Assembly: GCF_000826685.1 (NCBI RefSeq)
Contig: NZ_JROO01000031.1
Coordinates: forward strand, 62,001-126,000
Length of the DNA stretch: 64,000 bases
Reading direction: 5' to 3'
Source: Streptomonospora alba
Lineage (GTDB): Bacteria; Actinomycetota; Actinomycetes; Streptosporangiales; Streptosporangiaceae
The notes under the pieces are model-generated. The model worked only from the letters and a program-made list of their open reading frames with translations. It searched no databases and had not been told where the DNA came from. Position 1 is the stretch's first letter. Every line of letters starts with the position of its first letter. Both the position numbers and the translations under genes were made by a program. Shown here one piece after another: positions 1 to 64,000 of this stretch.

Positions 1-237
1 CTGGAGGCGGTCCGCCGCCTGCCCTGCCCCGCCCGCCTGCTGTGGGCGCCGCGCGGCCTGATGGACGAGGAACCCGGCCTCTACACCCCTGAGCGTCTGG
101 AACCGCTGATGGAGACGGACGTGGCCGTCGAGCACGTGCCCGACACCAACCACTACAGCCTGCTGTTCGACCCCGCCGCCGCGCAGCTCGTGGCCGACCG
201 CGCACTCGACCTGCAGCGGGCGGTGTCCGAGGGCTGA
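1..237 (+). CDS. Alpha/beta hydrolase, C-terminal fragment
   Basis: The frame is open from the first base and stops at 235-237, so only the last 78 residues are present. The visible part has the C-terminal layout of an alpha/beta hydrolase: a strand with PARLLWAPRG, then DEEPGLYTPE, and a late histidine in VPDTNHYSLLF that would be the catalytic His near the C-terminus. The nucleophile elbow lies outside the window, so the substrate cannot be judged. It points toward the regulator and dehydrogenase genes on the other strand. The fold is likely; the exact family is not known. Confidence 0.6.
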   Translation: MEAVRRLPCPARLLWAPRGLMDEEPGLYTPERLEPLMETDVAVEHVPDTNHYSLLFDPAAAQLVADRALDLQRAVSEG

Positions 238-452
238 CGGGCGCAGGGCCGGCCCCCTTCAAGGAACCTCCGGGAACGCCGGGCGCCGGTCACCGAAGGG
301 GTCGCGGAACGGGACTGTGAGCGCGGTACGCGTGTGCCCGCCCCTCGCCTACCGAAGGCGCGGTGCGTCACGTGCTTTCCGCGTGTCGCCTGATGGCCGC
401 GAGAACTCGCGATAGGCGGCACACGGAGGACGCCTCGCCAGGGCGCGGTCGT

Positions 453-2405
453 TCACCGGTCGCGCTCGGCCTCTTCCGACGCGGCCAGGCCGCCCTCCAG
501 CAGCGCGTGCAGCCGCAGCGCCAGCTGGATCTCCAGCGCGCGGCCCGGCTCGTGCCAGTCGGGGCCCACCAGCCGCCCGACACGCTCCAGGCGCTGAGCG
601 ACGGTGTTGACGTGGACGTGCAGCTCGTCCTTTGCGCGCGACATGCTGCCGCCGCACGCGAAGTAGGCGCGCAGCGTCTCCACGAGTGCGGTCTCGCGGC
701 GGCGGTCGTAGTCGATCAGCGAGCCCAGCACAGAGTCGACGAACCCTGCCACGTCGCGGTCGCCTCCCAGCAGCAGCCCGAGGAACCCCAGGTCCTCGGG
801 CGAGGCGACGTCGCCCGAACGGCCCAGCGCCACAAGCGTCCGCAGGCAGCGCCGCGCTTCGGAGAAGCGGGCCGCGTACGCCGGCAGCTCCGCCGCGGGT
901 CCGGCGGCGCCGCCGGTCACCTCGGTGTTGACCGCCGCGGCCAGGGTGTCGGCCGCGCTGCGGCCCACCTCGGCCGGGTGCGACCCGGGCAGCACCAGCA
1001 CGGTCGTGCCCGACCGGGTGCCGGCCAGCCCGCCCGGCGTCTCGGCCAGGTGCATCGCCGCCGAGCGCAGCCGTCCTGGGTGGGCGCCCGGCGCCTCGGC
1101 GACCACCACGACGTGTTCGGACTCCAGGTCCGCTCCCAGCCGCTCAGCGCGGCGGCGCAACGTGTCGGGGTCGCGCTCGGGTGCGTCCAGCACGGCGTCG
1201 AGCAGGTCGCCGCGCACCCGGTTCTCCGCCTCGCTGGCCGAGCGGCGCATCACCAGCAGCAGGGCGATCACCATGGCGGCGCGCTCCAGGATGCGCTGGT
1301 CGGCGGCGTCGAGGTCGACCCCCTCCAGCACCACCGCGCCCAGCGCCTCGCCGCCGGCCACCGCGGCCGCCACCCACCCGGTGCCGGTGCGCACCGCGCG
1401 CCCGCTGGACTGGGAGGCGCCCACCGCCTCGGCGAGCGCGGGGGCGGCCAGGCGCTCGGCGTGCACCGAGGCGTCGTAGACGGTGACGGCACCTCCCAGC
1501 ACGGCGCTGACGGCGGCCTCGACCTCTTCCACCCCGCCTCCGCGCAGCACCAGGTCGGTGAGCCGGTCGTGGGCGTCGGCGGCGCGCTCCACAGCCCCGC
1601 TGTGCTCGGTCAGGCGCTGGTTGACCTCGTTGAGCTCCTCCAGCGCCTCCCGCGTGCCCGCCAGCAGGTTGGCGCTGTCGATGGCGATGGAGGCGTGGGT
1701 CGCCAGCGACCCCAGCAGCGCCACCTCGGCGTGGGAGAAGGGGCGCTCGCGCCGGTTGGCGGCGAACAGCACCCCGATGACCCGCCCGTTGAGCTGCAAG
1801 GGCACGCCCAGGATGGCCACCAGGCCCTCGTCGAGGACGCCGCCGTCGATGGCGTCGGTGTGCTCGAAGCGGCTGTCGGCGAAGTAGTTCGCGGTGACAT
1901 ACGGCAGCGCCGTTTCGGCGACCAGTCCGCCGAGCCCCTCGCCCGGGCCCAGCCGCAGCTGCTGGAACCTCGCCGAAACCGATCCGGAGGTCACCCGCAT
2001 GACCGTGTCACCGTCCTCCACCGCGGTGTCGCGCAGGGTCAGATAGGCGGTGTCGGTGCCCAGCAGGTTGCGGGCCCGATCGACGATGGCCCGCAGCACC
2101 TGGTCGAGGTCGCGCATGCCCGCGAGGTCGTTGGCGGTCTCGAACAGGGCGCTCAGCTCCGACTCGCGGCGCCGCCGGTCGGCGAGCACGGTGCGCACCC
2201 GCAGCGCCAGGACCTTGGAGTCCTCCAGCTCGGCCAGCTCCTCGGCGTCCGCGCCGGCGGCCCGGGCCTGCACCAGCGGGCGCTCGTACTCCACGGCCGG
2301 GGCGTCGCGCAGCAGCAGCCGCAGGAACTGCGCCTGGGCGCCTCCGCTCGCCGCCTCAGCCGGGGCCTGCTCCGCCTGCGCCTCGTCGCTCAGCTCGCGC
2401 TCCAT
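453..2405 (-). CDS. GAF domain / PucR-type transcriptional regulator
   Basis: A 650-residue regulator. Roughly residues 90-240 form a GAF sensor domain (LLGTDTAYLTLRD, GEGLGGLVAET, LGVPLQLNGRVIGVLFAANR). The last about 75 residues are the PucR/CdaR C-terminal helix-turn-helix (TLRAYFACGGSMSRAKDELH, then HVNTVAQRLERV). An earlier in-frame codon would make a much longer protein, but its upstream part is antisense to the dehydrogenase. The chosen ATG at 2405 lies 16 bases inside the end of the upstream dehydrogenase gene, so the two are probably translationally coupled. It is inferred to sense a hydroxybutyrate-related signal and control this locus; the ligand is unknown. Confidence 0.85.
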   Translation of the reverse strand: MERELSDEAQAEQAPAEAASGGAQAQFLRLLLRDAPAVEYERPLVQARAAGADAEELAELEDSKVLALRVRTVLADRRRRESELSALFETANDLAGMRDLDQVLRAIVDRARNLLGTDTAYLTLRDTAVEDGDTVMRVTSGSVSARFQQLRLGPGEGLGGLVAETALPYVTANYFADSRFEHTDAIDGGVLDEGLVAILGVPLQLNGRVIGVLFAANRRERPFSHAEVALLGSLATHASIAIDSANLLAGTREALEELNEVNQRLTEHSGAVERAADAHDRLTDLVLRGGGVEEVEAAVSAVLGGAVTVYDASVHAERLAAPALAEAVGASQSSGRAVRTGTGWVAAAVAGGEALGAVVLEGVDLDAADQRILERAAMVIALLLVMRRSASEAENRVRGDLLDAVLDAPERDPDTLRRRAERLGADLESEHVVVVAEAPGAHPGRLRSAAMHLAETPGGLAGTRSGTTVLVLPGSHPAEVGRSAADTLAAAVNTEVTGGAAGPAAELPAYAARFSEARRCLRTLVALGRSGDVASPEDLGFLGLLLGGDRDVAGFVDSVLGSLIDYDRRRETALVETLRAYFACGGSMSRAKDELHVHVNTVAQRLERVGRLVGPDWHEPGRALEIQLALRLHALLEGGLAASEEAERDR

Positions 2406-3235
2406 GCCCCGTCCATAACCAGAGAAGCCCCGTTGACGTAGGAAGCCTCGGGCCCGCACAGGTAGGCCGCCATCCCCGCCACCTCGGCCGGTTCGATCAG
2501 CCGCTTGAGGGGGGAACGGGCCAGCAGCACCGATTCCACCACCTCGCCTTCGGGAATGCCGTGCGCGCGCGCCTGGTCGGCGATCTGGCGCTCGACCAGG
2601 GGAGTCCGCACATAACCGGGATTGATGCAGTTGGAGGTGACGCCGTAGGGGGCGCCCTCGACCGCGGCGACCTTGGAGAACCCCTCCAAGCCGTGCTTGG
2701 CCGAGACGTAGGCCGACTTGTAGGCCGAGGCGCGCAGCCCGTGCACCGAGGAGATGTTGACGATCCGGCCCCAGCCCTGGGCGTACATGTGCGGCAGGGC
2801 CGCTTGGACCAGGCGGAAGGGCGCCTCCAGCATCAGCCGCAGGATGAGCGAGAAGCGTTCGGGCGGGAAGTCCTCGATCGGGGCGACGGTCTGCACGCCG
2901 GCGTTGTTGACCAGGATGTCGGCGCCCCGCGCCGCCTCGGCCGCGGCGTCCAGATCGGTCAGGTCCACCGGCGCGGCGGTCCCCGTTCCGGCCTCCTCCA
3001 GCGCCGCGAGCCCTTCGGCGTCGACGTCGACGAGGCGCACCTCGGCGCCGGCGGCGCGCAGCCGTTCGGCACAGGCGCTGCCGATACCGCCCGCCGCGCC
3101 GGTGACGACGGCGATGCGGCCGCGCAGGTCGGGACCGGAGGCGGCCGTGTCGGCGGGAAACGGCACGGACGCGGCGACGGTCCCCGGCGGCGGGGACGCC
3201 GGGGACCCCGCCCGGGGGGATTCGCGGGTCGTCAT
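2390..3235 (-). CDS. bdhA: 3-hydroxybutyrate dehydrogenase (SDR family)
   Basis: A short-chain dehydrogenase of 281 residues that should oxidise D-3-hydroxybutyrate to acetoacetate with NAD+. The cofactor motif TGAAGGIG is near residue 45, NNAG follows, then the catalytic Ser in NISSVHG and the YVSAK Tyr/Lys pair. The stretch NPGYVRTPLVERQIADQA and the following HGIPEGEVV are characteristic of 3-hydroxybutyrate dehydrogenases rather than generic SDRs. The N-terminal about 35 residues are a Pro/Ser/Ala-rich extension. The ATG at 3235 has no clear Shine-Dalgarno, but TAGATT lies 6 bases upstream, fitting a leaderless transcript. It overlaps the regulator gene and faces the depolymerase gene. 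Confidence 0.85.
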   Translation of the reverse strand: MTTRESPRAGSPASPPPGTVAASVPFPADTAASGPDLRGRIAVVTGAAGGIGSACAERLRAAGAEVRLVDVDAEGLAALEEAGTGTAAPVDLTDLDAAAEAARGADILVNNAGVQTVAPIEDFPPERFSLILRLMLEAPFRLVQAALPHMYAQGWGRIVNISSVHGLRASAYKSAYVSAKHGLEGFSKVAAVEGAPYGVTSNCINPGYVRTPLVERQIADQARAHGIPEGEVVESVLLARSPLKRLIEPAEVAGMAAYLCGPEASYVNGASLVMDGAWSAS

Positions 3236-3241
3236 GCGCCC

Positions 3242-3247
3242 AATCTA
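3242..3247 (-). promoter_or_regulatory. -10 element (TAGATT) for leaderless bdhA transcript
   Basis: Read on the minus strand, TAGATT ends 6 bases before the ATG at 3235. This spacing places the transcription start on the start codon, as in actinobacterial leaderless genes. No Shine-Dalgarno is visible. Confidence 0.5.
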
Positions 3248-3454
3248 TGAGCCCCTTGCCCGGCCGCGGATAGCTCTCGCGCCCACATGACCCGCGGCGG
3301 CGATGTAGGCCGCGACCATAACCCGGCTCCCGTGTCCGCGGCACCCACATCAGCGGGGCGGCGACGGGCGGCCGGACACATGGGAGCCGCGCCGCCGCCC
3401 TTCTAGCATGCGTGACGCTCGCCACAACCGGACACCGGATGAAGGAGGCACGCC

Positions 3455-4711
3455 GTGCCCCGCCCGCTTTCGCTCCGATCCCCCCGGACATCGCCCTTCG
3501 CGCCGACGACCCTGCTCGCGCTGGCAACCGTGCTGGCCGCCGTCGCCGGCCTGGTCGGACTGACCGCGGCCCGAGCCGAGGCCGCGTCCTTGCAGCGCAT
3601 CTCCTCCTTCGGCGCCAACCCCGGCGCCCTGGACATGTACGCCTATGTGCCCGAAAGCGCGCAACCGGGCGCCCCGCTGGTCGTGCTGCTGCACGGCTGC
3701 ACCCAGGACGCCGCCGCCTACCACGACCACTCCGGTTGGGACGGCGTCGCCGACGAGCGCGGCGCCGTGCTCGTCTACGCCCAGCAGCGCAGCGCCAACA
3801 ACACCAACTCCTGCTTCAACTGGTTCCGCCCCGGCGACACCGCCCGCGGGTCGGGCGAGACCGCCTCCATCCGGCGGATGGCGGCCTATGCGTCCGAGGA
3901 GTTCGGCGCCACCGGCGCGGCCTACGTCTCCGGGCTGTCGGCCGGCGGCGCCATGGCCTCGGAGACGCTTTCGGCCTACCCCGACGCCTTCGCCGGCGGC
4001 AGCGTCGTCGCCGGACTGCCCACCGGCTGCGCCGACAGCCTGCTGGAGGCGACCACCTGCATGAACTCCGGCAAGCAGCAGAGCGCCCAGCAGTGGGGCG
4101 ACGAGGTGCGGGCCAAGAACCCCGGGTACGGCGGCCCGTGGCCGCGCGTGGAGATCTGGCACGGCTCGGCCGACTACACGGTCCGCCCCGTGAACGGTGA
4201 GGCCTCCCGCGAGCAGTGGGTCGACGTCCACGGCGCCCCGACCGAACCCGACCGCACCGAGCAGCGGCCCTCGGGCACGGTCGCCGAGATCCACGACGCC
4301 GCCGGGCAGCCCGCGGTCGCGCTGAACACGGTCTCCGGCATGGGCCACGGCACCCCCGTAGACCCCTCGGCCGGGTGCGGCGGCGCCGGAGCCTACTTCC
4401 TGGACACCCTGTGCTCGACGGAGTACACCGCCGACTTCCTGGGCATCGGCTCGGGCGGTGCGGAACCCGGCCCCACGCCCGGCCCCGATCCGACGCCCAC
4501 GCCCTCGCCCGACCCGACCGACCCGCCGGACGAAGGCGCCTGCGTCACCGACGACAACTACGGCCACGTCGCCGCCGGGCGTGCCGAGCACCGCCTCGGG
4601 CGCGCCTACACCGTCGGCGCCGGCGACGACCTGGGGCTGTGGAGCGTCGGGGTGACGACCTCGGTCCGCGAAACCGGCCCCGGCCACTGGGAACGGACCG
4701 CCGATTGCTGA
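3455..4711 (+). CDS. Secreted PHB depolymerase-family esterase
   Basis: A 418-residue exported serine esterase of the PHB depolymerase type 1 family. The first about 43 residues are a signal peptide (Arg-rich start, hydrophobic LLALATVLAAVAGLVGL, Ala cleavage site). The mature part has the oxyanion region LLHGCTQD, lipase box GLSAGG with the nucleophile Ser, an Asp in HGSADYTV, and a His in MGHGTP. A Pro/Thr/Asp linker near residues 335-360 leads to a small C-terminal domain with two Cys, possibly a substrate-binding module. The GTG start has AAGGAGG 6 bases upstream. Facing bdhA, it suggests extracellular polyester is cut to 3-hydroxybutyrate and then oxidised. Acetylxylan or feruloyl esterase activity is an alternative in this family. 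Confidence 0.82.
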   Translation: MPRPLSLRSPRTSPFAPTTLLALATVLAAVAGLVGLTAARAEAASLQRISSFGANPGALDMYAYVPESAQPGAPLVVLLHGCTQDAAAYHDHSGWDGVADERGAVLVYAQQRSANNTNSCFNWFRPGDTARGSGETASIRRMAAYASEEFGATGAAYVSGLSAGGAMASETLSAYPDAFAGGSVVAGLPTGCADSLLEATTCMNSGKQQSAQQWGDEVRAKNPGYGGPWPRVEIWHGSADYTVRPVNGEASREQWVDVHGAPTEPDRTEQRPSGTVAEIHDAAGQPAVALNTVSGMGHGTPVDPSAGCGGAGAYFLDTLCSTEYTADFLGIGSGGAEPGPTPGPDPTPTPSPDPTDPPDEGACVTDDNYGHVAAGRAEHRLGRAYTVGAGDDLGLWSVGVTTSVRETGPGHWERTADC

Positions 4712-4876
4712 CCCGGCCGCCTGCAGCCGGTCCCGGCACCGGACCGCTGCCCCGGAGCGCCCGGGCCGCTTGACGCCGCGCCGCCGCTCCGCCGCACGTG
4801 GGACCGCGCCACGGGCGCCGCCCCGGGCGGTGGCGGGCGGCCCCCGGCCCACACGGGCAACGGCACGGGCGGGGAA

Positions 4877-4891
4877 TGTGGCCCGGCCACA
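4877..4891. promoter_or_regulatory. Candidate operator palindrome upstream of the MHS permease
   Basis: TGTGGCC-C-GGCCACA is a perfect 7-1-7 palindrome in the 281-base gap before the permease gene, about 100 bases from its ATG. It may bind a dimeric regulator. There is no second copy in the window, and GC-rich palindromes arise by chance, so this is weak. Confidence 0.25.
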
Positions 4892-4992
4892 CACCCCGCC
4901 CGCACCGGCGGTGCCCACCGGATATGGCCCGTGTCACACACCCGCTTCTACGCTGCGAAAACGCAACCCCTTGTCGACCGGAAGACGATGAT

Positions 4993-6366
4993 ATGCCTGT
5001 CCCGAACGCCCCCTCGGACGCATCCGCCGCGCCACCCCGCCGGTCGTTCGCGAAGGTCGTGATCTCCAGCCTCATCGGCACCACCGTCGAGTGGTACGAC
5101 TTCTTCCTCTACGGCTCGGCGGCGGCCCTGGTCTTCGGGGCCGTCTTCTTCCCCGATTCCGATCCCCTGACCGGCATCCTGCTCTCCTTCGGCACCTACG
5201 CCGTCGGATTCGTCGCCCGCCCGCTCGGCGGGCTGGTCTTCGGTCACTTCGGCGACCGCGTCGGCCGCAAGAAGCTGCTGGTCATCAGCCTTCTGCTGAT
5301 GGGCGGCGCCACCTTCGCCATCGGCCTGCTGCCCGGCTACGCCGCCATCGGCACGGCCGCACCGCTACTGCTGATCGTGCTGCGGCTGATCCAGGGCTTC
5401 GCGCTGGGCGGCGAATGGGGCGGCGCGGTGCTGATGGTCTCCGAGCACGGCAGCGCCAAGCACCGCGGGTTCTGGGCCTCCTGGCCGCAGGCCGGCGTGC
5501 CGTGCGGCAACCTGCTGGCCACCGCCGTCCTCGCGGTCCTGGCCGCCACCATGGCCGACCCCGCCTTCGAGTCCTGGGGCTGGCGCATCCCGTTCCTGCT
5601 GTCGGGCGTCCTGGTGCTCGTGGGCCTGTGGGTCCGGCTCGCCGTCGAGGAGTCGCCGGTGTTCCAGGCCGCGGCCACGCGCGCGGCCCGGCTCCGCGCC
5701 CAGCAGGAGGCCACCGAGCGCGCCCCGATCATCGAGGTCGTGCGCCGCCACTGGCGGGAGATCCTGGTGGCCATGGGCGTGCGCCTGGCCGAGAACATCT
5801 CCTATTACGTCATCACGGCGTTCATCCTCGTCTACGCCGTTCAGGAGTCCGGAGTCGAAAGGGGCACGGTCCTCAACGCGCTGCTGGTGGCCGCCGCGGT
5901 GCAACTGGTGGCCATCCCGATCTGGGGGACCCTCTCCGACCGCTTCGGCCGCCGGCCGATCATCGCCTTCGGCGCGATCGGGACGGGGGCGTGGGCCTTC
6001 GCGTTCTTCCCGGTCATCGACCTCGGCGGGTTCGGGGCGGTGCTCGCGGCCGCGGCCGTGGGCCTGGTCCTGCACGCGGCCATGTACGGGCCGCAGGCGG
6101 CGTTCTTCTCCGAACTGTTCGGCACCCGGACGCGCTACTCCGGCGCATCGATCGGGTATCAGCTCGCGTCGATCGTCGCCGGCGGACTGGCGCCGCTGAT
6201 CGCCACCTGGCTGCTGTCGCAGTTCGGCAGCGCCGTGCCGGTGTCGGCCTACGTGGCAGGCGCGTGCGTGCTCACGCTGGTGGCAGTGTGGGCCTCCCGG
6301 GAGACCCGCGGCCGCGACCTGGACGACCCGCTCTTCGCCGCGGACGATACCGCCGCGACCGGCTGA
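4993..6366 (+). CDS. MHS-family MFS permease (metabolite:H+ symporter)
   Basis: A 457-residue inner-membrane transporter of the major facilitator superfamily, MHS (ProP/ShiA/KgtP-like) branch. The hallmark N-terminus SLIGTTVEWYDFFLYG is present, followed by RPLGGLVFGHFGDRVGRKK, the family loop between TM2 and TM3, and LRLIQGFALGGEWGGAVL in TM4-5. About 12 hydrophobic segments can be counted. The ATG at 4993 is chosen because the upstream frame has no helix and this start gives the usual short cytoplasmic N-terminus; GGAAG precedes it. Next to polyester-degrading genes it may import 3-hydroxybutyrate or another small organic acid, which is inference from context only. Confidence 0.85.
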   Translation: MPVPNAPSDASAAPPRRSFAKVVISSLIGTTVEWYDFFLYGSAAALVFGAVFFPDSDPLTGILLSFGTYAVGFVARPLGGLVFGHFGDRVGRKKLLVISLLLMGGATFAIGLLPGYAAIGTAAPLLLIVLRLIQGFALGGEWGGAVLMVSEHGSAKHRGFWASWPQAGVPCGNLLATAVLAVLAATMADPAFESWGWRIPFLLSGVLVLVGLWVRLAVEESPVFQAAATRAARLRAQQEATERAPIIEVVRRHWREILVAMGVRLAENISYYVITAFILVYAVQESGVERGTVLNALLVAAAVQLVAIPIWGTLSDRFGRRPIIAFGAIGTGAWAFAFFPVIDLGGFGAVLAAAAVGLVLHAAMYGPQAAFFSELFGTRTRYSGASIGYQLASIVAGGLAPLIATWLLSQFGSAVPVSAYVAGACVLTLVAVWASRETRGRDLDDPLFAADDTAATG

Positions 6367-6525
6367 GGCGCCGGACGCATCGCAGACGGGACCTGTGCCC
6401 CGCGGCGGCGCCCCTTTCGAGGCCCCGCGGGGCACGCGGCTGCCGCACGGTACGGCCGCGGTCTGCGCCCGCTGCACCAGCCGGAATACGTCGCGGCGCT
6501 GACGCCCCGGGCCGGTGCCGCCCGC

Positions 6526-6531
6526 TACCGT
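6526..6531 (+). promoter_or_regulatory. -10 element (TACCGT), leaderless histidine kinase gene
   Basis: TACCGT is followed by exactly 7 bases and then ATG at 6539. No Shine-Dalgarno is present, so the transcript probably starts at the ATG. Confidence 0.5.
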
Positions 6532-6538
6532 CGGGCGA

Positions 6539-7822
6539 ATGAGCCACCGCACCGCGCGCGTCCTCGCCGCGGACGTCGCGATCGCCCTCGCCGTGGGCGT
6601 CCTTTCGCTGGTCAACGCCCATTGGCAGGGGGCCGGATCCCGCCCCTCGAACGGATCGCCGTGGGGGACCGGGCGCGGGGAACCGGCGGGGGGACCGCCC
6701 TGGGCCGACGGCGGCCCCTCCGGCGCGGAGTTCGCCGCGCTGCCGCCGGCCGCCTACCTGTGCCTGGCGGTGGCGGCCGCCTCTCTGGCCGCGCGCCGCT
6801 TCTACCCCCGCTGGGGCTTCGTCGGCGCCATGGCCGCGATCGCCGCCCTCGACGTCCTGGGCGTGGACAGCGGGGCGCTGCGGTTGGGGCCCATGGTGCT
6901 CGCCTACACCATGGCCGCACGGCTGCCGCTGCGGCAGTGGGCGCCCTTGGCGGCGCTCGCGGTGCCGGTCTTCCTGGCGGGGCGCACCGACCGCCCGTAC
7001 TTCGGGCTGCTCGACCCGGGCGCCGCCGGTGCTTTCGTGGCGGCCCTGACGGTGCTGCTGGTGCCGGTCGCGCTCGGTGTCATCGTGCGCCTGCGCCGTG
7101 AGAACGCCCGCCGCGAACGCGACGACGAGCTGCGCCGCTCGGTCTACGAGGAGCGCCTGCGCATCGCCCGCGAGGTCCACGACGTCGTGGGCCACAGCCT
7201 CTCGGTCATCAACATGCGGGCAGGCGTGGCGCTGCACGTCCTGGGCAAGCGCCCCGAGCAGGCCGAGCCCGCGCTGCAGGCGATCCGCCAGACCAGCAAG
7301 GACGCACTGGAGGAGCTGCGCGGCACTCTCGCGGTGTTTCGCGAGCCCGACGGCGCCGCGGCCGGCGGGGCGGCGCCCGGAGCGGCCGCGGAGGAGGACG
7401 GCGGCGCCGCGGAGCCGACCGGATCCGCACGCGAACCCGTACCCGGTCTGGACCGTATCGACGAGCTCGCAGCGGGTATCGACCCCACGGGAGACCGCGT
7501 GCGGGTACGCACACAGGGGGAGTGCACCGCTCTTCCCGCAGCCGTCGACCACGCCGCCTACCGCATCGTGCAGGAGGCGCTGACCAACGCGGTGCGGCAC
7601 GGCGGCGGCGCCGCGACCGTCGACATCGGCTACCACCCCGAGGAGCTGGCAGTGGAGATAACCGACAGCGGGCCCGCGCGTCCCGGCCGCGACTACGCGG
7701 AGGGCAGCGGGATCGCCGGCATGCGCGAGCGCGCACGCGCCGTCGGCGGCCGCCTGGAGGCCGGGCCGCGCGCCGAGGGCGGGTTCCGGGTGCGCGCCGA
7801 TCTGCCGATGGGGGAGCGGTGA
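6539..7822 (+). CDS. Two-component sensor histidine kinase (NarL-type partner)
   Basis: A 427-residue membrane kinase. The N-terminal half has about five hydrophobic segments (e.g. AAYLCLAVAAASLAARRF, VAALTVLLVPVALGVIV). A dimerisation/phosphoacceptor HisKA_3 segment follows, with EERLRIAREVHDVVGHSL carrying the phosphorylated His. Then come AYRIVQEALTNAVRHG (N box) and GIAGMRERARAVGG of the HATPase domain. A Gly/Ala/Glu-rich insert of about 35 residues separates the phosphoacceptor region from the ATPase. ATG 6539 is preferred over an upstream GTG because of the TACCGT element. The stop overlaps the response regulator start by 4 bases (GTGA). The signal sensed is not evident. Confidence 0.85.
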   Translation: MSHRTARVLAADVAIALAVGVLSLVNAHWQGAGSRPSNGSPWGTGRGEPAGGPPWADGGPSGAEFAALPPAAYLCLAVAAASLAARRFYPRWGFVGAMAAIAALDVLGVDSGALRLGPMVLAYTMAARLPLRQWAPLAALAVPVFLAGRTDRPYFGLLDPGAAGAFVAALTVLLVPVALGVIVRLRRENARRERDDELRRSVYEERLRIAREVHDVVGHSLSVINMRAGVALHVLGKRPEQAEPALQAIRQTSKDALEELRGTLAVFREPDGAAAGGAAPGAAAEEDGGAAEPTGSAREPVPGLDRIDELAAGIDPTGDRVRVRTQGECTALPAAVDHAAYRIVQEALTNAVRHGGGAATVDIGYHPEELAVEITDSGPARPGRDYAEGSGIAGMRERARAVGGRLEAGPRAEGGFRVRADLPMGER

Positions 7823-8475
7823 GCGTGATCCGGGTCGCCCTCGCCGACGACCAGGCCCTGGTGCGCATGGGCCTGCGCGTGCTGATCGAGGCCGAGGACG
7901 ACATGCAGCCCGCCGGAGAGGCCGCCGACGGCCGCGAAGCGGTCGACGTGGTGCGCCGCGAGCGCCCCGACGTGATCCTGATGGACGTGCGCATGCCCGG
8001 GACGGACGGAATCGCCGCACTGCGCGAGATCGCGGCGGACGACTCACTGGCGGACACCCGCGTCGTCGTGCTGACGACCTTCGAGCTGGACGAGTACGTC
8101 TTCGACGCGCTGCGCGCCGGTGCCGCCGGGTTCCTGATCAAGGACAGCGAGCCCGGTGAGCTGCTGCGCGCGATCCGGCTGGCCGCGGCGGGGGAGTCGC
8201 TGCTGTCGCCCTCGGTCACCCGCAGCGTCATCGCGTCCTTCGCCTCGCGTTCCCCCTCCGGCGGGCCGCGCCCGGACCTGGGCGGGCTGACCGAGCGCGA
8301 GCACGAGGTGCTGGCGCTGGTCGGCGAGGGCCTGTCCAACGCCGAGATCGCCCAGCGACTGGTCGTCAGCCCCGCCACGGCGCGCACCCACGTCAGCCGC
8401 TCCATGGTCAAGCTGCACGCCCGCGACCGCGCCCAGCTGGTGGTGATCGCCTACCGGGCGGGACTGGTGAGCTGA
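7819..8475 (+). CDS. LuxR/NarL-family response regulator
   Basis: A 218-residue DNA-binding response regulator. The receiver domain spans about residues 4-120, with acidic DDQ, phosphoacceptor Asp in ILMDVRMPG, Thr in VVLTTF, and Lys in FLIKD. The C-terminal LuxR-type helix-turn-helix reads LTEREHEVLALVGEGLSNAE, then IAQRLVVSPATARTHVSR. The GTG start overlaps the kinase stop by 4 bases, so the pair is co-translated. Target genes are unknown; lon, directly downstream, has its own heat-shock-type control and need not be a target. Confidence 0.88.
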   Translation: MSVIRVALADDQALVRMGLRVLIEAEDDMQPAGEAADGREAVDVVRRERPDVILMDVRMPGTDGIAALREIAADDSLADTRVVVLTTFELDEYVFDALRAGAAGFLIKDSEPGELLRAIRLAAAGESLLSPSVTRSVIASFASRSPSGGPRPDLGGLTEREHEVLALVGEGLSNAEIAQRLVVSPATARTHVSRSMVKLHARDRAQLVVIAYRAGLVS

Positions 8476-8576
8476 AGGGTGCCGAGCACCGGAGTGGACC
8501 GGACCGACGCTCGCCCGCTCGGGGGCAATCGCTCACGGCGAACACAGAGGGAGGAACAAAACCGGGCTCTCCTTTA

Positions 8577-8595
8577 TTGAGTGATAGTGACTCAA
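8577..8595. promoter_or_regulatory. HAIR operator (HspR binding site) of lon
   Basis: TTGAGT-N7-ACTCAA matches the core of the HAIR element CTTGAGT-N7-ACTCAAG bound by the heat-shock repressor HspR. It ends one base before the lon Shine-Dalgarno (AAGGAGGG). Control of lon by HspR through HAIR is known in Streptomyces, so this lon should be induced by heat or protein damage. Confidence 0.88.
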
Positions 8596-8608
8596 CAAGG
8601 AGGGTCTG

Positions 8609-11026
8609 ATGACTGAAGCGCAGTCCAACGCGACGTTCCCCGTGCTTCCCCTCGACGACGAGGTCGTGCTCCCCGGCATGGTCGTGCCGGTCGACATCTC
8701 CGACTCCGAGGTGCGCGCCGCCGTCGACGCCGCGCGTGCCGGGACCGAGGGCGCGGCCAAGGCTCCCGGAATCCGGTCCGGATCGGCGGCCAAGCCGCGA
8801 GTGCTGATCGTCCCCCGACTCGACGGCAACTACGCCGCGGTCGGGAGCGTCGCCGTCATCGAGCAGATCGGACGCACCCCCGAAGGCGAGCCTGCCGCGG
8901 TCCTGCGGGGTACGGCGCGTGCCCGCGTCGGCAGCGGCACCACGGGGCCCGGCGCCGCCCTGTGGGTCTCGGCGGAGGTCCACGACGAGGAACCGCCCGA
9001 AGGCGGCTACCCCGGCAAGGTCCACGAGCAGGCCCGCGAGTACAAGGCACTGCTGACCACCTACCTGCAGAAGCGCGGCGCCTGGCAGATCCTGGACGGC
9101 ATCCAGCAGCTGGAGGACCCCGGCAGCCTCGCCGACCGGGGCGGCTACTCCCCCTTCCTCAAGACGGCGCAGAAGCTGCAGCTGCTGGAGACCTACGACG
9201 TCGCCGAGCGGCTCCAGCTGCTCAGCGAGTGGACCCGCGAGTACCTGGCCGAGCTCGACGTCGCCGAGACCATCGACCAGGACGTGCAGGAGGGCGTCGA
9301 CAAGCAGCAGCGCGAGTTCCTGCTGCGGCGCCAGATGGAGGCCGTCCGCAAGGAGCTCAACGAGCTCTCCGGCCGCCCCGGAAGCGAGGAGGACGACTAC
9401 CGCGAGCGCGTGGAGTCGGCCGAGCTTCCCGACCACGTGCGCAAGGCCGCGCTGGAAGAGGTCGACAAGCTGGAGCGGGCCGGCGACTCCTCGCCGGAGT
9501 CGGGATGGATCCGCACCTGGCTCGACACCGTCCTGGACATGCCGTGGAACACCCGGACCGACGACGCCTACGACATCTCCGGCGCGCGCGGCGTCCTCGA
9601 CGCCGACCACTCCGGGCTCGACGACGTCAAGGAGCGCATCGTCGAGTACCTGGCGGTGCGCAAGCGTCGCGAGGAGAAGGGCCGGGGCGTGGTCGGCGGC
9701 CGGCGCAGCGGTGCCGTGCTGGCACTGGTCGGGCCGCCCGGCGTGGGCAAGACCTCGCTGGGCGAGTCCGTGGCGCGCTCCATGGGCCGCTCGTTCACCC
9801 GCGTGGCCCTGGGCGGGGTGCGCGACGAGGCCGAGATCCGCGGTCACCGGCGCACCTACGTCGGTGCGCTGCCGGGGCGCATCGTCCGCGCCGTGAAGGA
9901 GTCGGGTTCGATGAACCCGGTCGTGCTGCTCGACGAGATCGACAAGGTCGGCAGCGACTTCCGCGGCGATCCCACCTCGGCGCTGCTTGAGGTGCTCGAC
10001 CCGGAGCAGAACCACACGTTCCGCGACCACTACCTCGAAGTCGACCTCGACCTGTCCGACGTCGTCTTCATGGCCACCGCCAACGCGCTGGAGACGATTC
10101 CCGCTCCGCTGCTGGACCGCATGGAGCTGGTGCAGCTGGACGGCTACACCGAGGACGAGAAGGTCACCATCGCCCGCGAGCACCTGCTCCCGCGCCAACT
10201 GGAGCGGGCGGGGCTGGAGCCCGGCGAGGCCGAGCTCAGCGACGGCGCGCTGCGCCGGATCGCGGCCGAGTACACCCGCGAGGCCGGCGTCCGCGAGATG
10301 GAGCGGACCGTCGCGCGGGTCCTGCGCAAGGTGGCCTCGGGCGTGGCGCTGGGCGAGCGGGACCTGCCGGTTTCGGTCGGGGCCGAGGACCTGACCGGAT
10401 TCATCGGGCGGCCCAAGCACACCCCGGAGACGGCCGAGCGCACGGCGGTTCCCGGGGTGGCCACGGGTCTGGCGGTCACCGGGACCGGCGGCGACGTGCT
10501 CTTCGTCGAGGCGTCGCTGGCCGACCCCGAGTCCGGCGCCAGCGGGCTGACCTTGACGGGTCAGCTGGGCGAGGTGATGAAGGAGTCCGCCCAGATCGCG
10601 CTGTCCTACCTGCGCTCGCGCGGCGCGGAGCTGGAGCTGCCGGTCGGCGATCTCAAGGAGCGCGGCGTCCACCTGCACGTCCCCGCGGGCGCGATCCCCA
10701 AGGACGGCCCCAGCGCCGGTGTCACCATGACCACGGCCCTGGCGTCGCTCCTTTCGGGCCGCTCCGCGCGCTCCGACGTCGCGATGACCGGTGAGGTCTC
10801 CCTCACCGGCCGGGTGCTGCCGATCGGCGGGATCAAGCAGAAGCTGCTCGCGGCGCACCGGGCGGGGATCACCACGGTGCTCATCCCCGCGCGCAACGAG
10901 CCCGACCTGGACGACGTCCCCGAGGACGTCCGCGACCAGCTCGCCGTCCACCCGGTCAGCGACGTCCGCGAGGTCCTCGACCTGGCCCTGAGCCCGGCCG
11001 AGGCCCCGCAGCCGCTGGCGGCGTAA
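8609..11026 (+). CDS. lon: ATP-dependent protease Lon
   Basis: An 805-residue cytosolic AAA+ serine protease, the usual length for Lon. The N-terminal substrate-recognition domain starts with [20 protein letters not shown]. The ATPase has Walker [10 protein letters not shown] and Walker [12 protein letters not shown], with sensor and arginine-finger regions after it. The C-terminal protease has the catalytic Ser in [11 protein letters not shown] and the catalytic Lys in [15 protein letters not shown]. The ATG has an AAGGAGGG Shine-Dalgarno. A HAIR site sits immediately upstream and a strong hairpin terminator follows, so it is a single-gene unit. It degrades damaged and short-lived regulatory proteins. 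Confidence 0.97.
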
Positions 11027-11040
11027 GAGCGGTACAGCAG

Positions 11041-11073
11041 GCGGGCTGTTGGTCTTGCGGACCAACAGCCCGC
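11041..11073. terminator. Terminator hairpin after lon
   Basis: A perfect 14-bp stem (GCGGGCTGTTGGTC and its complement) with a 5-base loop TTGCG begins 15 bases after the lon stop. There is no U tract, as is common in actinobacterial terminators. It could also serve the leftward remnant gene ending at 11081. Confidence 0.8.
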
Positions 11074-11080
11074 CGGTAGG

Positions 11081-11379
11081 TCACGGGTCCCTGTAGATCG
11101 AGTGATCACCGATCCGTCGCCACACCAGGAGGGGATCCCCAGCCTCGTCCTTCTGGATGTGGAAGGTCGCCCGCCCATCCGGTGAAGCGAAGCTCCACGT
11201 CAGCGAATAGACATCGTGCCCGCCGAGTTTGTGGATCCGAAGGCGTGTCGGCCATGGTGGCGTTCCGGAGAACGCTCCGGCCGCAACCGCGGGAAGGAAG
11301 TCCCTGTGGATCGCGGTCAGGAACATCCGCCGATCCCTGGGAAGCTGCCGGAGTTCGCCTTGAGGGACGTGAACTTCAC
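11081..11379 (-). pseudogene. RelE/ParE-like toxin remnant (frameshifted)
   Basis: The minus-strand reading from GTG 11379 begins VKFTSLKAN but soon stops. A second frame then continues LRQLPRDRRMFLTAIHRDFL and ends TWSFASPDGRATF, LLVWRRIGDHSIYRDP. Joined across one missing base (within about 11345-11365), they give a protein of about 99 residues. Its DGRATF and VWRRIGDH endings look like an actinobacterial RelE/ParE-fold toxin. The downstream 81-residue ORF by itself has an internal Met and no Shine-Dalgarno. I therefore call a disrupted toxin gene; a sequencing error could also explain the shift. Confidence 0.45.
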
Positions 11380-11560
11380 GGCCCCTCGCTGGGCTTCTCG
11401 CCGGTGACCTCTTCCAAGTGAGAGCGGAACTCCGCCCCTGTCATAGGAGCGTTGACCCTCCGGCGGCGAGTTCGTCGTCCGCTTCGCGCTGGCCTGCTGC
11501 TGTCCTTCCTCCCAGAACCACACGTCGTTCGGGTGGACGGCGACCCGCGGTACCCGGCCT
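11376..11560 (-). pseudogene. Antitoxin remnant upstream of the toxin remnant
   Basis: Three short stretches in different minus-strand frames line up as one antitoxin C-terminal half: VAVHPNDVWFWEE, then QREADDELAAGGSTL, then TGAEFRSHLEEVTGEKP. The order (Trp-rich start, EADDELAAG, then EF..HLEE) resembles small antitoxins that precede RelE-like toxins. Its stop overlaps the toxin GTG by 3 bases, as expected for a toxin-antitoxin operon. No intact frame or recognisable N-terminus remains. Recognition rests on memory of family patterns and is tentative. Confidence 0.35.
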
Positions 11561-11712
11561 TGAGCCCGGCTGAGGCCCCGCGCCGCCGGAGGCGGCCGCC
11601 GAGCCGCCGGGTACCGCTCCCCGCCCGGCCGAGTCGGGCTTTCGGGATCGGTGCAGGGCGCCCCGGGCTCCGGAAGCGCCGGTCGCCCCTACCGGGCCGG
11701 GGGTGCGCGACC

Positions 11713-12657
11713 CTAGGCAGCGATCAGCATGCCGATGTCGACGCCGAGTTCGGGCGCACAATGAAGCAGGAACGCGGGCCAGATACTTCCCGTACGGGCT
11801 CGGATCCAGCCCAGCGCCAGCCCCATCACCGTGGCGAAGACGCCGGCGGCGACATTGAGGCTCCACGTGCCCGAGAGGTCGACGAGGACGGTGTGGCCGA
11901 GCCCGAAGGCGACGGCGGTGATCACCACTCCCCATCCGACCGGGGCCCCGAGTACGGTCCGCGATGTACCGAAGGCCCGGTCGAGCACGGCGAGCATCGC
12001 ACCGCGCCAGATGAGCTCCTCGGTGAGGTTGGGGATGGTGGCGTCGTAGGCGAGCTGCTCGGCACTCACCTCCGTCGACGACGCGGGGTCCACGGCCACG
12101 GACAGGATCGTCAGAGCGGCGAACACCGCGAACACGCCGCCGATTGCGAACAGCGCCGGACGTGCCGATCCGGAGCGGATCGACCATCGCAGACCCGCTT
12201 CGGTACGCGCCCATCGGCGCAGCGTGCCGAACAGGATCGCGAGCCAGATCAGGTCGAGCACCTTGCCCTGCCAGTGCCGCTCGAACATGTCGAAGACGGG
12301 CAGTACCGCGATCCGTCCGGAGATCGCGGTCAGCATGATGAAGTAGGCGACGACCGCGACCGCAAGCCATGTCCCCGGCGAGGCCGCGACCCTGCGGGCC
12401 CGTGCCGCGCTCGAACGAAGAGCCGTCCAGGCCGGCATCGCCAGGGTCACCGCGATGAGACCGAGGACGAGGACGCCGCCCCACAAGGCGCTGACGCCGA
12501 CACTTCCGAACAGGGCGCTGAGATCGCCGGGCGCGATGAGGACGTGGGCCAGGAGCACGCCCGCAAGAGGCAGGGGGACGAGGAGCACCCACCGAGACGT
12601 CTCGGTGGGCCGCTCGTGCACTGTTTCACCGCTCGGTAGGGACTCAGCGGGTGCCAT
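11713..12657 (-). CDS. CPBP-family intramembrane metalloprotease
   Basis: A 314-residue polytopic membrane protein of the CPBP (Abi/Rce1-like) family. About seven hydrophobic segments are visible. The conserved motifs are NLTEELIWRG (EExxR), FGLGHTVL (FxxxH) and, near the C-terminus, LLHCAPE. The ATG at 12657 is chosen because GAGGAAAG sits 7 bases upstream; the longer in-frame reading upstream is Arg-rich and unlikely to be translated. The substrate is unknown; relatives work in prenyl-protein processing, bacteriocin self-immunity or stress. Confidence 0.82.
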   Translation of the reverse strand: MAPAESLPSGETVHERPTETSRWVLLVPLPLAGVLLAHVLIAPGDLSALFGSVGVSALWGGVLVLGLIAVTLAMPAWTALRSSAARARRVAASPGTWLAVAVVAYFIMLTAISGRIAVLPVFDMFERHWQGKVLDLIWLAILFGTLRRWARTEAGLRWSIRSGSARPALFAIGGVFAVFAALTILSVAVDPASSTEVSAEQLAYDATIPNLTEELIWRGAMLAVLDRAFGTSRTVLGAPVGWGVVITAVAFGLGHTVLVDLSGTWSLNVAAGVFATVMGLALGWIRARTGSIWPAFLLHCAPELGVDIGMLIAA

Positions 12658-13048
12658 GAGCTCTTTCCTCGCGAAAGTGCGGGTCGTGGCCTCTCGGTCG
12701 TGGAGCCGCCTCCGACACGACGAAGCCACACCGAAGCGGTCCTCGACCAGAGTAGGAGACGAAGCACCACGGGCTCCGCCGCCGTCCTGCCGCGCCGCTC
12801 CGCCGCTGCCACGCCGCATTCTCGACCCGCCCGAACGCGCCGTCCGCCACAACCGGCTCGGCACCCGGCCGCCGCGGCGACGCCGGGACAGACCGGCTCG
12901 TCCTGATTCCCCGGCAATCGGCGCGGAGCGAAACAGCAGAGCGCTGAAGGCCGTTGCCCGCGGCTTCCGTGTTCACGCGGTCGCTCTCGCGCGGTTCCGC
13001 ACCCGTGCCGCGATCGGCTCCGTACCCGAGCCTGGCTACCGTGGAGGC
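12658..13048. other. Divergent intergenic region, 391 bases
   Basis: The gap between the CPBP protease and the oxidoreductase contains only Arg/Pro-rich shadow frames and no gene, repeat or RNA that I recognise. The only signal is the TACCGT element just before the oxidoreductase ATG. Confidence 0.5.
13037..13042 (+). promoter_or_regulatory. -10 element (TACCGT) before the Gfo/Idh/MocA gene
   Basis: TACCGT is followed by 6 bases (GGAGGC) and ATG at 13049. The GGAGG is too close to serve as a normal Shine-Dalgarno, so a leaderless transcript starting at the ATG is likely. Confidence 0.45.
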
Positions 13049-14125
13049 ATGACCTCTGCGAACGATGCTGAACGAGAACTGCGGGTCGCCGTCATCGGGT
13101 ACGGCAAGGGCGGCGAGGTGTTCCACGCGCCGCTGGTCGACACGACCGCCGGGTTGCGGCTCTCGGCGGTGGTGACCGGAAACCCCGACCGGCAGGCGGC
13201 CGTGCGGTCGCGCTATCCCCGAGCCGAGGTGATCTCCTCGGTCGAGGAGTTGTGGAAGCGCACCGGCGACATCGACATCGTGGTGGTCACCACGCCGAAC
13301 GAGACGCATGTGCCGCTGGCGAGGGCCGCGATGGAGGCCGGGTTCGCCGCGGTGGTGGACAAGCCCTTCGCGCTGACCGCGTCCGAGGGCCGCGAGCTGG
13401 CCGAGGACGCCCGGCGGCTGGGACAGGTACTGACCGTCTACCAGAACCGCCGCTGGGACTCCGACTTTCTGACGCTGTGGCATCTGGTGGAGGACCGCGA
13501 GCTCGGGCGCGTGCACCGGTTCGAATCGCGGTTCGAGCGGTGGCGCCCCGAGGCGCAGGGCACCTGGCGCGACAGCGGCGATCCCGAGGCCGGCGCGGGC
13601 ATCCTCTACGACCTCGGGCCGCACCTGATCGACCAGGCCGTCAACCTGTTCGGTCCCGTGGAGTCCGTTTACGCCGAGCTCGACGCCCGGCGCGGGGCCG
13701 CCGCCGACGACGACGCCTTCCTCGCGCTGACCCACACCGGCGGGGTGCGCTCGCACCTGTGGATGAGTGCCGTGGCCGCCCAGCTGGGGCCGCGCTTCCG
13801 CGTCCTCGGCGACCGCGCCGCTTTCACGATCAGCGGCCTGGACTCCCAGGAGGAGCGCTTGGGCAACGGCGAGCGGCCCGACGCCCCCGACTGGGGCGTG
13901 GAGCCGGAGTCGTCGTGGGGCCGGGTGGGCACCGACGCGGACGCGCACGAGGTGCGCAGCGCACGCGGCGCCTACCCCGCGTTCTACGAGGCGGTGCGCG
14001 ACGCGGTAGGCGAAGGCGAGCCGCTTCCGGTCGAGCTGCACGAGGTCGTCCACGGCCTGGAGATCATCGAGGCGGCCCGCCGCAGCGCACGAACCGGCCA
14101 GGTGGCGGCGGTGGAGCCCACCTGA
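13049..14125 (+). CDS. Gfo/Idh/MocA-family oxidoreductase
   Basis: A 358-residue NAD(P)-dependent dehydrogenase. The Rossmann motif VAVIGYGKGGEVFHAP is at residues 12-27, and VVVTTPNETHVPLARAAMEA follows with the strand-loop typical of the family. The VDKPFALT segment holds the EKP-like motif with its catalytic Lys. DLGPHLIDQAV carries the conserved GxHxxD-like motif of the C-terminal domain. The closest remembered relatives are YhhX/YdgJ-type sugar oxidoreductases. It stands alone between divergent and downstream genes, so the substrate is not indicated. Confidence 0.85.
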   Translation: MTSANDAERELRVAVIGYGKGGEVFHAPLVDTTAGLRLSAVVTGNPDRQAAVRSRYPRAEVISSVEELWKRTGDIDIVVVTTPNETHVPLARAAMEAGFAAVVDKPFALTASEGRELAEDARRLGQVLTVYQNRRWDSDFLTLWHLVEDRELGRVHRFESRFERWRPEAQGTWRDSGDPEAGAGILYDLGPHLIDQAVNLFGPVESVYAELDARRGAAADDDAFLALTHTGGVRSHLWMSAVAAQLGPRFRVLGDRAAFTISGLDSQEERLGNGERPDAPDWGVEPESSWGRVGTDADAHEVRSARGAYPAFYEAVRDAVGEGEPLPVELHEVVHGLEIIEAARRSARTGQVAAVEPT

Positions 14126-14195
14126 CGGGTCCGGGCGGGTCTGGCGAGAATCAGAGCCAACCGAATCGTCGACTGAGGGTGGCCGGTGCCGTTCG

Positions 14196-14381
14196 ATGGA
14201 CGGTGTCGGTCACTCCCGTGGTTCCTCCGCGGAAGGCGCGGGGTGCATCCCGCCTACGGCCGCGTTCGCCATGGCGGCCGGGCTGGGATTCCCGGTGCTC
14301 AGCGGCATGTTCGCCGGAGTCCTGCTGCCGGGCACCGCGTTCACCCCGATCGCGGCGGTATCGGCGCGCACCGTTTCCTGA
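14196..14381 (+). CDS. Possible small membrane peptide or gene fragment
   Basis: A 61-residue frame whose second half is hydrophobic and protein-like (AFAMAAGLGFPVLSGMFAGV, then LLPGTAFTPIAAVS), unlike the Arg-rich shadows around it. No Shine-Dalgarno is clear and I do not recognise a family. It may be a remnant of a transporter or chance coding in a 391-base gap. The rest of the gap shows nothing else. Confidence 0.25.
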   Translation: MDGVGHSRGSSAEGAGCIPPTAAFAMAAGLGFPVLSGMFAGVLLPGTAFTPIAAVSARTVS

Positions 14382-14503
14382 GCGGGCTTGCCGGGGCGTC
14401 CGCGGGGTCGTTCTCGGCGTCGAGAGCGGCACCACGGACACCCCCGACGCGGGACACGCCCGCGCAGCGGTGCCCCGAAGCGCTGTGGACGACCGACCGC
14501 GAC

Positions 14504-14509
14504 TAACGT
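14504..14509 (+). promoter_or_regulatory. -10 element (TAACGT), leaderless MFS gene
   Basis: TAACGT is followed by 7 bases and GTG at 14517, with no Shine-Dalgarno. This supports the GTG as both transcription and translation start. Confidence 0.45.
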
Positions 14510-14516
14510 CGGACGT

Positions 14517-15731
14517 GTGGACGAGGGGACCGCGGTAGGGGGCCACGTCGGCCACCGGGCCGGCAGCAGCGGATACCGGCGCATCGTCGTGGCGATGACC
14601 GCCGCAGGCGTCGCCACGTTCGCCCAGCTCTACGCGGTTCAGGCGGTGCTTCCGGGGCTCGCCGACACCTTCGCCGCGTCGGCCTCCAGCGTGGCGCTCA
14701 GCGTCTCCTTCGCCACCGGCGGCCTCGCCGCTTTCGTGCTGGTGTGGAGCGGCATCGCCGACCGCATCGGCCGGGTCCGCGTGATGGCGATCGCGCTGAC
14801 CGTCTCCACCGTGCTGGGGCTCGCCGCGCCCTTCTCGCCCGAGATGTGGTCGCTGCTGGTGCTGCGCGGGCTGCAGGGCGCCGCGCTGGGCGGGGTTCCG
14901 GCCGTGGCCATGGCCTACCTCGCCGAGGAGGTCCACCCCGCCCACCTTTCCCGCGTGGCTGGGATCTACATCGCCGGCAACACCGTCGGCGGAATGAGCG
15001 GGCGCCTGGTCGCCGGCGCCGTGGCCGACCTCGGCGGATGGCGCTGGGGAGTGGGGGCCGACTCGCTGCTGGCGCTGGCCGCGCTGATCGTGTTCGCCGC
15101 CGCCGTTCCGCGCACGCGCGGCTTCACTCCCAAGCCCCCCGGATCGTCGGGTCCGGGCCTGCTGCGGCGCGTGGGCTCGGCCGTGGCCGACCCCGGGCTG
15201 ATCGCGCTCTACTGCCAGGCGCTGTTCCTCATGGGCGCCTTCGTCACCGTCTACAACTACCTGGCGTTTCGGATGACCGGCCCGCCTTTCGGGTTCTCGC
15301 AGACGGTGGTGGCGCTGCTGTTCGTCGCCTACCTCGCCGGCACGGCCGGGTCGGCGGTCGCCGGGCGCCTCGCCGAGCGGCTGGGGCGGCGCGCCGTGCT
15401 GCTGTCCGGCGTGGCCGCGATGGCCGGCTCCGCCGCGGTCCTGCTGGTCCCCGCCCTGGGCGCGGTGATCGCCGGGCTGCTGCTGTTCACCTTCGGCTTC
15501 TTCGCCGCCCACGCCACAGCCTCGGCCTGGGTGGGGCACCGGGCCACGGCCGCGCGCGCCCAGGCGGCGGCGCTCTACACCCTGGCCTACTATCTGGGCT
15601 CCAGCACGTTCGGCTGGCTGGGCGGCGTCTTCTACGACAACCTCGGCTGGCCTGCCGTCGTGGCCTACGTCCTGGGGCTGTGCGCCGCCTCGGTCCTGGC
15701 CGGAGCGGCGCTGCGCGAACGCCCGAGATGA
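14517..15731 (+). CDS. MFS transporter (YnfM/AraJ-like exporter)
   Basis: A 404-residue major facilitator protein with 12 predicted helices. TM2-3 loop: WSGIADRIGRVRVM. TM4-5: LRGLQGAALGGVPAVAMAYL. A central loop with TPKPPGSSGPG separates the two halves. Features such as NTVGGMSGRLVAG and FFAAHATASAWVGH are typical of the YnfM/inner-membrane efflux group. The GTG start at 14517 follows the TAACGT element and leaves a short polar N-terminus before TM1. The substrate is unknown; small hydrophobic compounds are usual. Confidence 0.8.
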   Translation: MDEGTAVGGHVGHRAGSSGYRRIVVAMTAAGVATFAQLYAVQAVLPGLADTFAASASSVALSVSFATGGLAAFVLVWSGIADRIGRVRVMAIALTVSTVLGLAAPFSPEMWSLLVLRGLQGAALGGVPAVAMAYLAEEVHPAHLSRVAGIYIAGNTVGGMSGRLVAGAVADLGGWRWGVGADSLLALAALIVFAAAVPRTRGFTPKPPGSSGPGLLRRVGSAVADPGLIALYCQALFLMGAFVTVYNYLAFRMTGPPFGFSQTVVALLFVAYLAGTAGSAVAGRLAERLGRRAVLLSGVAAMAGSAAVLLVPALGAVIAGLLLFTFGFFAAHATASAWVGHRATAARAQAAALYTLAYYLGSSTFGWLGGVFYDNLGWPAVVAYVLGLCAASVLAGAALRERPR

Positions 15732-15855
15732 GAGGCTCGGAACACGCGGACTGCGCCGCCGCACCCCGGCGCAGTCGGCCCGCACACCCGCCGCGCCCGC
15801 GGGCCGCGGCGCGGCCACCGCGTCCGGAACAGCGCAGCAGGAAGGGAAGGAAGCC

Positions 15856-17226
15856 GTGGCCCAGATCCTCGTCGTCGCCGACGACCTCACCGGCGCCAAC
15901 GCCACCGGCGCCCGGTTCGCGCGCGCCGGTATGCGGGTCGCAACCGTCACGCCGGAACACGTCACCGCGGTCGCCGAGGAGTACGACGCGGTGGTGGCCA
16001 ACCTCGACAGCCGCCACGCCTCCGCCGAGCAGGCCGCCGACCTGGTGACCGACGTCGTCGAGGCCATCTGGCCGGTCGGCCTGGTCGTCAAGCGCCTCGA
16101 CAGCACCCTGCGCGGCAACGTCGGCGCCGAACTGGAGGCCGCCTGGCGGGCCGTGCGCGAACGCGTGCCTTCCCGCTACGCCGTGCGCGCCCTCGTGGTG
16201 CCCGCCTTCCCCACCGGCGGCCGAACGACGGTCGACGGCGTGCAGTTGCTGGGCGGGCGGCCCCTGGAGGAGACGGAACTCGCCCGCGACCCCTTCTGCC
16301 CGATGGACACCGGCGACGTCGCGACGATCATCGCCCGCCAGTCCGGCCTGTCCGTGCGCCTCCTGCCCGACCGGCCGGTCACCGACAGCATGCTCTCCGC
16401 CGACCTGCGCTCCGGCGACGAGCCCGTACTGGTCTGCGACGCGTCGGACGAGCAGCGCATCGAGAGCCTCGCCCGGGCCGCCGCCGAGGTCCACCGTGAG
16501 GACGGAACCGTGTGGGTGGCCGCCGATCCCGGACCCAGCGGCGCGCTGCTGGCCTACGCCCTGCGGCTGCGCGGCCAGACCGGCGCGCCGGGTCCGCTGC
16601 TGGCCGTGGCGGGCAGCGCCACCGAATTGGCCCGCCGCCAGTTCGACGCCTTGGCGCGTTCGGGGCCCGGGCACTTCGTCGACGTCGATCCCCTGCGTCT
16701 GGGGCACGGCGACCGCGAGTACACCGCCGAGATCACCCGGCAGCTCGTCGACCGGCTGACCTCCGCCGTCTTCCCCGACGTCGTCGTACTGCGGCTGCTC
16801 GAACCCTCGTCCGAGGAGACACCGGCGGCCGAACGCGCCCTGCCGGCGCGCGTGGCCGAGCTGCTCGCCGATGTGGTCGCGGAGGTGGAGGAGGATGCCG
16901 GCAGCCACGCGCTGCCCAGCGGCCTGTTCCTCGTCGGCGGCGACACCACCGCCAGCGCGTTCGACGCCCTGGGCGTGCACGGTTTCGAGATCGCCGGCGA
17001 GGTGCTGCCGCTGGCCGTACTCGGCACACTCAGTGGAGGACGGCTGGAGGGCGTCCCCGCGGTGGTCAAGGGCGGGCTGGTGGGCGACGAGTCGGCGGCG
17101 GTGGAATGCCTCGGCCGACTGCGCCGCGCCGCACGCGCCCGACTGCAGCAGGTGCACTCGGAGGTCTCCGAGCACGTCCTGCCTCCGGCCGATCCCTCCG
17201 CCCACAGCCCCATCCGCCCCGTCTGA
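15856..17226 (+). CDS. Four-carbon acid sugar kinase family protein (DUF1537)
   Basis: A 456-residue protein of the OtnK/DUF1537 kinase family. The N-terminal sugar-binding domain opens with ILVVADDLTGANATGA and has VVKRLDSTLRGNVGAE. The nucleotide-binding C-terminal half has LLAVAGSATELARRQ and LFLVGGDTTASAFDALGV, ending with GTLSGGRLEG and VVKGGLVGDE. The GTG start follows an AAGGAAG-type Shine-Dalgarno. Family members phosphorylate four-carbon acid sugars such as threonate or erythronate, usually beside a PdxA2-like dehydrogenase or aldolase; none is nearby, so the substrate is open. Confidence 0.85.
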   Translation: MAQILVVADDLTGANATGARFARAGMRVATVTPEHVTAVAEEYDAVVANLDSRHASAEQAADLVTDVVEAIWPVGLVVKRLDSTLRGNVGAELEAAWRAVRERVPSRYAVRALVVPAFPTGGRTTVDGVQLLGGRPLEETELARDPFCPMDTGDVATIIARQSGLSVRLLPDRPVTDSMLSADLRSGDEPVLVCDASDEQRIESLARAAAEVHREDGTVWVAADPGPSGALLAYALRLRGQTGAPGPLLAVAGSATELARRQFDALARSGPGHFVDVDPLRLGHGDREYTAEITRQLVDRLTSAVFPDVVVLRLLEPSSEETPAAERALPARVAELLADVVAEVEEDAGSHALPSGLFLVGGDTTASAFDALGVHGFEIAGEVLPLAVLGTLSGGRLEGVPAVVKGGLVGDESAAVECLGRLRRAARARLQQVHSEVSEHVLPPADPSAHSPIRPV

Positions 17227-17238
17227 GCCCGTCGCGGG

Positions 17239-17262
17239 CGCTTGCGGGCGAGCCCGCAAGCG
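17239..17262. terminator. Terminator hairpin after the DUF1537 gene
   Basis: An 11-bp perfect stem (CGCTTGCGGGC and its complement) with a very short GA loop starts 12 bases after the stop codon. It separates this gene from the adenosine deaminase promoter. Confidence 0.65.
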
Positions 17263-17344
17263 GGTGGCGGGGAGCGTTTCGGCGGTGGGCGACGGGTGGG
17301 CGGCGTCACTCCGCCCCCCGCACCCGCGCGAACGGGTGTTGGTC

Positions 17345-17350
17345 TAGACT
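17345..17350 (+). promoter_or_regulatory. Probable -10 (TAGACT) of adenosine deaminase gene
   Basis: TAGACT lies 70 bases before the add ATG, followed by an AT-richer start region (CAATTTATCC). No convincing -35 is visible, so this is a modest call. Confidence 0.4.
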
Positions 17351-17419
17351 GCCGGGCAATTTATCCAGCTGAGGGCACTCGCCTTCAGCGCCCGAGCAGG
17401 ACGTAGACCAAGGAGGACG

Positions 17420-18541
17420 ATGACACGACTCGCCCGCGAAACGATCCGGCGCCTGCCCAAGGTGCTGCTGCACGATCACCTCGTCGGCGGGCTCCGCCCG
17501 CAGACCGTGCTCGATCTGGCCGCCCGGAGCGGCACGACCGGGCTTCCCGCCGAGGACCCGGCCCGGTTGCGCGCCTGGTTCCGCGCCGCCGCGCCGACAC
17601 CCGAGGAGCGGGGCCGGCGCCTGGATCCGGTCGTCGCGCTGCTGCAGGACGCTCCGTCCCTGACGCGGGCCGCCGCCGAATGCGTCCAGGACCTCGCCGC
17701 GGACGGCGTCGTCTACGCCGAGGTCAAGCTCGCTCCCGAGCAGCACACCGAGGGCGGCCTGACCCGCGAGCAGGTCGTCGACGCGGTGCTGGAAGGGGTG
17801 CGGGTCGGTCAGGCCAAGGCACGCCTGTTCGGCGGCGACGTCGACGTGCGGCTGCTGCTGACGGCGATGCGCCAAGCCGCCGACTCGCTGGAGATCGCCG
17901 ACCTGGCGGTGCGCTACCGCTACGCCGGCGTGGTCGGCTTCGACATCGCCGGCCCCGAGGCCGGCTACCCGCCCACGCGTCACATCTCCGCGTGCGAGCA
18001 CGTCAAGCGCGCCAACTTCCACCTGACCCTGCACGCCGGCGAGGGGTTCGGGCTGTCCTCCATCTGGGAGGCGATCCAGTGGTGCGGCGCCGACCGGATC
18101 GGCCAGGGCGTGCGCATCGTCGACGACATCGCCGTGGCCGAGGACGGCTCGGCCAAGCTGGGCGAGCTCGCCGCCTACATCCGGGACACGCGCATCCCGC
18201 TGGAACTGTGCCCGGCGTCCAACGTCGCGAGCGGGGTACTGCCGTCGCTGGCCGAGCACCCGGTGGACACGCTGCGCCGGCTGCGGTTCCGTGTCACGGT
18301 CAACACCGACAACCGGCTGCTGGACAGCGGCGGCCTCACCGAAGAGCTGGCGCGACTCTGCGAGCAGTTCGGCTACACGGCCGAGACGCTGCGCTGGCTC
18401 ACGGTCAACGCGATGAAGTCGGCCTTCATCGGCCACGACGAGCGGCTGGCGCTCATCGACAGGGTGATCAAGCCCGGCTATGCCGAGCTGGAGAGCCGCT
18501 GGGCCAGCGCGGCGTTCTTCCGCCAAGAGGACCCCTGGTAA
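17420..18541 (+). CDS. add: Adenosine deaminase
   Basis: A 373-residue zinc aminohydrolase converting adenosine to inosine in purine salvage. The metal motif appears as LLHDHLVGGLRP (HxH at residues 18-20), the catalytic Glu region as TLHAGEGFG, and the late metal Asp region as TVNTDNRL. GADRIGQGVRI supplies the conserved His-equivalent region in an unusual form: the common GHG is RIGQGVR here, with Gln in place of His. The ATG has an AAGGAGG Shine-Dalgarno. It converges on the DUF4873 gene. Confidence 0.92.
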   Translation: MTRLARETIRRLPKVLLHDHLVGGLRPQTVLDLAARSGTTGLPAEDPARLRAWFRAAAPTPEERGRRLDPVVALLQDAPSLTRAAAECVQDLAADGVVYAEVKLAPEQHTEGGLTREQVVDAVLEGVRVGQAKARLFGGDVDVRLLLTAMRQAADSLEIADLAVRYRYAGVVGFDIAGPEAGYPPTRHISACEHVKRANFHLTLHAGEGFGLSSIWEAIQWCGADRIGQGVRIVDDIAVAEDGSAKLGELAAYIRDTRIPLELCPASNVASGVLPSLAEHPVDTLRRLRFRVTVNTDNRLLDSGGLTEELARLCEQFGYTAETLRWLTVNAMKSAFIGHDERLALIDRVIKPGYAELESRWASAAFFRQEDPW

Positions 18542-18662
18542 ACGGGCGGGAACCGGATCCGCGGTGCGATGCGCGTCCGCGGCCGGTGCGGGCCCCCTTC
18601 TGCCGGTGCGCGCACCGCGCGCCCCGCGCTCGCAACGGAGCGCAGGGCGCCTACGGCGCGTT

Positions 18663-18699
18663 CCGGGGCGGACGGTCCCCTCTTTCGAATCCGCCCCGG
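18663..18699. terminator. Bidirectional terminator between add and DUF4873
   Basis: CCGGGGCGGA and its exact complement form a 10-bp stem around a 17-base loop in the 165-base convergent gap. It ends 8 bases before the last codon of the leftward gene, so it can serve both directions. Confidence 0.7.
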
Positions 18700-18706
18700 A
18701 CGGCTG

Positions 18707-19030
18707 TCAGTCTTCGTCGGGCGTCACCTGCGGGACCGCGAAGGGCGGGGTGCCGCTGCCGACGATGCGGTATCCGCCCCACACGTTGGTCTCGGCGAGC
18801 TTGCCCCGGCCCTCGTGGCCTTCGGGGGTGCGCAGCACGATCGCGGTGTCACCGGACGTGTAGGCCGCGTCGGCGACCGGGTCGGCGGAGACGCGGCCCA
18901 CCCACCGGTAGCCGCCCTCCAGAGGATCGAAATGCCCGGAGACGTGCACCTCGACCTCGGCCTCGGCGCCGCCGGCGACCAGGGTCGCCGGTCCGTGGTA
19001 CTCCTCCTCGTCGTCGCCCATACCGCTCAC
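18707..19030 (-). CDS. DUF4873 domain protein
   Basis: A 107-residue acidic protein composed almost entirely of a DUF4873 domain (EEEYHGPATLVAGGAEAEVE, GHFDPLEGGYRWVGRVSA, NVWGGYRIVGSG). DUF4873 is known mostly beside or fused to flavin monooxygenases, and here it is the last gene of the oxygenase operon, 58 bases after the monooxygenase. The GTG at 19030 is chosen over an internal ATG because AAGGAGG sits 5 bases upstream. Its role is unknown; an accessory or substrate-binding part of the oxygenase is plausible. Confidence 0.8.
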   Translation of the reverse strand: MSGMGDDEEEYHGPATLVAGGAEAEVEVHVSGHFDPLEGGYRWVGRVSADPVADAAYTSGDTAIVLRTPEGHEGRGKLAETNVWGGYRIVGSGTPPFAVPQVTPDED

Positions 19031-19088
19031 GGCGACCTCCTTCCCGCTTCCGGCCGGGGCTCTCGGCTGCAGCGCGTGCTCGCGGCGG

Positions 19089-20663
19089 TCACCGCGGCGC
19101 GAGCGCCCCGCGCGCCTCGGCCCGCGCGCCCTGCCGGCTGCGCGTGCGCTCAGCGCCCGGGACGGCGCCCAGGTGGTAGTTGCCGGGGTCGAAACGGCCG
19201 GTGCGCAGCTTGTAGTCCCAGGTGAATCCGGGCCACAGGGTGGTGTTGCGGCCCTGGTCGTTGAGGTACCAGCTGTCGCAGCCGCCGGTGACCCACACGG
19301 TCCCTTCCATCTTCTTCTGCACCCACTGGGTGTAGGCCTCCTGCGCCTCGGCGCGCGGCTCCAGCCGGTCGGTGCCGCGGTCGTGGGCGTAGCGCAGCGC
19401 GGCCATGGTGTAGCCGACCTGGGCTTCGAGCATGAACAGCTGGGAGGTGTGACCCAGTCCGGTGTTCGGGCCGGCCAGCACGAACAGGTTGGGATAACCG
19501 GCGACGGTGGTGCCTCGAAGCGCGCTCATGCCCGCCTCCTGATTCCAGCGGTCGGCCAGCAGCACACCCTCGGCGTCGCGGATCCGGTGGGCGATGGGGC
19601 TGTCGGTGACGTGGAACCCGGTGCCGAATATCAGCGTGTCCACCTCGTGGCGGGTGCCGTCGCGGGTGACGACGGCATCGGGCTGGACCTCGGCGATGGA
19701 GTCGGTGACCACATCCACGTTGGGCGCGTTCAGCGCCGGATAGTAGTCGTTGGACAGCAGGATGCGCTTGCAGCCGATGGTGTAGTCGGGGATCAGCTTG
19801 CGGCGCAGTTCGGGGTCCTTCACACCGCGCCGGAGGTTGGCCAGCGCGAGCTTCTCGACGACCGTGAGCAGTCGCGTGTTCTTGGCGAAGCCGAAGATGT
19901 AGTTCTCCCGGCCCCAGTAGATGAGGGTGCGGGCCAGGCGCTGGACCGCCGGCACGGCGTTGTAGATCCGCCGCTCCAGGGCGGTGATGTTGCGGTCGTG
20001 CCGCGGGATCACCCAGGGCGGGGTGCGCTGGAACACCCGCATCTCGCCGACCTTGGGCTGGATCTCGGGGATGAACTGGATCGCCGAGGCGCCCGTGCCG
20101 ACCACGCCGACCTTGCGGCCGGTGAGGTCGTGGTCGTGGTCCCAGGTGGCGGAGTGGAAGACCCTTCCCTCGAACGAGTCGAGCCCGGGCAGGTCGGGGA
20201 TGGACGGGTCGGCCAGCGGGCCGCAGCCGGTGACCAGGAACTGCGCGGTGACCGTGCCGCCGGTGGTGTGCACCCGCCAGCGGTTGCCCTCGGGCTCCCA
20301 ACGGGCCTCGGTCACATCGTGGCCGAAGCGCACGTGGCGGACCACGTCGTAGTCCTTGGCCACCCGGCGCAGGTAGTCCCAGATCTCGGGCTGCGGCGAG
20401 AAGCTGCGGCTCCAGTCGGGGTTGGGAGCGAAAGAGAAGGAGTACAGGTGCGAGGGGACGTCGCACGCGGCACCGGGGTAGGTGTTGTCGCGCCAGGTGC
20501 CGCCGACGTCGTCGGCGCGCTCCAGCAGCACGATGTCTTCGAGCCCGGCCTGTTTGAGCCGGACCGCTGTGCCGATTCCGGCGAACCCGGTGCCGATGAC
20601 GGCGACCCGGTAATGGGGAGGCGCCGCCTCCTGGTTCTCGGACACGTCCTGGGCTTCGGTCAC
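19089..20663 (-). CDS. Baeyer-Villiger-type flavin monooxygenase
   Basis: A 524-residue class B flavoprotein. The FAD motif VAVIGTGFAGIGTAVRL is near residue 20, the Baeyer-Villiger fingerprint FEGRVFHSATW near residue 165, and the NADPH Rossmann motif VGVVGTGASAIQF shortly after. DTLIFGTGFHVTD is the late conserved segment. It should use NADPH and O2 to oxygenate a ketone, aldehyde or other lipophilic substrate. The GTG at 20663 follows AAAGGA. The gene lies 107 bases after the diiron oxygenase and 58 before DUF4873, on one strand. Confidence 0.9.
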   Translation of the reverse strand: MTEAQDVSENQEAAPPHYRVAVIGTGFAGIGTAVRLKQAGLEDIVLLERADDVGGTWRDNTYPGAACDVPSHLYSFSFAPNPDWSRSFSPQPEIWDYLRRVAKDYDVVRHVRFGHDVTEARWEPEGNRWRVHTTGGTVTAQFLVTGCGPLADPSIPDLPGLDSFEGRVFHSATWDHDHDLTGRKVGVVGTGASAIQFIPEIQPKVGEMRVFQRTPPWVIPRHDRNITALERRIYNAVPAVQRLARTLIYWGRENYIFGFAKNTRLLTVVEKLALANLRRGVKDPELRRKLIPDYTIGCKRILLSNDYYPALNAPNVDVVTDSIAEVQPDAVVTRDGTRHEVDTLIFGTGFHVTDSPIAHRIRDAEGVLLADRWNQEAGMSALRGTTVAGYPNLFVLAGPNTGLGHTSQLFMLEAQVGYTMAALRYAHDRGTDRLEPRAEAQEAYTQWVQKKMEGTVWVTGGCDSWYLNDQGRNTTLWPGFTWDYKLRTGRFDPGNYHLGAVPGAERTRSRQGARAEARGALAPR

Positions 20664-20702
20664 GTCAGCCGATCCTTTCCGGCCGGTCGAGCGGGCGGTC
20701 GG

Positions 20703-20741
20703 CCCGCCGGGCCCGCGCGCAGCGCAGCGGGGCCCGGCGGG
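20703..20741. terminator. Intercistronic hairpin inside the oxygenase operon
   Basis: CCCGCCGGGCCC and its complement make a 12-bp stem around a 15-base loop in the 107-base gap between the diiron oxygenase and the monooxygenase. It may partly terminate or stabilise the message; without a U tract its effect is uncertain. Confidence 0.45.
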
Positions 20742-20770
20742 GCGGCCGGCGGTGGAGCCGGCCCGGTAGC

Positions 20771-21727
20771 TCAGGCGCGTTGAGTTTCCGGGCCGGCGGT
20801 CGAGGGGGCGGGTGCGTCGCGGCGGCCCAGCAGCCCGGCCTTGCGCCACAGGAATCGGCCGGGGCCCGAGATGGCGCCTGCGCGGTCGAGGGTGGCCACG
20901 ACCTTGCGGGCCGCCCAGGTCTTCGTGTCGATCCAGTGGGGGTTGCGGCGGGCGGCCTTGCGTGCCGCGCGGGGATCGAGGCCGACGCGCTCGTAGACCT
21001 TGGGGCTGATCAGCCGCGTCGCCGAGTAGTAGACGACCAGGCCCAGGACGAAGCGGCTGTAGTGCTGGACGAGGGGTCCGCGCTTCTGCCAGTCGCGCGC
21101 GAACTCCTCGCGGGCGTAGCGCATGTGCCGCGCCTCTTCCACGACGTGGATGCGCGAGACCGCCCGGGTCAGGGGCTCCAGCTCCTCGTCGGCCATGATC
21201 TCCCGCTGGAGCTGGTCGAGGATCTCCTCGACGAACAGCGCGCCGCTGAAGGTCAGGGGGCCGTTGGAGATCGTCTTGAAGACCTTGCCCAGGAAGTGCG
21301 TGACGGGGTCGAGCCGGTAGAAGGGGGCGTCGAGCTTGCCCAGCAGCTTGGCGAACATGACCGAGTGCCGGCATTCGTCGGCGATCTCGGTGTAGGCGTA
21401 CTGCACGTGGTTGGTGGTGGGATCGCGGTCGTAGGCATGGCGCACGAGCATCTGCATCAGGATCGTCTCGAACCAGATCCCGATGCTGGCGACGCTGGCG
21501 ATCTCCTGGCGGCTGAGCTCCTTGCGCTGGTCCTCGGTGAGCGTCTCCCACAGCTCGGTGCCGTAGAGGGAGATCCGCTCGGGCCGGATCGCGTACAGGT
21601 CCGGATCGACGGGGGCGTCCCAGTCGATCTCCACGAGGGGGTCGAAGGACGCCTTGGCCGACGAGCGCAGCAGGCGTTTGGCGATGTCTTCGCGGTCGGT
21701 CGTGCGGGTCTGCGGCTCAACGGTCAA
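20771..21727 (-). CDS. AurF-like diiron oxygenase
   Basis: A 318-residue helical protein of the AurF/p-aminobenzoate N-oxygenase-like family. Likely iron ligands can be counted: Glu in IWFETI (87), EIADECRH (Glu118, His121), VEEIL (Glu168), then RIHVVEEARHM (His194, Glu198, His201). This matches the 4-5 carboxylate and 3-histidine pattern of a non-heme diiron site. The start is TTG at 21727, 8 bases after GGAGG; no ATG or GTG fits as well. It is the first gene of the operon with the monooxygenase and DUF4873. Relatives were long annotated as metal-dependent hydrolases; the substrate is unknown. Confidence 0.83.
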   Translation of the reverse strand: MTVEPQTRTTDREDIAKRLLRSSAKASFDPLVEIDWDAPVDPDLYAIRPERISLYGTELWETLTEDQRKELSRQEIASVASIGIWFETILMQMLVRHAYDRDPTTNHVQYAYTEIADECRHSVMFAKLLGKLDAPFYRLDPVTHFLGKVFKTISNGPLTFSGALFVEEILDQLQREIMADEELEPLTRAVSRIHVVEEARHMRYAREEFARDWQKRGPLVQHYSRFVLGLVVYYSATRLISPKVYERVGLDPRAARKAARRNPHWIDTKTWAARKVVATLDRAGAISGPGRFLWRKAGLLGRRDAPAPSTAGPETQRA

Positions 21728-21830
21728 CGTCGGTCCTCCTTGTCCTCATCCGGCGACGGCCCGGCGGTCGCCGTCCCGCGGGCCGCACCCTGAGGGTGGG
21801 ATGTGATCTCGTCCACACCGTGGATGCCGA

Positions 21831-21854
21831 AACATTACAACGGTCATTGTCACA
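21831..21854 (-). promoter_or_regulatory. Operator-like motif, site A, in the oxygenase-operon promoter
   Basis: On the minus strand this reads TGTGACA-N7-TTGTAATGTT. It lies in and around the spacer of a good promoter: -35 TTGAAT (21860-21855), 17-base spacer, -10 TAATGT (21837-21832). This would start transcription about 97 bases before the oxygenase TTG. The same motif recurs at 25810-25833. It sits between the oxygenase and the MerR gene, and MerR-family proteins bind promoter spacers, so MerR binding is a reasonable inference. Confidence 0.6.
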
Positions 21855-21956
21855 ATTCAAGTGGTAGATGAAAGGCGGAGGAAGCGGCGCCACGAGGGCG
21901 CCGCGGCCGCTTGAGGCGCGCTCGCGCGACTCCGCGAGACCTCGGCCGCGACGCCC

Positions 21957-21962
21957 TAGGCT
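21957..21962 (+). promoter_or_regulatory. -10 element (TAGGCT), leaderless MerR gene
   Basis: TAGGCT is followed by 6 bases and ATG at 21969, with no Shine-Dalgarno. The regulator is probably made from a leaderless transcript. Confidence 0.45.
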
Positions 21963-21968
21963 TGGGGC

Positions 21969-22805
21969 ATGGCCGAATACCGCATCGACGAGTTGGCGCG
22001 GCTCTCTGGGACGACGGTGCGAAACGTCCGCGTCTACCAGGACCGGGGGCTCCTCTCGCCGCCCCGCCGCGAAGGCCGCGTGGGCATCTACACCGAGGCC
22101 CACCTGGCGCGCTTGCGGCTGATCGGCCAGTTGCTCAAACGGGGCTACACCTTCGCCAACATCAGCGAGCTCATCACCGTCTGGGAGCGCGGCGGCGACC
22201 TCCAGGACATCCTCGGCTTCGAGTCGGCCATGGGCGACCCCTGGTCGGACGAGATCCCCGGCTACATCACCATGTCCGAGCTGCGCACGATGTTTCCGGG
22301 ACAGGTCAGCGCACCCAACATCACCCGTGCGCTGCGGTTGGGCCTGATCGAGCGCGAAGGGCTGCGCTTCCGCGTGCCGAGTCCCCGGCTCCTCAACGCC
22401 GGTGGGGAGCTTGTGGCGGCGGGCATGGACCTGAGTACCGTGCTGGACATCTCCGAGCGGCTGAAGGAGCGCGTCGGCGCCCTCGCCGGCGAGCTGGTGC
22501 GCACGGTGGCCGACCACATCCTCGCTCAGCACGCTCCCCAGGGCCTCCTGCAGGGCGAGGAGATCGCCGAGACCGCCACGCTGGTGCGCCGGCTGCGGCC
22601 GCTGGCCCAGACCGCCGTCGACGCGATGCTCGCCGACGCCATGGCCCGAAGCCTGCAGGAGGTGCTGGGCGAGCACTTCGCCGAGGTGCTCGAACACATC
22701 AACGAGCGCAAGAGCGCCGCGGACGGCGTCGATACCGAGGACGGCGACGCGCCCGGCGACGGGCCGGACGGCGGGGCCGCCGAGGCCGGGCAGCGCTCGG
22801 CCTGA
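21969..22805 (+). CDS. MerR-family transcriptional regulator
   Basis: A 278-residue regulator. The N-terminal MerR winged helix is clear: YRIDELARLSGTTVRNVRVY, then QDRGLLSPPRREGRVGIYTE, and LKRGYTFANISELIT. The long C-terminal part (residues 90-245) has a second wing-like segment (MSELRTMFPGQVSAPNITRA) and helices suited to ligand binding. The tail is acidic and disordered. It is divergent from the diiron oxygenase operon and its stop is one base from the stop of the convergent hydrolase gene. It is the natural candidate to bind the shared motif at sites A and B. Confidence 0.88.
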   Translation: MAEYRIDELARLSGTTVRNVRVYQDRGLLSPPRREGRVGIYTEAHLARLRLIGQLLKRGYTFANISELITVWERGGDLQDILGFESAMGDPWSDEIPGYITMSELRTMFPGQVSAPNITRALRLGLIEREGLRFRVPSPRLLNAGGELVAAGMDLSTVLDISERLKERVGALAGELVRTVADHILAQHAPQGLLQGEEIAETATLVRRLRPLAQTAVDAMLADAMARSLQEVLGEHFAEVLEHINERKSAADGVDTEDGDAPGDGPDGGAAEAGQRSA

Positions 22806-22806
22806 G

Positions 22807-23742
22807 TCACTGCGCGGGCCCCGCCATCGCGGCACGGCACAGTGCGGACAGCTCCGCGCCGACCGCCTCCGGCGCCTCGAAGGGGAGCATGTGCCCGCAG
22901 GCGGGCAGCATCCGCAGCTGCGCTCGCGGCAGCCCCCGGGCGAGTTCCCGGGGGAGGCGCCTGCCGATCAGGCGGTCGCGCCCGCCCGCGAGCACGCGCA
23001 CCGGCAGCGCGCCCAGCGCGCCGAGTCCGCTGCTCAGGTCGTCGCCGGTCAGGGACTCGTAATAGCCCGCGACCACATCGGTGGGGGTGCTGTGGACGAG
23101 CTCGGCGCACTCGCGCACGTGCAGCGGATCGGCGGCGGGTCCGAAGGCCGCCCGCCGGACCGCGGCCCGGTAGGCGGTCGTGTGCGGGGGAAGCAGGAGG
23201 CGCAGCCGGTCGACGGCGGCGGGCGCCCGCCCCAGCGCGCGCACCGCGGTCCGCCGGGCGGCGCCCGCCATCTGCGCACCGAGCGGCCGGCCGGGACCGG
23301 GCTCCAGTCGACCCGCCGCGGTGGCCGCCAGCAGTACCCCGGCGACCCGCTCGGCGACGAGGCCGGGATGCGCGGCGGCCAGCGCCATGATCGCCCGGCC
23401 GCCCATGGAGTGCCCGCCCAGCACCACCGGTCCCTCCGGGGCGCAGGTCTGCAGGACCTGCCTCAGGTCGTCTCCGAGAGCCGCGTTGCCCAGGGGACGG
23501 CTGCCCCGGGTGGAACCGCCGTGGCCGCGCTGGTCCCAGCGGACGGTGCGCACCGCGCCGTCGGGGTCGGCGGACAAGCGGGTGGCCTGCAGGCGCCAGG
23601 TGTCGGAGGACATCATCCAGCCGTGGCCGAGCACGGCGGTCACGGGCGCGTCGGCCGGACCGCGGATGTGCACCCGCAGTTCGGCGCCGTCGGTCGTGTG
23701 CACGATCCGGGTCCGGTCGGCGGCATGGCGCAGGGGGATCAC
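22807..23742 (-). CDS. Alpha/beta hydrolase
   Basis: A 311-residue alpha/beta-fold hydrolase. The oxyanion motif VLGHGWMMSSDTW is near residue 38, the nucleophile elbow is GGHSMGGRAIM, an acid residue lies in LAGGRDRLIG, and the catalytic His is in CGHMLPFEAP. The GTG at 23742 follows AAGGAGG by 5 bases. It lies 121 bases downstream of the GMC oxidoreductase on the same strand, with a strong hairpin between them. In context it may hydrolyse an ester made by the Baeyer-Villiger enzyme, which is inference. Confidence 0.8.
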   Translation of the reverse strand: MIPLRHAADRTRIVHTTDGAELRVHIRGPADAPVTAVLGHGWMMSSDTWRLQATRLSADPDGAVRTVRWDQRGHGGSTRGSRPLGNAALGDDLRQVLQTCAPEGPVVLGGHSMGGRAIMALAAAHPGLVAERVAGVLLAATAAGRLEPGPGRPLGAQMAGAARRTAVRALGRAPAAVDRLRLLLPPHTTAYRAAVRRAAFGPAADPLHVRECAELVHSTPTDVVAGYYESLTGDDLSSGLGALGALPVRVLAGGRDRLIGRRLPRELARGLPRAQLRMLPACGHMLPFEAPEAVGAELSALCRAAMAGPAQ

Positions 23743-23764
23743 GGGTGCCTCCTTCGTGTCGTGG

Positions 23765-23810
23765 CGCCTCCTCGGCCGCGGTACCGGGGGAGGCCGCGGC
23801 CGAGGAGGCG
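23765..23810. terminator. Strong hairpin between GMC oxidoreductase and hydrolase
   Basis: A perfect 17-bp stem (CGCCTCCTCGGCCGCGG and its complement) with a 12-base loop lies 54 bases after the GMC stop on the minus strand. It probably terminates or attenuates GMC transcription before the hydrolase. Confidence 0.75.
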
Positions 23811-23863
23811 GGTGGAAGCGGGCCGGGCCGCCGCCGCGCGGCGCCCCGACCGGCCCGGGTCGG

Positions 23864-25729
23864 TCAGGTCGGGCGGGTCGCCTCCGCGGAGCCGGAGTCG
23901 GCCTCGCGATTCTCGACCACGCTCAGCGGCAGCGGGACGGTGAAGCGCAGCTCCGCCATCGCCCCTGCCGGGACCGCCGGGTTGTTCGGGAACACCGGGT
24001 CGATTCGGCGGTAGGCCTCGCCGGGAGCGGGACGGGGGTCCTCCTCGCCCTTGTTGGGCCAGCACGACATCGCCCGCTCCGCCTGAGCGGTGATGGTCAG
24101 CGACGGGTTGACGCCGAGGTTCGCCGAGACCGCCGAGCCGTCGACCACGTGCACGCCGGGATGGCCGTAGAGCCGGTGGTAGGGGTCGACGACCCCCTCC
24201 TCGGGGGAGGAGCCGATCGGGCACCCGCCCAGGAAGTGCGCGGTCAGCGGGATGTCCAGCACCTCGCCGATCGTGCCGCCGGCGTGGCCGTCGATCTCCT
24301 CGGCCAGGCGGGTCATCACCTCCTGGCCCTGGGGGATCCAGGTGGGATTGGGCTCGCCGTGGCCCTGGCGCGAGCTCAGCACCCGCCCGCCCAGCAGGCC
24401 GCGCTTGGTGAACGTCGTCAGCGAGTTGTCCAGCGACTGCATGACCAGGCCGATGATCGTGCGCTCGGAGAAGCGCCGCACCGAGAGGCTGCGCGCGAAG
24501 ACGCGGGGGTTGCGCGCGGCCACCCCCAGGAACCGAAGCCACCGCGGAACGCGGCCGCCGCCGGGTACCTGCACCGTGGCCAGCAGTCCCATCGCGTTGG
24601 ACCCCTTGCCGTAGCGGACCGGCTCCACGTGGGTGCGGGAGTCGGGGTGCATCGACGACGTGATGGCCACGCCCTGGGAGAAGTCCTCGGCCGGCTCGAC
24701 GTCCTTGTCCATCGCCCCGGCCAGCGACTCGGAGTTCGTCCGCGTCAGCGTGCCCAGCCGGTCGGAGATCCGCGGCAGCATGCCGTTCTCGCGCATGCGG
24801 TGCAGCAGCGTCTGGGTGCCGTAGGTGCCGGCGGCCACCACCACGTGGCGGGCGGTGAAGGTGCGGGCGTACTTGCGCCTGCGCGGTGCGCCGGTGGCCA
24901 GCGTGTCCACCGCGTAGCCGGCGCCCTCGGGGGCGTCGGCGGGCAGTTCGCGCAGCCGCTCCACGGTGGTCATGGGGTGGACCACCGCGCCGTCGCGCTC
25001 GGCGAAGTACAGGTAGTTCTCGGTGAGCGTGTTCTTGGCGCCGTGACGGCAGCCGGTCATGCACGAACCGCACTCGGTGCAGGCGTTGCGCTTGGGCCCG
25101 GCGCCGCCGAAGTAGGGGTCGCCGCCGCACTCGCCCGGCGCGGCGCGGTGGTCGCCGTCGCCGTCGTCGCCGTCACCGAAGTAGACGCCGACGGGCGCCA
25201 GGTGGAAGCTCTCGCCCACCCCCATGTCGTCGGCGACCTTCTTCAGGTGCACGTCGGAAGGGGTCATCGTCGGGTTGGTGCGCACGCCGAGCATGCGGCG
25301 GGCCTGGTCGTAGTAAGGGGCGAGCTCCGAGCGCCAGTCGGTGATGTCGCGCCACTGCGGGTCTTCGTAGAAGTCGTCGAGCGGGGTGTAGAGGGTGTTG
25401 GCGTAGTTCAGCGAACCTCCGCCGACTCCGGCGCCCGCCAGGATCATCACGTCACGCAGCAGGTGTATGCGCTGGATGCCGTACATGCCCAGTCGGGGCG
25501 CCCATATGAAGTTCTTCACATCCCATGAGGTCTTTGGGAGAGTCTCCGGGGTGAAGCGGCGGCCGGATTCGAGGATGCCGACGCGGTAGCCCTTTTCGGT
25601 CAGTCGCAGGGCGCTGACGGCACCTCCGAAACCCGAGCCGATGACGACGACGTCGTAGTCGAAACCGTCTGAGCCGGGGGCCGCCGCCTGGCCCTCCTGG
25701 GGGGTTGTGTATGTCTCGTGGGTTGCCAC
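23864..25729 (-). CDS. GMC oxidoreductase, cholesterol-oxidase (ChoD)-like
   Basis: A 621-residue FAD-dependent GMC-family oxidoreductase. The FAD motif VVVIGSGFGGAVSALRL is near residue 26. GAGVGGGSLNYANTLY follows, and a Cys-rich segment CTECGSCMTGCRHGAKNTL is near residues 218-236. The C-terminus has THFLGGCPIG-like AHFLGGCPIG, HVVDGSAV and NPSLTITAQAERA. The Cys segment is typical of the mycobacterial ChoD-like group annotated as cholesterol oxidase, whose true substrates are uncertain. The GTG at 25729 is chosen for the GGAAGG upstream and the start of homologous sequence. It is divergent from the DUF6230 gene across site B. Confidence 0.86.
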   Translation of the reverse strand: MATHETYTTPQEGQAAAPGSDGFDYDVVVIGSGFGGAVSALRLTEKGYRVGILESGRRFTPETLPKTSWDVKNFIWAPRLGMYGIQRIHLLRDVMILAGAGVGGGSLNYANTLYTPLDDFYEDPQWRDITDWRSELAPYYDQARRMLGVRTNPTMTPSDVHLKKVADDMGVGESFHLAPVGVYFGDGDDGDGDHRAAPGECGGDPYFGGAGPKRNACTECGSCMTGCRHGAKNTLTENYLYFAERDGAVVHPMTTVERLRELPADAPEGAGYAVDTLATGAPRRRKYARTFTARHVVVAAGTYGTQTLLHRMRENGMLPRISDRLGTLTRTNSESLAGAMDKDVEPAEDFSQGVAITSSMHPDSRTHVEPVRYGKGSNAMGLLATVQVPGGGRVPRWLRFLGVAARNPRVFARSLSVRRFSERTIIGLVMQSLDNSLTTFTKRGLLGGRVLSSRQGHGEPNPTWIPQGQEVMTRLAEEIDGHAGGTIGEVLDIPLTAHFLGGCPIGSSPEEGVVDPYHRLYGHPGVHVVDGSAVSANLGVNPSLTITAQAERAMSCWPNKGEEDPRPAPGEAYRRIDPVFPNNPAVPAGAMAELRFTVPLPLSVVENREADSGSAEATRPT

Positions 25730-25802
25730 GGCCTCGCCTTCCTGAGCCGTCCATGCTGCTGAGGGCCGTCCTCGCGGCGGAAGTCGCACGTGAGGCAGGC
25801 GG

Positions 25803-25833
25803 TTGGAAATGTGACATCAACTATTGTAATGTT
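25803..25833 (+). promoter_or_regulatory. Promoter with operator-like motif, site B, for DUF6230/DUF6114
   Basis: -35 TTGGAA (25803-25808), an 18-base spacer and -10 TAATGT (25827-25832) predict a start about 107 bases before the DUF6230 ATG. The segment 25810-25833 reads TGTGACA-N7-TTGTAATGTT, identical to site A in all 17 fixed positions. On the opposite strand the same bases give TACAAT, a possible -10 for the divergent GMC gene. Confidence 0.6.
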
Positions 25834-25945
25834 CATCACCTACCAGCGGGTAAGGTGTCCTGGTTAACACATCGCCGCGCATACCTCACACCCCCTCGCC
25901 CCGTCGCGGACACCGGCATTCGTTGTCCGTAAAGGAGGAAGTTCA

Positions 25946-26569
25946 ATGGCAGAGGAGACGACTGCGGAGGCCCCCCGGGCGTCCGGCGGCACCGCCTGGA
26001 AGCGGTTCGCTCTCACGTTCATCCCGGCGCTCGGCGCTGCGGGGATCCTCGTCGGCCTGACCGCCCAGGGCACCCTCGCCGCGTCGTTCGCGGTCTCGGG
26101 CGAGAGTTTCAAGGTCTCGGCGGATCAGCTCGCCGGAACCGGCTTCGCCCAGTACGCCGACACCGCGACGTCCGCCGACGGCACGGAGCACCCCGTCGCG
26201 CTCTCGGTCATCGACCACGCGGAGCTCAGCAACCTCTGCCAGTCGGTGCTGATGGACACCGGAGTCGGTGAAGTGACGCTGCTCGTCAAGGCCGGCCAGG
26301 GCGACAAGCCGGCGGTCGCCGAGAACATGGTCATCGACGTCGAGCAGCTCTCCGGCGACGCCGAGTTCACCCAGATGGAGATCGGCCGCGACGCCAGCAC
26401 GGTCGAGAACGCCACAGGCAAGACCGGCGAGGTCGGCGCCTTCGGCCAGCAGGCGGACAAGATCACCATCGACGGGCTCCGGCAGACGGCATGGTCCGTC
26501 AACGCCGGTACCTTCAGCCTCACCGGTCTGAAGTTGAGCGTGAAGCCCGGAAACCACGAGTGCTACTGA
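25946..26569 (+). CDS. DUF6230 family membrane-anchored protein
   Basis: A 207-residue protein with a polar N-terminus, one hydrophobic helix (residues about 24-46, LTFIPALGAAGILVGLTAQG) and an extracytoplasmic beta-rich domain. Its motifs ASFAVSGESFKVSADQL, ENMVIDVEQLSGDAEF and TDLKLSV-like TGLKLSVKPG are those of DUF6230 proteins, which older annotation calls cholesterol esterase without proof. The ATG follows AAAGGAGG. Four bases separate it from the DUF6114 gene, forming a tight two-gene operon. Function is unknown; a cell-surface lipid-related role is a guess from neighbours. Confidence 0.8.
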   Translation: MAEETTAEAPRASGGTAWKRFALTFIPALGAAGILVGLTAQGTLAASFAVSGESFKVSADQLAGTGFAQYADTATSADGTEHPVALSVIDHAELSNLCQSVLMDTGVGEVTLLVKAGQGDKPAVAENMVIDVEQLSGDAEFTQMEIGRDASTVENATGKTGEVGAFGQQADKITIDGLRQTAWSVNAGTFSLTGLKLSVKPGNHECY

Positions 26570-26573
26570 TTCC

Positions 26574-28190
26574 ATGACCCGAAACGGCACCTCACGCAGC
26601 TGGCGCACCGCACGCGCGGCGTTCCGGCAGTGGCGCGGCGCCCGCCCTTTCTGGGGCGGCCTGCTGATTCTCCTCGCCGGAATCATCATCGTCGCGGCGC
26701 CCGTACTCAACCCTCTCGATCTGATCGTGGAGCAGGGCGTCGCGGGGATCTCCGGCTATTTCGCCGGACTGCTGCTGATGGCGGTCGGCGTGCTGGTGTG
26801 GCTGCAGCCGCCGCAGCGCTTCTTCTACGGCATCGCAGCGGTGCTGCTCTCGCTCGTCTCCTTCGTGACCTCCAACTTCGGCGGATTCGTCTTCGGGATG
26901 CTCTTCGGCTTGATCGGCGGTGCGCTGACCGCGGCCTGGGTACCCGACCGCGCGCGGAGAACCGCGTCGGAGAGCCCGTCCTCGCCGGCGCGCAAGCGCC
27001 TGGCGGGACTGCGCGGCAGCAGAGCGGGGCGCGCGAGCGAGGCCGAGACCGCGGTACAGCCTGCCTCCGAGGCCGCCGCAGACGAGTCGGACTCCGGTGC
27101 GGGGGACCCGTCCGCACCCGGCTCCCGGACCGGCCCGGCGGAGGACGAGACGGGTCCTGCGCGGGAGATAGGGGATTCCGCGCAGGACTCCGCCCACGAC
27201 GCGTCGGACACGGGCTCCACGGGGTCCCGGGCCGGCGGCGCCACCTATTTCACGTCGCCCACCCCTTCGAGCGGCGCCGCCGCGGGGCGCCGGCGCCCCG
27301 CGGACGAGGCCGCCCCGGGCTCCGACGAGGGCTTATCGGCCGGCGACGGCGGCCCCTCGGGCGGCGGCCGGATGCACTCGCTGGCCGCGATCGCCGCGGC
27401 ACTGGTCTTCGCGGTCCCCGCCCCGGCTGCCGCGACCTGGCCGTGGGACGACTGGTTCGGCGGCGACAGCGGGGAGGAGACCGCCGAGCCCGACCCGTCG
27501 GCCACTCCGACCCCCTCGCCGACGCCGTCGCCCTCCGGCGGCGCGGACGACGGCGCCGGTGGTGCACAAGGCGAGCAGGACGGCTCCGCCGAAGAGGCGG
27601 AGGACGGCGAGGGCGAAGAGGAGGAGGCGCCCGAGGCCGCCGAGGAGTGCTCTGTCCAGGAGGGCCCCGCCTCGATGAGCGAGGAGGAGTTCCGCGCCCT
27701 GCTGGAGGCCTGCCGCCAGGCCAAGGAGGACGGCGAGGCCCCGGACTTCCAGGTCCGGCAGGGCGACCCGCCGGAGGGCGACGGCCGATGGCTCGCCCAC
27801 ACCGACACCTCAGGGCTCAGTGCCGACACTCTCAGCATGAGCGGCGCGGCCTTCGAGGGCGTGGTCGAGTACCCCGTCCAGGGCGGCACCGTGCGCTACC
27901 TCAAGATGTCCATGGACACCGCGGAACTCAGCGGCGCCCGGCAGTGGGCCGAGCACGCGGGTACCACCACATCGCTGGAGATCCCGGAGATGACCATGTC
28001 GGGAGACGTCGTCATGCACGTCACCCGGATGAAGGTGCGGATCCTGGGCATCCCGCTGGAGTTCACGCCGGACTTCCCGCCCCCGCTGCTCCTGCCGTCG
28101 ATGACGGTCACCGACCTGGAGGCCGACCAGCCGCTGGCCCAGGCCCAGACGGTCAACATCACCGGGCTCGACGAGCAGGTGGAGAGCTGA
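26574..28190 (+). CDS. DUF6114 membrane protein with C-terminal surface domain
   Basis: A 538-residue protein. Residues 25-125 hold four hydrophobic helices (FWGGLLILLAGIIIVAAP, GYFAGLLLMAVGVLVWL, FFYGIAAVLLSLVSF, GGFVFGMLFGLIGGAL), the DUF6114 core. Residues 125-265 are a low-complexity Ser/Ala/Asp/Arg linker. A second signal-like helix is near 268-290 (LAAIAAALVFAVPAPAAAT). A second acidic linker follows, and then a C-terminal domain from about 395 that resembles the DUF6230-type fold (TLSMSGAAFEGVVEYPVQGG, TVTDLEADQPLAQAQTVNIT). It looks like a membrane protein fused to a separate secreted domain. The ATG lies 4 bases after the DUF6230 stop. Confidence 0.75.
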   Translation: MTRNGTSRSWRTARAAFRQWRGARPFWGGLLILLAGIIIVAAPVLNPLDLIVEQGVAGISGYFAGLLLMAVGVLVWLQPPQRFFYGIAAVLLSLVSFVTSNFGGFVFGMLFGLIGGALTAAWVPDRARRTASESPSSPARKRLAGLRGSRAGRASEAETAVQPASEAAADESDSGAGDPSAPGSRTGPAEDETGPAREIGDSAQDSAHDASDTGSTGSRAGGATYFTSPTPSSGAAAGRRRPADEAAPGSDEGLSAGDGGPSGGGRMHSLAAIAAALVFAVPAPAAATWPWDDWFGGDSGEETAEPDPSATPTPSPTPSPSGGADDGAGGAQGEQDGSAEEAEDGEGEEEEAPEAAEECSVQEGPASMSEEEFRALLEACRQAKEDGEAPDFQVRQGDPPEGDGRWLAHTDTSGLSADTLSMSGAAFEGVVEYPVQGGTVRYLKMSMDTAELSGARQWAEHAGTTTSLEIPEMTMSGDVVMHVTRMKVRILGIPLEFTPDFPPPLLLPSMTVTDLEADQPLAQAQTVNITGLDEQVES

Positions 28191-28268
28191 TCCCAGTCGG
28201 CGTCGGCGGTCGCACCCGCGGCCGCCCGCCCGTGCCGGAGCGACGATCGGTTTCCGGCAAGTACAGAC

Positions 28269-28306
28269 GCGCGGTGGGGGCGGTCACGAAGCCGTCCCCA
28301 CCGCGC
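28269..28306. terminator. Convergent terminator after the DUF6114 gene
   Basis: GCGCGGTGGGG and its exact complement form an 11-bp stem, followed by TTTC on the plus strand. It lies in the 146-base convergent gap before the helicase stop. Confidence 0.7.
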
Positions 28307-28336
28307 TTTCGTGTCAGCGGGAGTCTGCGGCTCCCC

Positions 28337-30226
28337 TCAGACGCCCGACAGGGCCTCGGCGGACGCGTCGACGCCGGCATCGGAGCCGGCGCCCGGCGTG
28401 GGGGGCAGCAATCGGCTGGGCGCGCCGACGTAGGAGACGTACAGCGCGTCCCGGGCCCGGGTGCAGGCGACGAACAGCAGATTGCGTTCCTGCTGGTACA
28501 CCTGCTCCAGAGCCACAGGATCGCCCTCGGCCGAATCGATCGCGGCCTTGGGCGGCAGCAGCGGCTCGCTCATGCCCCCGATCGCCAGGCACCGGAACTC
28601 CTGGCCCTTGAGCCGGTGCATCGTGCCCACACGCACCGCGCGAACGCCCTCGGCCGAGTCCAGGGGAGCGGTGGGCACGCCGCGGGCCTGCAGTTCCTTG
28701 GCTATGTGGCGGACGACCCAGTGATTGCGCCCGGCCACGGCGATCGAGGCGGGGTCGACGCCCGCCTCCAGCCAGACGCGCACCCACTCGCCCATGGCGG
28801 TGCGCTCCTCGGCGCGCGAGGCGCACCCGCGCACGACGGGCTCGGGGCCGTGCAGCAGCGAGCGGTAGCCGGCGAGCATGTCGGCGGTGTCGTCCATGCC
28901 CACTGACGCGTGACGGGCCAGAACCGGCACGACCCAGTCGAGGATCTCCTGGGTGACCCGGTAGCTCACGCGCAGCCGGTGGCTGCGCCCGCGAACGTTG
29001 ACGCCGAGCGAGGCCAGCGACACCCGGTTGTCGTAGATGCGCTGGTTCGGGTCGCCGACGACGAACAGGTCGTCGGGTCCGCTGGGCACGGCGGCGCGCA
29101 GCATCCGCCACTGCGCCGGGTGCAGATCCTGGGCCTCGTCGACGACGACGTGCCGGTACCGCGGCCCCGAGCGCGCCAGGGCCCGCGACGCCTCCAGCGC
29201 GAGCTGGGGGTAGCCCCACTCGTCGGCGACCTCCATCGCGCCGGTGTAGCGCTGCAGGGCCTCCCAGACGTGGGCGCGGTGCTCGGGCGCGAGGTGCAGC
29301 ACGCGGCCGCTGCGCTCGCAGCGGATGTAGTCGGGCAGGCGGGTGATGTTCTGCGCGAGGATCACCTGCTCCCACTCGTCGACGAGGAACCGGCCGGAGT
29401 AGGGCAGCCCTTCGGCGCGGGCGGCCTCGCGCCAGCGCTCGCTCAGCTCCTCGCTGCCGAGCGCCTGGGGGCGGCGGCCGGTCCGCTCCTGGACCAGGGA
29501 GCGCGCGAGGCTGTCTACGGTGGCGACTTCGACGCGGTCACGCGGTTCGCGGTCGGGCAGGATGCGGTCCAGCTGCTGGGCCAGAGTCTGGGCCAGGACC
29601 CGGTTGAACGTGGTGAGCAGGACGCTCCGCCGTCCGTCGCGCGGGTAGCGGGCGGCGTCGCGGCGGGCGAGGTGCGCGGCTCTGTGCAGGGCGAGCACCG
29701 TCTTTCCGGTGCCGGGGCCGCCGGTCACCTGGGCCGACCCGGCGAAGCGCGCGTCGGCGAGGCGCTGCTGGCGGGGGTGCAGCGTGACCTGCCAGTCGGC
29801 GAAGGACTTGTCCAGGTCGGCCACGAGTTCCCGGGGGCCGAAGACCTGCGGGAGCGCGCTGCGGGCGCCGGCGCCGGAGTGCGCGGGAGCCGCTTCGCCG
29901 GACTCGGCGAACTCCGCGCCCGCCCCGGCGCCCGCGGCGGAGGGGTCCGGGGCCGGCAGCCCGCGGGCGAAGGCCGCGGCATCCTCGTGCGGGCGGATGG
30001 CGATGAGCCAGGCGGAGTCCTCCGCGCCGGGTGTGACCACCCCGGTCCACTCCTGCCCGATGCGCAGCAGGGCGACCCGGGAGTCGGCGGCTTCGGCGAC
30101 GGCCTCGATCCTGGAGTCGTCGCCCGACACGTACTCCTCTACGGCCGCGAGTGCGGCGGCCTGGACCTCGTGGTCGAGTCGGGAGAATTCAGAGAGGAAC
30201 GTCGGGGAAATGGCGATCTTGGGCAC
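28337..30226 (-). CDS. UvrD-like helicase with RelE-like N-terminal domain
   Basis: A 629-residue superfamily 1 helicase-like protein. Residues 1-95 are separate: MPKIAISPTFLSEFSRLDHE, then VALLRIGQEWTGVV and LIAIRPHEDAAAFA, a pattern of RelE/ParE toxin folds. After a Gly/Ala-rich linker the helicase part has Walker A GGPGTGKTVLALH, Walker B HVVVDEAQDLHPAQW, motif III VVGDPNQRIYDN, motif IV SYRVTQEIL, and late motifs VRVGTMHRLKGQEF and LFVACTRARDALYVSY. It should move on DNA with ATP; the N-terminal part may bind or cut RNA, or only tether. It stands alone. Confidence 0.85.
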   Translation of the reverse strand: MPKIAISPTFLSEFSRLDHEVQAAALAAVEEYVSGDDSRIEAVAEAADSRVALLRIGQEWTGVVTPGAEDSAWLIAIRPHEDAAAFARGLPAPDPSAAGAGAGAEFAESGEAAPAHSGAGARSALPQVFGPRELVADLDKSFADWQVTLHPRQQRLADARFAGSAQVTGGPGTGKTVLALHRAAHLARRDAARYPRDGRRSVLLTTFNRVLAQTLAQQLDRILPDREPRDRVEVATVDSLARSLVQERTGRRPQALGSEELSERWREAARAEGLPYSGRFLVDEWEQVILAQNITRLPDYIRCERSGRVLHLAPEHRAHVWEALQRYTGAMEVADEWGYPQLALEASRALARSGPRYRHVVVDEAQDLHPAQWRMLRAAVPSGPDDLFVVGDPNQRIYDNRVSLASLGVNVRGRSHRLRVSYRVTQEILDWVVPVLARHASVGMDDTADMLAGYRSLLHGPEPVVRGCASRAEERTAMGEWVRVWLEAGVDPASIAVAGRNHWVVRHIAKELQARGVPTAPLDSAEGVRAVRVGTMHRLKGQEFRCLAIGGMSEPLLPPKAAIDSAEGDPVALEQVYQQERNLLFVACTRARDALYVSYVGAPSRLLPPTPGAGSDAGVDASAEALSGV

Positions 30227-31209
30227 GTCTGCGTATTCCTCCGGTCGCAGTCCTGGCGTGGTATGGCGCGTACAGGGTGACGAAGGGCGATGGGGAGTAG
30301 GCGAAGAGAGCGTGCGGCGGGGGCTCGGGTTCGCGGGGGTCGGCGGAGGCGGGCGGGAGGTCGGCGCAACGGGGTGCAGGCGAGGCGAATCAGCCGCCGA
30401 CCAGCACCTTCACCAGAAGTCATGCTCCTGCCTGATTTTGGGCAAACGCGACCGAAAGACCGATTGCCGGGCCGCGGCAACCGTTTCGCGCCCACAGAGA
30501 AGGCGCAGTTCAAGCGTGCTTTTTCGGGTGTGTGTTCGGCCGCGATCGCGCAGTGGCGCTCATCGGGGGTCCACAGGCCGGTCGAGCGGCCGATGGCGGG
30601 GTCCGTAAACGCTTATTCGGGCAGTCCGAAAGTCGATGCGCCGAACCGGAAGGCCGGTCGGCAAGGCGAAGCGCCTGTGTGGCTCATGGGCGGAGTGGGC
30701 CGTACGACGATGTCCGTTACCGCTGATGCGGAAGACGGCGCCGCCCGGCCCTCGGCGGCCGACCATCCGGCCGCAGCGCGGGCTGAGGTCCCTGCCGGGG
30801 CCCGTCCTACCCCGGCAGGGGCCTCAGCCGACGTGCTCGGCGAGTAAGGGCTCCGCTGTCCGGCGCCGCACACCGGGTGGAAGCGGTGCCGCGCAGGCCG
30901 CTCGGCCCCGGTGCCTGACGAGCGGGCAGCGGGCTGCGGGCGCCGGGGATCGGTCCGCCGGGACTCGGCCGTGAGGGGCGTCGGGGGCAACCGCGCCCAT
31001 TGTCGGGGGATGATCACTTCGAGCCGCGCCGCCAAGCGATCGGTGAACAATGATCGCACGGACGACGGAACTCCGAGCACCGTTCTCAGGGACTGGTTTT
31101 GCTTACCTTGCGTATCTCTGGGGCGGTTTGCGGCAACAACACAATTCCACCGACCGGACGGGCCGTTCGAGGCGTGCCGGGTTTCGCAGCTGCGGCCCGC
31201 GCCGGACTC
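30227..31209. other. 983-base stretch without a recognisable gene
   Basis: Both strands contain only Arg/Pro/Ala-rich frames without Shine-Dalgarno or recognisable domains. It holds the long hairpin at 30781-30829 and some AT-richer pieces (about 30455-30540 and 31080-31150) that could hold promoters. I tested it by eye for RNase P RNA, tmRNA, 4.5S RNA and tRNA and recognised none. Confidence 0.5.
30781..30829. terminator. 20-bp hairpin in the gene-free stretch
   Basis: A 20-bp stem with one G-T pair (arms starting GGCTGAGGTCCCTGCC and ending GGGGCCTCAGCC) surrounds a 9-base loop. The shape is that of a strong terminator, yet no gene ends nearby on either strand. It may end an unannotated small RNA or peptide gene. 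Confidence 0.5.
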
Positions 31210-31746
31210 TCAGCCCCGGCTCCGCGCCTGCTCCAGCGGGCGCACACCCAGCGCTGTGGCCGTGAGCTCGGCGTCCGAGAACCGTGCGGTGTCCAGCCGG
31301 ACTTCCGCCACGAGGCCGGGCTCCACCAGCCAGAACGCCAGGACGTCGGTGCGGTGTCCGTGGGCGCCGCCGTGGCTGAAGGGGCGCAGGTCCCAGGTCT
31401 GGACGTCGCGCTCGTGGTACTCGGCGAGAAACGCCCGCACCGCAGGCAGGTCCCCGAGGCGCCCGCCCCGCAGGATGTTGATCTTCAGATCGACGCTGTA
31501 TCCGCCCTCCGGCAGCTCGCGTTCCCACACCCGCGAGGCGAAGGCGACGCCGCCCCACTCGGTGTGGAAGTCGGTGACCTGGTCGCCGATCCCCTCGGGC
31601 AGGTGGTCGACGGAGAACCCCGCCAGCTCGTGCATCCCGACCTCCTTGACCGCGCCGTCGGCCGGCGGCGCCGCAAGCGGCCCGGCACCGGCGGCGAGCA
31701 CAGTGAAGACGAGCACGGTGAACAGGACACGGGTGGTCGAACCCAT
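31210..31746 (-). CDS. Secreted protein of unknown function
   Basis: A 178-residue exported protein. The N-terminus is a signal peptide (hydrophobic VLFTVLVFTVLAAGAGPLAA after a short basic start). The mature domain has VDHLPEGIGDQVTDFHTEWG, FASRVWERELPEGGYSVDL and RRTDVLAFWLVEPG-like HRTDVLAFWLVEPGLVAEV, which I recall from uncharacterised actinobacterial exported proteins. The ATG at 31746 follows AAAGG; a longer reading upstream lacks any signal. No catalytic motif is visible. Confidence 0.65.
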   Translation of the reverse strand: MGSTTRVLFTVLVFTVLAAGAGPLAAPPADGAVKEVGMHELAGFSVDHLPEGIGDQVTDFHTEWGGVAFASRVWERELPEGGYSVDLKINILRGGRLGDLPAVRAFLAEYHERDVQTWDLRPFSHGGAHGHRTDVLAFWLVEPGLVAEVRLDTARFSDAELTATALGVRPLEQARSRG

Positions 31747-32002
31747 GGCGCACCTTTCGACGAAGCCGCCGGGCACCCCCTGCGGATGCCCGATCGCCTT
31801 CCATGCTCGAAGAGCGCCGTCCTGCCCACCACCTGGATTCCCGCTCTGTGGAAAAGCAGCCGCCGCGTGGCGTCCGGGCCCGTCTACGCGTCGCCGAGCC
31901 GACGGACCGTGATTCGCCGCGTCCGGGTCGCATACCCGCACGCCGCGCGTTCAGACCCGCCACGGGGCGGCCGCGGACCGGCCGGGAGCCGAGCCCCTCT
32001 GA

Positions 32003-33835
32003 TCAGCTCCGCAGAGCGCGCGCGTACCAGCCGTCCCTTCCCGCCAACTCCTCGTGCGTGCCGTGCTGGAGGACCTCGCCCTCGGCGACCACGTAGATGT
32101 CGTCGACCCGCTCAAGTCCGGCCAGATCGTGGGTGATCAGCAGGGTGGAGTACCCCACGGCCGCTGTCAGCAGGTCCGCAGTCACCGCGTCGCGCGTATC
32201 GGGGTCGAGGTGCGCCGTCGGCTCGTCCAGGACGAGCACCCGCGGCGCCGCCAGCAGCGCCCGCGCCAGGGCGATCCGCTGGCGCATACCGCCGCTGAGC
32301 TTCATCCCGTGCGATCCCACCTCGGTGCCGAGCCCGTCGGGCATCGCCCGGACCTCTCCGGCGAGGCGGGCCCTCTCCAGCGCCTCCCACAGCCGGTCGT
32401 CGTCCGAGCCCGGAGCGGCGAGGCGCAGGTTCTCGCGCACCGTGCTCGCGAAGATGTGCGGGTCCTGCGGCACCCCGGTGACCGCGGCGCGGATCTCGTC
32501 GGCCGGATAGGCGGTGATGTCGGCGCCGTTCAGCTCCACCGTCCCCGCGTCGGGATCGCGGAACCGCAGCAGCACCGCGGCCAGTGTGCTCTTGCCGGCC
32601 CCGCTGGGCCCGACGACCGCGACGGTGCTCCCCGGCGCGACGTCGAGGTCGACGCCCCGCAGCGCCCACGGCTCGTCGGGGCCGTAGCGCACGCGCAAGG
32701 AGCGCACCCGCAGACCGCTCGCCGCTGTGCCCCCGGTACCGCCCGCATCGCCCGCGTCGGCGTCGGCGGGCAGACGGCGCTGCGGGTCCGGCGGCGGCGC
32801 GATCGAGGGCGGGGCGTCCAGGATGCCGAACAGGCGCTCGCCTCCTGCGCGGATCGCGCCGAGCCGCGCCGCGACGGCGGGCAGCGGGGCCACGACCTCG
32901 AAGGCCGCGAGAGCCGTCAGCACCAGTACGGCCAGCGAGACGGCGCTGAGCGATCCGCCCTCCACCGCTGCCACGCCCAGAAGCAGCGTGCCCCAGACGG
33001 TCAGGCCGGTGATCAGCGCGGAGGCGCCGGCCCCGAAGCCCAGCACGGCGGCGTCGCGCCGCGCGATGCGGGTCAGGTCGGCGTCGGCGTCGTTCACGCG
33101 CTGCACCGCGCGGTCCATGGCGCCGTAGGCCACCAGGTCGGGAGCACCGTAGAGCGTGTCGACCAGGGCCGTGGCCAGTTCGCCCCGGGCGGCCGCCTGG
33201 CGCCGCCCTGGACGGCGCCCCAGGGCCGCCGCGATCAGCGGCACGGCGAGCCCCGCAAGCAGCAGCCCCGCACCCAGCAGGAGCCCGCCGGGAACCAGGA
33301 GGACGGTGCAGAACACCACTGTCACGCCGCCGGTGAGAACCGCGGCCAGCGGCGGCGTCAGCCCGCGGACCAGCAGGTCCTGGCTCGCGTCGGTGTCGCT
33401 GACCAGTCGCGACACCAGGTCGCCGGAGCGGAAGCGGCGCACCGGCTCGGTGCGGGCCAGCCGTTCGTAGACGCGCACGCGCACGTCGGCGAGGGTGCGG
33501 AACGCGGCGTCATGGGTGACCAGCCGCTCCAGGTAGCGGGTGACGCCCCGGGAGATGCCCAGCGCTCGCGTGGCGACCACGGCGACGCTCAGCGCCGTGA
33601 TGGGCGGATGTTCCGCCGCGCGCGCGATGAGCCACGCGGCGACGCTCAGCAGCGCCACCCCCGACCCCGTCGCGAGCGCGCCCAGTACCACGCCGAGCAG
33701 GAACCTGGCGCTGCGCGGCCGTGCGAGCGCGATCATCCGCCACAGCGGGTCCCGACCGGGAGCGGCCGGGGCGTCGGGGTCGGTCGTCCGGTCCGACGCC
33801 TTCGCCTGCGCCCGGGCCGCGGTCTCGTAGCTCAT
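32003..33835 (-). CDS. cydC: ABC exporter subunit CydC
   Basis: A 610-residue half-transporter with six N-terminal helices and a C-terminal ATPase. With CydD it exports cysteine/glutathione needed to assemble cytochrome bd. The ATPase has Walker A GPSGAGKSTLAAVLL, Q-loop VPQDPHIFAST, signature LSGGMRQRIALARAL and Walker B VLVLDEPTAHLDP. The transmembrane part shows RALGISRGVTRYLERLVTHD, a CydC-typical segment. The ATG overlaps the CydD stop by 4 bases (ATGA). It is the last gene of the cyd operon. Confidence 0.9.
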   Translation of the reverse strand: MSYETAARAQAKASDRTTDPDAPAAPGRDPLWRMIALARPRSARFLLGVVLGALATGSGVALLSVAAWLIARAAEHPPITALSVAVVATRALGISRGVTRYLERLVTHDAAFRTLADVRVRVYERLARTEPVRRFRSGDLVSRLVSDTDASQDLLVRGLTPPLAAVLTGGVTVVFCTVLLVPGGLLLGAGLLLAGLAVPLIAAALGRRPGRRQAAARGELATALVDTLYGAPDLVAYGAMDRAVQRVNDADADLTRIARRDAAVLGFGAGASALITGLTVWGTLLLGVAAVEGGSLSAVSLAVLVLTALAAFEVVAPLPAVAARLGAIRAGGERLFGILDAPPSIAPPPDPQRRLPADADAGDAGGTGGTAASGLRVRSLRVRYGPDEPWALRGVDLDVAPGSTVAVVGPSGAGKSTLAAVLLRFRDPDAGTVELNGADITAYPADEIRAAVTGVPQDPHIFASTVRENLRLAAPGSDDDRLWEALERARLAGEVRAMPDGLGTEVGSHGMKLSGGMRQRIALARALLAAPRVLVLDEPTAHLDPDTRDAVTADLLTAAVGYSTLLITHDLAGLERVDDIYVVAEGEVLQHGTHEELAGRDGWYARALRS

Positions 33836-35766
33836 CGGGCCGCCTCCGTTTCGACGTGTCCGCCGCGCACGGGAACCACCCGGTCGACGGCTTCGGACCA
33901 GCGTGTGTCGTGGGCGACCACGATCCCCGTGCGGCCGGCGAGCAGCCGCGTGACGGCGGTACGCAGCGCCGCGGCGTTGTCGGGATCGAGATGAGCCGTG
34001 GGTTCGTCCAGCAGCACGATGGGAGCATCGCGCAGGAACGCGCGGGCTACGGCGATGCGCTGCCGCTGCCCGGCGGAGAGGCGGGCGCCGCGCTCGCCGA
34101 GCCGCGTCCCGTACCCCTCGGGCAGCGCCCGGATGAATTCGTCGGCCTCGGCGCGCTCGGCAGCCGACCGGACTTCGTCCATACCGGCCTCGGGCGCGCC
34201 CAGCCGGATGTTGCCGGCGACGGTGTCGTCGAAGAGGTAGGGCGACTGCGGTACCCACGCGATGCGCCTGCGCCACTCGTCGGCGGGAATGCTCTCCAAC
34301 GGGATCCACTCGGCCCCGGAGTCCGGCTCGGGCGCACCGCCCTCGGCGTCGCGCACCAGGATGTGGCCCGAAACCGGTTCGGTGAAACGAAGCAGCAGGG
34401 AGAGCAGCGAGCTCTTTCCGGACCCGCTCGGTCCGACGAGCAGCACCGAGCGGCCCGGATCGATCGAGAGGTTCACCCGGTCGAGCGCCGGAGTGTCCCG
34501 GCCCGGATACACGAGGCGGACGTCCTCCAGCCCGATCCACGCGGCACCGGCGGCTCGGCTGTGCGGACCCCGGGTGTCGCCTTCGGTTTCGCCGGGGTCC
34601 GCTCCGCTCGCTCGTCGCCTCTCCAACTGGGTGCTTTCCGGGAGTGTTCGGCTTCTCGCTCGGCTGTGCGGACGCTGCTTTTCGGCGGTGCGGTCGGCAT
34701 CGTCCGCTCCGCTCGCTCGTCGCCTCTCCAACTCGGTGAACACCTGCTCTGCGGCTGCCACTCCCTCCATGCTGGCGTGGAAGCGGGAACCGACCTCGCG
34801 GAGCGGGAGGTAGGCCTCAGGGGCGAGGATCAGCACGAGCAGGGCGGTCTGGTAGTCCAGCACCCCGTACATCAGCCGGATGCCGATCTCCACCGCGACC
34901 AGGGCCACCGCAAGCGTCGAGAGCAGCTCCAGCACGAACGCCGACAGGAAGGCCACCCGCAGCGTCGCCATGGTGGTGCGCCGGTGTTCGTCGGTGATCC
35001 GCCGGATGATGTCGGCCTGCGCCTTGGCGCGGCGGAAGATCGCGAGCGTGGGCAGCCCGTCCACCACGTCGAGGAAATGGCCGCCCAGCCGGTTCAGCAG
35101 CCGCCACTGGCGCTGAGTGCGCGCCTGGGTGTGCCAGCCCACCAGGGCCATGAACAGCGGAATCAGCGGTAGCGTCACTGCGATGACAGCGGCTGAGATC
35201 CAGTCCGCGCCCGCTACGACGACGAGAACGGCGGCGGGGACGAGCACCGCCAGCACCAGCTGCGGGAGATACCGGGCGAAGTAATCATCCAGCGCGTCGA
35301 GGCCACGTGTGGCAAGCGTGACCAGTTCGCCGGCACGTGGCGTGCCCGTCCCCTCTTCGGAACCGGCCTGCCCTGACAACCAGACCGCTTCCGCCCCCGA
35401 CGACCCTGCGGGCCGGAGGGAGTCTGCACCGTGCCCGTCCAACTCGGCCGCGCCGCCCGTGCCCGTCACATGGGCCACCAGCCGCCGCCGCAGCTCGGAC
35501 TTGGCCTTGGCCGCCGAGCGCAGCGCCGCGGTCTCCTGGACATAGGCCATGGCCGCCCGCGCGACCGCCACGGCGGCGACGGCGCTGATCGCCCATCCCA
35601 GCTCGGCCGCGCCCATCCCCGCGGCCGCACCGGAGATCACTCGTGCCAGCAGCCAGGCCTGGGCCAGGACGAACGCGGTAACGGCCACGCCGGTGACGAC
35701 GGTGACGGCCAGGTGCACGCGGACGGCGCGCGCCGTCCGCACCAGGCGGGGATCGAGCGGCTTCAT
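33832..35766 (-). CDS. cydD: ABC exporter subunit CydD
   Basis: A 644-residue half-transporter, longer than the usual about 550-590. Transmembrane region with GELVTLATRGLDALDDYFAR, the CydD signature. ATPase with Walker A VGPSGSGKSSLLSLL, signature LSAGQRQRIAVARAF, Walker B IVLLDEPTAHLDP. Two inserts explain the extra length: about 40 polar residues near residue 105-140, and residues about 345-405 between the membrane and ATPase domains, where the peptide LERRRASGAD occurs twice 35 residues apart. The second insert is encoded by a duplicated DNA repeat. The gene starts 20 bases after cydB. Confidence 0.9.
   Translation of the reverse strand: MKPLDPRLVRTARAVRVHLAVTVVTGVAVTAFVLAQAWLLARVISGAAAGMGAAELGWAISAVAAVAVARAAMAYVQETAALRSAAKAKSELRRRLVAHVTGTGGAAELDGHGADSLRPAGSSGAEAVWLSGQAGSEEGTGTPRAGELVTLATRGLDALDDYFARYLPQLVLAVLVPAAVLVVVAGADWISAAVIAVTLPLIPLFMALVGWHTQARTQRQWRLLNRLGGHFLDVVDGLPTLAIFRRAKAQADIIRRITDEHRRTTMATLRVAFLSAFVLELLSTLAVALVAVEIGIRLMYGVLDYQTALLVLILAPEAYLPLREVGSRFHASMEGVAAAEQVFTELERRRASGADDADRTAEKQRPHSRARSRTLPESTQLERRRASGADPGETEGDTRGPHSRAAGAAWIGLEDVRLVYPGRDTPALDRVNLSIDPGRSVLLVGPSGSGKSSLLSLLLRFTEPVSGHILVRDAEGGAPEPDSGAEWIPLESIPADEWRRRIAWVPQSPYLFDDTVAGNIRLGAPEAGMDEVRSAAERAEADEFIRALPEGYGTRLGERGARLSAGQRQRIAVARAFLRDAPIVLLDEPTAHLDPDNAAALRTAVTRLLAGRTGIVVAHDTRWSEAVDRVVPVRGGHVETEAAR
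34553..34733. repeat. Duplicated in-frame DNA element inside cydD
   Basis: Two copies lie exactly 105 bases (35 codons) apart. Each begins with the same 16 bases (GCTCGGCTGTGCGGAC at 34553 and 34658), continues with 28 divergent bases, then has an identical 32-base block starting GTCCGCTCCGCTCGCTCG (34597-34628 and 34702-34733). GCGGAC and GTCCGC at the inner borders can pair, so each unit is a palindromic element. It encodes a linker of CydD and resembles a mobile palindromic repeat inserted without breaking the frame. Confidence 0.8.
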
Positions 35767-35786
35767 CGGCCGGTCCTTCCGTGTCG

Positions 35787-36911
35787 TCAGTCGCCGGCCG
35801 GGCGGGGCGCCGGGGCCGGCCGCACGACGCCGGGGCCCGCGTCCGCTGGTGCGGTCGGCGCCTGCACGCCGTCGCCGCCCTCCGTGCTGACCGGTTCAGC
35901 GTCACCATAGGCGGGTGCAGGCTCGATCTGCTCCCGGCTCACCCGCTTGCGGAACACCCAGTAGCTCCAGGCCTGGTAGGCCACCACGATCGGCAGGAAC
36001 ACCACCGCCACCCACGTGATCACCGTGAGGGCGTAGGCGGCCGAAGAGGCGTTGTCCACGGTCAGGTCGAAGGCGGGGTCGGTGGTCGAGGGCAGCACAG
36101 CCGGGTACAGCGACCCGAAGAGAAGGACGGTCGCCGCGCCGATGGCGGCCATCGTCGCGGTGAACGACCATCCTTCGCGCCCGGCCGCGGCCAGTCGCGC
36201 GCCCGCCGCCAGCGCCGCCGCGGCCACCGCCGCGACGGGCAGTGTCCACCCGGCGCCGTACTCGTACTGGGTCCAGCCCAGGAACAGGACGCCCGCCGGA
36301 ACCGCGACCACCGACGCGCGCGTCGCGGCGGTGCGGGCGCGCGCCCGCACCGGACCGGAGGTCTTGAGGGTCAGGAAGACCGCTCCGTGCAGCGTGAACA
36401 GGGTCAGCGTGGTCAGCCCGCCCAACAGTGCGTAGGGATTGAGCAGGTCCACCAGGCCTCCGGTGACGATGCCGTCGGCGTCCATCGGCACACCGCGCAC
36501 GATGTTGCCGAAGACCACGCCCCACAGCACCGCGGGTACCGTGCTGCCGAAGACGATCGCCCGGTCCCACCAGGCGCGCCACCGGTCGGTGTCGCCCTTG
36601 CCCCGGTACTCGAAGGCGACTCCGCGCACGATCAGCGCCAGCAGGATGAGCAGCAGCGGCAGGTAGAAGCCGCTGAACGTCGAGGCGTACCAGGCGGGGA
36701 ACGCGGCGAACATCGCCCCGGCCGCGGTGATCAGCCAGACCTCGTTGCCGTCCCAGATCGGGCCGATCGCGTTGATCATGACGCGCCGGTCGGTGTCGTC
36801 TCTGCCGATGAAGGGGAGCAGGACGCCCACGCCGAAGTCGAAGCCCTCCAGGACGAAGTAGCCGGTCCACAGGACGGCGATGGCGATGAACCAGATGTCG
36901 GGCAGTTCCAT
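35787..36911 (-). CDS. cydB: Cytochrome bd ubiquinol oxidase subunit II
   Basis: A 374-residue polytopic membrane protein, the second core subunit of cytochrome bd oxidase. Typical segments are MELPDIWFIAIAVLWTGYFV, LEGFDFGVGVLLPFIGR, INAIGPIWDGNEVWLI, and GNIVRGVPMDADG. About eight helices can be counted. The last about 45 residues form a Pro/Ala-rich cytoplasmic tail without homology. It starts 11 bases after the cydA stop. Together with CydA it reduces O2 with menaquinol at low oxygen. Confidence 0.95.
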   Translation of the reverse strand: MELPDIWFIAIAVLWTGYFVLEGFDFGVGVLLPFIGRDDTDRRVMINAIGPIWDGNEVWLITAAGAMFAAFPAWYASTFSGFYLPLLLILLALIVRGVAFEYRGKGDTDRWRAWWDRAIVFGSTVPAVLWGVVFGNIVRGVPMDADGIVTGGLVDLLNPYALLGGLTTLTLFTLHGAVFLTLKTSGPVRARARTAATRASVVAVPAGVLFLGWTQYEYGAGWTLPVAAVAAAALAAGARLAAAGREGWSFTATMAAIGAATVLLFGSLYPAVLPSTTDPAFDLTVDNASSAAYALTVITWVAVVFLPIVVAYQAWSYWVFRKRVSREQIEPAPAYGDAEPVSTEGGDGVQAPTAPADAGPGVVRPAPAPRPAGD

Positions 36912-36922
36912 GGTCGTCGCTC

Positions 36923-38392
36923 CTAGTAGACGAAGGCCGGAACGGGGGCGTCGGAGTCCGGTTCGTCCTCGTCCTCCCGGTCGGGCACCACGTGGGAAGG
37001 GCCGGCCTTGATGTAGCGCCACAGCAGCGAGCCCTCGACCACGGCCAGCACGCCGTAGACCAGCGTGAACATGGTCAGCGAGAACGCGACCTGGCCGAGG
37101 CTGACGCCGGGGGAGACGCTGGCGGCGGTGAGCAGTTCGCCGTGCACGGTCCAGGGCTGGCGGCCCATCTCGGTGAGGACCCAGCCCAGGATGTTGGCGG
37201 CCAGGGCCGCGGGCAGCGCGAGGACGGCCGCTGAGTAGAACCAGCCGCTGCGGGGCAGCCGGCGCCTGCGGGTCAGCCACAGGCCCACAGCCGAGACGGC
37301 GACGGCGGCCAGGCCCAGCCCGATCATCAGGCGGAACGACCAGTACAGGACGAAGACGTTGGGGATGTAGTCGCCCTGCCCGTAGAGCTCCTCGTAGTCC
37401 TGCTGGAGGTCGTTCATGCCCTGCACGGTGCCGTCGACGGTGCCGGTGGCCAGGAAGCTCAGCACGTGCGGCACGTCGACGTCGATGACGTTGAGCCGTT
37501 CGTCGGTGTCGCCCACGGCGAAGGTCGAGAAGGGCGCGCCCTCCTCGGTCTCCCAGTGGGCCTCGGCCGCGGCCAGCTTCATCGGCTCGTAGGCGGCGGC
37601 CAGTTTGGCCTGGTGGTCGCCGGAGTAGACGGCCAGCACGCCGGCGGCCAGAGTGACGACCATGCCCGCCCGCAGCGTCGTGCGGAACAGTTCCCGTTCG
37701 CGCCCGGCCCGGCCGCCGGCAGCGGGCGCCTCGGCCTCCGCGCCGTTCCCGGCGCGCGCCGGCCGGGAGCTCCAGAGCTTGTAGGCGCTGACCGCGGCGA
37801 CGAACATTCCGGCGGTGATGAAGGCCGCCGAGACCACGTGCAGGTAGGTCGACCAGGCCTGGGTGTTGCTCAGCACCGCCCAGATGTCGGCGAGCTGTGC
37901 CCGGCCGGTCTCGGGATCGCGGGTGAAGCCCACCGGGTGCCGCATCCAGGCGTTGGCCGCGAGGATGAAGTAGGCCGAGAGGTTCGTGCCGATGGCCGCG
38001 GCCCAGATGCAGGCCAGGTGGACGCCGCGCGGCAGCCGGTCCCAGCCGAAGATCCACAGGCCGATGAAGGTGGACTCCAGGAAGAAGGCCAGCAGCGCCT
38101 CCATGGCCAGCGGAGCGCCGAATACGTCGCCGACGAAGCGGGAGTACTCGCTCCAGTTCATCCCGAACTGGAATTCCTGCACGATGCCGGTCACCACGCC
38201 CATGGCGAAGTTGATCAGGAAGAGCTTGCCGAAGAACTTCGTGGCCCGCAGGTAGCGGTACTTGCCGGTGCGGTACCAGGCGGTCTGCAGCGAGGCGACG
38301 ATCACCGAGAGGCCGATCGTCAGCGGCACGAACAGGAAGTGGTAGACGGTCGTGATGCCGAACTGCCACCGTGCGAGATCGAGAGCCTCCAT
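36923..38392 (-). CDS. cydA: Cytochrome bd ubiquinol oxidase subunit I
   Basis: A 489-residue heme-carrying subunit of cytochrome bd oxidase. The N-terminus MEALDLARWQFGITTVYHFL carries the His ligand of heme b595, followed by GKLFLINFAMGVVTGIVQEF and FWLESTF-like LAFFLESTFIGLWIFGWDRL. The quinol-binding Q-loop contains GRQPWTVHGELLT; its short length is usual for Gram-positive bacteria. The ATG at 38392 begins homologous sequence; the frame upstream runs through the palindrome array. It is the first gene of cydABDC. Confidence 0.96.
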   Translation of the reverse strand: MEALDLARWQFGITTVYHFLFVPLTIGLSVIVASLQTAWYRTGKYRYLRATKFFGKLFLINFAMGVVTGIVQEFQFGMNWSEYSRFVGDVFGAPLAMEALLAFFLESTFIGLWIFGWDRLPRGVHLACIWAAAIGTNLSAYFILAANAWMRHPVGFTRDPETGRAQLADIWAVLSNTQAWSTYLHVVSAAFITAGMFVAAVSAYKLWSSRPARAGNGAEAEAPAAGGRAGRERELFRTTLRAGMVVTLAAGVLAVYSGDHQAKLAAAYEPMKLAAAEAHWETEEGAPFSTFAVGDTDERLNVIDVDVPHVLSFLATGTVDGTVQGMNDLQQDYEELYGQGDYIPNVFVLYWSFRLMIGLGLAAVAVSAVGLWLTRRRRLPRSGWFYSAAVLALPAALAANILGWVLTEMGRQPWTVHGELLTAASVSPGVSLGQVAFSLTMFTLVYGVLAVVEGSLLWRYIKAGPSHVVPDREDEDEPDSDAPVPAFVY

Positions 38393-38427
38393 GCCCGCCT
38401 CTCTCAGCGTCCTTGGATAGACGGCTC

Positions 38428-38467
38428 GTAGTACTACGAACCGTAGTTCTACAAACTGTAGTTCTAC
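38428..38467. promoter_or_regulatory. Triple palindrome operator array upstream of cydA
   Basis: Three 10-bp palindromes lie exactly 15 bases apart: GTAGTACTAC (38428-38437), GTAGTTCTAC (38443-38452) and GTAGTTCTAC (38458-38467). Offset by half a period are CTACG-AAC-CGTAG and CTACA-AAC-TGTAG. The array begins 36 bases upstream of the cydA ATG. It is unlike the Rex operator known for Streptomyces cyd genes and has half-sites reminiscent of BlaI/MecI/CopY winged-helix repressors. The binding protein is not in the window. Confidence 0.8.
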
Positions 38468-38638
38468 ACGGCGTCGTAGTCGACCGGCGGGGGAGAGGCG
38501 CACATCACCGGAGGACGGGCAGGCGCGGACGAGCCGCGGCCTCGGCGGCGGGTGATCCGCCGGTGCGAAGGCCCGTGATCAGGAGTCGCCCGGGAACGCC
38601 GCCGGGCTGTTCCCGGGGCTGCCGTGGCGTAGTCCCGT

Positions 38639-39319
38639 CTACTCGGGCTCGGCGCCGCGGTCGCGCAGCATCCGCTCCATCAGGTCGATCTCGCTCTGCT
38701 GCGCCTCGGACATCCCCTCGGCGAAATCGGCCACCAGCGACTCGCTGCTCAGGTCGGCGCCGGCGTCGGCCATCTCGATTCCGCCCTCGTGATGGTGGAT
38801 CATCAGCTGCAGGAAGAGGATCTCCGCCTTCTCGCCCTCGGCTTCGCGGAGCTTCTCCATCTCGGCTTCCGAGGCCATGCCGGCCATCCGCCCTGTCGCG
38901 TCGCCGCCCGAGCCCTGGCCGCCGCCGTGCCCGCCGTGGCCCTCCATCCATGCCATGGCCGGCTGGGCGCCGCGTGCCGGGAGGTCCCACTGCACCAGCC
39001 AGCCCTGCATCCGTCCGATCTGCTCCTGCTGGGTGCGCAGGATGTCGGTGGCCAGGGTCCGCAGCACCCGGTCGTCGGCCTCCTCCAGCACGATCAGCGA
39101 CATGTCCACCGCCTGGGAGTGGTGCACGCTCATATCGCGCAGGAACCCGGCCTCGGGCGAGTTGTCGATCGGATGGGCGGGGCGCCCGACCAGGTAGCCG
39201 CCCAGCAGTGCGACGACGACCAGCGGAACCGCGATCAGCAGCGGAACCGTCCGCCGTCGCCGAGTCGGCCCGGCCTCTTCGCTTCCGGCCGGGGTGTGGT
39301 CGTCCACCGTCTGTGTCAT
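38639..39319 (-). CDS. DUF305 family membrane-anchored protein
   Basis: A 226-residue protein with one N-terminal helix (VPLLIAVPLVVVALLGGYLV) and an extracytoplasmic DUF305 domain. The family's repeated motif occurs twice: FLRDMSVHHSQAVDMSL and LQLMIHHHEGGIEMADAG, each rich in His and Met. A Met/His/Gly-rich loop lies between them (GHGGHGGGQGSGG). Such four-helix, ferritin-like domains are often linked to copper handling, which is not proven. The ATG at 39319 has GGGGAAG upstream. It is divergent from the DUF3105 gene, a pairing I recall from other actinobacteria. Confidence 0.82.
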   Translation of the reverse strand: MTQTVDDHTPAGSEEAGPTRRRRTVPLLIAVPLVVVALLGGYLVGRPAHPIDNSPEAGFLRDMSVHHSQAVDMSLIVLEEADDRVLRTLATDILRTQQEQIGRMQGWLVQWDLPARGAQPAMAWMEGHGGHGGGQGSGGDATGRMAGMASEAEMEKLREAEGEKAEILFLQLMIHHHEGGIEMADAGADLSSESLVADFAEGMSEAQQSEIDLMERMLRDRGAEPE

Positions 39320-39432
39320 ATGCTCTTCCCCACCCATGGGAACCATTCTGGCGGTACGCGCGTTCGGAATGGCGCACCGTGCTTTGAGCGTAACGGTGCA
39401 TGACGCGTGACGACCCATCCTGGAGAGGCACA

Positions 39433-40131
39433 GTGGCCAAGAACGCAGCCGAACGCCGCCGCAAGGCCGAAGAGCGCCGCCGAGAGCGCGAACGCGCGGA
39501 GCGCCGCTCCCGGATCCTGCGTGTGACCGCGTTCGCGGGCGCCGGGGTGCTGTTCGCCGGGATGGTGGGCTTCGGCATCTGGGTCGCCTACGACCGGGGT
39601 GTCGGCGGCGGCAGCGGCAGCGCAGAGGCGTCCGAGATCGAGAACCTGAAGACCTACGACGGACTGACCAACCAGCACGTCCCTCAGCCCGTCGACTACG
39701 AGATGACCCCGCCCGCGGGCGGCGACCACCACGCCGTCTGGCAGAACTGCGGCGTATACGACGCCCCGCTGTCGAGTGTGAACGCGGTCCACTCCCTGGA
39801 GCACGGCGCGGTCTGGATCACCTACGATCCGGACCTGGCCGAGGACAAGGTCGAGGAACTGAACTCCCTGTACAGCCAGGGCAGCTACATCATCGTCAGC
39901 CCCTACGACGAGCAGGAGATGCCGGCGCCGATCGTGGCCAGCGCCTGGGGGAACCAGATCGAGGTGAAGTCGCCCGGCGACGAGCGGCTCTCCCAGTTCC
40001 TGCGCTCCTTCGAGCGCAGTCCCAACGTCCCCGAGCCCGGCGCGGCCTGCACCCAGGGCCTCGACCTCACCGCGCAGGAGCTGCAGGAGGCCGGCGGCCT
40101 TGAGGCGCTCGGCCAGGGCATGCAGCGCTGA
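39433..40131 (+). CDS. DUF3105 domain membrane protein
   Basis: A 232-residue protein. The N-terminus is strongly basic (AERRRKAEERRRERERAERR), then one helix (FAGAGVLFAGMVGFGIWVAY), then an extracytoplasmic DUF3105 domain: PPAGGDHHAVWQNCGVYDAP and HSLEHGAVWITYDPDL, with His and Cys residues typical of the family. The GTG at 39433 is chosen for GGAGAGG 5 bases upstream; an ATG at 39400 would add 11 residues. Function is unknown; a partner role with the divergent DUF305 protein is inferred. Confidence 0.82.
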   Translation: MAKNAAERRRKAEERRRERERAERRSRILRVTAFAGAGVLFAGMVGFGIWVAYDRGVGGGSGSAEASEIENLKTYDGLTNQHVPQPVDYEMTPPAGGDHHAVWQNCGVYDAPLSSVNAVHSLEHGAVWITYDPDLAEDKVEELNSLYSQGSYIIVSPYDEQEMPAPIVASAWGNQIEVKSPGDERLSQFLRSFERSPNVPEPGAACTQGLDLTAQELQEAGGLEALGQGMQR

Positions 40132-40158
40132 CCAGGCCCGTCCGCGCCCGGGGCCGCC

Positions 40159-40187
40159 GGTCCCGGGCGCCGGTCGGCGCCGGGACC
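40159..40187. terminator. Convergent terminator between DUF3105 and DUF3515
   Basis: GGTCCCGGGCGCC and GGCGCCGGGACC pair over 12 bp with one bulged G and a 4-base loop. It fills most of the 59-base gap between the converging genes. Confidence 0.65.
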
Positions 40188-40190
40188 GCC

Positions 40191-40646
40191 TCAGAGCTCG
40201 CCGGAGGGCAGTTTCGGGATCTCCCGGGCGATCAGGCCGCTGATCTCCACCAGGCCTTGCGCCGGTGCCCCGTACGAGGGCGGGACGACCATCTCGACGT
40301 AGGCTTCGCGGCCCACCGCGGTGTACACCTCCGGCTCCTCGGGCAGCCAGGCGATGTCGTCCACCACCATCAGTTCGGAGCCGGGCCGCAGCTCCGCGGG
40401 GCGCTCCACGCCGCAGCGGAGCGCGATCGGGGGGTCGCCCCACGCCGCCGCATAGGGGGTCTGGGGCCGGACCTCGACCCGCTCCTGATCGAACAACCGC
40501 TCAGGGACCCGGTCCACCAGGGCCCGGCACATGTCCTGGGCCGCCGCATCCGGCGAGGGCGCCGGCACCTCGACCGCCTGCGCCGAGCAGCCCGCGAGCA
40601 CGCTCACGGCGCCGAGCGCGGCCAGACCCGCTGCGCCACGTCGCAC
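40191..40646 (-). CDS. DUF3515 family lipoprotein
   Basis: A 151-residue lipoprotein: basic start, hydrophobic helix and lipobox VLAGCS with the lipidated Cys near residue 20. The mature part has MCRALVDRVPERLFDQERVE and YAAAWGDPPIALRCGVERP, the DUF3515 pattern. The GTG at 40646 starts directly before the signal peptide. In many actinobacteria this gene sits between ddl and thiL; here ddl is not adjacent. Function is unknown. Confidence 0.82.
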   Translation of the reverse strand: MRRGAAGLAALGAVSVLAGCSAQAVEVPAPSPDAAAQDMCRALVDRVPERLFDQERVEVRPQTPYAAAWGDPPIALRCGVERPAELRPGSELMVVDDIAWLPEEPEVYTAVGREAYVEMVVPPSYGAPAQGLVEISGLIAREIPKLPSGEL

Positions 40647-40701
40647 TGTCCCCGCCCTTCGGACCTTCGATCCGCCCCGGTGAACCCTCGCCCGGCCGCC
40701 G

Positions 40702-40935
40702 TCAGATGTTGACGATCGGGCAGGTGAGCGTGCGGGCGATGCCGTCGAGCCGCTGTATTCGCGCCACGACCATGCGCCCCAGCGCGTCGACGTCCTCGGC
40801 CTGCGCGCGCACGATCACATCGTAGGGCCCGGTGACGTCCTCGGCCTGGGTGACCCCGTCGATGGCCAAGATCTCGCGCGCGACGTCGGCCGCCCGTCCC
40901 GCTTCGGTCTGGACCAACACGTACGCCTGCACCAT
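40702..40935 (-). CDS. Stand-alone Lrp/AsnC ligand-binding (RAM) domain protein
   Basis: A 77-residue protein equal to only the C-terminal ligand-binding domain of Lrp/AsnC regulators, without a helix-turn-helix: VQAYVLVQTEAGRAADVARE, then VTGPYDVIVRAQAEDVDALG and RLDGIARTLTCPIV. The ATG follows GGAGG by 4 bases. Stand-alone RAM proteins next to thiL are common in actinobacteria; they may bind amino acids or modulate full-length Lrp proteins. Confidence 0.85.
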   Translation of the reverse strand: MVQAYVLVQTEAGRAADVAREILAIDGVTQAEDVTGPYDVIVRAQAEDVDALGRMVVARIQRLDGIARTLTCPIVNI

Positions 40936-41064
40936 GGAACCTCCATCTGCTCGTTTTCGCCCGGCCGTGCCGATCCCCGCCGGTCGGTCCCGCGCTGCCG
41001 TTCCCGTGCCGTCGTGCACGTGTGGGGCCGCAGGGTCTAGACCACTGGCGCCGAGGCGTCACCG

Positions 41065-41070
41065 TACCCT
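41065..41070 (+). promoter_or_regulatory. -10 element (TACCCT), leaderless thiL
   Basis: TACCCT is followed by exactly 7 bases and GTG at 41078. No Shine-Dalgarno precedes the GTG. Confidence 0.45.
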
Positions 41071-41077
41071 GAGAGCT

Positions 41078-42085
41078 GTGTGGAGCACCATTGGGCAACT
41101 GGGCGAATTCGGCCTGATCGAGCGCGTGACGGCGAGATTCCCGGGAACGGACGACGTAATCCTCGGTCCCGGCGACGATGCCGCGATCGTCAGCGCGCCC
41201 GACGGGCGGGTGGTGGCGACGACCGACGTGCTGGTGGAGACCAGGCATTTCCGCCGCGAGTGGTCCTCGGCCGAGGACGTCGGGCGCAAGGCCGCCGCCC
41301 AGAACATCGCCGACATCGCCGCCATGGGCGCCCGCCCCACGGCCCTGCTGGTCGGATTCGCCGCGCCGCCGGACGTGCCGGTGTCCTGGGCCGAGGAACT
41401 CGCCGAAGGCCTGCGCGCCGAATGCGCCTTCGCCGGGGCCGCCGTGGTCGGCGGGGACACGGTCTCGGCCGGCGAGATCACCCTGGCGATCACCGCGCTG
41501 GGCGATCTGGAAGGGCGGAGCGCCGTACGCCGCGACGGCGCGCTGCCGGGCGACGTCGTCGCCGTCGCCGGCTCCCTGGGGCTGTCCTCGGCCGGGTTCG
41601 CGCTGCTGGAGGCCGGGGTGCACGGCGCGGCGGACGCCGGCTCGGACGAGGCCGACCCCGGTTGGCTGCGTTGCCTCGGCGAGCACCGCAGGCCGCGCCC
41701 GCCCTATGCCGACGGCCCCGGGGCCGCGCGCCTGGGCGCCCGCGCGATGCTCGACGTCAGCGACGGCCTGGTGCAGGATCTGGGGCACGTCGCTCAGGCC
41801 GGCACCGTTGTGATCGACCTGGACTCCGCGGCCTTCGTGCCCGAGCCCGAGCTGAGCGAGGCGGTCGTGCTGCTGCACGAACTGGGGCGCACCGGCCGCG
41901 GCGCCCTGGAGCACATGCTCTTCGGCGGCGAGGACCACGCCCTGGCGGCCGCCTTTCCGCCTGAGGCCGAACTGCCGCCGCAGTGGCGCGTGATCGGCAC
42001 CGTGTCCGCACCCGGCGCGGACGGTCCCCGGGTCGCCGTCGACGGCGCCTCCGTGAGCGCGCGAGGCTGGGAGCATTTCCGCTGA
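41078..42085 (+). CDS. thiL: Thiamine-monophosphate kinase
   Basis: A 335-residue kinase converting thiamine phosphate to thiamine diphosphate. It starts with TIGQLGEFGLIERVTARF, then the ATP/Mg site LGPGDDAAIV, substrate region TTDVLVETRHFRREW, VVGGDTVSAGEIT, and LDVSDGLVQDL near residue 227. FGGEDHAL in the C-terminal half is the usual second Mg-binding motif. The GTG is selected because an upstream extension has no homology and TACCCT sits 7 bases before it. A long reading upstream is discarded. Confidence 0.93.
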   Translation: MWSTIGQLGEFGLIERVTARFPGTDDVILGPGDDAAIVSAPDGRVVATTDVLVETRHFRREWSSAEDVGRKAAAQNIADIAAMGARPTALLVGFAAPPDVPVSWAEELAEGLRAECAFAGAAVVGGDTVSAGEITLAITALGDLEGRSAVRRDGALPGDVVAVAGSLGLSSAGFALLEAGVHGAADAGSDEADPGWLRCLGEHRRPRPPYADGPGAARLGARAMLDVSDGLVQDLGHVAQAGTVVIDLDSAAFVPEPELSEAVVLLHELGRTGRGALEHMLFGGEDHALAAAFPPEAELPPQWRVIGTVSAPGADGPRVAVDGASVSARGWEHFR

Positions 42086-42277
42086 CGGGGGCAGGCCTTC
42101 GCCCACCGCGTCGGTGACGGACGGCGGTATTGCGATGCGGGCGCGGAGAACCGTGCGCATACCGAAACCGGCGAACCATGTCTCCGGCCGCCCCCTCGAC
42201 GTTAAGATGTCGGTTTTGAACGCCGATTCACGCTAAGCTCTGCCTGTTTCTTCAGTCTGCACCGGAACGGGGTCACC

Positions 42278-43018
42278 GTGCGGCCACGTGGGAGGGACGA
42301 CCGGTCCCAGGCGGGATCGCCGGCACCGCGGCAGGACATATCCGAGCGCATGCGGGCCGGACGCGACGATCCGCTTGAGCGGCCGCAGCGCGGCCTGCAC
42401 CGCTCCGAACCCGTGGACAAGTCCCGTCTGGCCGCCGTCGGCTACTTCCTGGGCAGCACCGTTCCCAAGCGCGTCCAGCCGCCCCGCGTGCTCAACGTGC
42501 TGCTGATCTCCGGCGTCACGCTGGCGCTCACGCTCTTCGGCTACAGCACGACCCAGATCTACCTGCGCTTCAGCGAACCGCCCACCGCACAGGAAGCCGG
42601 CCCCACCGCCCCCGATACGAGCGAGCGCCTCGCCCCCAGCAGCGGGCCCGCGACCGAGGAGAGCGGCAAGGCGTCCGCGGAGATGGTCAGCGTGGTCTCC
42701 TACGAGGCGGTGGCGTCCTCGGGCAGCGGGTTCACCGGCGAGGTCACCGTCACCAACACCGGCTCGGCCCTGCTCAAGGACTGGGAACTCGCGCTGGAGT
42801 TCGCCGACGCGAGGGTCACCTCGGTGGCCGACGCCGAGTGGCGGGCCACCGAGAACGGCGTCGTCGCCAGCGAGCCCGCACGTGCCGACGGCCTGGAGCC
42901 CGGCGACTCGGTGACGCTCAGCTTCACCGCCGAAGGGCGCACGCAGAACCCCGTCGCCTGTTCACTCAACGGCAGCCCGTGCGACTGGGGCGCAGCGGAT
43001 TCGGCGGCGCAGGACTGA
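42278..43018 (+). CDS. Membrane-anchored CBM2-type cellulose-binding domain protein
   Basis: A 246-residue protein with about 70 basic, polar residues inside, one helix at 70-92 (VLNVLLISGVTLALTLFGYS), a Thr/Ser/Pro linker, and a C-terminal domain at about 140-238. That domain has the beta-sandwich pattern of CBM family 2: GSGFTGEVTVTNTGSALLKD, WELALEFADARVTSV, WRATENGVVASEP, LEPGDSVTLSFTAEG, with two late Cys. There is no catalytic domain. GTG start, no clear Shine-Dalgarno. It may tether the cell to polysaccharide or bind wall glycans. Confidence 0.75.
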   Translation: MRPRGRDDRSQAGSPAPRQDISERMRAGRDDPLERPQRGLHRSEPVDKSRLAAVGYFLGSTVPKRVQPPRVLNVLLISGVTLALTLFGYSTTQIYLRFSEPPTAQEAGPTAPDTSERLAPSSGPATEESGKASAEMVSVVSYEAVASSGSGFTGEVTVTNTGSALLKDWELALEFADARVTSVADAEWRATENGVVASEPARADGLEPGDSVTLSFTAEGRTQNPVACSLNGSPCDWGAADSAAQD

Positions 43019-43097
43019 GACCCCCGGGTGCGGGGGCCGGATCGACCGGGTACGGAGCGGGCGCCGTAGACACGCGCCCGCCGGGCGCACGCCGAAA

Positions 43098-43124
43098 AGC
43101 GCCACGACCCGAAGCCGTGGCGCT
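43098..43124 (-). terminator. Rho-independent terminator of rpmB
   Basis: On the minus strand AGCGCCACG and its complement form a 9-bp stem followed by TTTT, a classic intrinsic terminator 35 bases after the L28 stop codon. Confidence 0.85.
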
Positions 43125-43158
43125 CATGGACGCCGTGGATCGCGGAAGTGTTCCGCGG

Positions 43159-43344
43159 TCAGCGATCGACCTTGCCGGCCTTGATGCAGGAAGTGCACAC
43201 GTGCATGCGCTTGGGCGTACCGCCCACGCGGGTGCGCACGGTCTGGATGTTGGGGTTCCAGCGGCGGCGGGTGCGGCGGTGCGAGTGGGAAACACTGTTA
43301 CCGAACCCTGGTCCCTTGCCGCAGACGTCGCAGACGGAAGCCAC
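43159..43344 (-). CDS. rpmB: 50S ribosomal protein L28 (zinc-ribbon form)
   Basis: A 61-residue ribosomal protein: [20 protein letters not shown], then [13 protein letters not shown] and [12 protein letters not shown]. Two CxxC pairs show the zinc-binding form. The GTG at 43344 with GGAG 5 bases upstream is chosen over longer readings because L28 proteins begin here. A minus-strand TATAGT at 43586-43581 is a possible -10, giving a leader of over 200 bases. It is divergent from recG. Confidence 0.95.
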
Positions 43345-43580
43345 GGTAACTCCATTCAAGCGCTCGGATCCGCACGCGCTGAGGCGGTGAGGACAACCCG
43401 AGAGAGGTCTGATGAGCAGGCTGGCGCGGCGCGCCAACCGTCGGAGCGTACACGACGACCTGCAGCGACTTCCAATCGCGGAAGAAGCCCAGGACGCGGA
43501 TGCACACGCGGGAATGCGGTCCGCCGGAGAGTCCGGCCCCCGACCGGAAGTCCGGCGCCGACGCCGCGCGTCCGCAGACC

Positions 43581-43586
43581 ACTATA
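43581..43586 (-). promoter_or_regulatory. Possible -10 (TATAGT) of rpmB
   Basis: TATAGT on the minus strand is an excellent -10 in GC-rich surroundings, but no good -35 is seen at 16-18 bases. The leader to the rpmB GTG would be about 230 bases. Confidence 0.4.
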
Positions 43587-43714
43587 CCGGCTCCGCTCGA
43601 CCCGAAGGACCGTGCCGGAGCGCGTGCGCACCCGTCCGCGTCGGTACCGGGGTGTAGAAACGCTCTAACGTGTCCGCACGGGCGAACCGCCATCGGGGAG
43701 AACGGAGATCCCGA

Positions 43715-45946
43715 GTGATCAGCTGGGACGAGCCGCTGCGCACGCCCCTCGGCGCCAAGACCGCGAAGAAGCTGGCCGACGAGCTCGGCCTGCGCACCGT
43801 GGGCGACCTGCTGCGCTACTACCCCCGCCGCTACGCCACCCGCGGCGAGCTCACCGACCTGTCCTCGCTGGCCGAAGGCGAGCATGTCACCGTCGTCGCC
43901 GAGGTGTACTCGGTGCACAAGCGCGACCTGCGCCGGGGGCCGGGCGGCAAACCGCGCAGCCTGCTGGAAGCCGTGATCACCGACGGCACCGGCCGTCTCA
44001 CGCTCGCCTTCTTCGCCAAGGTCGGCTACCACCAGCGCGAGCTGATCACCGGAAGGCGCGGCATGTTCGCCGGCCGGGTCTCCACCTACCGCGGCAAGAA
44101 GCAGCTGGCCCATCCGGTCTACGAGATGCTGCCCGACGACTCGGCCGCCGACGAGCGCGCCCGCGAGTTCGCCGAGCGCCCCATCCCGATCTACCCGGCG
44201 ACCAAGGACCTGCCCTCGATGACCGTCGCCCGGTGCGTCGGCCCGGTGCTGGACCAGGTCCGGGAGGCGGGGCTGCCCGACCCGCTGCCCTCGGACCTGC
44301 GCACCCGCCACCGCCTGCTCGACCTGCCCGAGGCGCTGGAGCGCATTCACCGCCCCGCCGAGTCCGACGACGTCCCCCGCGCCCGCCTCCGCCTGAAGTG
44401 GGACGAGGCCTTCGTGCTCCAGGTCGCCCTCGCCCGGCGCCGCCGCGAGGCCGCCGACGTCGCCGCCCTCCCGCGGCCCGGGCGTTCGGGCGGGCTGCTC
44501 CAGGCGTTCGACGCGGCGCTGCCCTTCGAGCTCACCGAGGGCCAGCGCGAGGTCGGTGCCGCTGTCGCCGAGGGCCTCGCCTCCACCCACCCCATGCACC
44601 GGCTGCTGCAGGGCGACGTCGGTGCCGGAAAGACGCTGGTGGCGCTGCGGGCCATGCTGCAGGTCGTCGACTCCGGAGGGCAGGCCGCCCTGCTCGCCCC
44701 CACCGAAGTGCTGGCCCAGCAGCACCACCGCTCCATCACCCGGATGCTCGGCCCTCTGGCCCGAGCGGGCCAGATCGACGGCGCAGAGAACGCGACGAAG
44801 GTCGCCCTGCTCACCGGGTCCCAGGGCACCGCCGTCCGCCGCCGGGCCCTGCTGGAGGCCGCGTCGGGCGACGCGGGGATCGTCGTAGGCACCCACGCGC
44901 TGCTGCAGGAGCACGTCTCCTTCGCCGACCTCGGGTTCATCGTCGTCGACGAGCAGCACCGCTTCGGTGTCGAGCAGCGCGACGCCCTGCGCGGGAAGTC
45001 GGCCGAGGGGCGCCCGCACGTGCTCGTGATGACCGCCACACCCATTCCGCGCACCGTGGCCATGACCGTCTACGGCGACCTCGACGTCGTGGCGCTGACC
45101 GAGCTGCCCTCCGGCCGCGCGGGGGTGTCCACGCACGTGGTGCCGGCGGCGGAGAAGCCGCGCTTCCTGGAGCGTGCTTGGGAACGCGTCCGGGAGGAGG
45201 CCGCGCAGCAGCGCCAGGTCTATGTCGTGTGCCCGCGCATCGGCGACGGCGACGGGCCCGCGGGCGAGGAGGCGGCCGCTGCCGAGAACGGGGCCTCCGG
45301 GACCGAGGCCGCCGGTGAGGAGGGTGCGCGGCGCCCGCCGCTGGCGGTGACCGAAGTCGCAGCCGAGCTGGCCGCGGGCCCGCTCGCCGGGTTGCGCGTG
45401 GAGGCGCTGCACGGGCGCCTCGCGCCCGAGGAGAAGGACGCCGCGATGCGCCGCTTCGCCGAGGGGCGGATCGACGTGCTGGTGGCCACCACCGTGATCG
45501 AGGTGGGAGTGGATGTGCCCACCGCGACGGCCATGGTGATCATGGACGCCGACCGCTTCGGCGTCTCCCAGCTGCACCAGTTGCGCGGCCGCGTGGGCCG
45601 CGGCGGCCTGCCCGGACTGTGCCTGCTGGTCACCGAGGCCGAGGCGGGCTCGCCGGCGCGCGAGCGGCTGGATGCGGTGGCCGCCACCACCGACGGCTTC
45701 GAGCTGTCCCGCGTCGACCTGGAGCAGCGCCGCGAGGGCGACGTGCTGGGGGGCGCCCAGTCCGGGCGGCGTTCGTCGCTGCGCATGCTCACCCTGCTGC
45801 GCGACGAGGAGCTGATCGGCCGGGCCCGCGAGGAGGCCGCCCGCTACGTCGACGAGGACCCCGAGCTGGCGGGCCACCCGCCGCTGGCCGAGGCGTTGGA
45901 GGCGCTGCTGGCCGAAGACCGCGCGGAGTACCTGGAGAAGACCTGA
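43715..45946 (+). CDS. recG: ATP-dependent DNA helicase RecG
   Basis: A 743-residue helicase that remodels stalled forks and Holliday junctions. The wedge/OB domain is in the first about 180 residues (VGDLLRYYPRRYATRGELTD). Helicase motifs: Walker A LLQGDVGAGKTLVALRAM, LAPTEVLAQQHH, DEQH box VVDEQHRFGVEQRDAL, MTATPIPRT, and QLHQLRGRVGRGGLPG. A Gly/Ala/Glu-rich insert of about 40 residues follows VYVVCPRIGDGD. GTG 43715 is chosen; GTG 43670 overlaps a TAACGT -10 element and would add 15 basic residues. Confidence 0.95.
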   Translation: MISWDEPLRTPLGAKTAKKLADELGLRTVGDLLRYYPRRYATRGELTDLSSLAEGEHVTVVAEVYSVHKRDLRRGPGGKPRSLLEAVITDGTGRLTLAFFAKVGYHQRELITGRRGMFAGRVSTYRGKKQLAHPVYEMLPDDSAADERAREFAERPIPIYPATKDLPSMTVARCVGPVLDQVREAGLPDPLPSDLRTRHRLLDLPEALERIHRPAESDDVPRARLRLKWDEAFVLQVALARRRREAADVAALPRPGRSGGLLQAFDAALPFELTEGQREVGAAVAEGLASTHPMHRLLQGDVGAGKTLVALRAMLQVVDSGGQAALLAPTEVLAQQHHRSITRMLGPLARAGQIDGAENATKVALLTGSQGTAVRRRALLEAASGDAGIVVGTHALLQEHVSFADLGFIVVDEQHRFGVEQRDALRGKSAEGRPHVLVMTATPIPRTVAMTVYGDLDVVALTELPSGRAGVSTHVVPAAEKPRFLERAWERVREEAAQQRQVYVVCPRIGDGDGPAGEEAAAAENGASGTEAAGEEGARRPPLAVTEVAAELAAGPLAGLRVEALHGRLAPEEKDAAMRRFAEGRIDVLVATTVIEVGVDVPTATAMVIMDADRFGVSQLHQLRGRVGRGGLPGLCLLVTEAEAGSPARERLDAVAATTDGFELSRVDLEQRREGDVLGGAQSGRRSSLRMLTLLRDEELIGRAREEAARYVDEDPELAGHPPLAEALEALLAEDRAEYLEKT

Positions 45947-45984
45947 GCCCGGTACGTCCCGGACGCGCACCGCCTCCGCCGCGC

Positions 45985-45990
45985 TACCGT
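45985..45990 (+). promoter_or_regulatory. -10 element (TACCGT), leaderless rsmD
   Basis: TACCGT is followed by 7 bases and ATG at 45998, so rsmD can be expressed independently of recG as a leaderless message. Confidence 0.45.
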
Positions 45991-45997
45991 GACCGGC

Positions 45998-46579
45998 ATG
46001 AGCCGCATCATCGCCGGCGCCGCCCGCGGCCGCCGCATCGCCGTCCCCGGCGGCCGCAACACCAGGCCCACGAGCGATCGGGCCCGTGAGGCGCTGTTCG
46101 CCTCGGCGCTGTCGGACCTGGGGACCTTCGACGGGCTTCGGGTGCTCGACCTCTACGCGGGCTCGGGTGCGATCGGGCTGGAGGCGCTCTCGCGCGGCGC
46201 CGACCACGCGCTGCTGGTGGAGTACGACCGCAAGGCGGTCGCCGCCCTGCGGTCGAACGTCGCCGCAGTGGGGCTGCCCGGCGCGCGCGTGGCCGCCGGG
46301 CGGGTGCGCCGGGTACTGCAGGAGGGACCGCGCGACGGCGCCTACGACCTCGCGGTGGCCGACCCGCCCTATGCGCTGGACGACGGCGAGATCACGACGG
46401 TGTTGGAGGAACTGCGCGACGGGGAATGGTTGCGGCCGGGAGCGCTGGTGGTGGTGGAGCGCGCCAGCCGCGGCGGCGACCTGGACTGGCCCGAGGGGTA
46501 CACGCCCGACCGGGTCCGCCGATACGGCGAGGCCTCGCTTTGGTACGGTCGCGCAGCAAGCCGTCCCGATCAGCGCTGA
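45998..46579 (+). CDS. rsmD: 16S rRNA (guanine966-N2)-methyltransferase RsmD
   Basis: A 193-residue SAM-dependent methyltransferase modifying 16S rRNA. It shows RIIAGAARGRRIAVPGGRN, TRPTSDRAREALFASAL, SAM motif VLDLYAGSGAIGLEALSRGA and the catalytic VADPPYALDD (DPPY). The ATG at 45998 follows TACCGT. It precedes coaD in the order common to bacteria. Confidence 0.93.
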   Translation: MSRIIAGAARGRRIAVPGGRNTRPTSDRAREALFASALSDLGTFDGLRVLDLYAGSGAIGLEALSRGADHALLVEYDRKAVAALRSNVAAVGLPGARVAAGRVRRVLQEGPRDGAYDLAVADPPYALDDGEITTVLEELRDGEWLRPGALVVVERASRGGDLDWPEGYTPDRVRRYGEASLWYGRAASRPDQR

Positions 46580-46649
46580 GCACCGCGGTCTGCGTCTCGC
46601 GAAGGGCCGTTCGCGCCGGCATCCCGTGTTCGTCGAGAGGAACGATCCA

Positions 46650-47138
46650 GTGCGTCGCGTCGTCTGCCCCGGATCCTTCGATCCGGTCACCAACGGACAC
46701 ATCGACATCATCGGGCGTGCCGCGCGGCAGTACGACGAGGTGGTGACGGCGGTGCTGACCAACGTCAACAAGCGCGGCCTGTTCAGCGTCGACGAAAAGG
46801 TCGAGATGCTGCGCGAGTGCACCGCGGATGTGGGCAACGTGACCATCTCGCAGTTCAGCGGGCTGCTGGTGGACTTCTGCCGCGACAACGGCATCGGCGC
46901 GATCATCCGCAGCCTGCGCTCGGTCAGCGACTTCGACTACGAGCTGCAGATCGCTCAGATGAACTATCGTCTGTCGGGTGTGGAGACGCTGTTCATGACG
47001 GCCAACCCGCAGTACTCCTTCCTCAGCTCCAGCCTCGTGCGCGAGATCGCCCAGTACGGCGGCGACGTCAGCAGCCTGGTCACCCCCTACGTCGAGCAGC
47101 GGCTGCGCGACAAGTACAAGAGCCGCGAGTCCTCCTGA
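46650..47138 (+). CDS. coaD: Phosphopantetheine adenylyltransferase
   Basis: A 162-residue enzyme of coenzyme A synthesis, transferring AMP to 4'-phosphopantetheine. CPGSFDPVTNGHIDIIGRAA carries the nucleotidyltransferase TxGH motif, IRSLRSVSDFDYELQIAQMN is the substrate-binding helix, and YSFLSSSLVREIAQYGG holds the C-terminal ISSxxVR-like motif. The GTG at 46650 follows GAGAGG and gives the standard length; the longer frame upstream overlaps rsmD and is a shadow. Confidence 0.96.
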   Translation: MRRVVCPGSFDPVTNGHIDIIGRAARQYDEVVTAVLTNVNKRGLFSVDEKVEMLRECTADVGNVTISQFSGLLVDFCRDNGIGAIIRSLRSVSDFDYELQIAQMNYRLSGVETLFMTANPQYSFLSSSLVREIAQYGGDVSSLVTPYVEQRLRDKYKSRESS

Positions 47139-47167
47139 GCGTTCACTGCTCCGGTGCCGCGACGGAT

Positions 47168-47197
47168 TTGGGCAGGGTCTGCGGGCGTAGCTATACT
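47168..47197 (+). promoter_or_regulatory. Sigma70-type promoter before DUF177-rpmF
   Basis: TTGGGC (47168-47173), an 18-base spacer and TATACT (47192-47197) make the best consensus-like promoter in the window. It would drive the DUF177-rpmF unit, with a leader of about 170 bases. Confidence 0.6.
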
Positions 47198-47374
47198 GGC
47201 TGATCGGCTACGCCTTCGTTCCGGGCGTGGTCGTTCTTCCTTGTTCACGGTTGTCCAAGGAGCTCCGAAGTTGTCCGAGAGGTCGTTGCGACGACCGCCG
47301 ACCCGCCGCGTCCCAGCGCGGATGCTGCTGAAAGCGCGATCACTCTGTCTCGTCTAGACGCCCGAGCCCCTCTG

Positions 47375-47917
47375 GTGGTCGACACCCGGCCGCTGGGGCG
47401 CCAGCCCGGCTCCATGCGGACCGTCCAGCGGTCCGTGCCCGCACCCGCGCAGCTCGCGACCGCGATGGCGCGCGTGCCCGAAGGCACGCCGATCGAGCTC
47501 GACCTGCGGCTTGAGGCCGTGATGGAGGGCGTTCTCGTCACGGGCGGCGCCGAGGTGGTGTTCGAGGCAGAGTGCTCCCGGTGCCTGGATCCGATCCAGG
47601 AGACCGTCGAGGCGCCGTTCCAGGAGCTGTTCCGCTACCCCGGCGAGGACCGACTCGGCCCCGAGGACACGGACACCGAAGACGAGGAAGAGGATTACTA
47701 TCTAGAGGGCGAACTCCTCGACCTCGAACAGGTGGTGCGCAACGCCGTCGTGCTCGCGCTGCCGCTGTCGCCGCTGTGCCGGGAGGACTGTCCCGGGCTG
47801 TGCGTCCAATGCGGGGTGAAACTCGCGGAGGCCGGGCCCGAGCACGGTCACGGCGAGGGCATCGACCCTCGCTGGGAGGCGTTGCGGAACCTCGGTGAGG
47901 AGTTCGGCGACCGTTGA
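47375..47917 (+). CDS. YceD/DUF177 domain protein
   Basis: A 180-residue (as called) acidic protein of the YceD/DUF177 family, conserved immediately before rpmF and implicated in 23S rRNA accumulation. It has FEAECSRCLDPIQETVEAPF, an acidic EDTDTEDEEEDYY stretch, LDLEQVVRNAVVLALPLSPL, and CREDCPGLCVQCGVKL with paired Cys. The start is uncertain: codons just upstream read SRLDARAPLV, which belongs to the family, but no ATG or GTG precedes them. CTG at 47345 is one candidate. A strong AAGGAG at 47258 points to a TTG in another frame. Confidence 0.85.
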   Translation: MVDTRPLGRQPGSMRTVQRSVPAPAQLATAMARVPEGTPIELDLRLEAVMEGVLVTGGAEVVFEAECSRCLDPIQETVEAPFQELFRYPGEDRLGPEDTDTEDEEEDYYLEGELLDLEQVVRNAVVLALPLSPLCREDCPGLCVQCGVKLAEAGPEHGHGEGIDPRWEALRNLGEEFGDR

Positions 47918-48060
47918 CGAGCCCTGCTCCGCGGAGCGCCTCGCTTTCGCCTCCGGGCGGAGGCGAACCGCCGGAGCACCGCGGCGCACCCCGTGTACGC
48001 GGGGCGCGCCCTTGCCAATAACGCTCCCGCGACCGCGCGGGATGACCCAGGAGGATTGAC

Positions 48061-48234
48061 GTGGCTGTCCCGAAGCGGAAGATGTCGCGGAGCAACACGC
48101 GCAAGCGCCGTTCCCAGTGGAAGGCCTCGCGCCCGGTGCTGGTCACCTGCCCGCGCTGCCGCGATCCCAAGCTCCCGCACACCGCGTGCCCCACGTGCGG
48201 CACCTACAACAACCGCCAGGTCCTCGACGTCTGA
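48061..48234 (+). CDS. rpmF: 50S ribosomal protein L32 (zinc-binding form)
   Basis: A 57-residue ribosomal protein: [20 protein letters not shown], then [20 protein letters not shown] with two CxxC pairs for zinc, and NNRQVLDV at the end. The GTG follows CAGGAGG by 6 bases. It lies downstream of DUF177 as in most bacteria, with a 143-base gap, and is one of the short genes easily missed. Confidence 0.96.
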
Positions 48235-48531
48235 GTTCCTCGGCCGGCTACGAGCCGAATCCGCGGGAGCGGACTCGGGCCGCGGCGCGGAGACCAGCGC
48301 GTCCCCGTCAATGCCCGGCCCGGGTCCCGCCCCGGTTCCGGTGATCCGCGACAATCGAAGACGACCGCGCCGGTTCGGGCATATCCCGAGGCCGTGGTGG
48401 CCGCCGGGCAGGGGCGCCGCCCCTCCGCGACGTTCACCTCGCCCTCGAGCGTCCCTGATCGGCTTAGTCGAGCGCAGCCGCGCGAGTGACAGCGCGCCTG
48501 GGCCAGCGAGGATCAGGAGTGTGAACGTCGA

Positions 48532-49317
48532 GTGGCCACACAACTCAACGCGGCCGAGGCCCGCGAGATCTACCGTGCGATCGGCGTCGAACTCGACGCC
48601 AAAGTGCTGGCGCGGGCGCTGACACACCGCTCCTACGCCTACGAGAAGGGCGGCCTGCCCACCAACGAGCGCCTGGAGTTCCTGGGCGACTCCGTGCTGG
48701 GGCTGATCGTCACCGACACGCTCTTCCGAGAGCACCCCGACCTGCCCGAGGGCCAGCTCGCCAAGCTGCGGGCGGCAGTGGTCAACATGCGGGCGCTGGC
48801 CGACGTCGCCCGCGAGCTGGGCGTCGGCGAGTACATCCGGCTGGGCCGCGGCGAGGAGGGCACCGGGGGGCGCGACAAGTCCTCCATACTCGCCGACACC
48901 CTGGAGGCCGTCATCGGCGCGGTCTATCTCGACCGCGGGCTCGGCGTCGCCTCCGACTTCGTGCACCGGCTGTTCGATCCGCTCATCGCCACCGCCTCGG
49001 GCCTGGGCGCGGGGCTGGACTGGAAGACCTCCCTGCAGGAACTCACCGCCTCCGAGATGCTCGGAGTCCCCGAGTACCACGTCGAGGAGAGCGGCCCCGA
49101 CCACCAGAAGACCTTCCGCGCCACCGTGCGCGTGGCCGGCGAGGACTACGGCTTGGGCGAGGGCCGCAGCAAGAAGGAAGCCGAGCAGCAGGCGGCCGAG
49201 TCGGCCTGGAAGGGCATCCGCGCCTCCTCCGCCGCGGCGCGCGCCGCGAGGGGCGACCCCGTGGGCCCGGCCGACCCCGCCGACCCGGGCCCCGTCGAGG
49301 CCTCCGACGAGGACTGA
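48532..49317 (+). CDS. rnc: Ribonuclease III
   Basis: A 261-residue double-strand-specific RNase for rRNA and mRNA processing. The catalytic signature [18 protein letters not shown] is near residue 44, [20 protein letters not shown] carries the second acidic pair, and the C-terminal dsRNA-binding domain has [16 protein letters not shown]. The last 35 residues are an Ala/Pro/Asp tail. The GTG at 48532 has AGGAG about 11 bases upstream. It lies 3 bases before mutM, so both are probably cotranscribed. Confidence 0.95.
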
Positions 49318-49320
49318 GGC

Positions 49321-50187
49321 GTGCCCGAACTGCCCGAGGTCGAGGTCGTCCGCGCCGGCCTGGAGCACTGGGTGCGCGGCCGCACCGTCGACGCGGTGGC
49401 GGTGCTGCACCCCCGCTCGGTCCGGCGCCACGCCGCCGGCGCCGAGGACTTCTCGATGCGGCTCGAAAAGCGCACCATCACCGGCACACGCCGCCGCGGC
49501 AAGTACCTGTGGCTGGAGCTGGACTCCGGCGACGCGCTGCTGGCCCACCTGGGAATGAGCGGACAGCTGCTGGTGCAGCCGCCCGACAGGGACGCCGAGC
49601 GCCATCAGCGGGTGCGCATCGGTCTGGGCCCCGCGGAACGCGAGGTGCGCTTCGTCGACCAGCGCACTTTCGGACACCTCATGATCGACCCGCTGATCGA
49701 CGACGCCCGGGGGACCTCGACCGGGGTCCCCTCGGTGATCGGCCATATCGCGCCGGACCCCCTCGACCCCGCGTTCGACGACGAGGCGTTCAGCGCACTG
49801 CTGCGGCGCAAGCGCACCGAGGTCAAGCGCGCGCTGCTGGATCAATCCGCGATCAGCGGGGTAGGCAACATCTACGCGGACGAGGCGCTGTGGCGTGCAC
49901 GGCTGCACTGGGCGCGCCCCACGGCGAACCTGCGCCGTCCGCAGATCAGCGGCTTGCTGGAGCACGTGCGCGACGTGCTGCGCGAGGCGCTGGCCGCGGG
50001 CGGCACCTCGTTCGACAGCCTGTACGTGAACGTCAACGGCGAAAGCGGGTACTTCGAGCGCGGCCTGAAGGCCTACGGGCGGCACGGGTCGCCCTGCGAG
50101 CGCTGCGGGACACCGATCCGGCGCGAGGCCTTCATGAACCGCTCGTCCTACAGCTGCCCGCGCTGCCAGCGCGCGCCGCGCCGCTGA
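49321..50187 (+). CDS. mutM: Formamidopyrimidine-DNA glycosylase
   Basis: A 288-residue base-excision repair enzyme for 8-oxoguanine. The N-terminal [13 protein letters not shown] supplies the catalytic Pro and Glu, [12 protein letters not shown] holds the conserved Lys, [19 protein letters not shown] is the helix-two-turn-helix, and the C-terminal zinc finger is [13 protein letters not shown] plus SYSCPRCQ. The GTG is 3 bases after rnc. All catalytic residues are present. Confidence 0.95.
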
Positions 50188-50232
50188 ACGCGGGCCCGCA
50201 CGCCGCACACGCGAAACAGGGAGGACAGGCCC

Positions 50233-50523
50233 GTGGAAGGCGAGCAGGACTCCGAGGCACGGCTGATGGCGTGGGTGCGCGGCCGCGTGCAGGGGGTCGG
50301 ATTCCGCTGGTGGGTGCGTTCCCGCGCGCTGGAACTGGGGCTGACCGGCGCTGCGACCAACCTCGACGACGGAAGGGTCGAGGTGGTGGCCGAAGGCCCA
50401 AGCGAGCACTGCCGACAGCTCCTTGCCCTGCTGCGCGGCGGCGAGACCCCCGGGGAGGTGGCGGGGGTTGTCGAGAGATGGGAGAATTCCCGGGGTACCT
50501 TCTCCGGGTTCACCGAGCGGTGA
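50233..50523 (+). CDS. acyP: Acylphosphatase
   Basis: A 96-residue acylphosphatase: [20 protein letters not shown] contains the phosphate-binding loop with catalytic Arg, and [17 protein letters not shown] the catalytic Asn. It hydrolyses acyl phosphates such as carbamoyl phosphate or acetyl phosphate. GTG start after GGGAGGA. It follows mutM by 45 bases, the usual order before smc in actinobacteria. Confidence 0.92.
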
Positions 50524-50811
50524 GTATCCTTGGGAGACGCGACGCGGTTCGCGGGCACCCGTCCTGACGCCGGCAACGGCCGACTGGATCCGCGCACGGG
50601 GGTGTCCGATTCGGATCGTGCGTTGCGACCTGCCTGATTACAGCGCGTAACTAACTGTTTCGTACAACCTTGACCAGCAACGCCCATGGTGAGACTCTGG
50701 AAAGCGGACCGCGCGCCTTTCCTGCCCGGGGGCAGCCGAGCATCACTGGCGCTCCCGAGGCTCATATGGGCGTGAATCGAATCTGGTCACTCAGTGTGGA
50801 GGACCCACATC

Positions 50812-51003
50812 ATGGCGAAGGCTCTGTTTGGCCACGTCGGAGGTCCTGACCCTCAGATGGTTCAGGAGATGCGGCGGCTGCAGAAACGAGTAAGTGACCT
50901 CGAAGACGAGATCAGTCGGCTTCAGGCGCGAAACGACCAGCTCTCCGCGGCTGTGACCGAAGTCACTGCCCCTGCGACCGACCGCGAGCCCGCGCTCGCC
51001 TGA
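50812..51003 (+). CDS. Small conserved coiled-coil protein
   Basis: A 63-residue protein: MAKALFGHVGGPDPQMVQEM followed by a coiled coil (RRLQKRVSDLEDEISRLQAR). It is conserved in actinobacteria in the acyP-smc interval but uncharacterised. The ATG follows GGAGG 8 bases upstream. The 288 bases before it are AT-richer than the rest of the window and probably contain its promoter, though I could not fix one. Its codon use is unusually mixed, with several A/T third positions. Confidence 0.75.
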   Translation: MAKALFGHVGGPDPQMVQEMRRLQKRVSDLEDEISRLQARNDQLSAAVTEVTAPATDREPALA

Positions 51004-51028
51004 AGTCCCGCGGGAAACGCAACGCGAA

Positions 51029-51060
51029 AAGGGGCGCCACAGCTTTCACCGGCGTCCCTT
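51029..51060. terminator. Terminator after the small coiled-coil gene
   Basis: AAGGGGCGCC and GGCGTCCCTT pair over 10 bp with one G-T pair and a 12-base loop, starting 26 bases after the stop codon. Confidence 0.65.
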
Positions 51061-51541
51061 AGCGGGGCACAGGGGGAGCGCATCCCCCTCGATCCGACGA
51101 AGGAATCCGTTCACGACGCGCTTTCCCCGGCTCTACCCGGGAGCGCCGTCGTCCAATCCCGGCGGACGCGCGTATCGGCCTCTGCCGGCCGAGAACGCCG
51201 ATCGGCCGCCACCGCTTCGGAAGGTGACGCTTCGCGTCTCCTGCCTGTCGGTCGCCCGACACCACCCCGAACGGTGACGCACAGCGTCGCCTGAAGCGCC
51301 GAACGGTCACCCGCCGGCGTCTCGCAGGCGGCGCACCGCGTCGCCCGTCGGCCGCGCCAGGCCCACCCGCGCGCCCCGCCGCCCCAGGCGGCACGGGGGC
51401 GCCCTCGGGTGGGCGGTGTGGCCGATCACGGCGCCGACATCAGAGTGGTTGCGCAGACGCGGACCCCCTGTTCATGGCACTCTTGATCCCCGGGCCGCGC
51501 GCACGCGGCATGCGGACACCGGCGTAAGGGGGGCCAGTGGC
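51061..51541. other. 481-base gene-free stretch before smc
   Basis: No gene is recognisable. Two similar 21-base units, 51223-51243 and 51273-51293, both read GGTGACGC-N3-GCGTC-N-CCTG and each can fold into a 5-bp hairpin. They lie 50 bases apart. Otherwise there are only Arg/Pro-rich shadow frames. Confidence 0.45.
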
Positions 51542-54500
51542 GTGTATCTGAAGAGCCTCACGCTGCGCGGCTTCAAATCCTTCGCCTCGGCGACCACCCT
51601 GCGGTTCGAACCCGGGATCACCACGGTCGTCGGCCCCAACGGCTCCGGCAAGTCCAACGTCGTCGACGCCCTGGCCTGGGTCATGGGCGAACAGGGCGCC
51701 AAATCGCTGCGCGGCGGCAAGATGGACGACGTCATCTTCGCGGGCACATCCTCCCGCGCCGCGCTGGGCCGCGCCGAGGTCAGCCTCACCGTCGACAACC
51801 ACGACGGAGCACTGCCCATCGACTACTCCGAGGTCACCATCAAGCGGACCATGTTCCGCAACGGCGGCTCGGAGTACTCACTCAACGGCGACACCTGCCG
51901 GCTGCTGGACATCCAGGAGCTGCTCAGCGACTCCGGCATCGGCAGGGAGATGCACGTCATCGTCGGCCAGGGCCAGCTGGACACGGTCCTGCACGCCGGG
52001 CCCGAGGAGCGCCGCGCGCTCATCGAGGAGGCCGCCGGCATCCTCAAGCACCGCAAGCGCAAGGAGAAGGCGCTGCGCAAGCTCGACGCGATGCAGGGCA
52101 ACCTCGACCGCGTGACCGACCTCACCTCCGAGCTTCGCCGCCAGCTCAAACCGCTGGGCAAGCAGGCCGAGCTGGCCCGCAAGGCCGCCGTCATCCAGGC
52201 CGATCTGCGCGACGCCCGGCTGCGCCTGCTCGCCGACGACATCGTCACCCTGCGCGAGGCGCTGGAGAAGGAGGAGGCCGACGAGGCCGCCGTGCGCAGC
52301 CGCCGCGAGGCCGCCGAGAAATCGCTGGCCGACGCCCAAGCGCGCGAGACCGCGCTGGACACCGCGGCGGGCGAGGCGGCGCCCGTGGTGGTCCGCCTCC
52401 AGGACACCTACCACGGTCTGTCCCGGCTCAAGGAGCGCCTCAGCGCCGTGGCCTCGCTGGCCGCCGAGCGCCACCGCAACCTCGCCGCCGAGCCCGAGGA
52501 GGAGCGTTCCGGGCGCGACCCCGAGGAGTTGGAGCGCGAAGCCGAGGAGGCCCGCGCGCAGGAGGAGGAGCTGCAGTACCGGCTCGACGACGCCCGCGAG
52601 AATCTCCAGAGCGCCGTCGCCGAACGGACCGCAGCTGAGGAGGCGCTCAAGGCCGAGGAGGAGCGCATCGCGGCCGCCACCCGCGCCGCCGCCGATCGCC
52701 GCGAAGGCCTGGCCAAGCTCCGCGGCCGGGTGGATGCGCTGCGCAGCAGGCTGGCCGCGAGCGAGGCCGAGGTCGAGCGCCTCGACACCGCCGCCGTAGA
52801 GGCCCGCGAGCGCGCCGAGGCGGCCCGGGCCGAGTACGAGCGCGCCCAGGCCGAGTCCGCCGGGCTCGACGAGGGCGACGCCGAACTCGACACCGAGCAG
52901 GAGTCGGCCAAGCAGCGCCTGGACGCGATGGACGCCCGGCTCAACGAGCTGCGCGAAACCGAGCGCACCGCCGAGCGCGAGCGCGCCGCGCTCGCCGCCC
53001 GCAAGGAGGCCCTGGAAACGGGCCTCACCCGCAAGGACGGTGCCGCTGCGCTGCTGGCGGCCCAGGAGCGCCTGCCCGGCCTCACGGGTTCTGTGGCCAC
53101 CCTGATCGAGGTCGAGTCCGGCCACGAGACCGCGGTCGCCGCCGCCTTCGGGGCCGCCGCCGAGGCCGTGGCCGCCGAGGACGCGGACGCCGCGCGGGCT
53201 GCCGTCGAGCTGCTCAAGAGCGAGGACGCCGGGCGAGCGAGCGTGGTGGTGGCCGGCGCCGACCCCGGCACCGCGCCGCGCGCGCACTGGCCCGGGCTGC
53301 CCCGAGGGCTGCGCTACGCCGCCGACGCCGTGACCGCGCCCGAGCGCTTGAGCACGGCGGTCAGCGCGCTGCTGGAGCGCGTGGTGCTGGTCTCCGACGC
53401 CGACCAGGCCCGCGAGCTGCTGTCGGCGCAGCCGGGCGTGCGCGCCGTCACCGCCGACGGCGACCTCTACAGCACCGGCCTGGTGCAGGGCGGCTCGGCC
53501 ACCGCCCCCAGCCTGCTGGAGGCGCAGGCGGCGGTGGACGAGGCGGCCGAGCAGCTGGACACGGCCACCGCCGCGGCCGAGGAAGCGGCCGAGCGGCTGG
53601 CCGCCGCCACGAGCGAGCGCACCGAGCTCGCCGCCACCCTGGAAGAGGTCACCGCCCGGCGCCGGGCCGCCGACAAGCAGCGCAACGACACGGCCCAGCA
53701 GCTGGGCAAGCTCGGTGGGCAGGCCCGCGCGGCCGACGCCGAGGTCGAGCGCTACACGTCTGCCGCGGCCAAGGCCGCCACCGCCCGGCAGAGCGATCTG
53801 GACGACCTCGCGGCCTTGGAGGAGCGGCTGGCCGAGGCCGAGGCCCACCCCGCCGACGAGGACGAGCCCGGCACCGAGCACCGCGACGCGCTCGCCGAGC
53901 GCGCCAGCACCGCCCGTGCCACCGAGACCGAGGCCCGACTCGCCGTGCGGACCGCCGAGGAGCGGGTGCGTTCGATCTCCGGACGCGCCGACGGGCTGCT
54001 GCGCTCGGCCGAGGCCGAGCGCGACGCCCGCCGCAAGGCCGCCGAGCGGCGCGCCCGCCGGCGCAGCCAGTCGCGTGTCGCCGAGTCCGTCGCCGAGGCG
54101 GCGAGCCTCGCGTTGGAGCGCATCGAGGCCTCCCTGGCCGACGCCGACGCCCAGCGCAAGCAGGCAGAGGAGGAGCGGGCCGCCAGGGAGGCCGAGCTCA
54201 AGACGGTCCGCGCCCGGGTGCGCGAGCTGTCGGTGGAGCTGGAGAAGCTCGTCAACACCGTCCACGGCAGCGAGGTCGCCCGCGCCGAGCGCAAGCTGCG
54301 CCTGGAGCAGCTGGAGACCAAGGCCGTGGAGGAGATGGGCGTGGAGGTCTCCGTGCTCATCGAGGAGTACGGCCCCCGCGTCCCGGTCCCGCCGCCCGCC
54401 GACGCCAAGGAGGACGAGGCGGTGGCCGTACCCTACGTGCGCGAGGTCCAGGAGAAGCGCGCCCGCTCCGCCGAGAAGCAGCTCAACCAGCTCGGCAAGA

Positions 54501-55102
54501 TCAACCCGCTGGCGCTGGAGGAGTACGCCGCGCTGGAGGAGCGCCACGCCTTCCTCAACGCCCAGTTGGAGGACCTGAAGAAGACCAAGCGGGACCTGCT
54601 GGACGTGGTCGAGCAGGTCGACGCGCGGGTGCAGGAGGTGTTCTCGGGCGCCTTCGCCGACGTCGAGCGGGAGTTCGCGAAGATCTTCGGCCGGTTGTTC
54701 CCCGGCGGCGAGGGCAAGCTCGTGCTGAGCGAGCCCGGCGACTTGCTCGCCACCGGCGTCGAGGTCGAGGCACGCCCGCCGGGCAAGAAGGTCAAGAGGC
54801 TGTCGCTGCTCTCGGGCGGCGAGCGCTCGCTGACGGCGGTGGCCTTCCTCGCCGCGATCTTCAAAGCCCGGCCGTCGCCCTTCTACGTCATGGACGAGGT
54901 CGAGGCCGCGCTCGACGACACGAACCTGCAGCGGCTGCTGGTGATCTTCGACGAGCTGCGGGAGTCCTCCCAGCTCATCGTCATCACCCACCAGAAGCGC
55001 ACCATGGAGGCGGCCGACGCCCTCTACGGCGTGACCATGCAGAACGACGGCATCTCCCAGGTCATCAGCCAGAAACTGGACCGCGCCGCCCCGGGGCCGT
55101 GA
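51542..55102 (+). CDS. smc: Chromosome partition protein SMC
   Basis: An 1186-residue structural maintenance of chromosomes ATPase. N-terminal head: YLKSLTLRGFKSFASATTLR and Walker A VVGPNGSGKSNVVDALAWV. Two long coiled coils rich in Glu, Arg and Ala flank a hinge at about residues 500-670 (LPGLTGSVATLIEV, TADGDLYSTGLVQGGSA). C-terminal head: signature LSLLSGGERSLTAVAFLAAI and Walker B PFYVMDEVEAALDD. The GTG at 51542 with AAGGGGGG upstream matches the start of SMC homology; a 42-residue upstream extension is discarded. Confidence 0.96.
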   Translation: MYLKSLTLRGFKSFASATTLRFEPGITTVVGPNGSGKSNVVDALAWVMGEQGAKSLRGGKMDDVIFAGTSSRAALGRAEVSLTVDNHDGALPIDYSEVTIKRTMFRNGGSEYSLNGDTCRLLDIQELLSDSGIGREMHVIVGQGQLDTVLHAGPEERRALIEEAAGILKHRKRKEKALRKLDAMQGNLDRVTDLTSELRRQLKPLGKQAELARKAAVIQADLRDARLRLLADDIVTLREALEKEEADEAAVRSRREAAEKSLADAQARETALDTAAGEAAPVVVRLQDTYHGLSRLKERLSAVASLAAERHRNLAAEPEEERSGRDPEELEREAEEARAQEEELQYRLDDARENLQSAVAERTAAEEALKAEEERIAAATRAAADRREGLAKLRGRVDALRSRLAASEAEVERLDTAAVEARERAEAARAEYERAQAESAGLDEGDAELDTEQESAKQRLDAMDARLNELRETERTAERERAALAARKEALETGLTRKDGAAALLAAQERLPGLTGSVATLIEVESGHETAVAAAFGAAAEAVAAEDADAARAAVELLKSEDAGRASVVVAGADPGTAPRAHWPGLPRGLRYAADAVTAPERLSTAVSALLERVVLVSDADQARELLSAQPGVRAVTADGDLYSTGLVQGGSATAPSLLEAQAAVDEAAEQLDTATAAAEEAAERLAAATSERTELAATLEEVTARRRAADKQRNDTAQQLGKLGGQARAADAEVERYTSAAAKAATARQSDLDDLAALEERLAEAEAHPADEDEPGTEHRDALAERASTARATETEARLAVRTAEERVRSISGRADGLLRSAEAERDARRKAAERRARRRSQSRVAESVAEAASLALERIEASLADADAQRKQAEEERAAREAELKTVRARVRELSVELEKLVNTVHGSEVARAERKLRLEQLETKAVEEMGVEVSVLIEEYGPRVPVPPPADAKEDEAVAVPYVREVQEKRARSAEKQLNQLGKINPLALEEYAALEERHAFLNAQLEDLKKTKRDLLDVVEQVDARVQEVFSGAFADVEREFAKIFGRLFPGGEGKLVLSEPGDLLATGVEVEARPPGKKVKRLSLLSGGERSLTAVAFLAAIFKARPSPFYVMDEVEAALDDTNLQRLLVIFDELRESSQLIVITHQKRTMEAADALYGVTMQNDGISQVISQKLDRAAPGP

Positions 55103-55239
55103 CGCTTGTCTCCGTCGGCCGTGCAGCGACCGGGAGCGGCGGGGGTGCCGCAACGGCATCCGCGGAATCACGGCTGTGCCGTATCCGCGCAGCTCAAACC
55201 CCCGCAATCCCCCGCCCTCGGACGCGCCGGGCGAAGCGG

Positions 55240-55390
55240 TTAAAGTGGACACGGTGCTCTGCGGTGCGAATCCGCAGGGCAACGGCATCGTGCGAGCGAA
55301 GTCCGGTGCGGGACCGCTGGTCCCGCGAATCCGGCGCTGCCCCGCAACTGTGAGACCCGCCCCGGCGGGCGAGCCAGGTCGCCTCCCCGA
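55240..55390 (+). ncRNA. Cobalamin riboswitch
   Basis: The leader of the btuF gene has the hallmarks of the adenosylcobalamin riboswitch in order: ACGGTGCTCTGCGG, a GAAGTCCGGTGCG / GAATCCGGCGCTGCC pairing arm, the core CCCGCAACTGTGA, and AGCCAGGTCGCCT, the B12-box end. It finishes about 100 bases before the GTG. Bound cobalamin should turn off expression of the transporter. Boundaries are approximate. Confidence 0.88.
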
Positions 55391-55487
55391 TGCCGCGGCC
55401 GATTGTCCTCGCGGGAGGGCGGACCGCACCGCGCAGCGCGCGGGCTCCGCCTCTCTGCCGCGCCCATCGAGACCCAGAAGGAGCCCC

Positions 55488-56432
55488 GTGCCAAGCGCAC
55501 GCCGTCTGCCCGCTGCACTGCTGCTGGCAGCACTCACGCTCTCCGCCTGCGGCGGCACGCAGAACTCCGGCCAGGACCAGGAGACCTCCGGCCAGGACGC
55601 CGGCTTCCCCGTGACCGTGGAGGACCCCTCCGGCGAGGTCACCATCGAATCCGCGCCGAAGCGCATCGTCTCCCTGTCGCCCACCGCCACCGAGATGCTG
55701 TTCGCGGTCGGTGCCGGAGACGAGGTCGTCGCCGCCGACGAGCACTCCGACCACCCCGAAGAGGCGCCGACCACCGACCTGTCCGGATTCACCCCCAGCA
55801 TCGAGGCGATCAGCGAGTACGATCCCGACCTGGTCGTGCTGGCCCGCGACGCCGAGGACGCCGCCAAGCAGCTGCGCAAGGTGGACGTCCCCGTGCTGCT
55901 GATCCCCGCCGCCACGACCCTGGGCGACGCCTACGACCAGATGCGCATGCTGGGCGAGGCCACCGGCAACCCCGACCAGGGGGCCGAGGTCGCCGACCAG
56001 GTGAAGAGCGATGTCGACGCGATCGTGGAGGAGACCGCCGACGAGGTCGGCGACGCCGATCTCAGCGTTTACCACGAGTTGGACGAGGCCATGTACTCGG
56101 CCACCTCCGACACCTTCATCGGCCAGGTCTACGACCGCTTCGGGCTGGAGAACATCGCCGACTCCGCTGAAGACGCCTCCGGCGGTTACCCGCAGGTGTC
56201 CGCGGAGTACGTCGTCGACCGGAACCCCGACCTGATCTTCCTCGCCTACGGCGGGAAGAACGTGGTCGAGTCCGTACGCGAGCGCCCCGCGTTCGACGGT
56301 GTCGCCGCCGTCGAGAACGACGGCGTCGTCAAGCTGGACGCCGACGCCTCCTCGCGCTGGGGACCGCGCGTGGTCGACCTGGCCGAGAGCGTCTCCGATG
56401 CCGTCACCGCCGCCGCTGCCCAGGAGGGGTAG
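55488..56432 (+). CDS. btuF: Cobalamin ABC transporter substrate-binding lipoprotein
   Basis: A 314-residue lipoprotein of the BtuF/FhuD-like binding protein family. Signal peptide with lipobox LTLSACGG, then PKRIVSLSPTATEMLFAVGA, SIEAISEYDPDLVVLA, and NPDLIFLAYGGKN, the two-lobed fold joined by a long helix. Family members bind cobalamin or iron-siderophores; the riboswitch directly upstream makes cobalamin the likely ligand. The GTG at 55488 follows AAGGAG. It is 6 bases before the permease gene. Confidence 0.9.
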   Translation: MPSARRLPAALLLAALTLSACGGTQNSGQDQETSGQDAGFPVTVEDPSGEVTIESAPKRIVSLSPTATEMLFAVGAGDEVVAADEHSDHPEEAPTTDLSGFTPSIEAISEYDPDLVVLARDAEDAAKQLRKVDVPVLLIPAATTLGDAYDQMRMLGEATGNPDQGAEVADQVKSDVDAIVEETADEVGDADLSVYHELDEAMYSATSDTFIGQVYDRFGLENIADSAEDASGGYPQVSAEYVVDRNPDLIFLAYGGKNVVESVRERPAFDGVAAVENDGVVKLDADASSRWGPRVVDLAESVSDAVTAAAAQEG

Positions 56433-56438
56433 CGCGGC

Positions 56439-57473
56439 GTGCGGAAGAAGCAGGCGGCCTGGCTCTGGCCGCCGCTGGGACTGGCGCTGCTCGCCGTGTG
56501 CGGGCTCGTGGGCGTGGCCGCCGGCGCCGCGGACATCGGTCCCGCCGACATCGCCGCCGCGCTGCTGGGGCACCTGCCCTTCGTCCCCCTGTCCTCGCCG
56601 CTGAGCGGACTCCAGGAGGCCGTACTCGTCGAACTGCGCCTGCCCCGCGTTGTGCTGGGCGCGCTGGTCGGCGGGTTGCTGGCCAGTTCCGGAGCCGCCT
56701 ACCAGGGTGTCTTCCGCAACCCGCTGGCCGACCCCTACCTGCTGGGGGCGGCCGGCGGCGCGGGACTGGGGGCCACCCTCGTTCTGGCGTTCGGCACCCA
56801 GGTGCTGGACTCGCCGCAGGCGGTGGTTCCGGTGGCGGCCTTCGCCGGCGCACTGGTGGGCGTGGGCGCGGCCTACGGGCTGGGCACCGTCGCGGGCGGC
56901 AGCGGCACGACGACCCTGGTGCTGGCCGGAGTGGCGGTGTCGTCGTTCCTCTCGGCTGCCCAGAACCTGGTGCAGATGCTGCGCACCGAGGAGCTGCGCC
57001 GCATCTACGCCTGGATGATGGGCGGCCTGGGCAACGGCGGCTGGGACGACGTGGCGATGATCGCGCCCTACGCCGCTCTCAGCGTGGTGGTGCTGATGGG
57101 CTGCGGATACCTGCTCGACCTGCTCGCACTGGGGGACGAGAAGGCCCTCAGCCTCGGGCTGAACGCCACCGGCGCGCGGTTGCTGGTGATCTCCGCGGCG
57201 TCGCTGGCCACCGCGGCCGCGGTGTCGGTCAGCGGCCTGATCGGTTTCGTGGGGATCGTGGTTCCCCACATCGTGCGGCGCCTGGTGGGTACCGGATACC
57301 GGATGATCCTGCCCATGTCGCTGCTGAGCGGCGCCGCGTTCCTGGTGTTGGTCGACGTCGCCGCCCGGACCGTGATCTCGCCCGCGGAGCTTCCGCTGGG
57401 CGTGGTGACCGCGTTCGTCGGTGCTCCGTTCTTCGTGTTCATCCTGCGGACGACACGCAGCAGAGGGACCTGA
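56439..57473 (+). CDS. btuC: Cobalamin ABC transporter permease (FecCD/BtuC family)
   Basis: A 344-residue permease with about ten helices. LRLPRVVLGALVGGLLASSG and AAYQGVFRNPLADPYLLGAA are FecCD-family signatures; SGLIGFVGIVVPHIVRRLVG is the coupling region near the C-terminus. It follows btuF by 6 bases with a GTG start. A cognate ATPase gene (btuD) does not follow; ftsY is next, so the transporter must borrow an ATPase encoded elsewhere. Confidence 0.9.
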   Translation: MRKKQAAWLWPPLGLALLAVCGLVGVAAGAADIGPADIAAALLGHLPFVPLSSPLSGLQEAVLVELRLPRVVLGALVGGLLASSGAAYQGVFRNPLADPYLLGAAGGAGLGATLVLAFGTQVLDSPQAVVPVAAFAGALVGVGAAYGLGTVAGGSGTTTLVLAGVAVSSFLSAAQNLVQMLRTEELRRIYAWMMGGLGNGGWDDVAMIAPYAALSVVVLMGCGYLLDLLALGDEKALSLGLNATGARLLVISAASLATAAAVSVSGLIGFVGIVVPHIVRRLVGTGYRMILPMSLLSGAAFLVLVDVAARTVISPAELPLGVVTAFVGAPFFVFILRTTRSRGT

Positions 57474-57597
57474 GACACCGGCGCGTGATCTGATCCGAAG
57501 GCGTGATCTGGGAGACTGGACGCCTTGTGGCTCCTCCCCGGTCCGAGGCTCGAGCGCGGCATCGGCTTCCAGGGTGCACGCACACGCTAGGAGACTG

Positions 57598-58770
57598 ATG
57601 GACTACACGATCTTCGCCGTAATCATCTTCGTCGTCGCCCTGCTGGTCGTCGGCGGCGCTTTTCTGATCCGGCCGCGGCGCTCCGGGGCCCCGCCGGAGC
57701 CTCCGGCCGAAGAGCGTGGAGAGGGTGCCGCGGGCACGACGACGGCGGAGCCCGACGAGGAGTCCGCGCAACACGAGCGCGCAGCCGGGACCGCGGTGGC
57801 CGAACCGGGGGCCCCGGCGGCAGCGGAGATCGAGACCCCGCCGCCCTCGGCGGGACGGCTCGTGCGCCTGCGCGCCCGCCTCGCGCGCTCGCAGAACGTC
57901 TTCGGCCAGAGCCTGCTGGGCCTGCTGTCGGCGGACCGGCTCGACGAGTCGGCCTGGGAGGAGATCGAGGACACCCTGATCACGGCCGATGTGGGGGTCA
58001 CCTCGGCCGCCCAGATCGTCGAGAACCTGCGGACCAAGGTCAAGGTCCTGGGCAGCCGCACCCCCGATGAGGTGCGCGACCTGCTGCGCTCCGAGCTGCT
58101 CGCCCAGATCGGCACCGACCAGGACCGCACCGTGCACACGGAGCCGCACGCGGGCGGGCCCGCGGTGGTCATGGTGGTGGGCGTCAACGGAACCGGCAAG
58201 ACCACCACCGCCGGCAAGCTCGCCCGAGTGCTGGTGGGCGACGGCCGCAGCGTGGTGCTGGGCGCTGCCGACACCTTCCGCGCCGCGGCGGCCGACCAGC
58301 TGGAGACCTGGGGTTCGCGCGTGGGCGCGCCGGTGGTGCGCAGGGACGAGGGCGCCGACCCCGCGAGCGTGGCCTTCGAGGCCGTCACGCGCGGTATGGA
58401 CGACCACGCAGACACGGTCATCGTCGACACCGCCGGGCGGCTGCACACCAAGACGGGGCTGATGGACGAGCTCGGCAAGGTCAAGCGGGTCGTCGAGAAG
58501 AAGACCAGCGTGGACGACGTGCTGCTGGTGCTGGACGCCACCACCGGCCAGAACGGACTGCGCCAGGCGCGCGTGTTCGCCGAGGCCGTCAACATCTCCG
58601 GCATCGTGCTCACCAAGCTCGACGGCACCGCCAAGGGCGGAATCGTCATCCAGGTCCAGCGGGAGCTGGGGGTGCCGGTCAAGCTCGTGGGTCTGGGGGA
58701 GGGCCCCGACGACCTGGCGCCCTTCGACCACGAGGCGTTCGTCGACGCCATCCTCGAAGGCGGGGAGTAG
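57598..58770 (+). CDS. ftsY: Signal recognition particle receptor FtsY
   Basis: A 390-residue SRP receptor GTPase that docks ribosomes at the membrane. It begins with a true transmembrane helix (YTIFAVIIFVVALLVVGGAF), as in other actinobacterial FtsY, then an acidic linker, an N domain, and the G domain: VMVVGVNGTGKTTTAGKLAR (G1), DTFRAAAADQLETW, VDTAGRLHTKTGLMDEL (G3), VLTKLDGTAKGG (G4). The ATG at 57598 follows AGGAG. The conserved smc-ftsY order is interrupted here by btuFC. Confidence 0.96.
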   Translation: MDYTIFAVIIFVVALLVVGGAFLIRPRRSGAPPEPPAEERGEGAAGTTTAEPDEESAQHERAAGTAVAEPGAPAAAEIETPPPSAGRLVRLRARLARSQNVFGQSLLGLLSADRLDESAWEEIEDTLITADVGVTSAAQIVENLRTKVKVLGSRTPDEVRDLLRSELLAQIGTDQDRTVHTEPHAGGPAVVMVVGVNGTGKTTTAGKLARVLVGDGRSVVLGAADTFRAAAADQLETWGSRVGAPVVRRDEGADPASVAFEAVTRGMDDHADTVIVDTAGRLHTKTGLMDELGKVKRVVEKKTSVDDVLLVLDATTGQNGLRQARVFAEAVNISGIVLTKLDGTAKGGIVIQVQRELGVPVKLVGLGEGPDDLAPFDHEAFVDAILEGGE

Positions 58771-58825
58771 CCCGCGGACCGGCCCGGCCGACCGGAGGCC
58801 GCCCCTCAGCCGCCCCGCGCATCAG

Positions 58826-58888
58826 CGTTGATCTTGTACCTACGGGCACATGTGATCGCTCACAGTGACCGTAGGTACAAGATCAACG
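58826..58888. repeat. Perfect 20-bp inverted repeat (possible dispersed element)
   Basis: The arms CGTTGATCTTGTACCTACGG and its exact complement surround a 23-base loop that itself holds TGTGA-TCGC-TCACA. The arms are clearly AT-richer than their surroundings. It lies 55 bases after the ftsY stop in a convergent gap, so it can act as a terminator, but the length, perfection and base composition suggest a dispersed palindromic element. No second copy is in the window. Confidence 0.85.
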
Positions 58889-58961
58889 GGGAAACGGCAC
58901 CCGCCGCCCCCCTTGGCTCACCTCGACCGCGCCACCGGCGCTCCGGTGCGCCGCTACACGC

Positions 58962-59759
58962 CTAGACGAGCACGTCGCGCCGGGCGAACCGGGCGGTCGC
59001 CGCGGCCGCCAGCACCAGCGGTACCGCGACAAGCACCGCCGTGTAACCGGGGTCGCCCCCGTTGACCAGCGGCTCGGGGTCGAGGGCGTAGTAGAACGGC
59101 GAGAGGAACCGCATCCACTCCAGCTGCTCCTGCTGCAGCGCGAAGGTGTTGCCCAGATAGCCCACCACCGCGAGCACCGCGGCGCCGGCGATCGCATGGG
59201 TCCGACGGCCGGTGACCGCGCCGACGGCCAGCGCGAGCGTGCCGTAGCAGAACCCGATCAGCGCCGTGGCCAGCGCCGCTGCCGCGAGCTTGGCCAGGGG
59301 GATCCCCAGATCCAGTGCCGGCCCCAGCGCCGCCAGCACCACCCAGATGGTGGCGCCCAGCAGCGCGGTGAACACCGCCAGCGCGGCGAAGCGCTGCACG
59401 ACGACCCGGTACCGGCTGACGGGGTGGGTCAGGATCAGTTCCAGCGCGCCCTCTTCCTCCTCCCCGGCCACGGCGCGGGTGCCGAAGGCGATCGCCGCGA
59501 TCGAGATGAGGATCGGGGTGAGCAGGCCGAAGACCGTCGCGCCGAGGTACCCCTCGGCCGTGGACAGGTCGCCCCAGCCCATGGCCTGCGCCAGTTGCGG
59601 CATCTGCTCGACGAAGGCGCCCATCGCCTCGCTGGTGTTCTCCATGGACGGCCAGAACGAGCTGTAGAGCGCGGTGACGGCGGCGACGCCGATCATCCAG
59701 CCGATGATGCCGCGGCGGCTGTCCATCAGGAACTTGCCGAAGATGTCACGCACCGGCAT
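58962..59759 (-). CDS. ABC-2 type exporter permease
   Basis: A 265-residue permease with six hydrophobic helices (IIGWMIGVAAVTALYSSFW, LLTPILISIAAIAFGTRAVA, FTALLGATIWVVLAALGPAL, ALATALIGFCYGTLALAVGA). AGEEEEGALELILTHPVSRY is the cytoplasmic loop typical of ABC-2/NatB-like permeases. The ATG at 59759 lies 14 bases inside the end of the ATPase gene, so they are translationally coupled. Likely exports a drug or lipid; no specificity is shown. Confidence 0.85.
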   Translation of the reverse strand: MPVRDIFGKFLMDSRRGIIGWMIGVAAVTALYSSFWPSMENTSEAMGAFVEQMPQLAQAMGWGDLSTAEGYLGATVFGLLTPILISIAAIAFGTRAVAGEEEEGALELILTHPVSRYRVVVQRFAALAVFTALLGATIWVVLAALGPALDLGIPLAKLAAAALATALIGFCYGTLALAVGAVTGRRTHAIAGAAVLAVVGYLGNTFALQQEQLEWMRFLSPFYYALDPEPLVNGGDPGYTAVLVAVPLVLAAAATARFARRDVLV

Positions 59760-60687
59760 TGGAGCCCTCCTCCTGCGGCGCCGAGCCGCGGCCGTTGTTG
59801 TAGTGGGTGAAGAACAGCTCTTCCAGGTCGGGTTCCTCGCTGGTGAGGCTCAGCACGGTGCGGGTGGCCGCCTCTTTGATGAGTGCGTCGGGGCTTCCCT
59901 CGACGGTGCAGGTCAGCGTGGTGCCCTCCACCGAGGCGTCGCGTACGGGATCCAGGCGGGCGAAGGCCTGGGCGTCGACGGGCTCGGCGAAGGTCATGGT
60001 GACCCTGCGCAGCGCCCGCTCGCGGAGGTCGTCCATGTCCTCCAGTGCGACGATGCGTCCGGCGCGGATGATCGCCGCCTGGTCGGCCACGTCCTGGACC
60101 TCGCCGAGGACGTGGGAGGACATGAACACGGTGCGGCCGTCCTCGCGGACCTCGCGGACGAGGGCGAGGAACTCCTGCTGCAACAGCGGGTCGAGGCCGC
60201 TGGTCGGCTCGTCGAGGATGAGCAGTCGCGGCCGGTGCATGAACGCCTGCACCAGTCCGACCTTCTGCTTGTTGCCTTTGGACAGGCCGCGCACCGGCCG
60301 GTCCAGGTCGAGGGCGAACCGCTCGGCCAGGGACTCGATCTCGCGCCGGTCGACACCGCCGCGCAGACGGGCGAGGAACGACAGCAGCTCCCGTGCGGGG
60401 CGCCGGCTGGTCATGGGCAGTTCGCCCGGCAGGTAGCCGATGTCGCGGCGCAGGCGCACGCCGTCGCGGCGGGGATCCCCGCCCAGCAGGGTGACGTCGC
60501 CGGTGTCGCGGCGGATCAGGTCCAGCAGGATGCGGATGGTCGTGGTCTTTCCGGCCCCGTTGGGGCCCAGGAAGCCGAAGACGTCGCCTTCGGCGACGGC
60601 CAGGTCGACTCCCGACAGGGCGGTGTGGCGCCCGTAGCTCTTGGTCAGCCCGGTGCAGCTGATGACCGGTAGGGGATCGGCGGTCAT
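59746..60687 (-). CDS. ABC exporter ATP-binding protein
   Basis: A 313-residue ATPase of the NatA/CcmA/DrrA type. Motifs: Walker A FLGPNGAGKTTTIRILLDLI, RRDIGYLPGELPMTSRRP in the Q-loop region, signature LSKGNKQKVGLVQAFMH, Walker B LLILDEPTSGLDP, and the switch His in FMSSHVLGEVQ. A DrrA-like C-terminal domain follows. The ATG at 60687 is chosen; an in-frame ATG at 60714 would add 9 residues and neither has a strong Shine-Dalgarno. Confidence 0.88.
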   Translation of the reverse strand: MTADPLPVISCTGLTKSYGRHTALSGVDLAVAEGDVFGFLGPNGAGKTTTIRILLDLIRRDTGDVTLLGGDPRRDGVRLRRDIGYLPGELPMTSRRPARELLSFLARLRGGVDRREIESLAERFALDLDRPVRGLSKGNKQKVGLVQAFMHRPRLLILDEPTSGLDPLLQQEFLALVREVREDGRTVFMSSHVLGEVQDVADQAAIIRAGRIVALEDMDDLRERALRRVTMTFAEPVDAQAFARLDPVRDASVEGTTLTCTVEGSPDALIKEAATRTVLSLTSEEPDLEELFFTHYNNGRGSAPQEEGSNAGA

Positions 60688-61526
60688 GGCATGTCTCGAT
60701 TCTGCGCTTGCCATCGGTTCCCGGCTCGGTCCGGGATGTCGCGTCGTCGTTCGCCGAGCGGGCGTGCCGTCGCCGGGCGGCGGCGGTGGGCGAACGTGTG
60801 GCCGCCCAGGCCGGCCGACTCCGCGCACGGCCGCCGCGGCCGTGTCGCGGAGCCGCCGGAGACCGGCTCGTGCCGCGGTGGACGGCGGTGGTGCGCAGAG
60901 TGCGCCGGATGGGGCGGGGTGCGGCGGGCGGCCGGTGCGCGGGGCCGGCGGCTGCTCGCCGACGTGGGCGGCCCGTCGCCGACACGCATGGCAGGGGCGC
61001 CGGCGAAACGCGCCGCCGCCCGGTCGCGTCAGGGGAGGAGTTCTCCGCCCGCCGCGCGCATGCGGGCCGGCCCATGGGCCTCGGGGGTCCGGTCGGCCGC
61101 CTGGGGCGGCGCCGCGTACCCCTCTGCTGTGGCCGCGGGCGGGTCCCGCGGGCTCTCTTCGGCCTTGAGCATCGCTCTTCGCGTTCATTCGAGGCGGATA
61201 TACCTGCGCACCCTCAGCATCACCCGAACGAGGGCGCTTCAGCGTCCGCCTAGCGCGTTCTTAACGAAGACCGGGCGCCCCGGGGCCGCTCCGCTGTCCG
61301 ATGCGCCGCCGATCGGCTGCCCGCACCCGCTCTGACCGCTTGGTTCACCATCGCTTAACACATGCGGCCATCTCTTTACGCCGGTGCAACACACGTGGCG
61401 GCGCTGGGAAACACACACCCCCGATCGTGGCGGTCGTGGTGATCTCGCCGGGCCCGACGACGTGCTCGCCGATCCATCCCTCGGACGAACCAGGCAATCC
61501 CCCGCCCGATCTGTGGAGGCGACGCA
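60688..61526. other. 839-base gene-free region between the ABC exporter and amtB
   Basis: The stretch contains only Arg/Gly/Pro-rich shadow frames on both strands. Upstream of amtB there is an AT-richer part (about 61180-61400) with possible GlnR half-sites at 61344-61359. No RNA gene or transposon was recognised. Confidence 0.5.
61344..61359. promoter_or_regulatory. Possible GlnR box upstream of amtB
   Basis: TTCAC-N6-TTAAC keeps the 11-base half-site spacing of actinobacterial GlnR operators (GTNAC-N6-GAAAC-like) and lies about 170 bases before the amtB ATG. The match to the consensus is partial, so this is tentative; GlnR control of amtB is well known in Streptomyces. Confidence 0.3.
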
Positions 61527-62834
61527 ATGGAAGGCATCGACAGCGGTACCACCGCGTGGCTGCTGATCTCATCCGCACTCGTGATGCTGATGACCCCGGG
61601 TCTGGCCTTCTTCTACGGAGGCATGGCCCGCGCCAAGAGCGTGCTGAACATGATGCTGATGAGCTTCGCGAGCATCGCACTCGTCAGTGTCCTGTGGGTG
61701 CTCGTGGGCTACTCGCTCGCCTACGACTCGGCCGGGCCCTTCGTCGGCGGCCTGGGCTACCTGGGCGTGACCGGACTCATCAGCGACGTCAGCGGCGGTA
61801 TCCCCGTTCTGCTGGACGTCGGCTTCCAGATGATGTTCGCGGTCCTGACCGTGGCCCTGATCAGCGGCGCCATCGCCGACCGTGCGAAGTTCGGCGCCTG
61901 GCTGCTGTTCGTACCGGTGTGGTCGGTCCTGGTCTACTCCCCGGTGGCCTACTGGGTGTGGGGCGACGGCTGGATCAGCGCCCTGGAGATCGGCGGCTAC
62001 GAGGTCATCGACTTCGCCGGCGGTACCGCGGTCCACATCAACGCCGGCGCCGCCGCCCTGGCGCTCACCTTCGTGCTGGGCCGCCGCAAGGGCTTCGGAT
62101 CGGAGTCCATGCGCCCGCACAACCTGCCCTTCGTTCTGCTGGGCGCGGCGCTGCTGTGGTTCGGCTGGTTCGGCTTCAACGCGGGCTCGGCCTACGCCGC
62201 CGACGGCGTCGCCGCCCTGGCCCTGCTCAACACCCAGGTCGCCACGGCCGCCGCCACCGGCGCCTGGATGCTGGTCGAGCGCATCCGCTACGGCAAGGCC
62301 ACCGCTCTGGGCTTCGCCTCGGGCGCCATCGCCGGTCTGGTCGCCATCACCCCGGCCGCGGCCGACCTGACCCCGCTGGGCGCCGTCGCGCTGGGCCTGA
62401 TCGCCGGCGCCGTCTGCGCCTACGCGATCAGCTGGAAGTACAAGTTCAAGTACGACGACGCCCTCGACGTGGTCGGCATCCACATGGTCGGCGGCATCAT
62501 CGGCTCGCTGCTGATCGGCCTGCTGGCCGCCTCCTCGGCCGGCGGCTCGGCGGGCCTGCTCTACGGCGGCTCCTTCGGCCTGCTGGCCGTCCAGGCGATC
62601 GGCGTCGTGGGCGTCCTGGTCTACTCCTTCGTGGTCACCTTCGTCATCGCCAAGATCATCGACCTGGTGATGGGCTTCCGGATCCCCGAGCACGTCGAGA
62701 CCAACGGCCTCGACGCGGAGCTGCACGACGAGACCGCCTACGCCTTCGACGAGCTGGACGAGCTCGAAGGCGGCGAGCCCTCCTCGCCGACGCCTCCGGG
62801 CGGGGAGGTGGCCTCACAGCAGGCGCGGTCCTAA
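61527..62834 (+). CDS. amtB: Ammonium transporter
   Basis: A 435-residue Amt/Mep/Rh channel with 11 helices for ammonium uptake. Typical motifs: LLISSALVMLMTPGLAFFYG, GGMARAKSVLNMMLMSF, DFAGGTAVHINAGAAALALT (pore), FGWFGFNAGSAYAADG (second signature), and VGIHMVGGIIGSLLIG with the pore His. The C-terminal 60 residues are acidic. The ATG follows GGAGG by 7 bases. Unlike many actinobacteria, glnK and glnD do not follow. Confidence 0.95.
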   Translation: MEGIDSGTTAWLLISSALVMLMTPGLAFFYGGMARAKSVLNMMLMSFASIALVSVLWVLVGYSLAYDSAGPFVGGLGYLGVTGLISDVSGGIPVLLDVGFQMMFAVLTVALISGAIADRAKFGAWLLFVPVWSVLVYSPVAYWVWGDGWISALEIGGYEVIDFAGGTAVHINAGAAALALTFVLGRRKGFGSESMRPHNLPFVLLGAALLWFGWFGFNAGSAYAADGVAALALLNTQVATAAATGAWMLVERIRYGKATALGFASGAIAGLVAITPAAADLTPLGAVALGLIAGAVCAYAISWKYKFKYDDALDVVGIHMVGGIIGSLLIGLLAASSAGGSAGLLYGGSFGLLAVQAIGVVGVLVYSFVVTFVIAKIIDLVMGFRIPEHVETNGLDAELHDETAYAFDELDELEGGEPSSPTPPGGEVASQQARS

Positions 62835-63266
62835 GGCCGGCTCAACGTAGAGGCGGTGCGGCCGAGCCAGTGCCGTGAGGCGAACGCCGGGCCGGCGGGG
62901 AGCGGATCCCCGTCGGCCCGGACGTGTGCGGAGGGCGTGGGCTGCCTCACGCGTGCCGCGCCGCCGGAGCCCGCGTCCGAGGCCCCCGACTCCCGCCGCA
63001 CACGCGGGGACGCGGCCGGGACCGGCCAGCGCCGTGTGCGGCCCGAGCGGCCGCGCGGCGCGTCGCGGGCCCGGCCGGTTGGGTACGCTTAGCCGCAACC
63101 ACGAGGGCACCGGACACGCGCCGCGGCCCCCCGCCCGCCTCCCGCAGCATCGCGTGCCCTCCTGGTAGAACGTGCCCGGAGCCGAATCGGCGGCCCGCGC
63201 GTCCCATTCATCCAGCCCAGTTCCGCAGACACCACATGCACCCCATGGCAGGGGGCAGGAGGCAAG
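62835..63266. other. 432-base intergenic region after amtB
   Basis: No gene is recognised. A TACGCT sequence at 63085-63090 could be a -10 for the lipoprotein gene, with a leader of about 175 bases. The remainder is GC-rich shadow frames. Confidence 0.45.
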
Positions 63267-64000
63267 ATGTCGCCGGCTCATCCCACTACACGCCGATCGC
63301 GCGGTTTCCCCACGTTCGCCGCAGCGGCGGCCGCTGTCGTGATCGGCTCGTCCGGCTGCTCCATCGACCTCAGCGAGTTCCGCCCCGGAGCAGGCGGTGA
63401 GGAGCCCTCGCCCTCGCCCACGCCCGTCAAGGCGGCCCCGCTGCTGCAATCGGCGCTGGACAGCCTGGGCCAACAGCCCGCCGTGGCCGTGCAGGGGCAG
63501 GTCTCCGAGGACGCCGACAGCCCGGTCAGCGACGTGTCGCTCACCACCACCGACGCCGGCACCGCCAACGGCACCGTGCAGACCAACGAGAATGAAGCCG
63601 AGGTCATGCAGGCCGACGGCAAGCTCTTCGCCAACGCACCCGACGCGTACTGGCTGGACAAGAACATCACCAACCCCGACGCCGACGACTACGCCGGCAG
63701 CTGGGTACGGCTGAACGGCGACCAGTTGGGCGTCGACCCCGCCGCCATGCTCGCGCCCACCGCGCTGGCCGACATCATCGGGTCGATGGCCCCCGCCGGC
63801 GGCAAGGCCGAGCTGGAGAACCTCGACGGCACCACCGCCTACCGGGTCGACCTGGCGGGCGGCGAGAGCAATCGGGTGTGGATCGGCGAGGAGTCCGGGG
63901 AACTGCTGCGCGCCGAGATCGAGGAGCTGACCCCCGAGGGCGCCGACTCGGGCCCGCGCACCCGGCTGGACTTCACCGTCCCCGAGGGCCCCGACGTGCA
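63267..64000 (+). CDS. LppX/LprAFG-like lipoprotein, N-terminal part
   Basis: The gene is cut by the window end; 244 residues are visible. A signal peptide (FPTFAAAAAAVVIGSSGCS) has a lipobox-like GSSGC. A Ser/Pro linker follows, then LLQSALDSLGQQPAVAVQGQ, YWLDKNITNPDADDYAGSWV and RLNGDQLGVDPAAMLAPTAL, which match the half-barrel fold of LppX/LprG-type lipid-carrying lipoproteins. The ATG follows AGGAGG by 5 bases. Its ligand may be a membrane lipid. Confidence 0.75.
   Translation, partial: MSPAHPTTRRSRGFPTFAAAAAAVVIGSSGCSIDLSEFRPGAGGEEPSPSPTPVKAAPLLQSALDSLGQQPAVAVQGQVSEDADSPVSDVSLTTTDAGTANGTVQTNENEAEVMQADGKLFANAPDAYWLDKNITNPDADDYAGSWVRLNGDQLGVDPAAMLAPTALADIIGSMAPAGGKAELENLDGTTAYRVDLAGGESNRVWIGEESGELLRAEIEELTPEGADSGPRTRLDFTVPEGPDV

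Follow-up and report, generated by a model that had tools for sequence, protein, structure and literature searches.

The motif TGTGACA-N7-TTGTAATGTT, which occurs twice in the window (the whole stretch of 64 kb that was analysed), most probably serves the MerR-family protein encoded at 21969-22805 as its operator, and sequence comparison points to a two-site regulon that consists of operon A, which encodes an AurF-like oxygenase, and operon B, which encodes a DUF6230 protein. The two promoters lie 4 kb apart in the DNA of a soil actinobacterium, and both are very probably read by this regulator, which is encoded between them; a few oxidising enzymes and membrane proteins may be under its control and, by analogy with a related domain, it may sense a lipid-like signal. 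The features of the locus are as follows.

18707-19030, minus strand: DUF4873 protein (PF16170, E 1.8e-28)
19089-20663, minus strand: Baeyer-Villiger/FMO-like monooxygenase (PF00743; N-terminal half CHMO/PAMO-like)
20771-21727, minus strand: AurF-like diiron oxygenase, which opens operon A in the window (PF11583, E 5.5e-104)
21801-21818, minus strand: remnant similar to an SDR gene's ribosome-binding region and start (sequence comparison with relatives)
21831-21854, minus strand: site A, motif TGTGACAATGACCGTTGTAATGTT, upstream of the AurF operon (motif search, conservation in relatives)
21832-21837, minus strand: -10-like TAATGT at site A (sequence; TAAYGT in most relatives)
21835-21852, minus strand: putative operator dyad of site A, TnACA-N8-TGTnA (dyad pairing fractions)
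21855-21860, minus strand: -35-like TTGAAT adjoining site A, 17-bp spacer to TAATGT (sequence; TTGnAt in most relatives)
21969-22805, plus strand: MerR-family regulator, HTH at residues 4-69, Rv1264N-related helical domain at the C-terminus (PF13411, model, Foldseek, hhalign)
22807-23742, minus strand: alpha/beta hydrolase (domain search)
23864-25735, minus strand: GMC oxidoreductase, cholesterol-oxidase-like (domain search)
25803-25808, plus strand: -35-like TTGGAA at site B, 18-bp spacer to TAATGT at 25827-25832 (sequence)
25810-25833, plus strand: site B, motif TGTGACATCAACTATTGTAATGTT, upstream of DUF6230 (motif search, conservation in relatives)
25841-25852, plus strand: second conserved palindrome TACCAGCGGGTA, just downstream of site B (conserved at B sites of relatives)
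25946-26569, plus strand: DUF6230 protein (PF19741, E 6.3e-54)
26574-28190, plus strand: DUF6114 protein (PF19609, E 1.2e-34)

Both sites matched the motif with 0 mismatches, which confirmed the two places and the identical fixed positions reported in a first-pass annotation, and the MerR and GMC genes were divergent from the two operons as described there. No further match with up to 3 mismatches was found in the 64-kb window, and 100 dinucleotide shuffles of the window yielded none. The strain's own genome (5,912,473 bases) contained only these two sites at up to 2 mismatches, with a single further match at 3 mismatches, and a profile of 23 sites returned just sites A and B at E<=10 among the 150 of 244 candidates that were scored. 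The sequence identity between the two sites stopped at the motif edge, and the middle bases and flanks differed between A and B, with each version common to several genera. The possibility that the repeat arose by chance or by recent duplication of a promoter segment is therefore negligible, being refuted by this conservation of distinct versions and disfavoured by the 0/100 shuffles. The sequence and positions of the 24-mer thus stood as first reported, and it was best described as an 18-bp inverted repeat, TnACA-N8-TGTnA, merged with an overlapping -10-like TAATGT (TAAYGT across relatives). In pairing fractions, the dyad symmetry was strong at the A sites, with a perfect TAACAATGAGCATTGTTA in locus L110.

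The placement of the motif inside promoters, also claimed in the first-pass annotation, is supported by cross-species conservation of TTGnAt and TAAYGT but not by consensus score: neither the A nor the B region passed a sigma-70 scan at 9/12 matches, and TTGAAT/TAATGT at site A amounted by eye to 7/12. We placed site A in a promoter because of this conservation and because an SDR gene starts shortly downstream in relatives. The SDR gene (PF00106 in 4/4 relatives scanned) is the first gene of operon A in most relatives and adjoined the A site in 21/25 named-record loci (24 from Nocardiopsaceae and one from an unclassified MAG, L130; L106, L107, and L111 come from genomes G004, G003, and G011, respectively); it was absent from the window and from five same-genus stretches. 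In the window, the motif lies 104 bp upstream of the start of the AurF gene (21727) and 112 bp upstream of that of DUF6230 (25946). Across 17 A and 21 B promoters, which were selected for having the motif, conservation was 0.89-0.94 over the 24 bp and the 7 preceding bases, compared with 0.58-0.73 further upstream and 0.68-0.87 downstream, and the order of -35, motif, and -10 was fixed. This fixed order and the overlap with the -10-like hexamer could also be expected if the motif were no operator but a core promoter element used by an alternative sigma factor; however, such an element is very improbable, as the motif occurred only twice in a 5.9-Mb genome, the A sites were strongly dyad-symmetric, and the -10-like hexamer was shifted one base on in L110 and L111 with the dyad spacing unchanged. 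The palindrome TACCAGCGGGTA was present at 22/22 B sites of named-record loci and at 11/11 in another, overlapping set; in the strain's own genome it gave 1 exact match and 4 with 1 mismatch, compared with 6 for the reversed control, and thus no regulon.

The inverted repeat lay between the -35- and -10-like hexamers, with its dyad and position conserved across relatives and the hexamers weak by the sigma-70 scan. Measured from these putative hexamers, the spacer was 17 bp at A and 18 bp at B, L110, and L111, and the dyad centre was 11-12 bp from the -35-like hexamer. For metal-sensing MerR proteins, the benchmark values are a spacer of 19-20 bp and 7-8 bp between the -35 and the dyad centre (PMC5045206). 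Neither A nor B fitted this classical geometry in spacer or dyad centre, and the spacer binding invoked in the first-pass annotation consequently was not supported in its classical activator mode. Activation in this mode, in which the regulator would bind both sites and twist the promoter so that the weak -35 and -10 work, at least at B, agrees with the family of the protein, with the position of the dyad between the hexamers, and with the weak CTAGAA or CTGGAA that replaces the -35-like TTGGAA of site B in most Nocardiopsis loci; nevertheless, the observed distances make it rather unlikely, and an alternative -35, TTGTGA, was by eye without a -10-like hexamer 19-20 bp on. Since the promoter has a normal spacing of 17-18 bp and is overlain by the dyad as far as the -10, and since this geometry is unlike that of classical MerR activators, we proposed that the regulator is probably mainly a repressor. 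In this mechanism, a MerR dimer would bind the 18-bp dyad at promoters A and B and would mainly repress both, so that the AurF-like oxygenase, the BVMO/FMO, and the DUF4873 protein of operon A (led by SDR in most relatives), together with the DUF6230 and DUF6114 proteins of operon B, would come under its control.

Comparison of genomes indicated that the site goes with the regulator and not with the genes that it would control. In 60 genomes, the motif with up to 2 mismatches was found in 13/13 of those that encode a MerR ortholog (identity 65% or higher) and in 1/47 of the others. At up to 3 mismatches, site B preceded DUF6230 in 22/22 testable named-record loci and site A preceded merR in 21/24, and 45/47 sites of these loci sat in those two places; of the two exceptions, one was a B-like site before DUF6114 in L110, where DUF6230 was not detected, and the other an A-like site in L129 ahead of a second SDR/AurF pair. 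The A site had 4-5 mismatches in 3/24 loci (L110, L111, L129). Among 30 DUF6230 genes examined, the 11 with the motif were all beside this MerR, and 19/19 away from it were without the motif upstream. With the profile trained solely on 23 sites of these clusters, the best match of the locus fell within 200 bp upstream of merR in 30/37 distant actinobacterial MerR loci (0.57 expected), which are not 30 independent events because most are from Actinomadura, one clade; these MerR homologs have quite different neighbours, and in many of the loci the divergent gene encodes an adenylate cyclase. The seven misses comprised four loci with no convincing site (L146, L174, L182, L184) and three with the match elsewhere (L161, L180, L181). 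The distant sites, TGTGACA...TGTCACA, prompted a CRP-type reading; CRP-type sites are TGTGA-N6-TCACA, and this reading was rejected because TGTGA and TCACA are spaced here by 12, not 6. The linkage was weak in 18 non-actinobacterial loci, with the best match 0-1300 bp after the merR start in 5 (1.8 expected) and up to 200 bp upstream of merR in 1 (0.3 expected). Inspection by eye of 12 more divergent MerR loci (L046-L057) revealed a related inverted repeat, changed in form and in the same place, in 7, an unrelated palindrome in L050, and no related repeat in L048, L051, L052, and L056.

These patterns bear on a further reading, in which the motif is recognised by another transcription factor from elsewhere in the genome and the MerR gene is a bystander. 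Conserved neighbourhoods can indeed make co-occurrence misleading; however, distant loci keep the site with merR while the neighbours change to cyclase, the site was retained beside merR/AurF in L063 and L064 with no DUF6230 in the neighbourhood, and the changed repeats kept their place upstream of 7/12 still more divergent MerR genes. We thus consider such a factor improbable. A larger regulon was sought with the 23-site profile in the strain's own genome and, with stricter filters, in 40 others (at most 150 candidates scored per genome); the one extra site (G004 contig 5, E 0.01) was upstream of no gene shown by a simple gene caller. The first-pass annotation had named a genome-wide search and a conservation check as tests; both came out in its favour, the motif being confined to the two promoters in the strain's own genome. 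Since the site follows the regulator rather than its targets, the inference made there, that the MerR protein at 21969 controls both promoters, is supported at the sequence level by motif uniqueness, co-occurrence with the ortholog, and the distant-locus sites.

The N-terminus of the regulator is a MerR winged helix-turn-helix (PF13411, E 4.1e-21), which matched 81/81 aligned members, and the metal-sensor families scored below their cut-offs (CueR 36.4 bits against 147.4; the other nine listed families likewise). Its C-terminal domain (residues ~93-255) is related to the domain Rv1264N, by which a mycobacterial adenylyl cyclase is regulated, with a common fold and colinear profile similarity to Ad_Cy_reg (PF16701). 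Foldseek of the predicted structure matched the Rv1264 structures 2ev1 and 1y10 (best 2ev1_B, E 1.1e-3, probability 1.00), with modest TM-scores of 0.28-0.51. By hhalign, the whole protein matched an Rv1264N-type profile at 94% probability (E 1.1e-7, 173 columns, score 56), the C-terminal part alone at 85% (E 6.4e-6, score 43), and a profile of PF16701 hits only at E 3.2e-6, whereas 22 reversed or permuted controls scored at most 15.4 (E at least 0.16). The hhalign comparisons with the Actinomadura cyclase alignment alone or with a single cyclase were negative, pairwise z-scores against Rv1264N-type domains were all below 3, and the PDB match to an Rv1264N-type domain had E 0.87. Scores fell short of the Pfam gathering threshold for Ad_Cy_reg, with 6/81 members at E<=1 (best 0.012) and the window protein not matched.

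Oleic acid is reported in the Rv1264 structure (PMC12505454). Together with the relation to Rv1264N, this suggests by analogy a lipid effector and fatty-acid binding by the Rv1264N-like domain, and repression may quite possibly be relieved when a lipophilic effector, for example a long-chain fatty acid or an oxidation product of one, binds there. Tentatively, the regulator may be one of a widespread class of MerR proteins that sense lipids, spread over actinobacteria and some gammaproteobacteria, and its sensor would have a common origin with the regulatory domain, associated with oleic acid, of mycobacterial adenylyl cyclases; Rv1264N would then be a MerR-type sensor minus its DNA-binding part, and in Actinomadura merR and the gene of a cyclase with such a domain at its N-terminus would stand back to back around one shared operator. 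Such a link suggests one ancestral sensing module for both gene switching and cAMP making. DUF4873, DUF6230, and DUF6114, all three without a known function, together with an AurF/BVMO pair, would gain a defined regulator, an 18-bp operator, and a two-operon regulon. An older annotation of DUF6230 proteins as cholesterol esterases found no support when searched for, and the reading was dropped; the GMC gene scored 562.7 bits against the cholesterol oxidase family NF058674, below the cut-off of 850. In the open-access literature searched, outside which most subscription journals lie, Rv1264 and MerR appeared together only in mammalian sphingolipid work, and DUF6230 or DUF6114 was named in a single paper, whose table of moderate-strength promoters includes a DUF6230 gene. 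AlmR/AlmA of Alcanivorax was dropped as a relative; the table of a review gives almR no family.

Among known systems, the metal and drug sensors CueR, CadR, and BmrR share the N-terminal MerR winged helix and read a dyad operator between -35 and -10, as predicted here, but the putative hexamers here are not 19-20 bp apart, the dyad is moved toward the -10, and the C-terminal domain is Rv1264N-like. In the lipothrenin cluster of Streptomyces aureus, an AurF-like diiron N-oxygenase adjoins a DUF4873 protein (LitN/LitO), a pairing similar to that of operon A; N-hydroxylated products on a fatty diacid amide were lost when litN was deleted and became fewer when litO was. In the table of that cluster, however, the pair has no BVMO between and the regulators are TetR and AfsR (PMC10616846). 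Rv1264N of M. tuberculosis resembles the MerR C-terminal domain in profile and fold, whereas the domain here is fused to a DNA-binding MerR HTH instead of a cyclase and its sequence score is below the Pfam cut-off. The MerR-family nitrogen regulators GlnR/TnrA likewise combine a MerR HTH with a short inverted repeat operator, TGTNA-N7-TNACA; the half-sites here are reversed (TnACA-N8-TGTnA), and the protein carries a helical domain of ~180 residues. Finally, in EthR-EthA, as with other BVMO regulators, the regulator gene is divergent from the BVMO gene, as it is here; EthR is a TetR-family repressor, whereas the present regulator belongs to the MerR family.

The first-pass annotation had described an identical 24-bp motif in two promoters and attributed control of both to the MerR protein encoded at 21969. 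Both 24-mers were present at the places claimed and were the sole matches in the window at up to three mismatches, with none from 100 shuffles, confirming the observation. In the whole genome of S. alba, a pattern search gave one further match with three mismatches, and a profile trained on 23 sites reported only sites A and B among the 150 of 244 first-look candidates that were scored. The features are as follows.

21831-21854, minus strand: site A, before the AurF operon
Minus strand: operon A, encoding an AurF-like oxygenase, BVMO/FMO and DUF4873
21969-22805, plus strand: the gene for the MerR protein (278 residues), divergent from operon A
Beyond merR: an alpha/beta hydrolase gene, then a GMC oxidoreductase (cholesterol-oxidase-like) gene
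25810-25833, plus strand: site B, before the DUF6230 gene
25841-25852: a second palindrome, TACCAGCGGGTA, shortly after site B
Divergent from the GMC oxidoreductase gene: DUF6230 and DUF6114 genes

The same annotation had proposed a genome-wide search with a check of conservation in relatives, and in 60 genomes, including that of S. alba, the motif tracked the MerR ortholog (at least 65% identity). The ortholog was encoded in 13 genomes, and the motif was found at up to two mismatches in all 13, versus 1 of the 47 others (G034); nine of these 47 encode a MerR homolog at 32-56% identity. Both the AurF/MerR site and the DUF6230 site occurred in 11 of the 13 genomes, where the A site of G011 and the B site of G023 carry five and three mismatches, respectively, to the originally described pattern. 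Genomes G007 and G036 retain the MerR/AurF pair with site A; the DUF6230 gene of G007 sits on another contig without the motif, and a search for one in G036 found none. Among the 30 DUF6230 genes of the 60 genomes, 11 carried the motif (three mismatches at most), all beside this MerR; it was absent (at least five mismatches) from the other 19, seven of which are additional copies from genomes where another DUF6230 gene does carry the motif. Within the 80 of 576 confirmed loci listed by name, at least 25 had the same cluster type (24 Nocardiopsaceae and one unclassified MAG; three are genomes already in the 60-genome set), and in these the B site was found in 22 of 22 testable loci and the A site in 21 of 24. 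Comparative genomics supports the interpretation of the MerR protein as the putative reader of the motif.

An SDR gene, assigned to PF00106 in all four relatives scanned, adjoins site A as the first gene of the operon in 21 of the 25 listed loci, and it was absent from the window and from five same-genus stretches. The stretch 21801-21818 seems to be a remnant of the ribosome-binding region of this gene, which would account for the long AurF leader. The palindrome TAC[CT]N4[AG]GTA trails every B site (22/22 and 11/11, overlapping sets) and also precedes 4 of the 19 DUF6230 genes lacking the MerR site, which suggests that 25841-25852 may be the operator of another regulator of DUF6230 promoters. 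Separately, loci L117 (5703 and 6911) and L129 (1096) carry an additional AurF gene that has an A-type site to itself; in L129, the site by merR is weaker.

The other 55 listed loci encode MerR homologs at approximately 46-54% identity. When the best match of each whole locus was taken at any score, using the profile trained solely on the 23 sites, it fell in the 200 bp preceding merR in 30 of the 37 listed actinobacterial loci (0.57 expected), which are mostly from Actinomadura and thus are not independent events. In the 28 such loci inspected with a simple gene caller, the divergent gene was cyclase-like in 20, another gene in three, and none in five. Sixteen of the 20 cyclase-like genes were aligned and were 60-85% identical to that of locus L133; the Pfam cyclase domain was found in 3 of 3 scanned, and Ad_Cy_reg (PF16701), the Rv1264N-like regulatory domain, in two below the cut-off (E 2.8e-5 and 5.4e-5). 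In Actinomadura, this adenylate-cyclase-like gene (L133:5903-6910 and equivalents) lies divergent to the gene of the MerR homolog and encodes an N-terminal part that is Ad_Cy_reg-like, below the cut-off in L132 and L173. A distant MerR homolog also lies approximately 6 kb from an Ad_Cy_reg cyclase on contig 44 of G053 (L073). By eye, 12 more divergent MerR genes (L046-L057) showed a related inverted repeat in the same place in seven cases, none in four, and an unrelated palindrome in L050. The signal was weak in the 18 non-actinobacterial loci, where the best match fell 0-1300 bp past the start of merR in five (1.8 expected) and in the 200 bp before it in one (0.3 expected). Sites were clearest in Salinisphaera and Endozoicomonas sp. 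G2_2 (two sites). In the latter (L152), good sites near the MerR homolog lie around 7822 and 11489, one before an alpha/beta hydrolase gene together with two PF10118 genes and the other before an SDR gene.

The predicted structure of the MerR protein (mean pLDDT 87.6, pTM 0.65) had similarity both to MerR proteins and to the Rv1264N regulatory domain of an M. tuberculosis adenylyl cyclase, Rv1264 (E 1.1e-3 or weaker, TM 0.28-0.51). Comparisons with Rv1264N-type domains using one sequence, pairwise shuffles, and a profile of Actinomadura cyclases alone were negative. With a broader profile of seven PF16701 hits and 16 cyclase N-termini, hhalign gave a probability of 94% over residues 38-225 (E 1.1e-7); for the C-terminal part by itself it gave 85% (E 6.4e-6). 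Restricting the profile to the PF16701 hits changed these values to 88% (E 3.2e-6) and 74% (E 2.9e-5), respectively. In the controls, two reversed and 20 permuted, E was at least 0.16. An excerpt of PMC12505454 reports that the Rv1264 structure contained oleic acid and that oleic acid activated the related Rv2212. Given this likeness and this ligand, a lipid effector of the MerR regulator would be a reasoned guess, with which the targets and neighbours (oxygenases, SDR, hydrolases, and the cholesterol-oxidase-like enzyme) are in line.

Alignment of the 23 sites, together with symmetry scoring, showed that the motif is an inverted repeat, TnACA-N8-TGTnA. In the A sites (n = 13), pairs 4 to 7 from the centre match in all and pair 2 in 0.92, and in the B sites (n = 11) only pairs 5 to 7 and 9 match in all. 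In most loci, a TTGnAt hexamer directly adjoins the A site. Conservation of the 24-bp motif and the seven bases preceding it was 0.93-0.94 in 17 A promoters (of 24 testable, picked for a motif at up to three mismatches and enough flank), versus 0.58-0.67 farther upstream and 0.68-0.77 downstream. For 21 of the 22 B promoters it was 0.89-0.91, versus 0.64-0.73 upstream and 0.73-0.87 in the downstream part, which holds the second palindrome. In loci L110 and L111, the A site is TAACAATGNNCRTTGTTA and the -10-like hexamer (TAAAGT or TAACGT) lies one base further on; thus, the operator is separable from the -10. A sigma-70 consensus scan found neither promoter A nor B. The promoter spacer measures 17 or 18 bp, the operator centre lies 11-12 bp from the -35-like hexamer, and the dyad reaches into the -10, and from this arrangement we infer that the regulator probably acts by steric repression. 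Activation, at site B at least, is the main alternative. What is novel here is the geometry of the operator and the sensor domain, rather than the fact that the regulon exists. According to an excerpt of PMC5045206, metal-sensing MerR proteins use a 19-20 bp spacer with the operator centre 7-8 bp from the -35; compared with the proteins described there, the spacer here is shorter and the centre lies farther from the -35-like hexamer.
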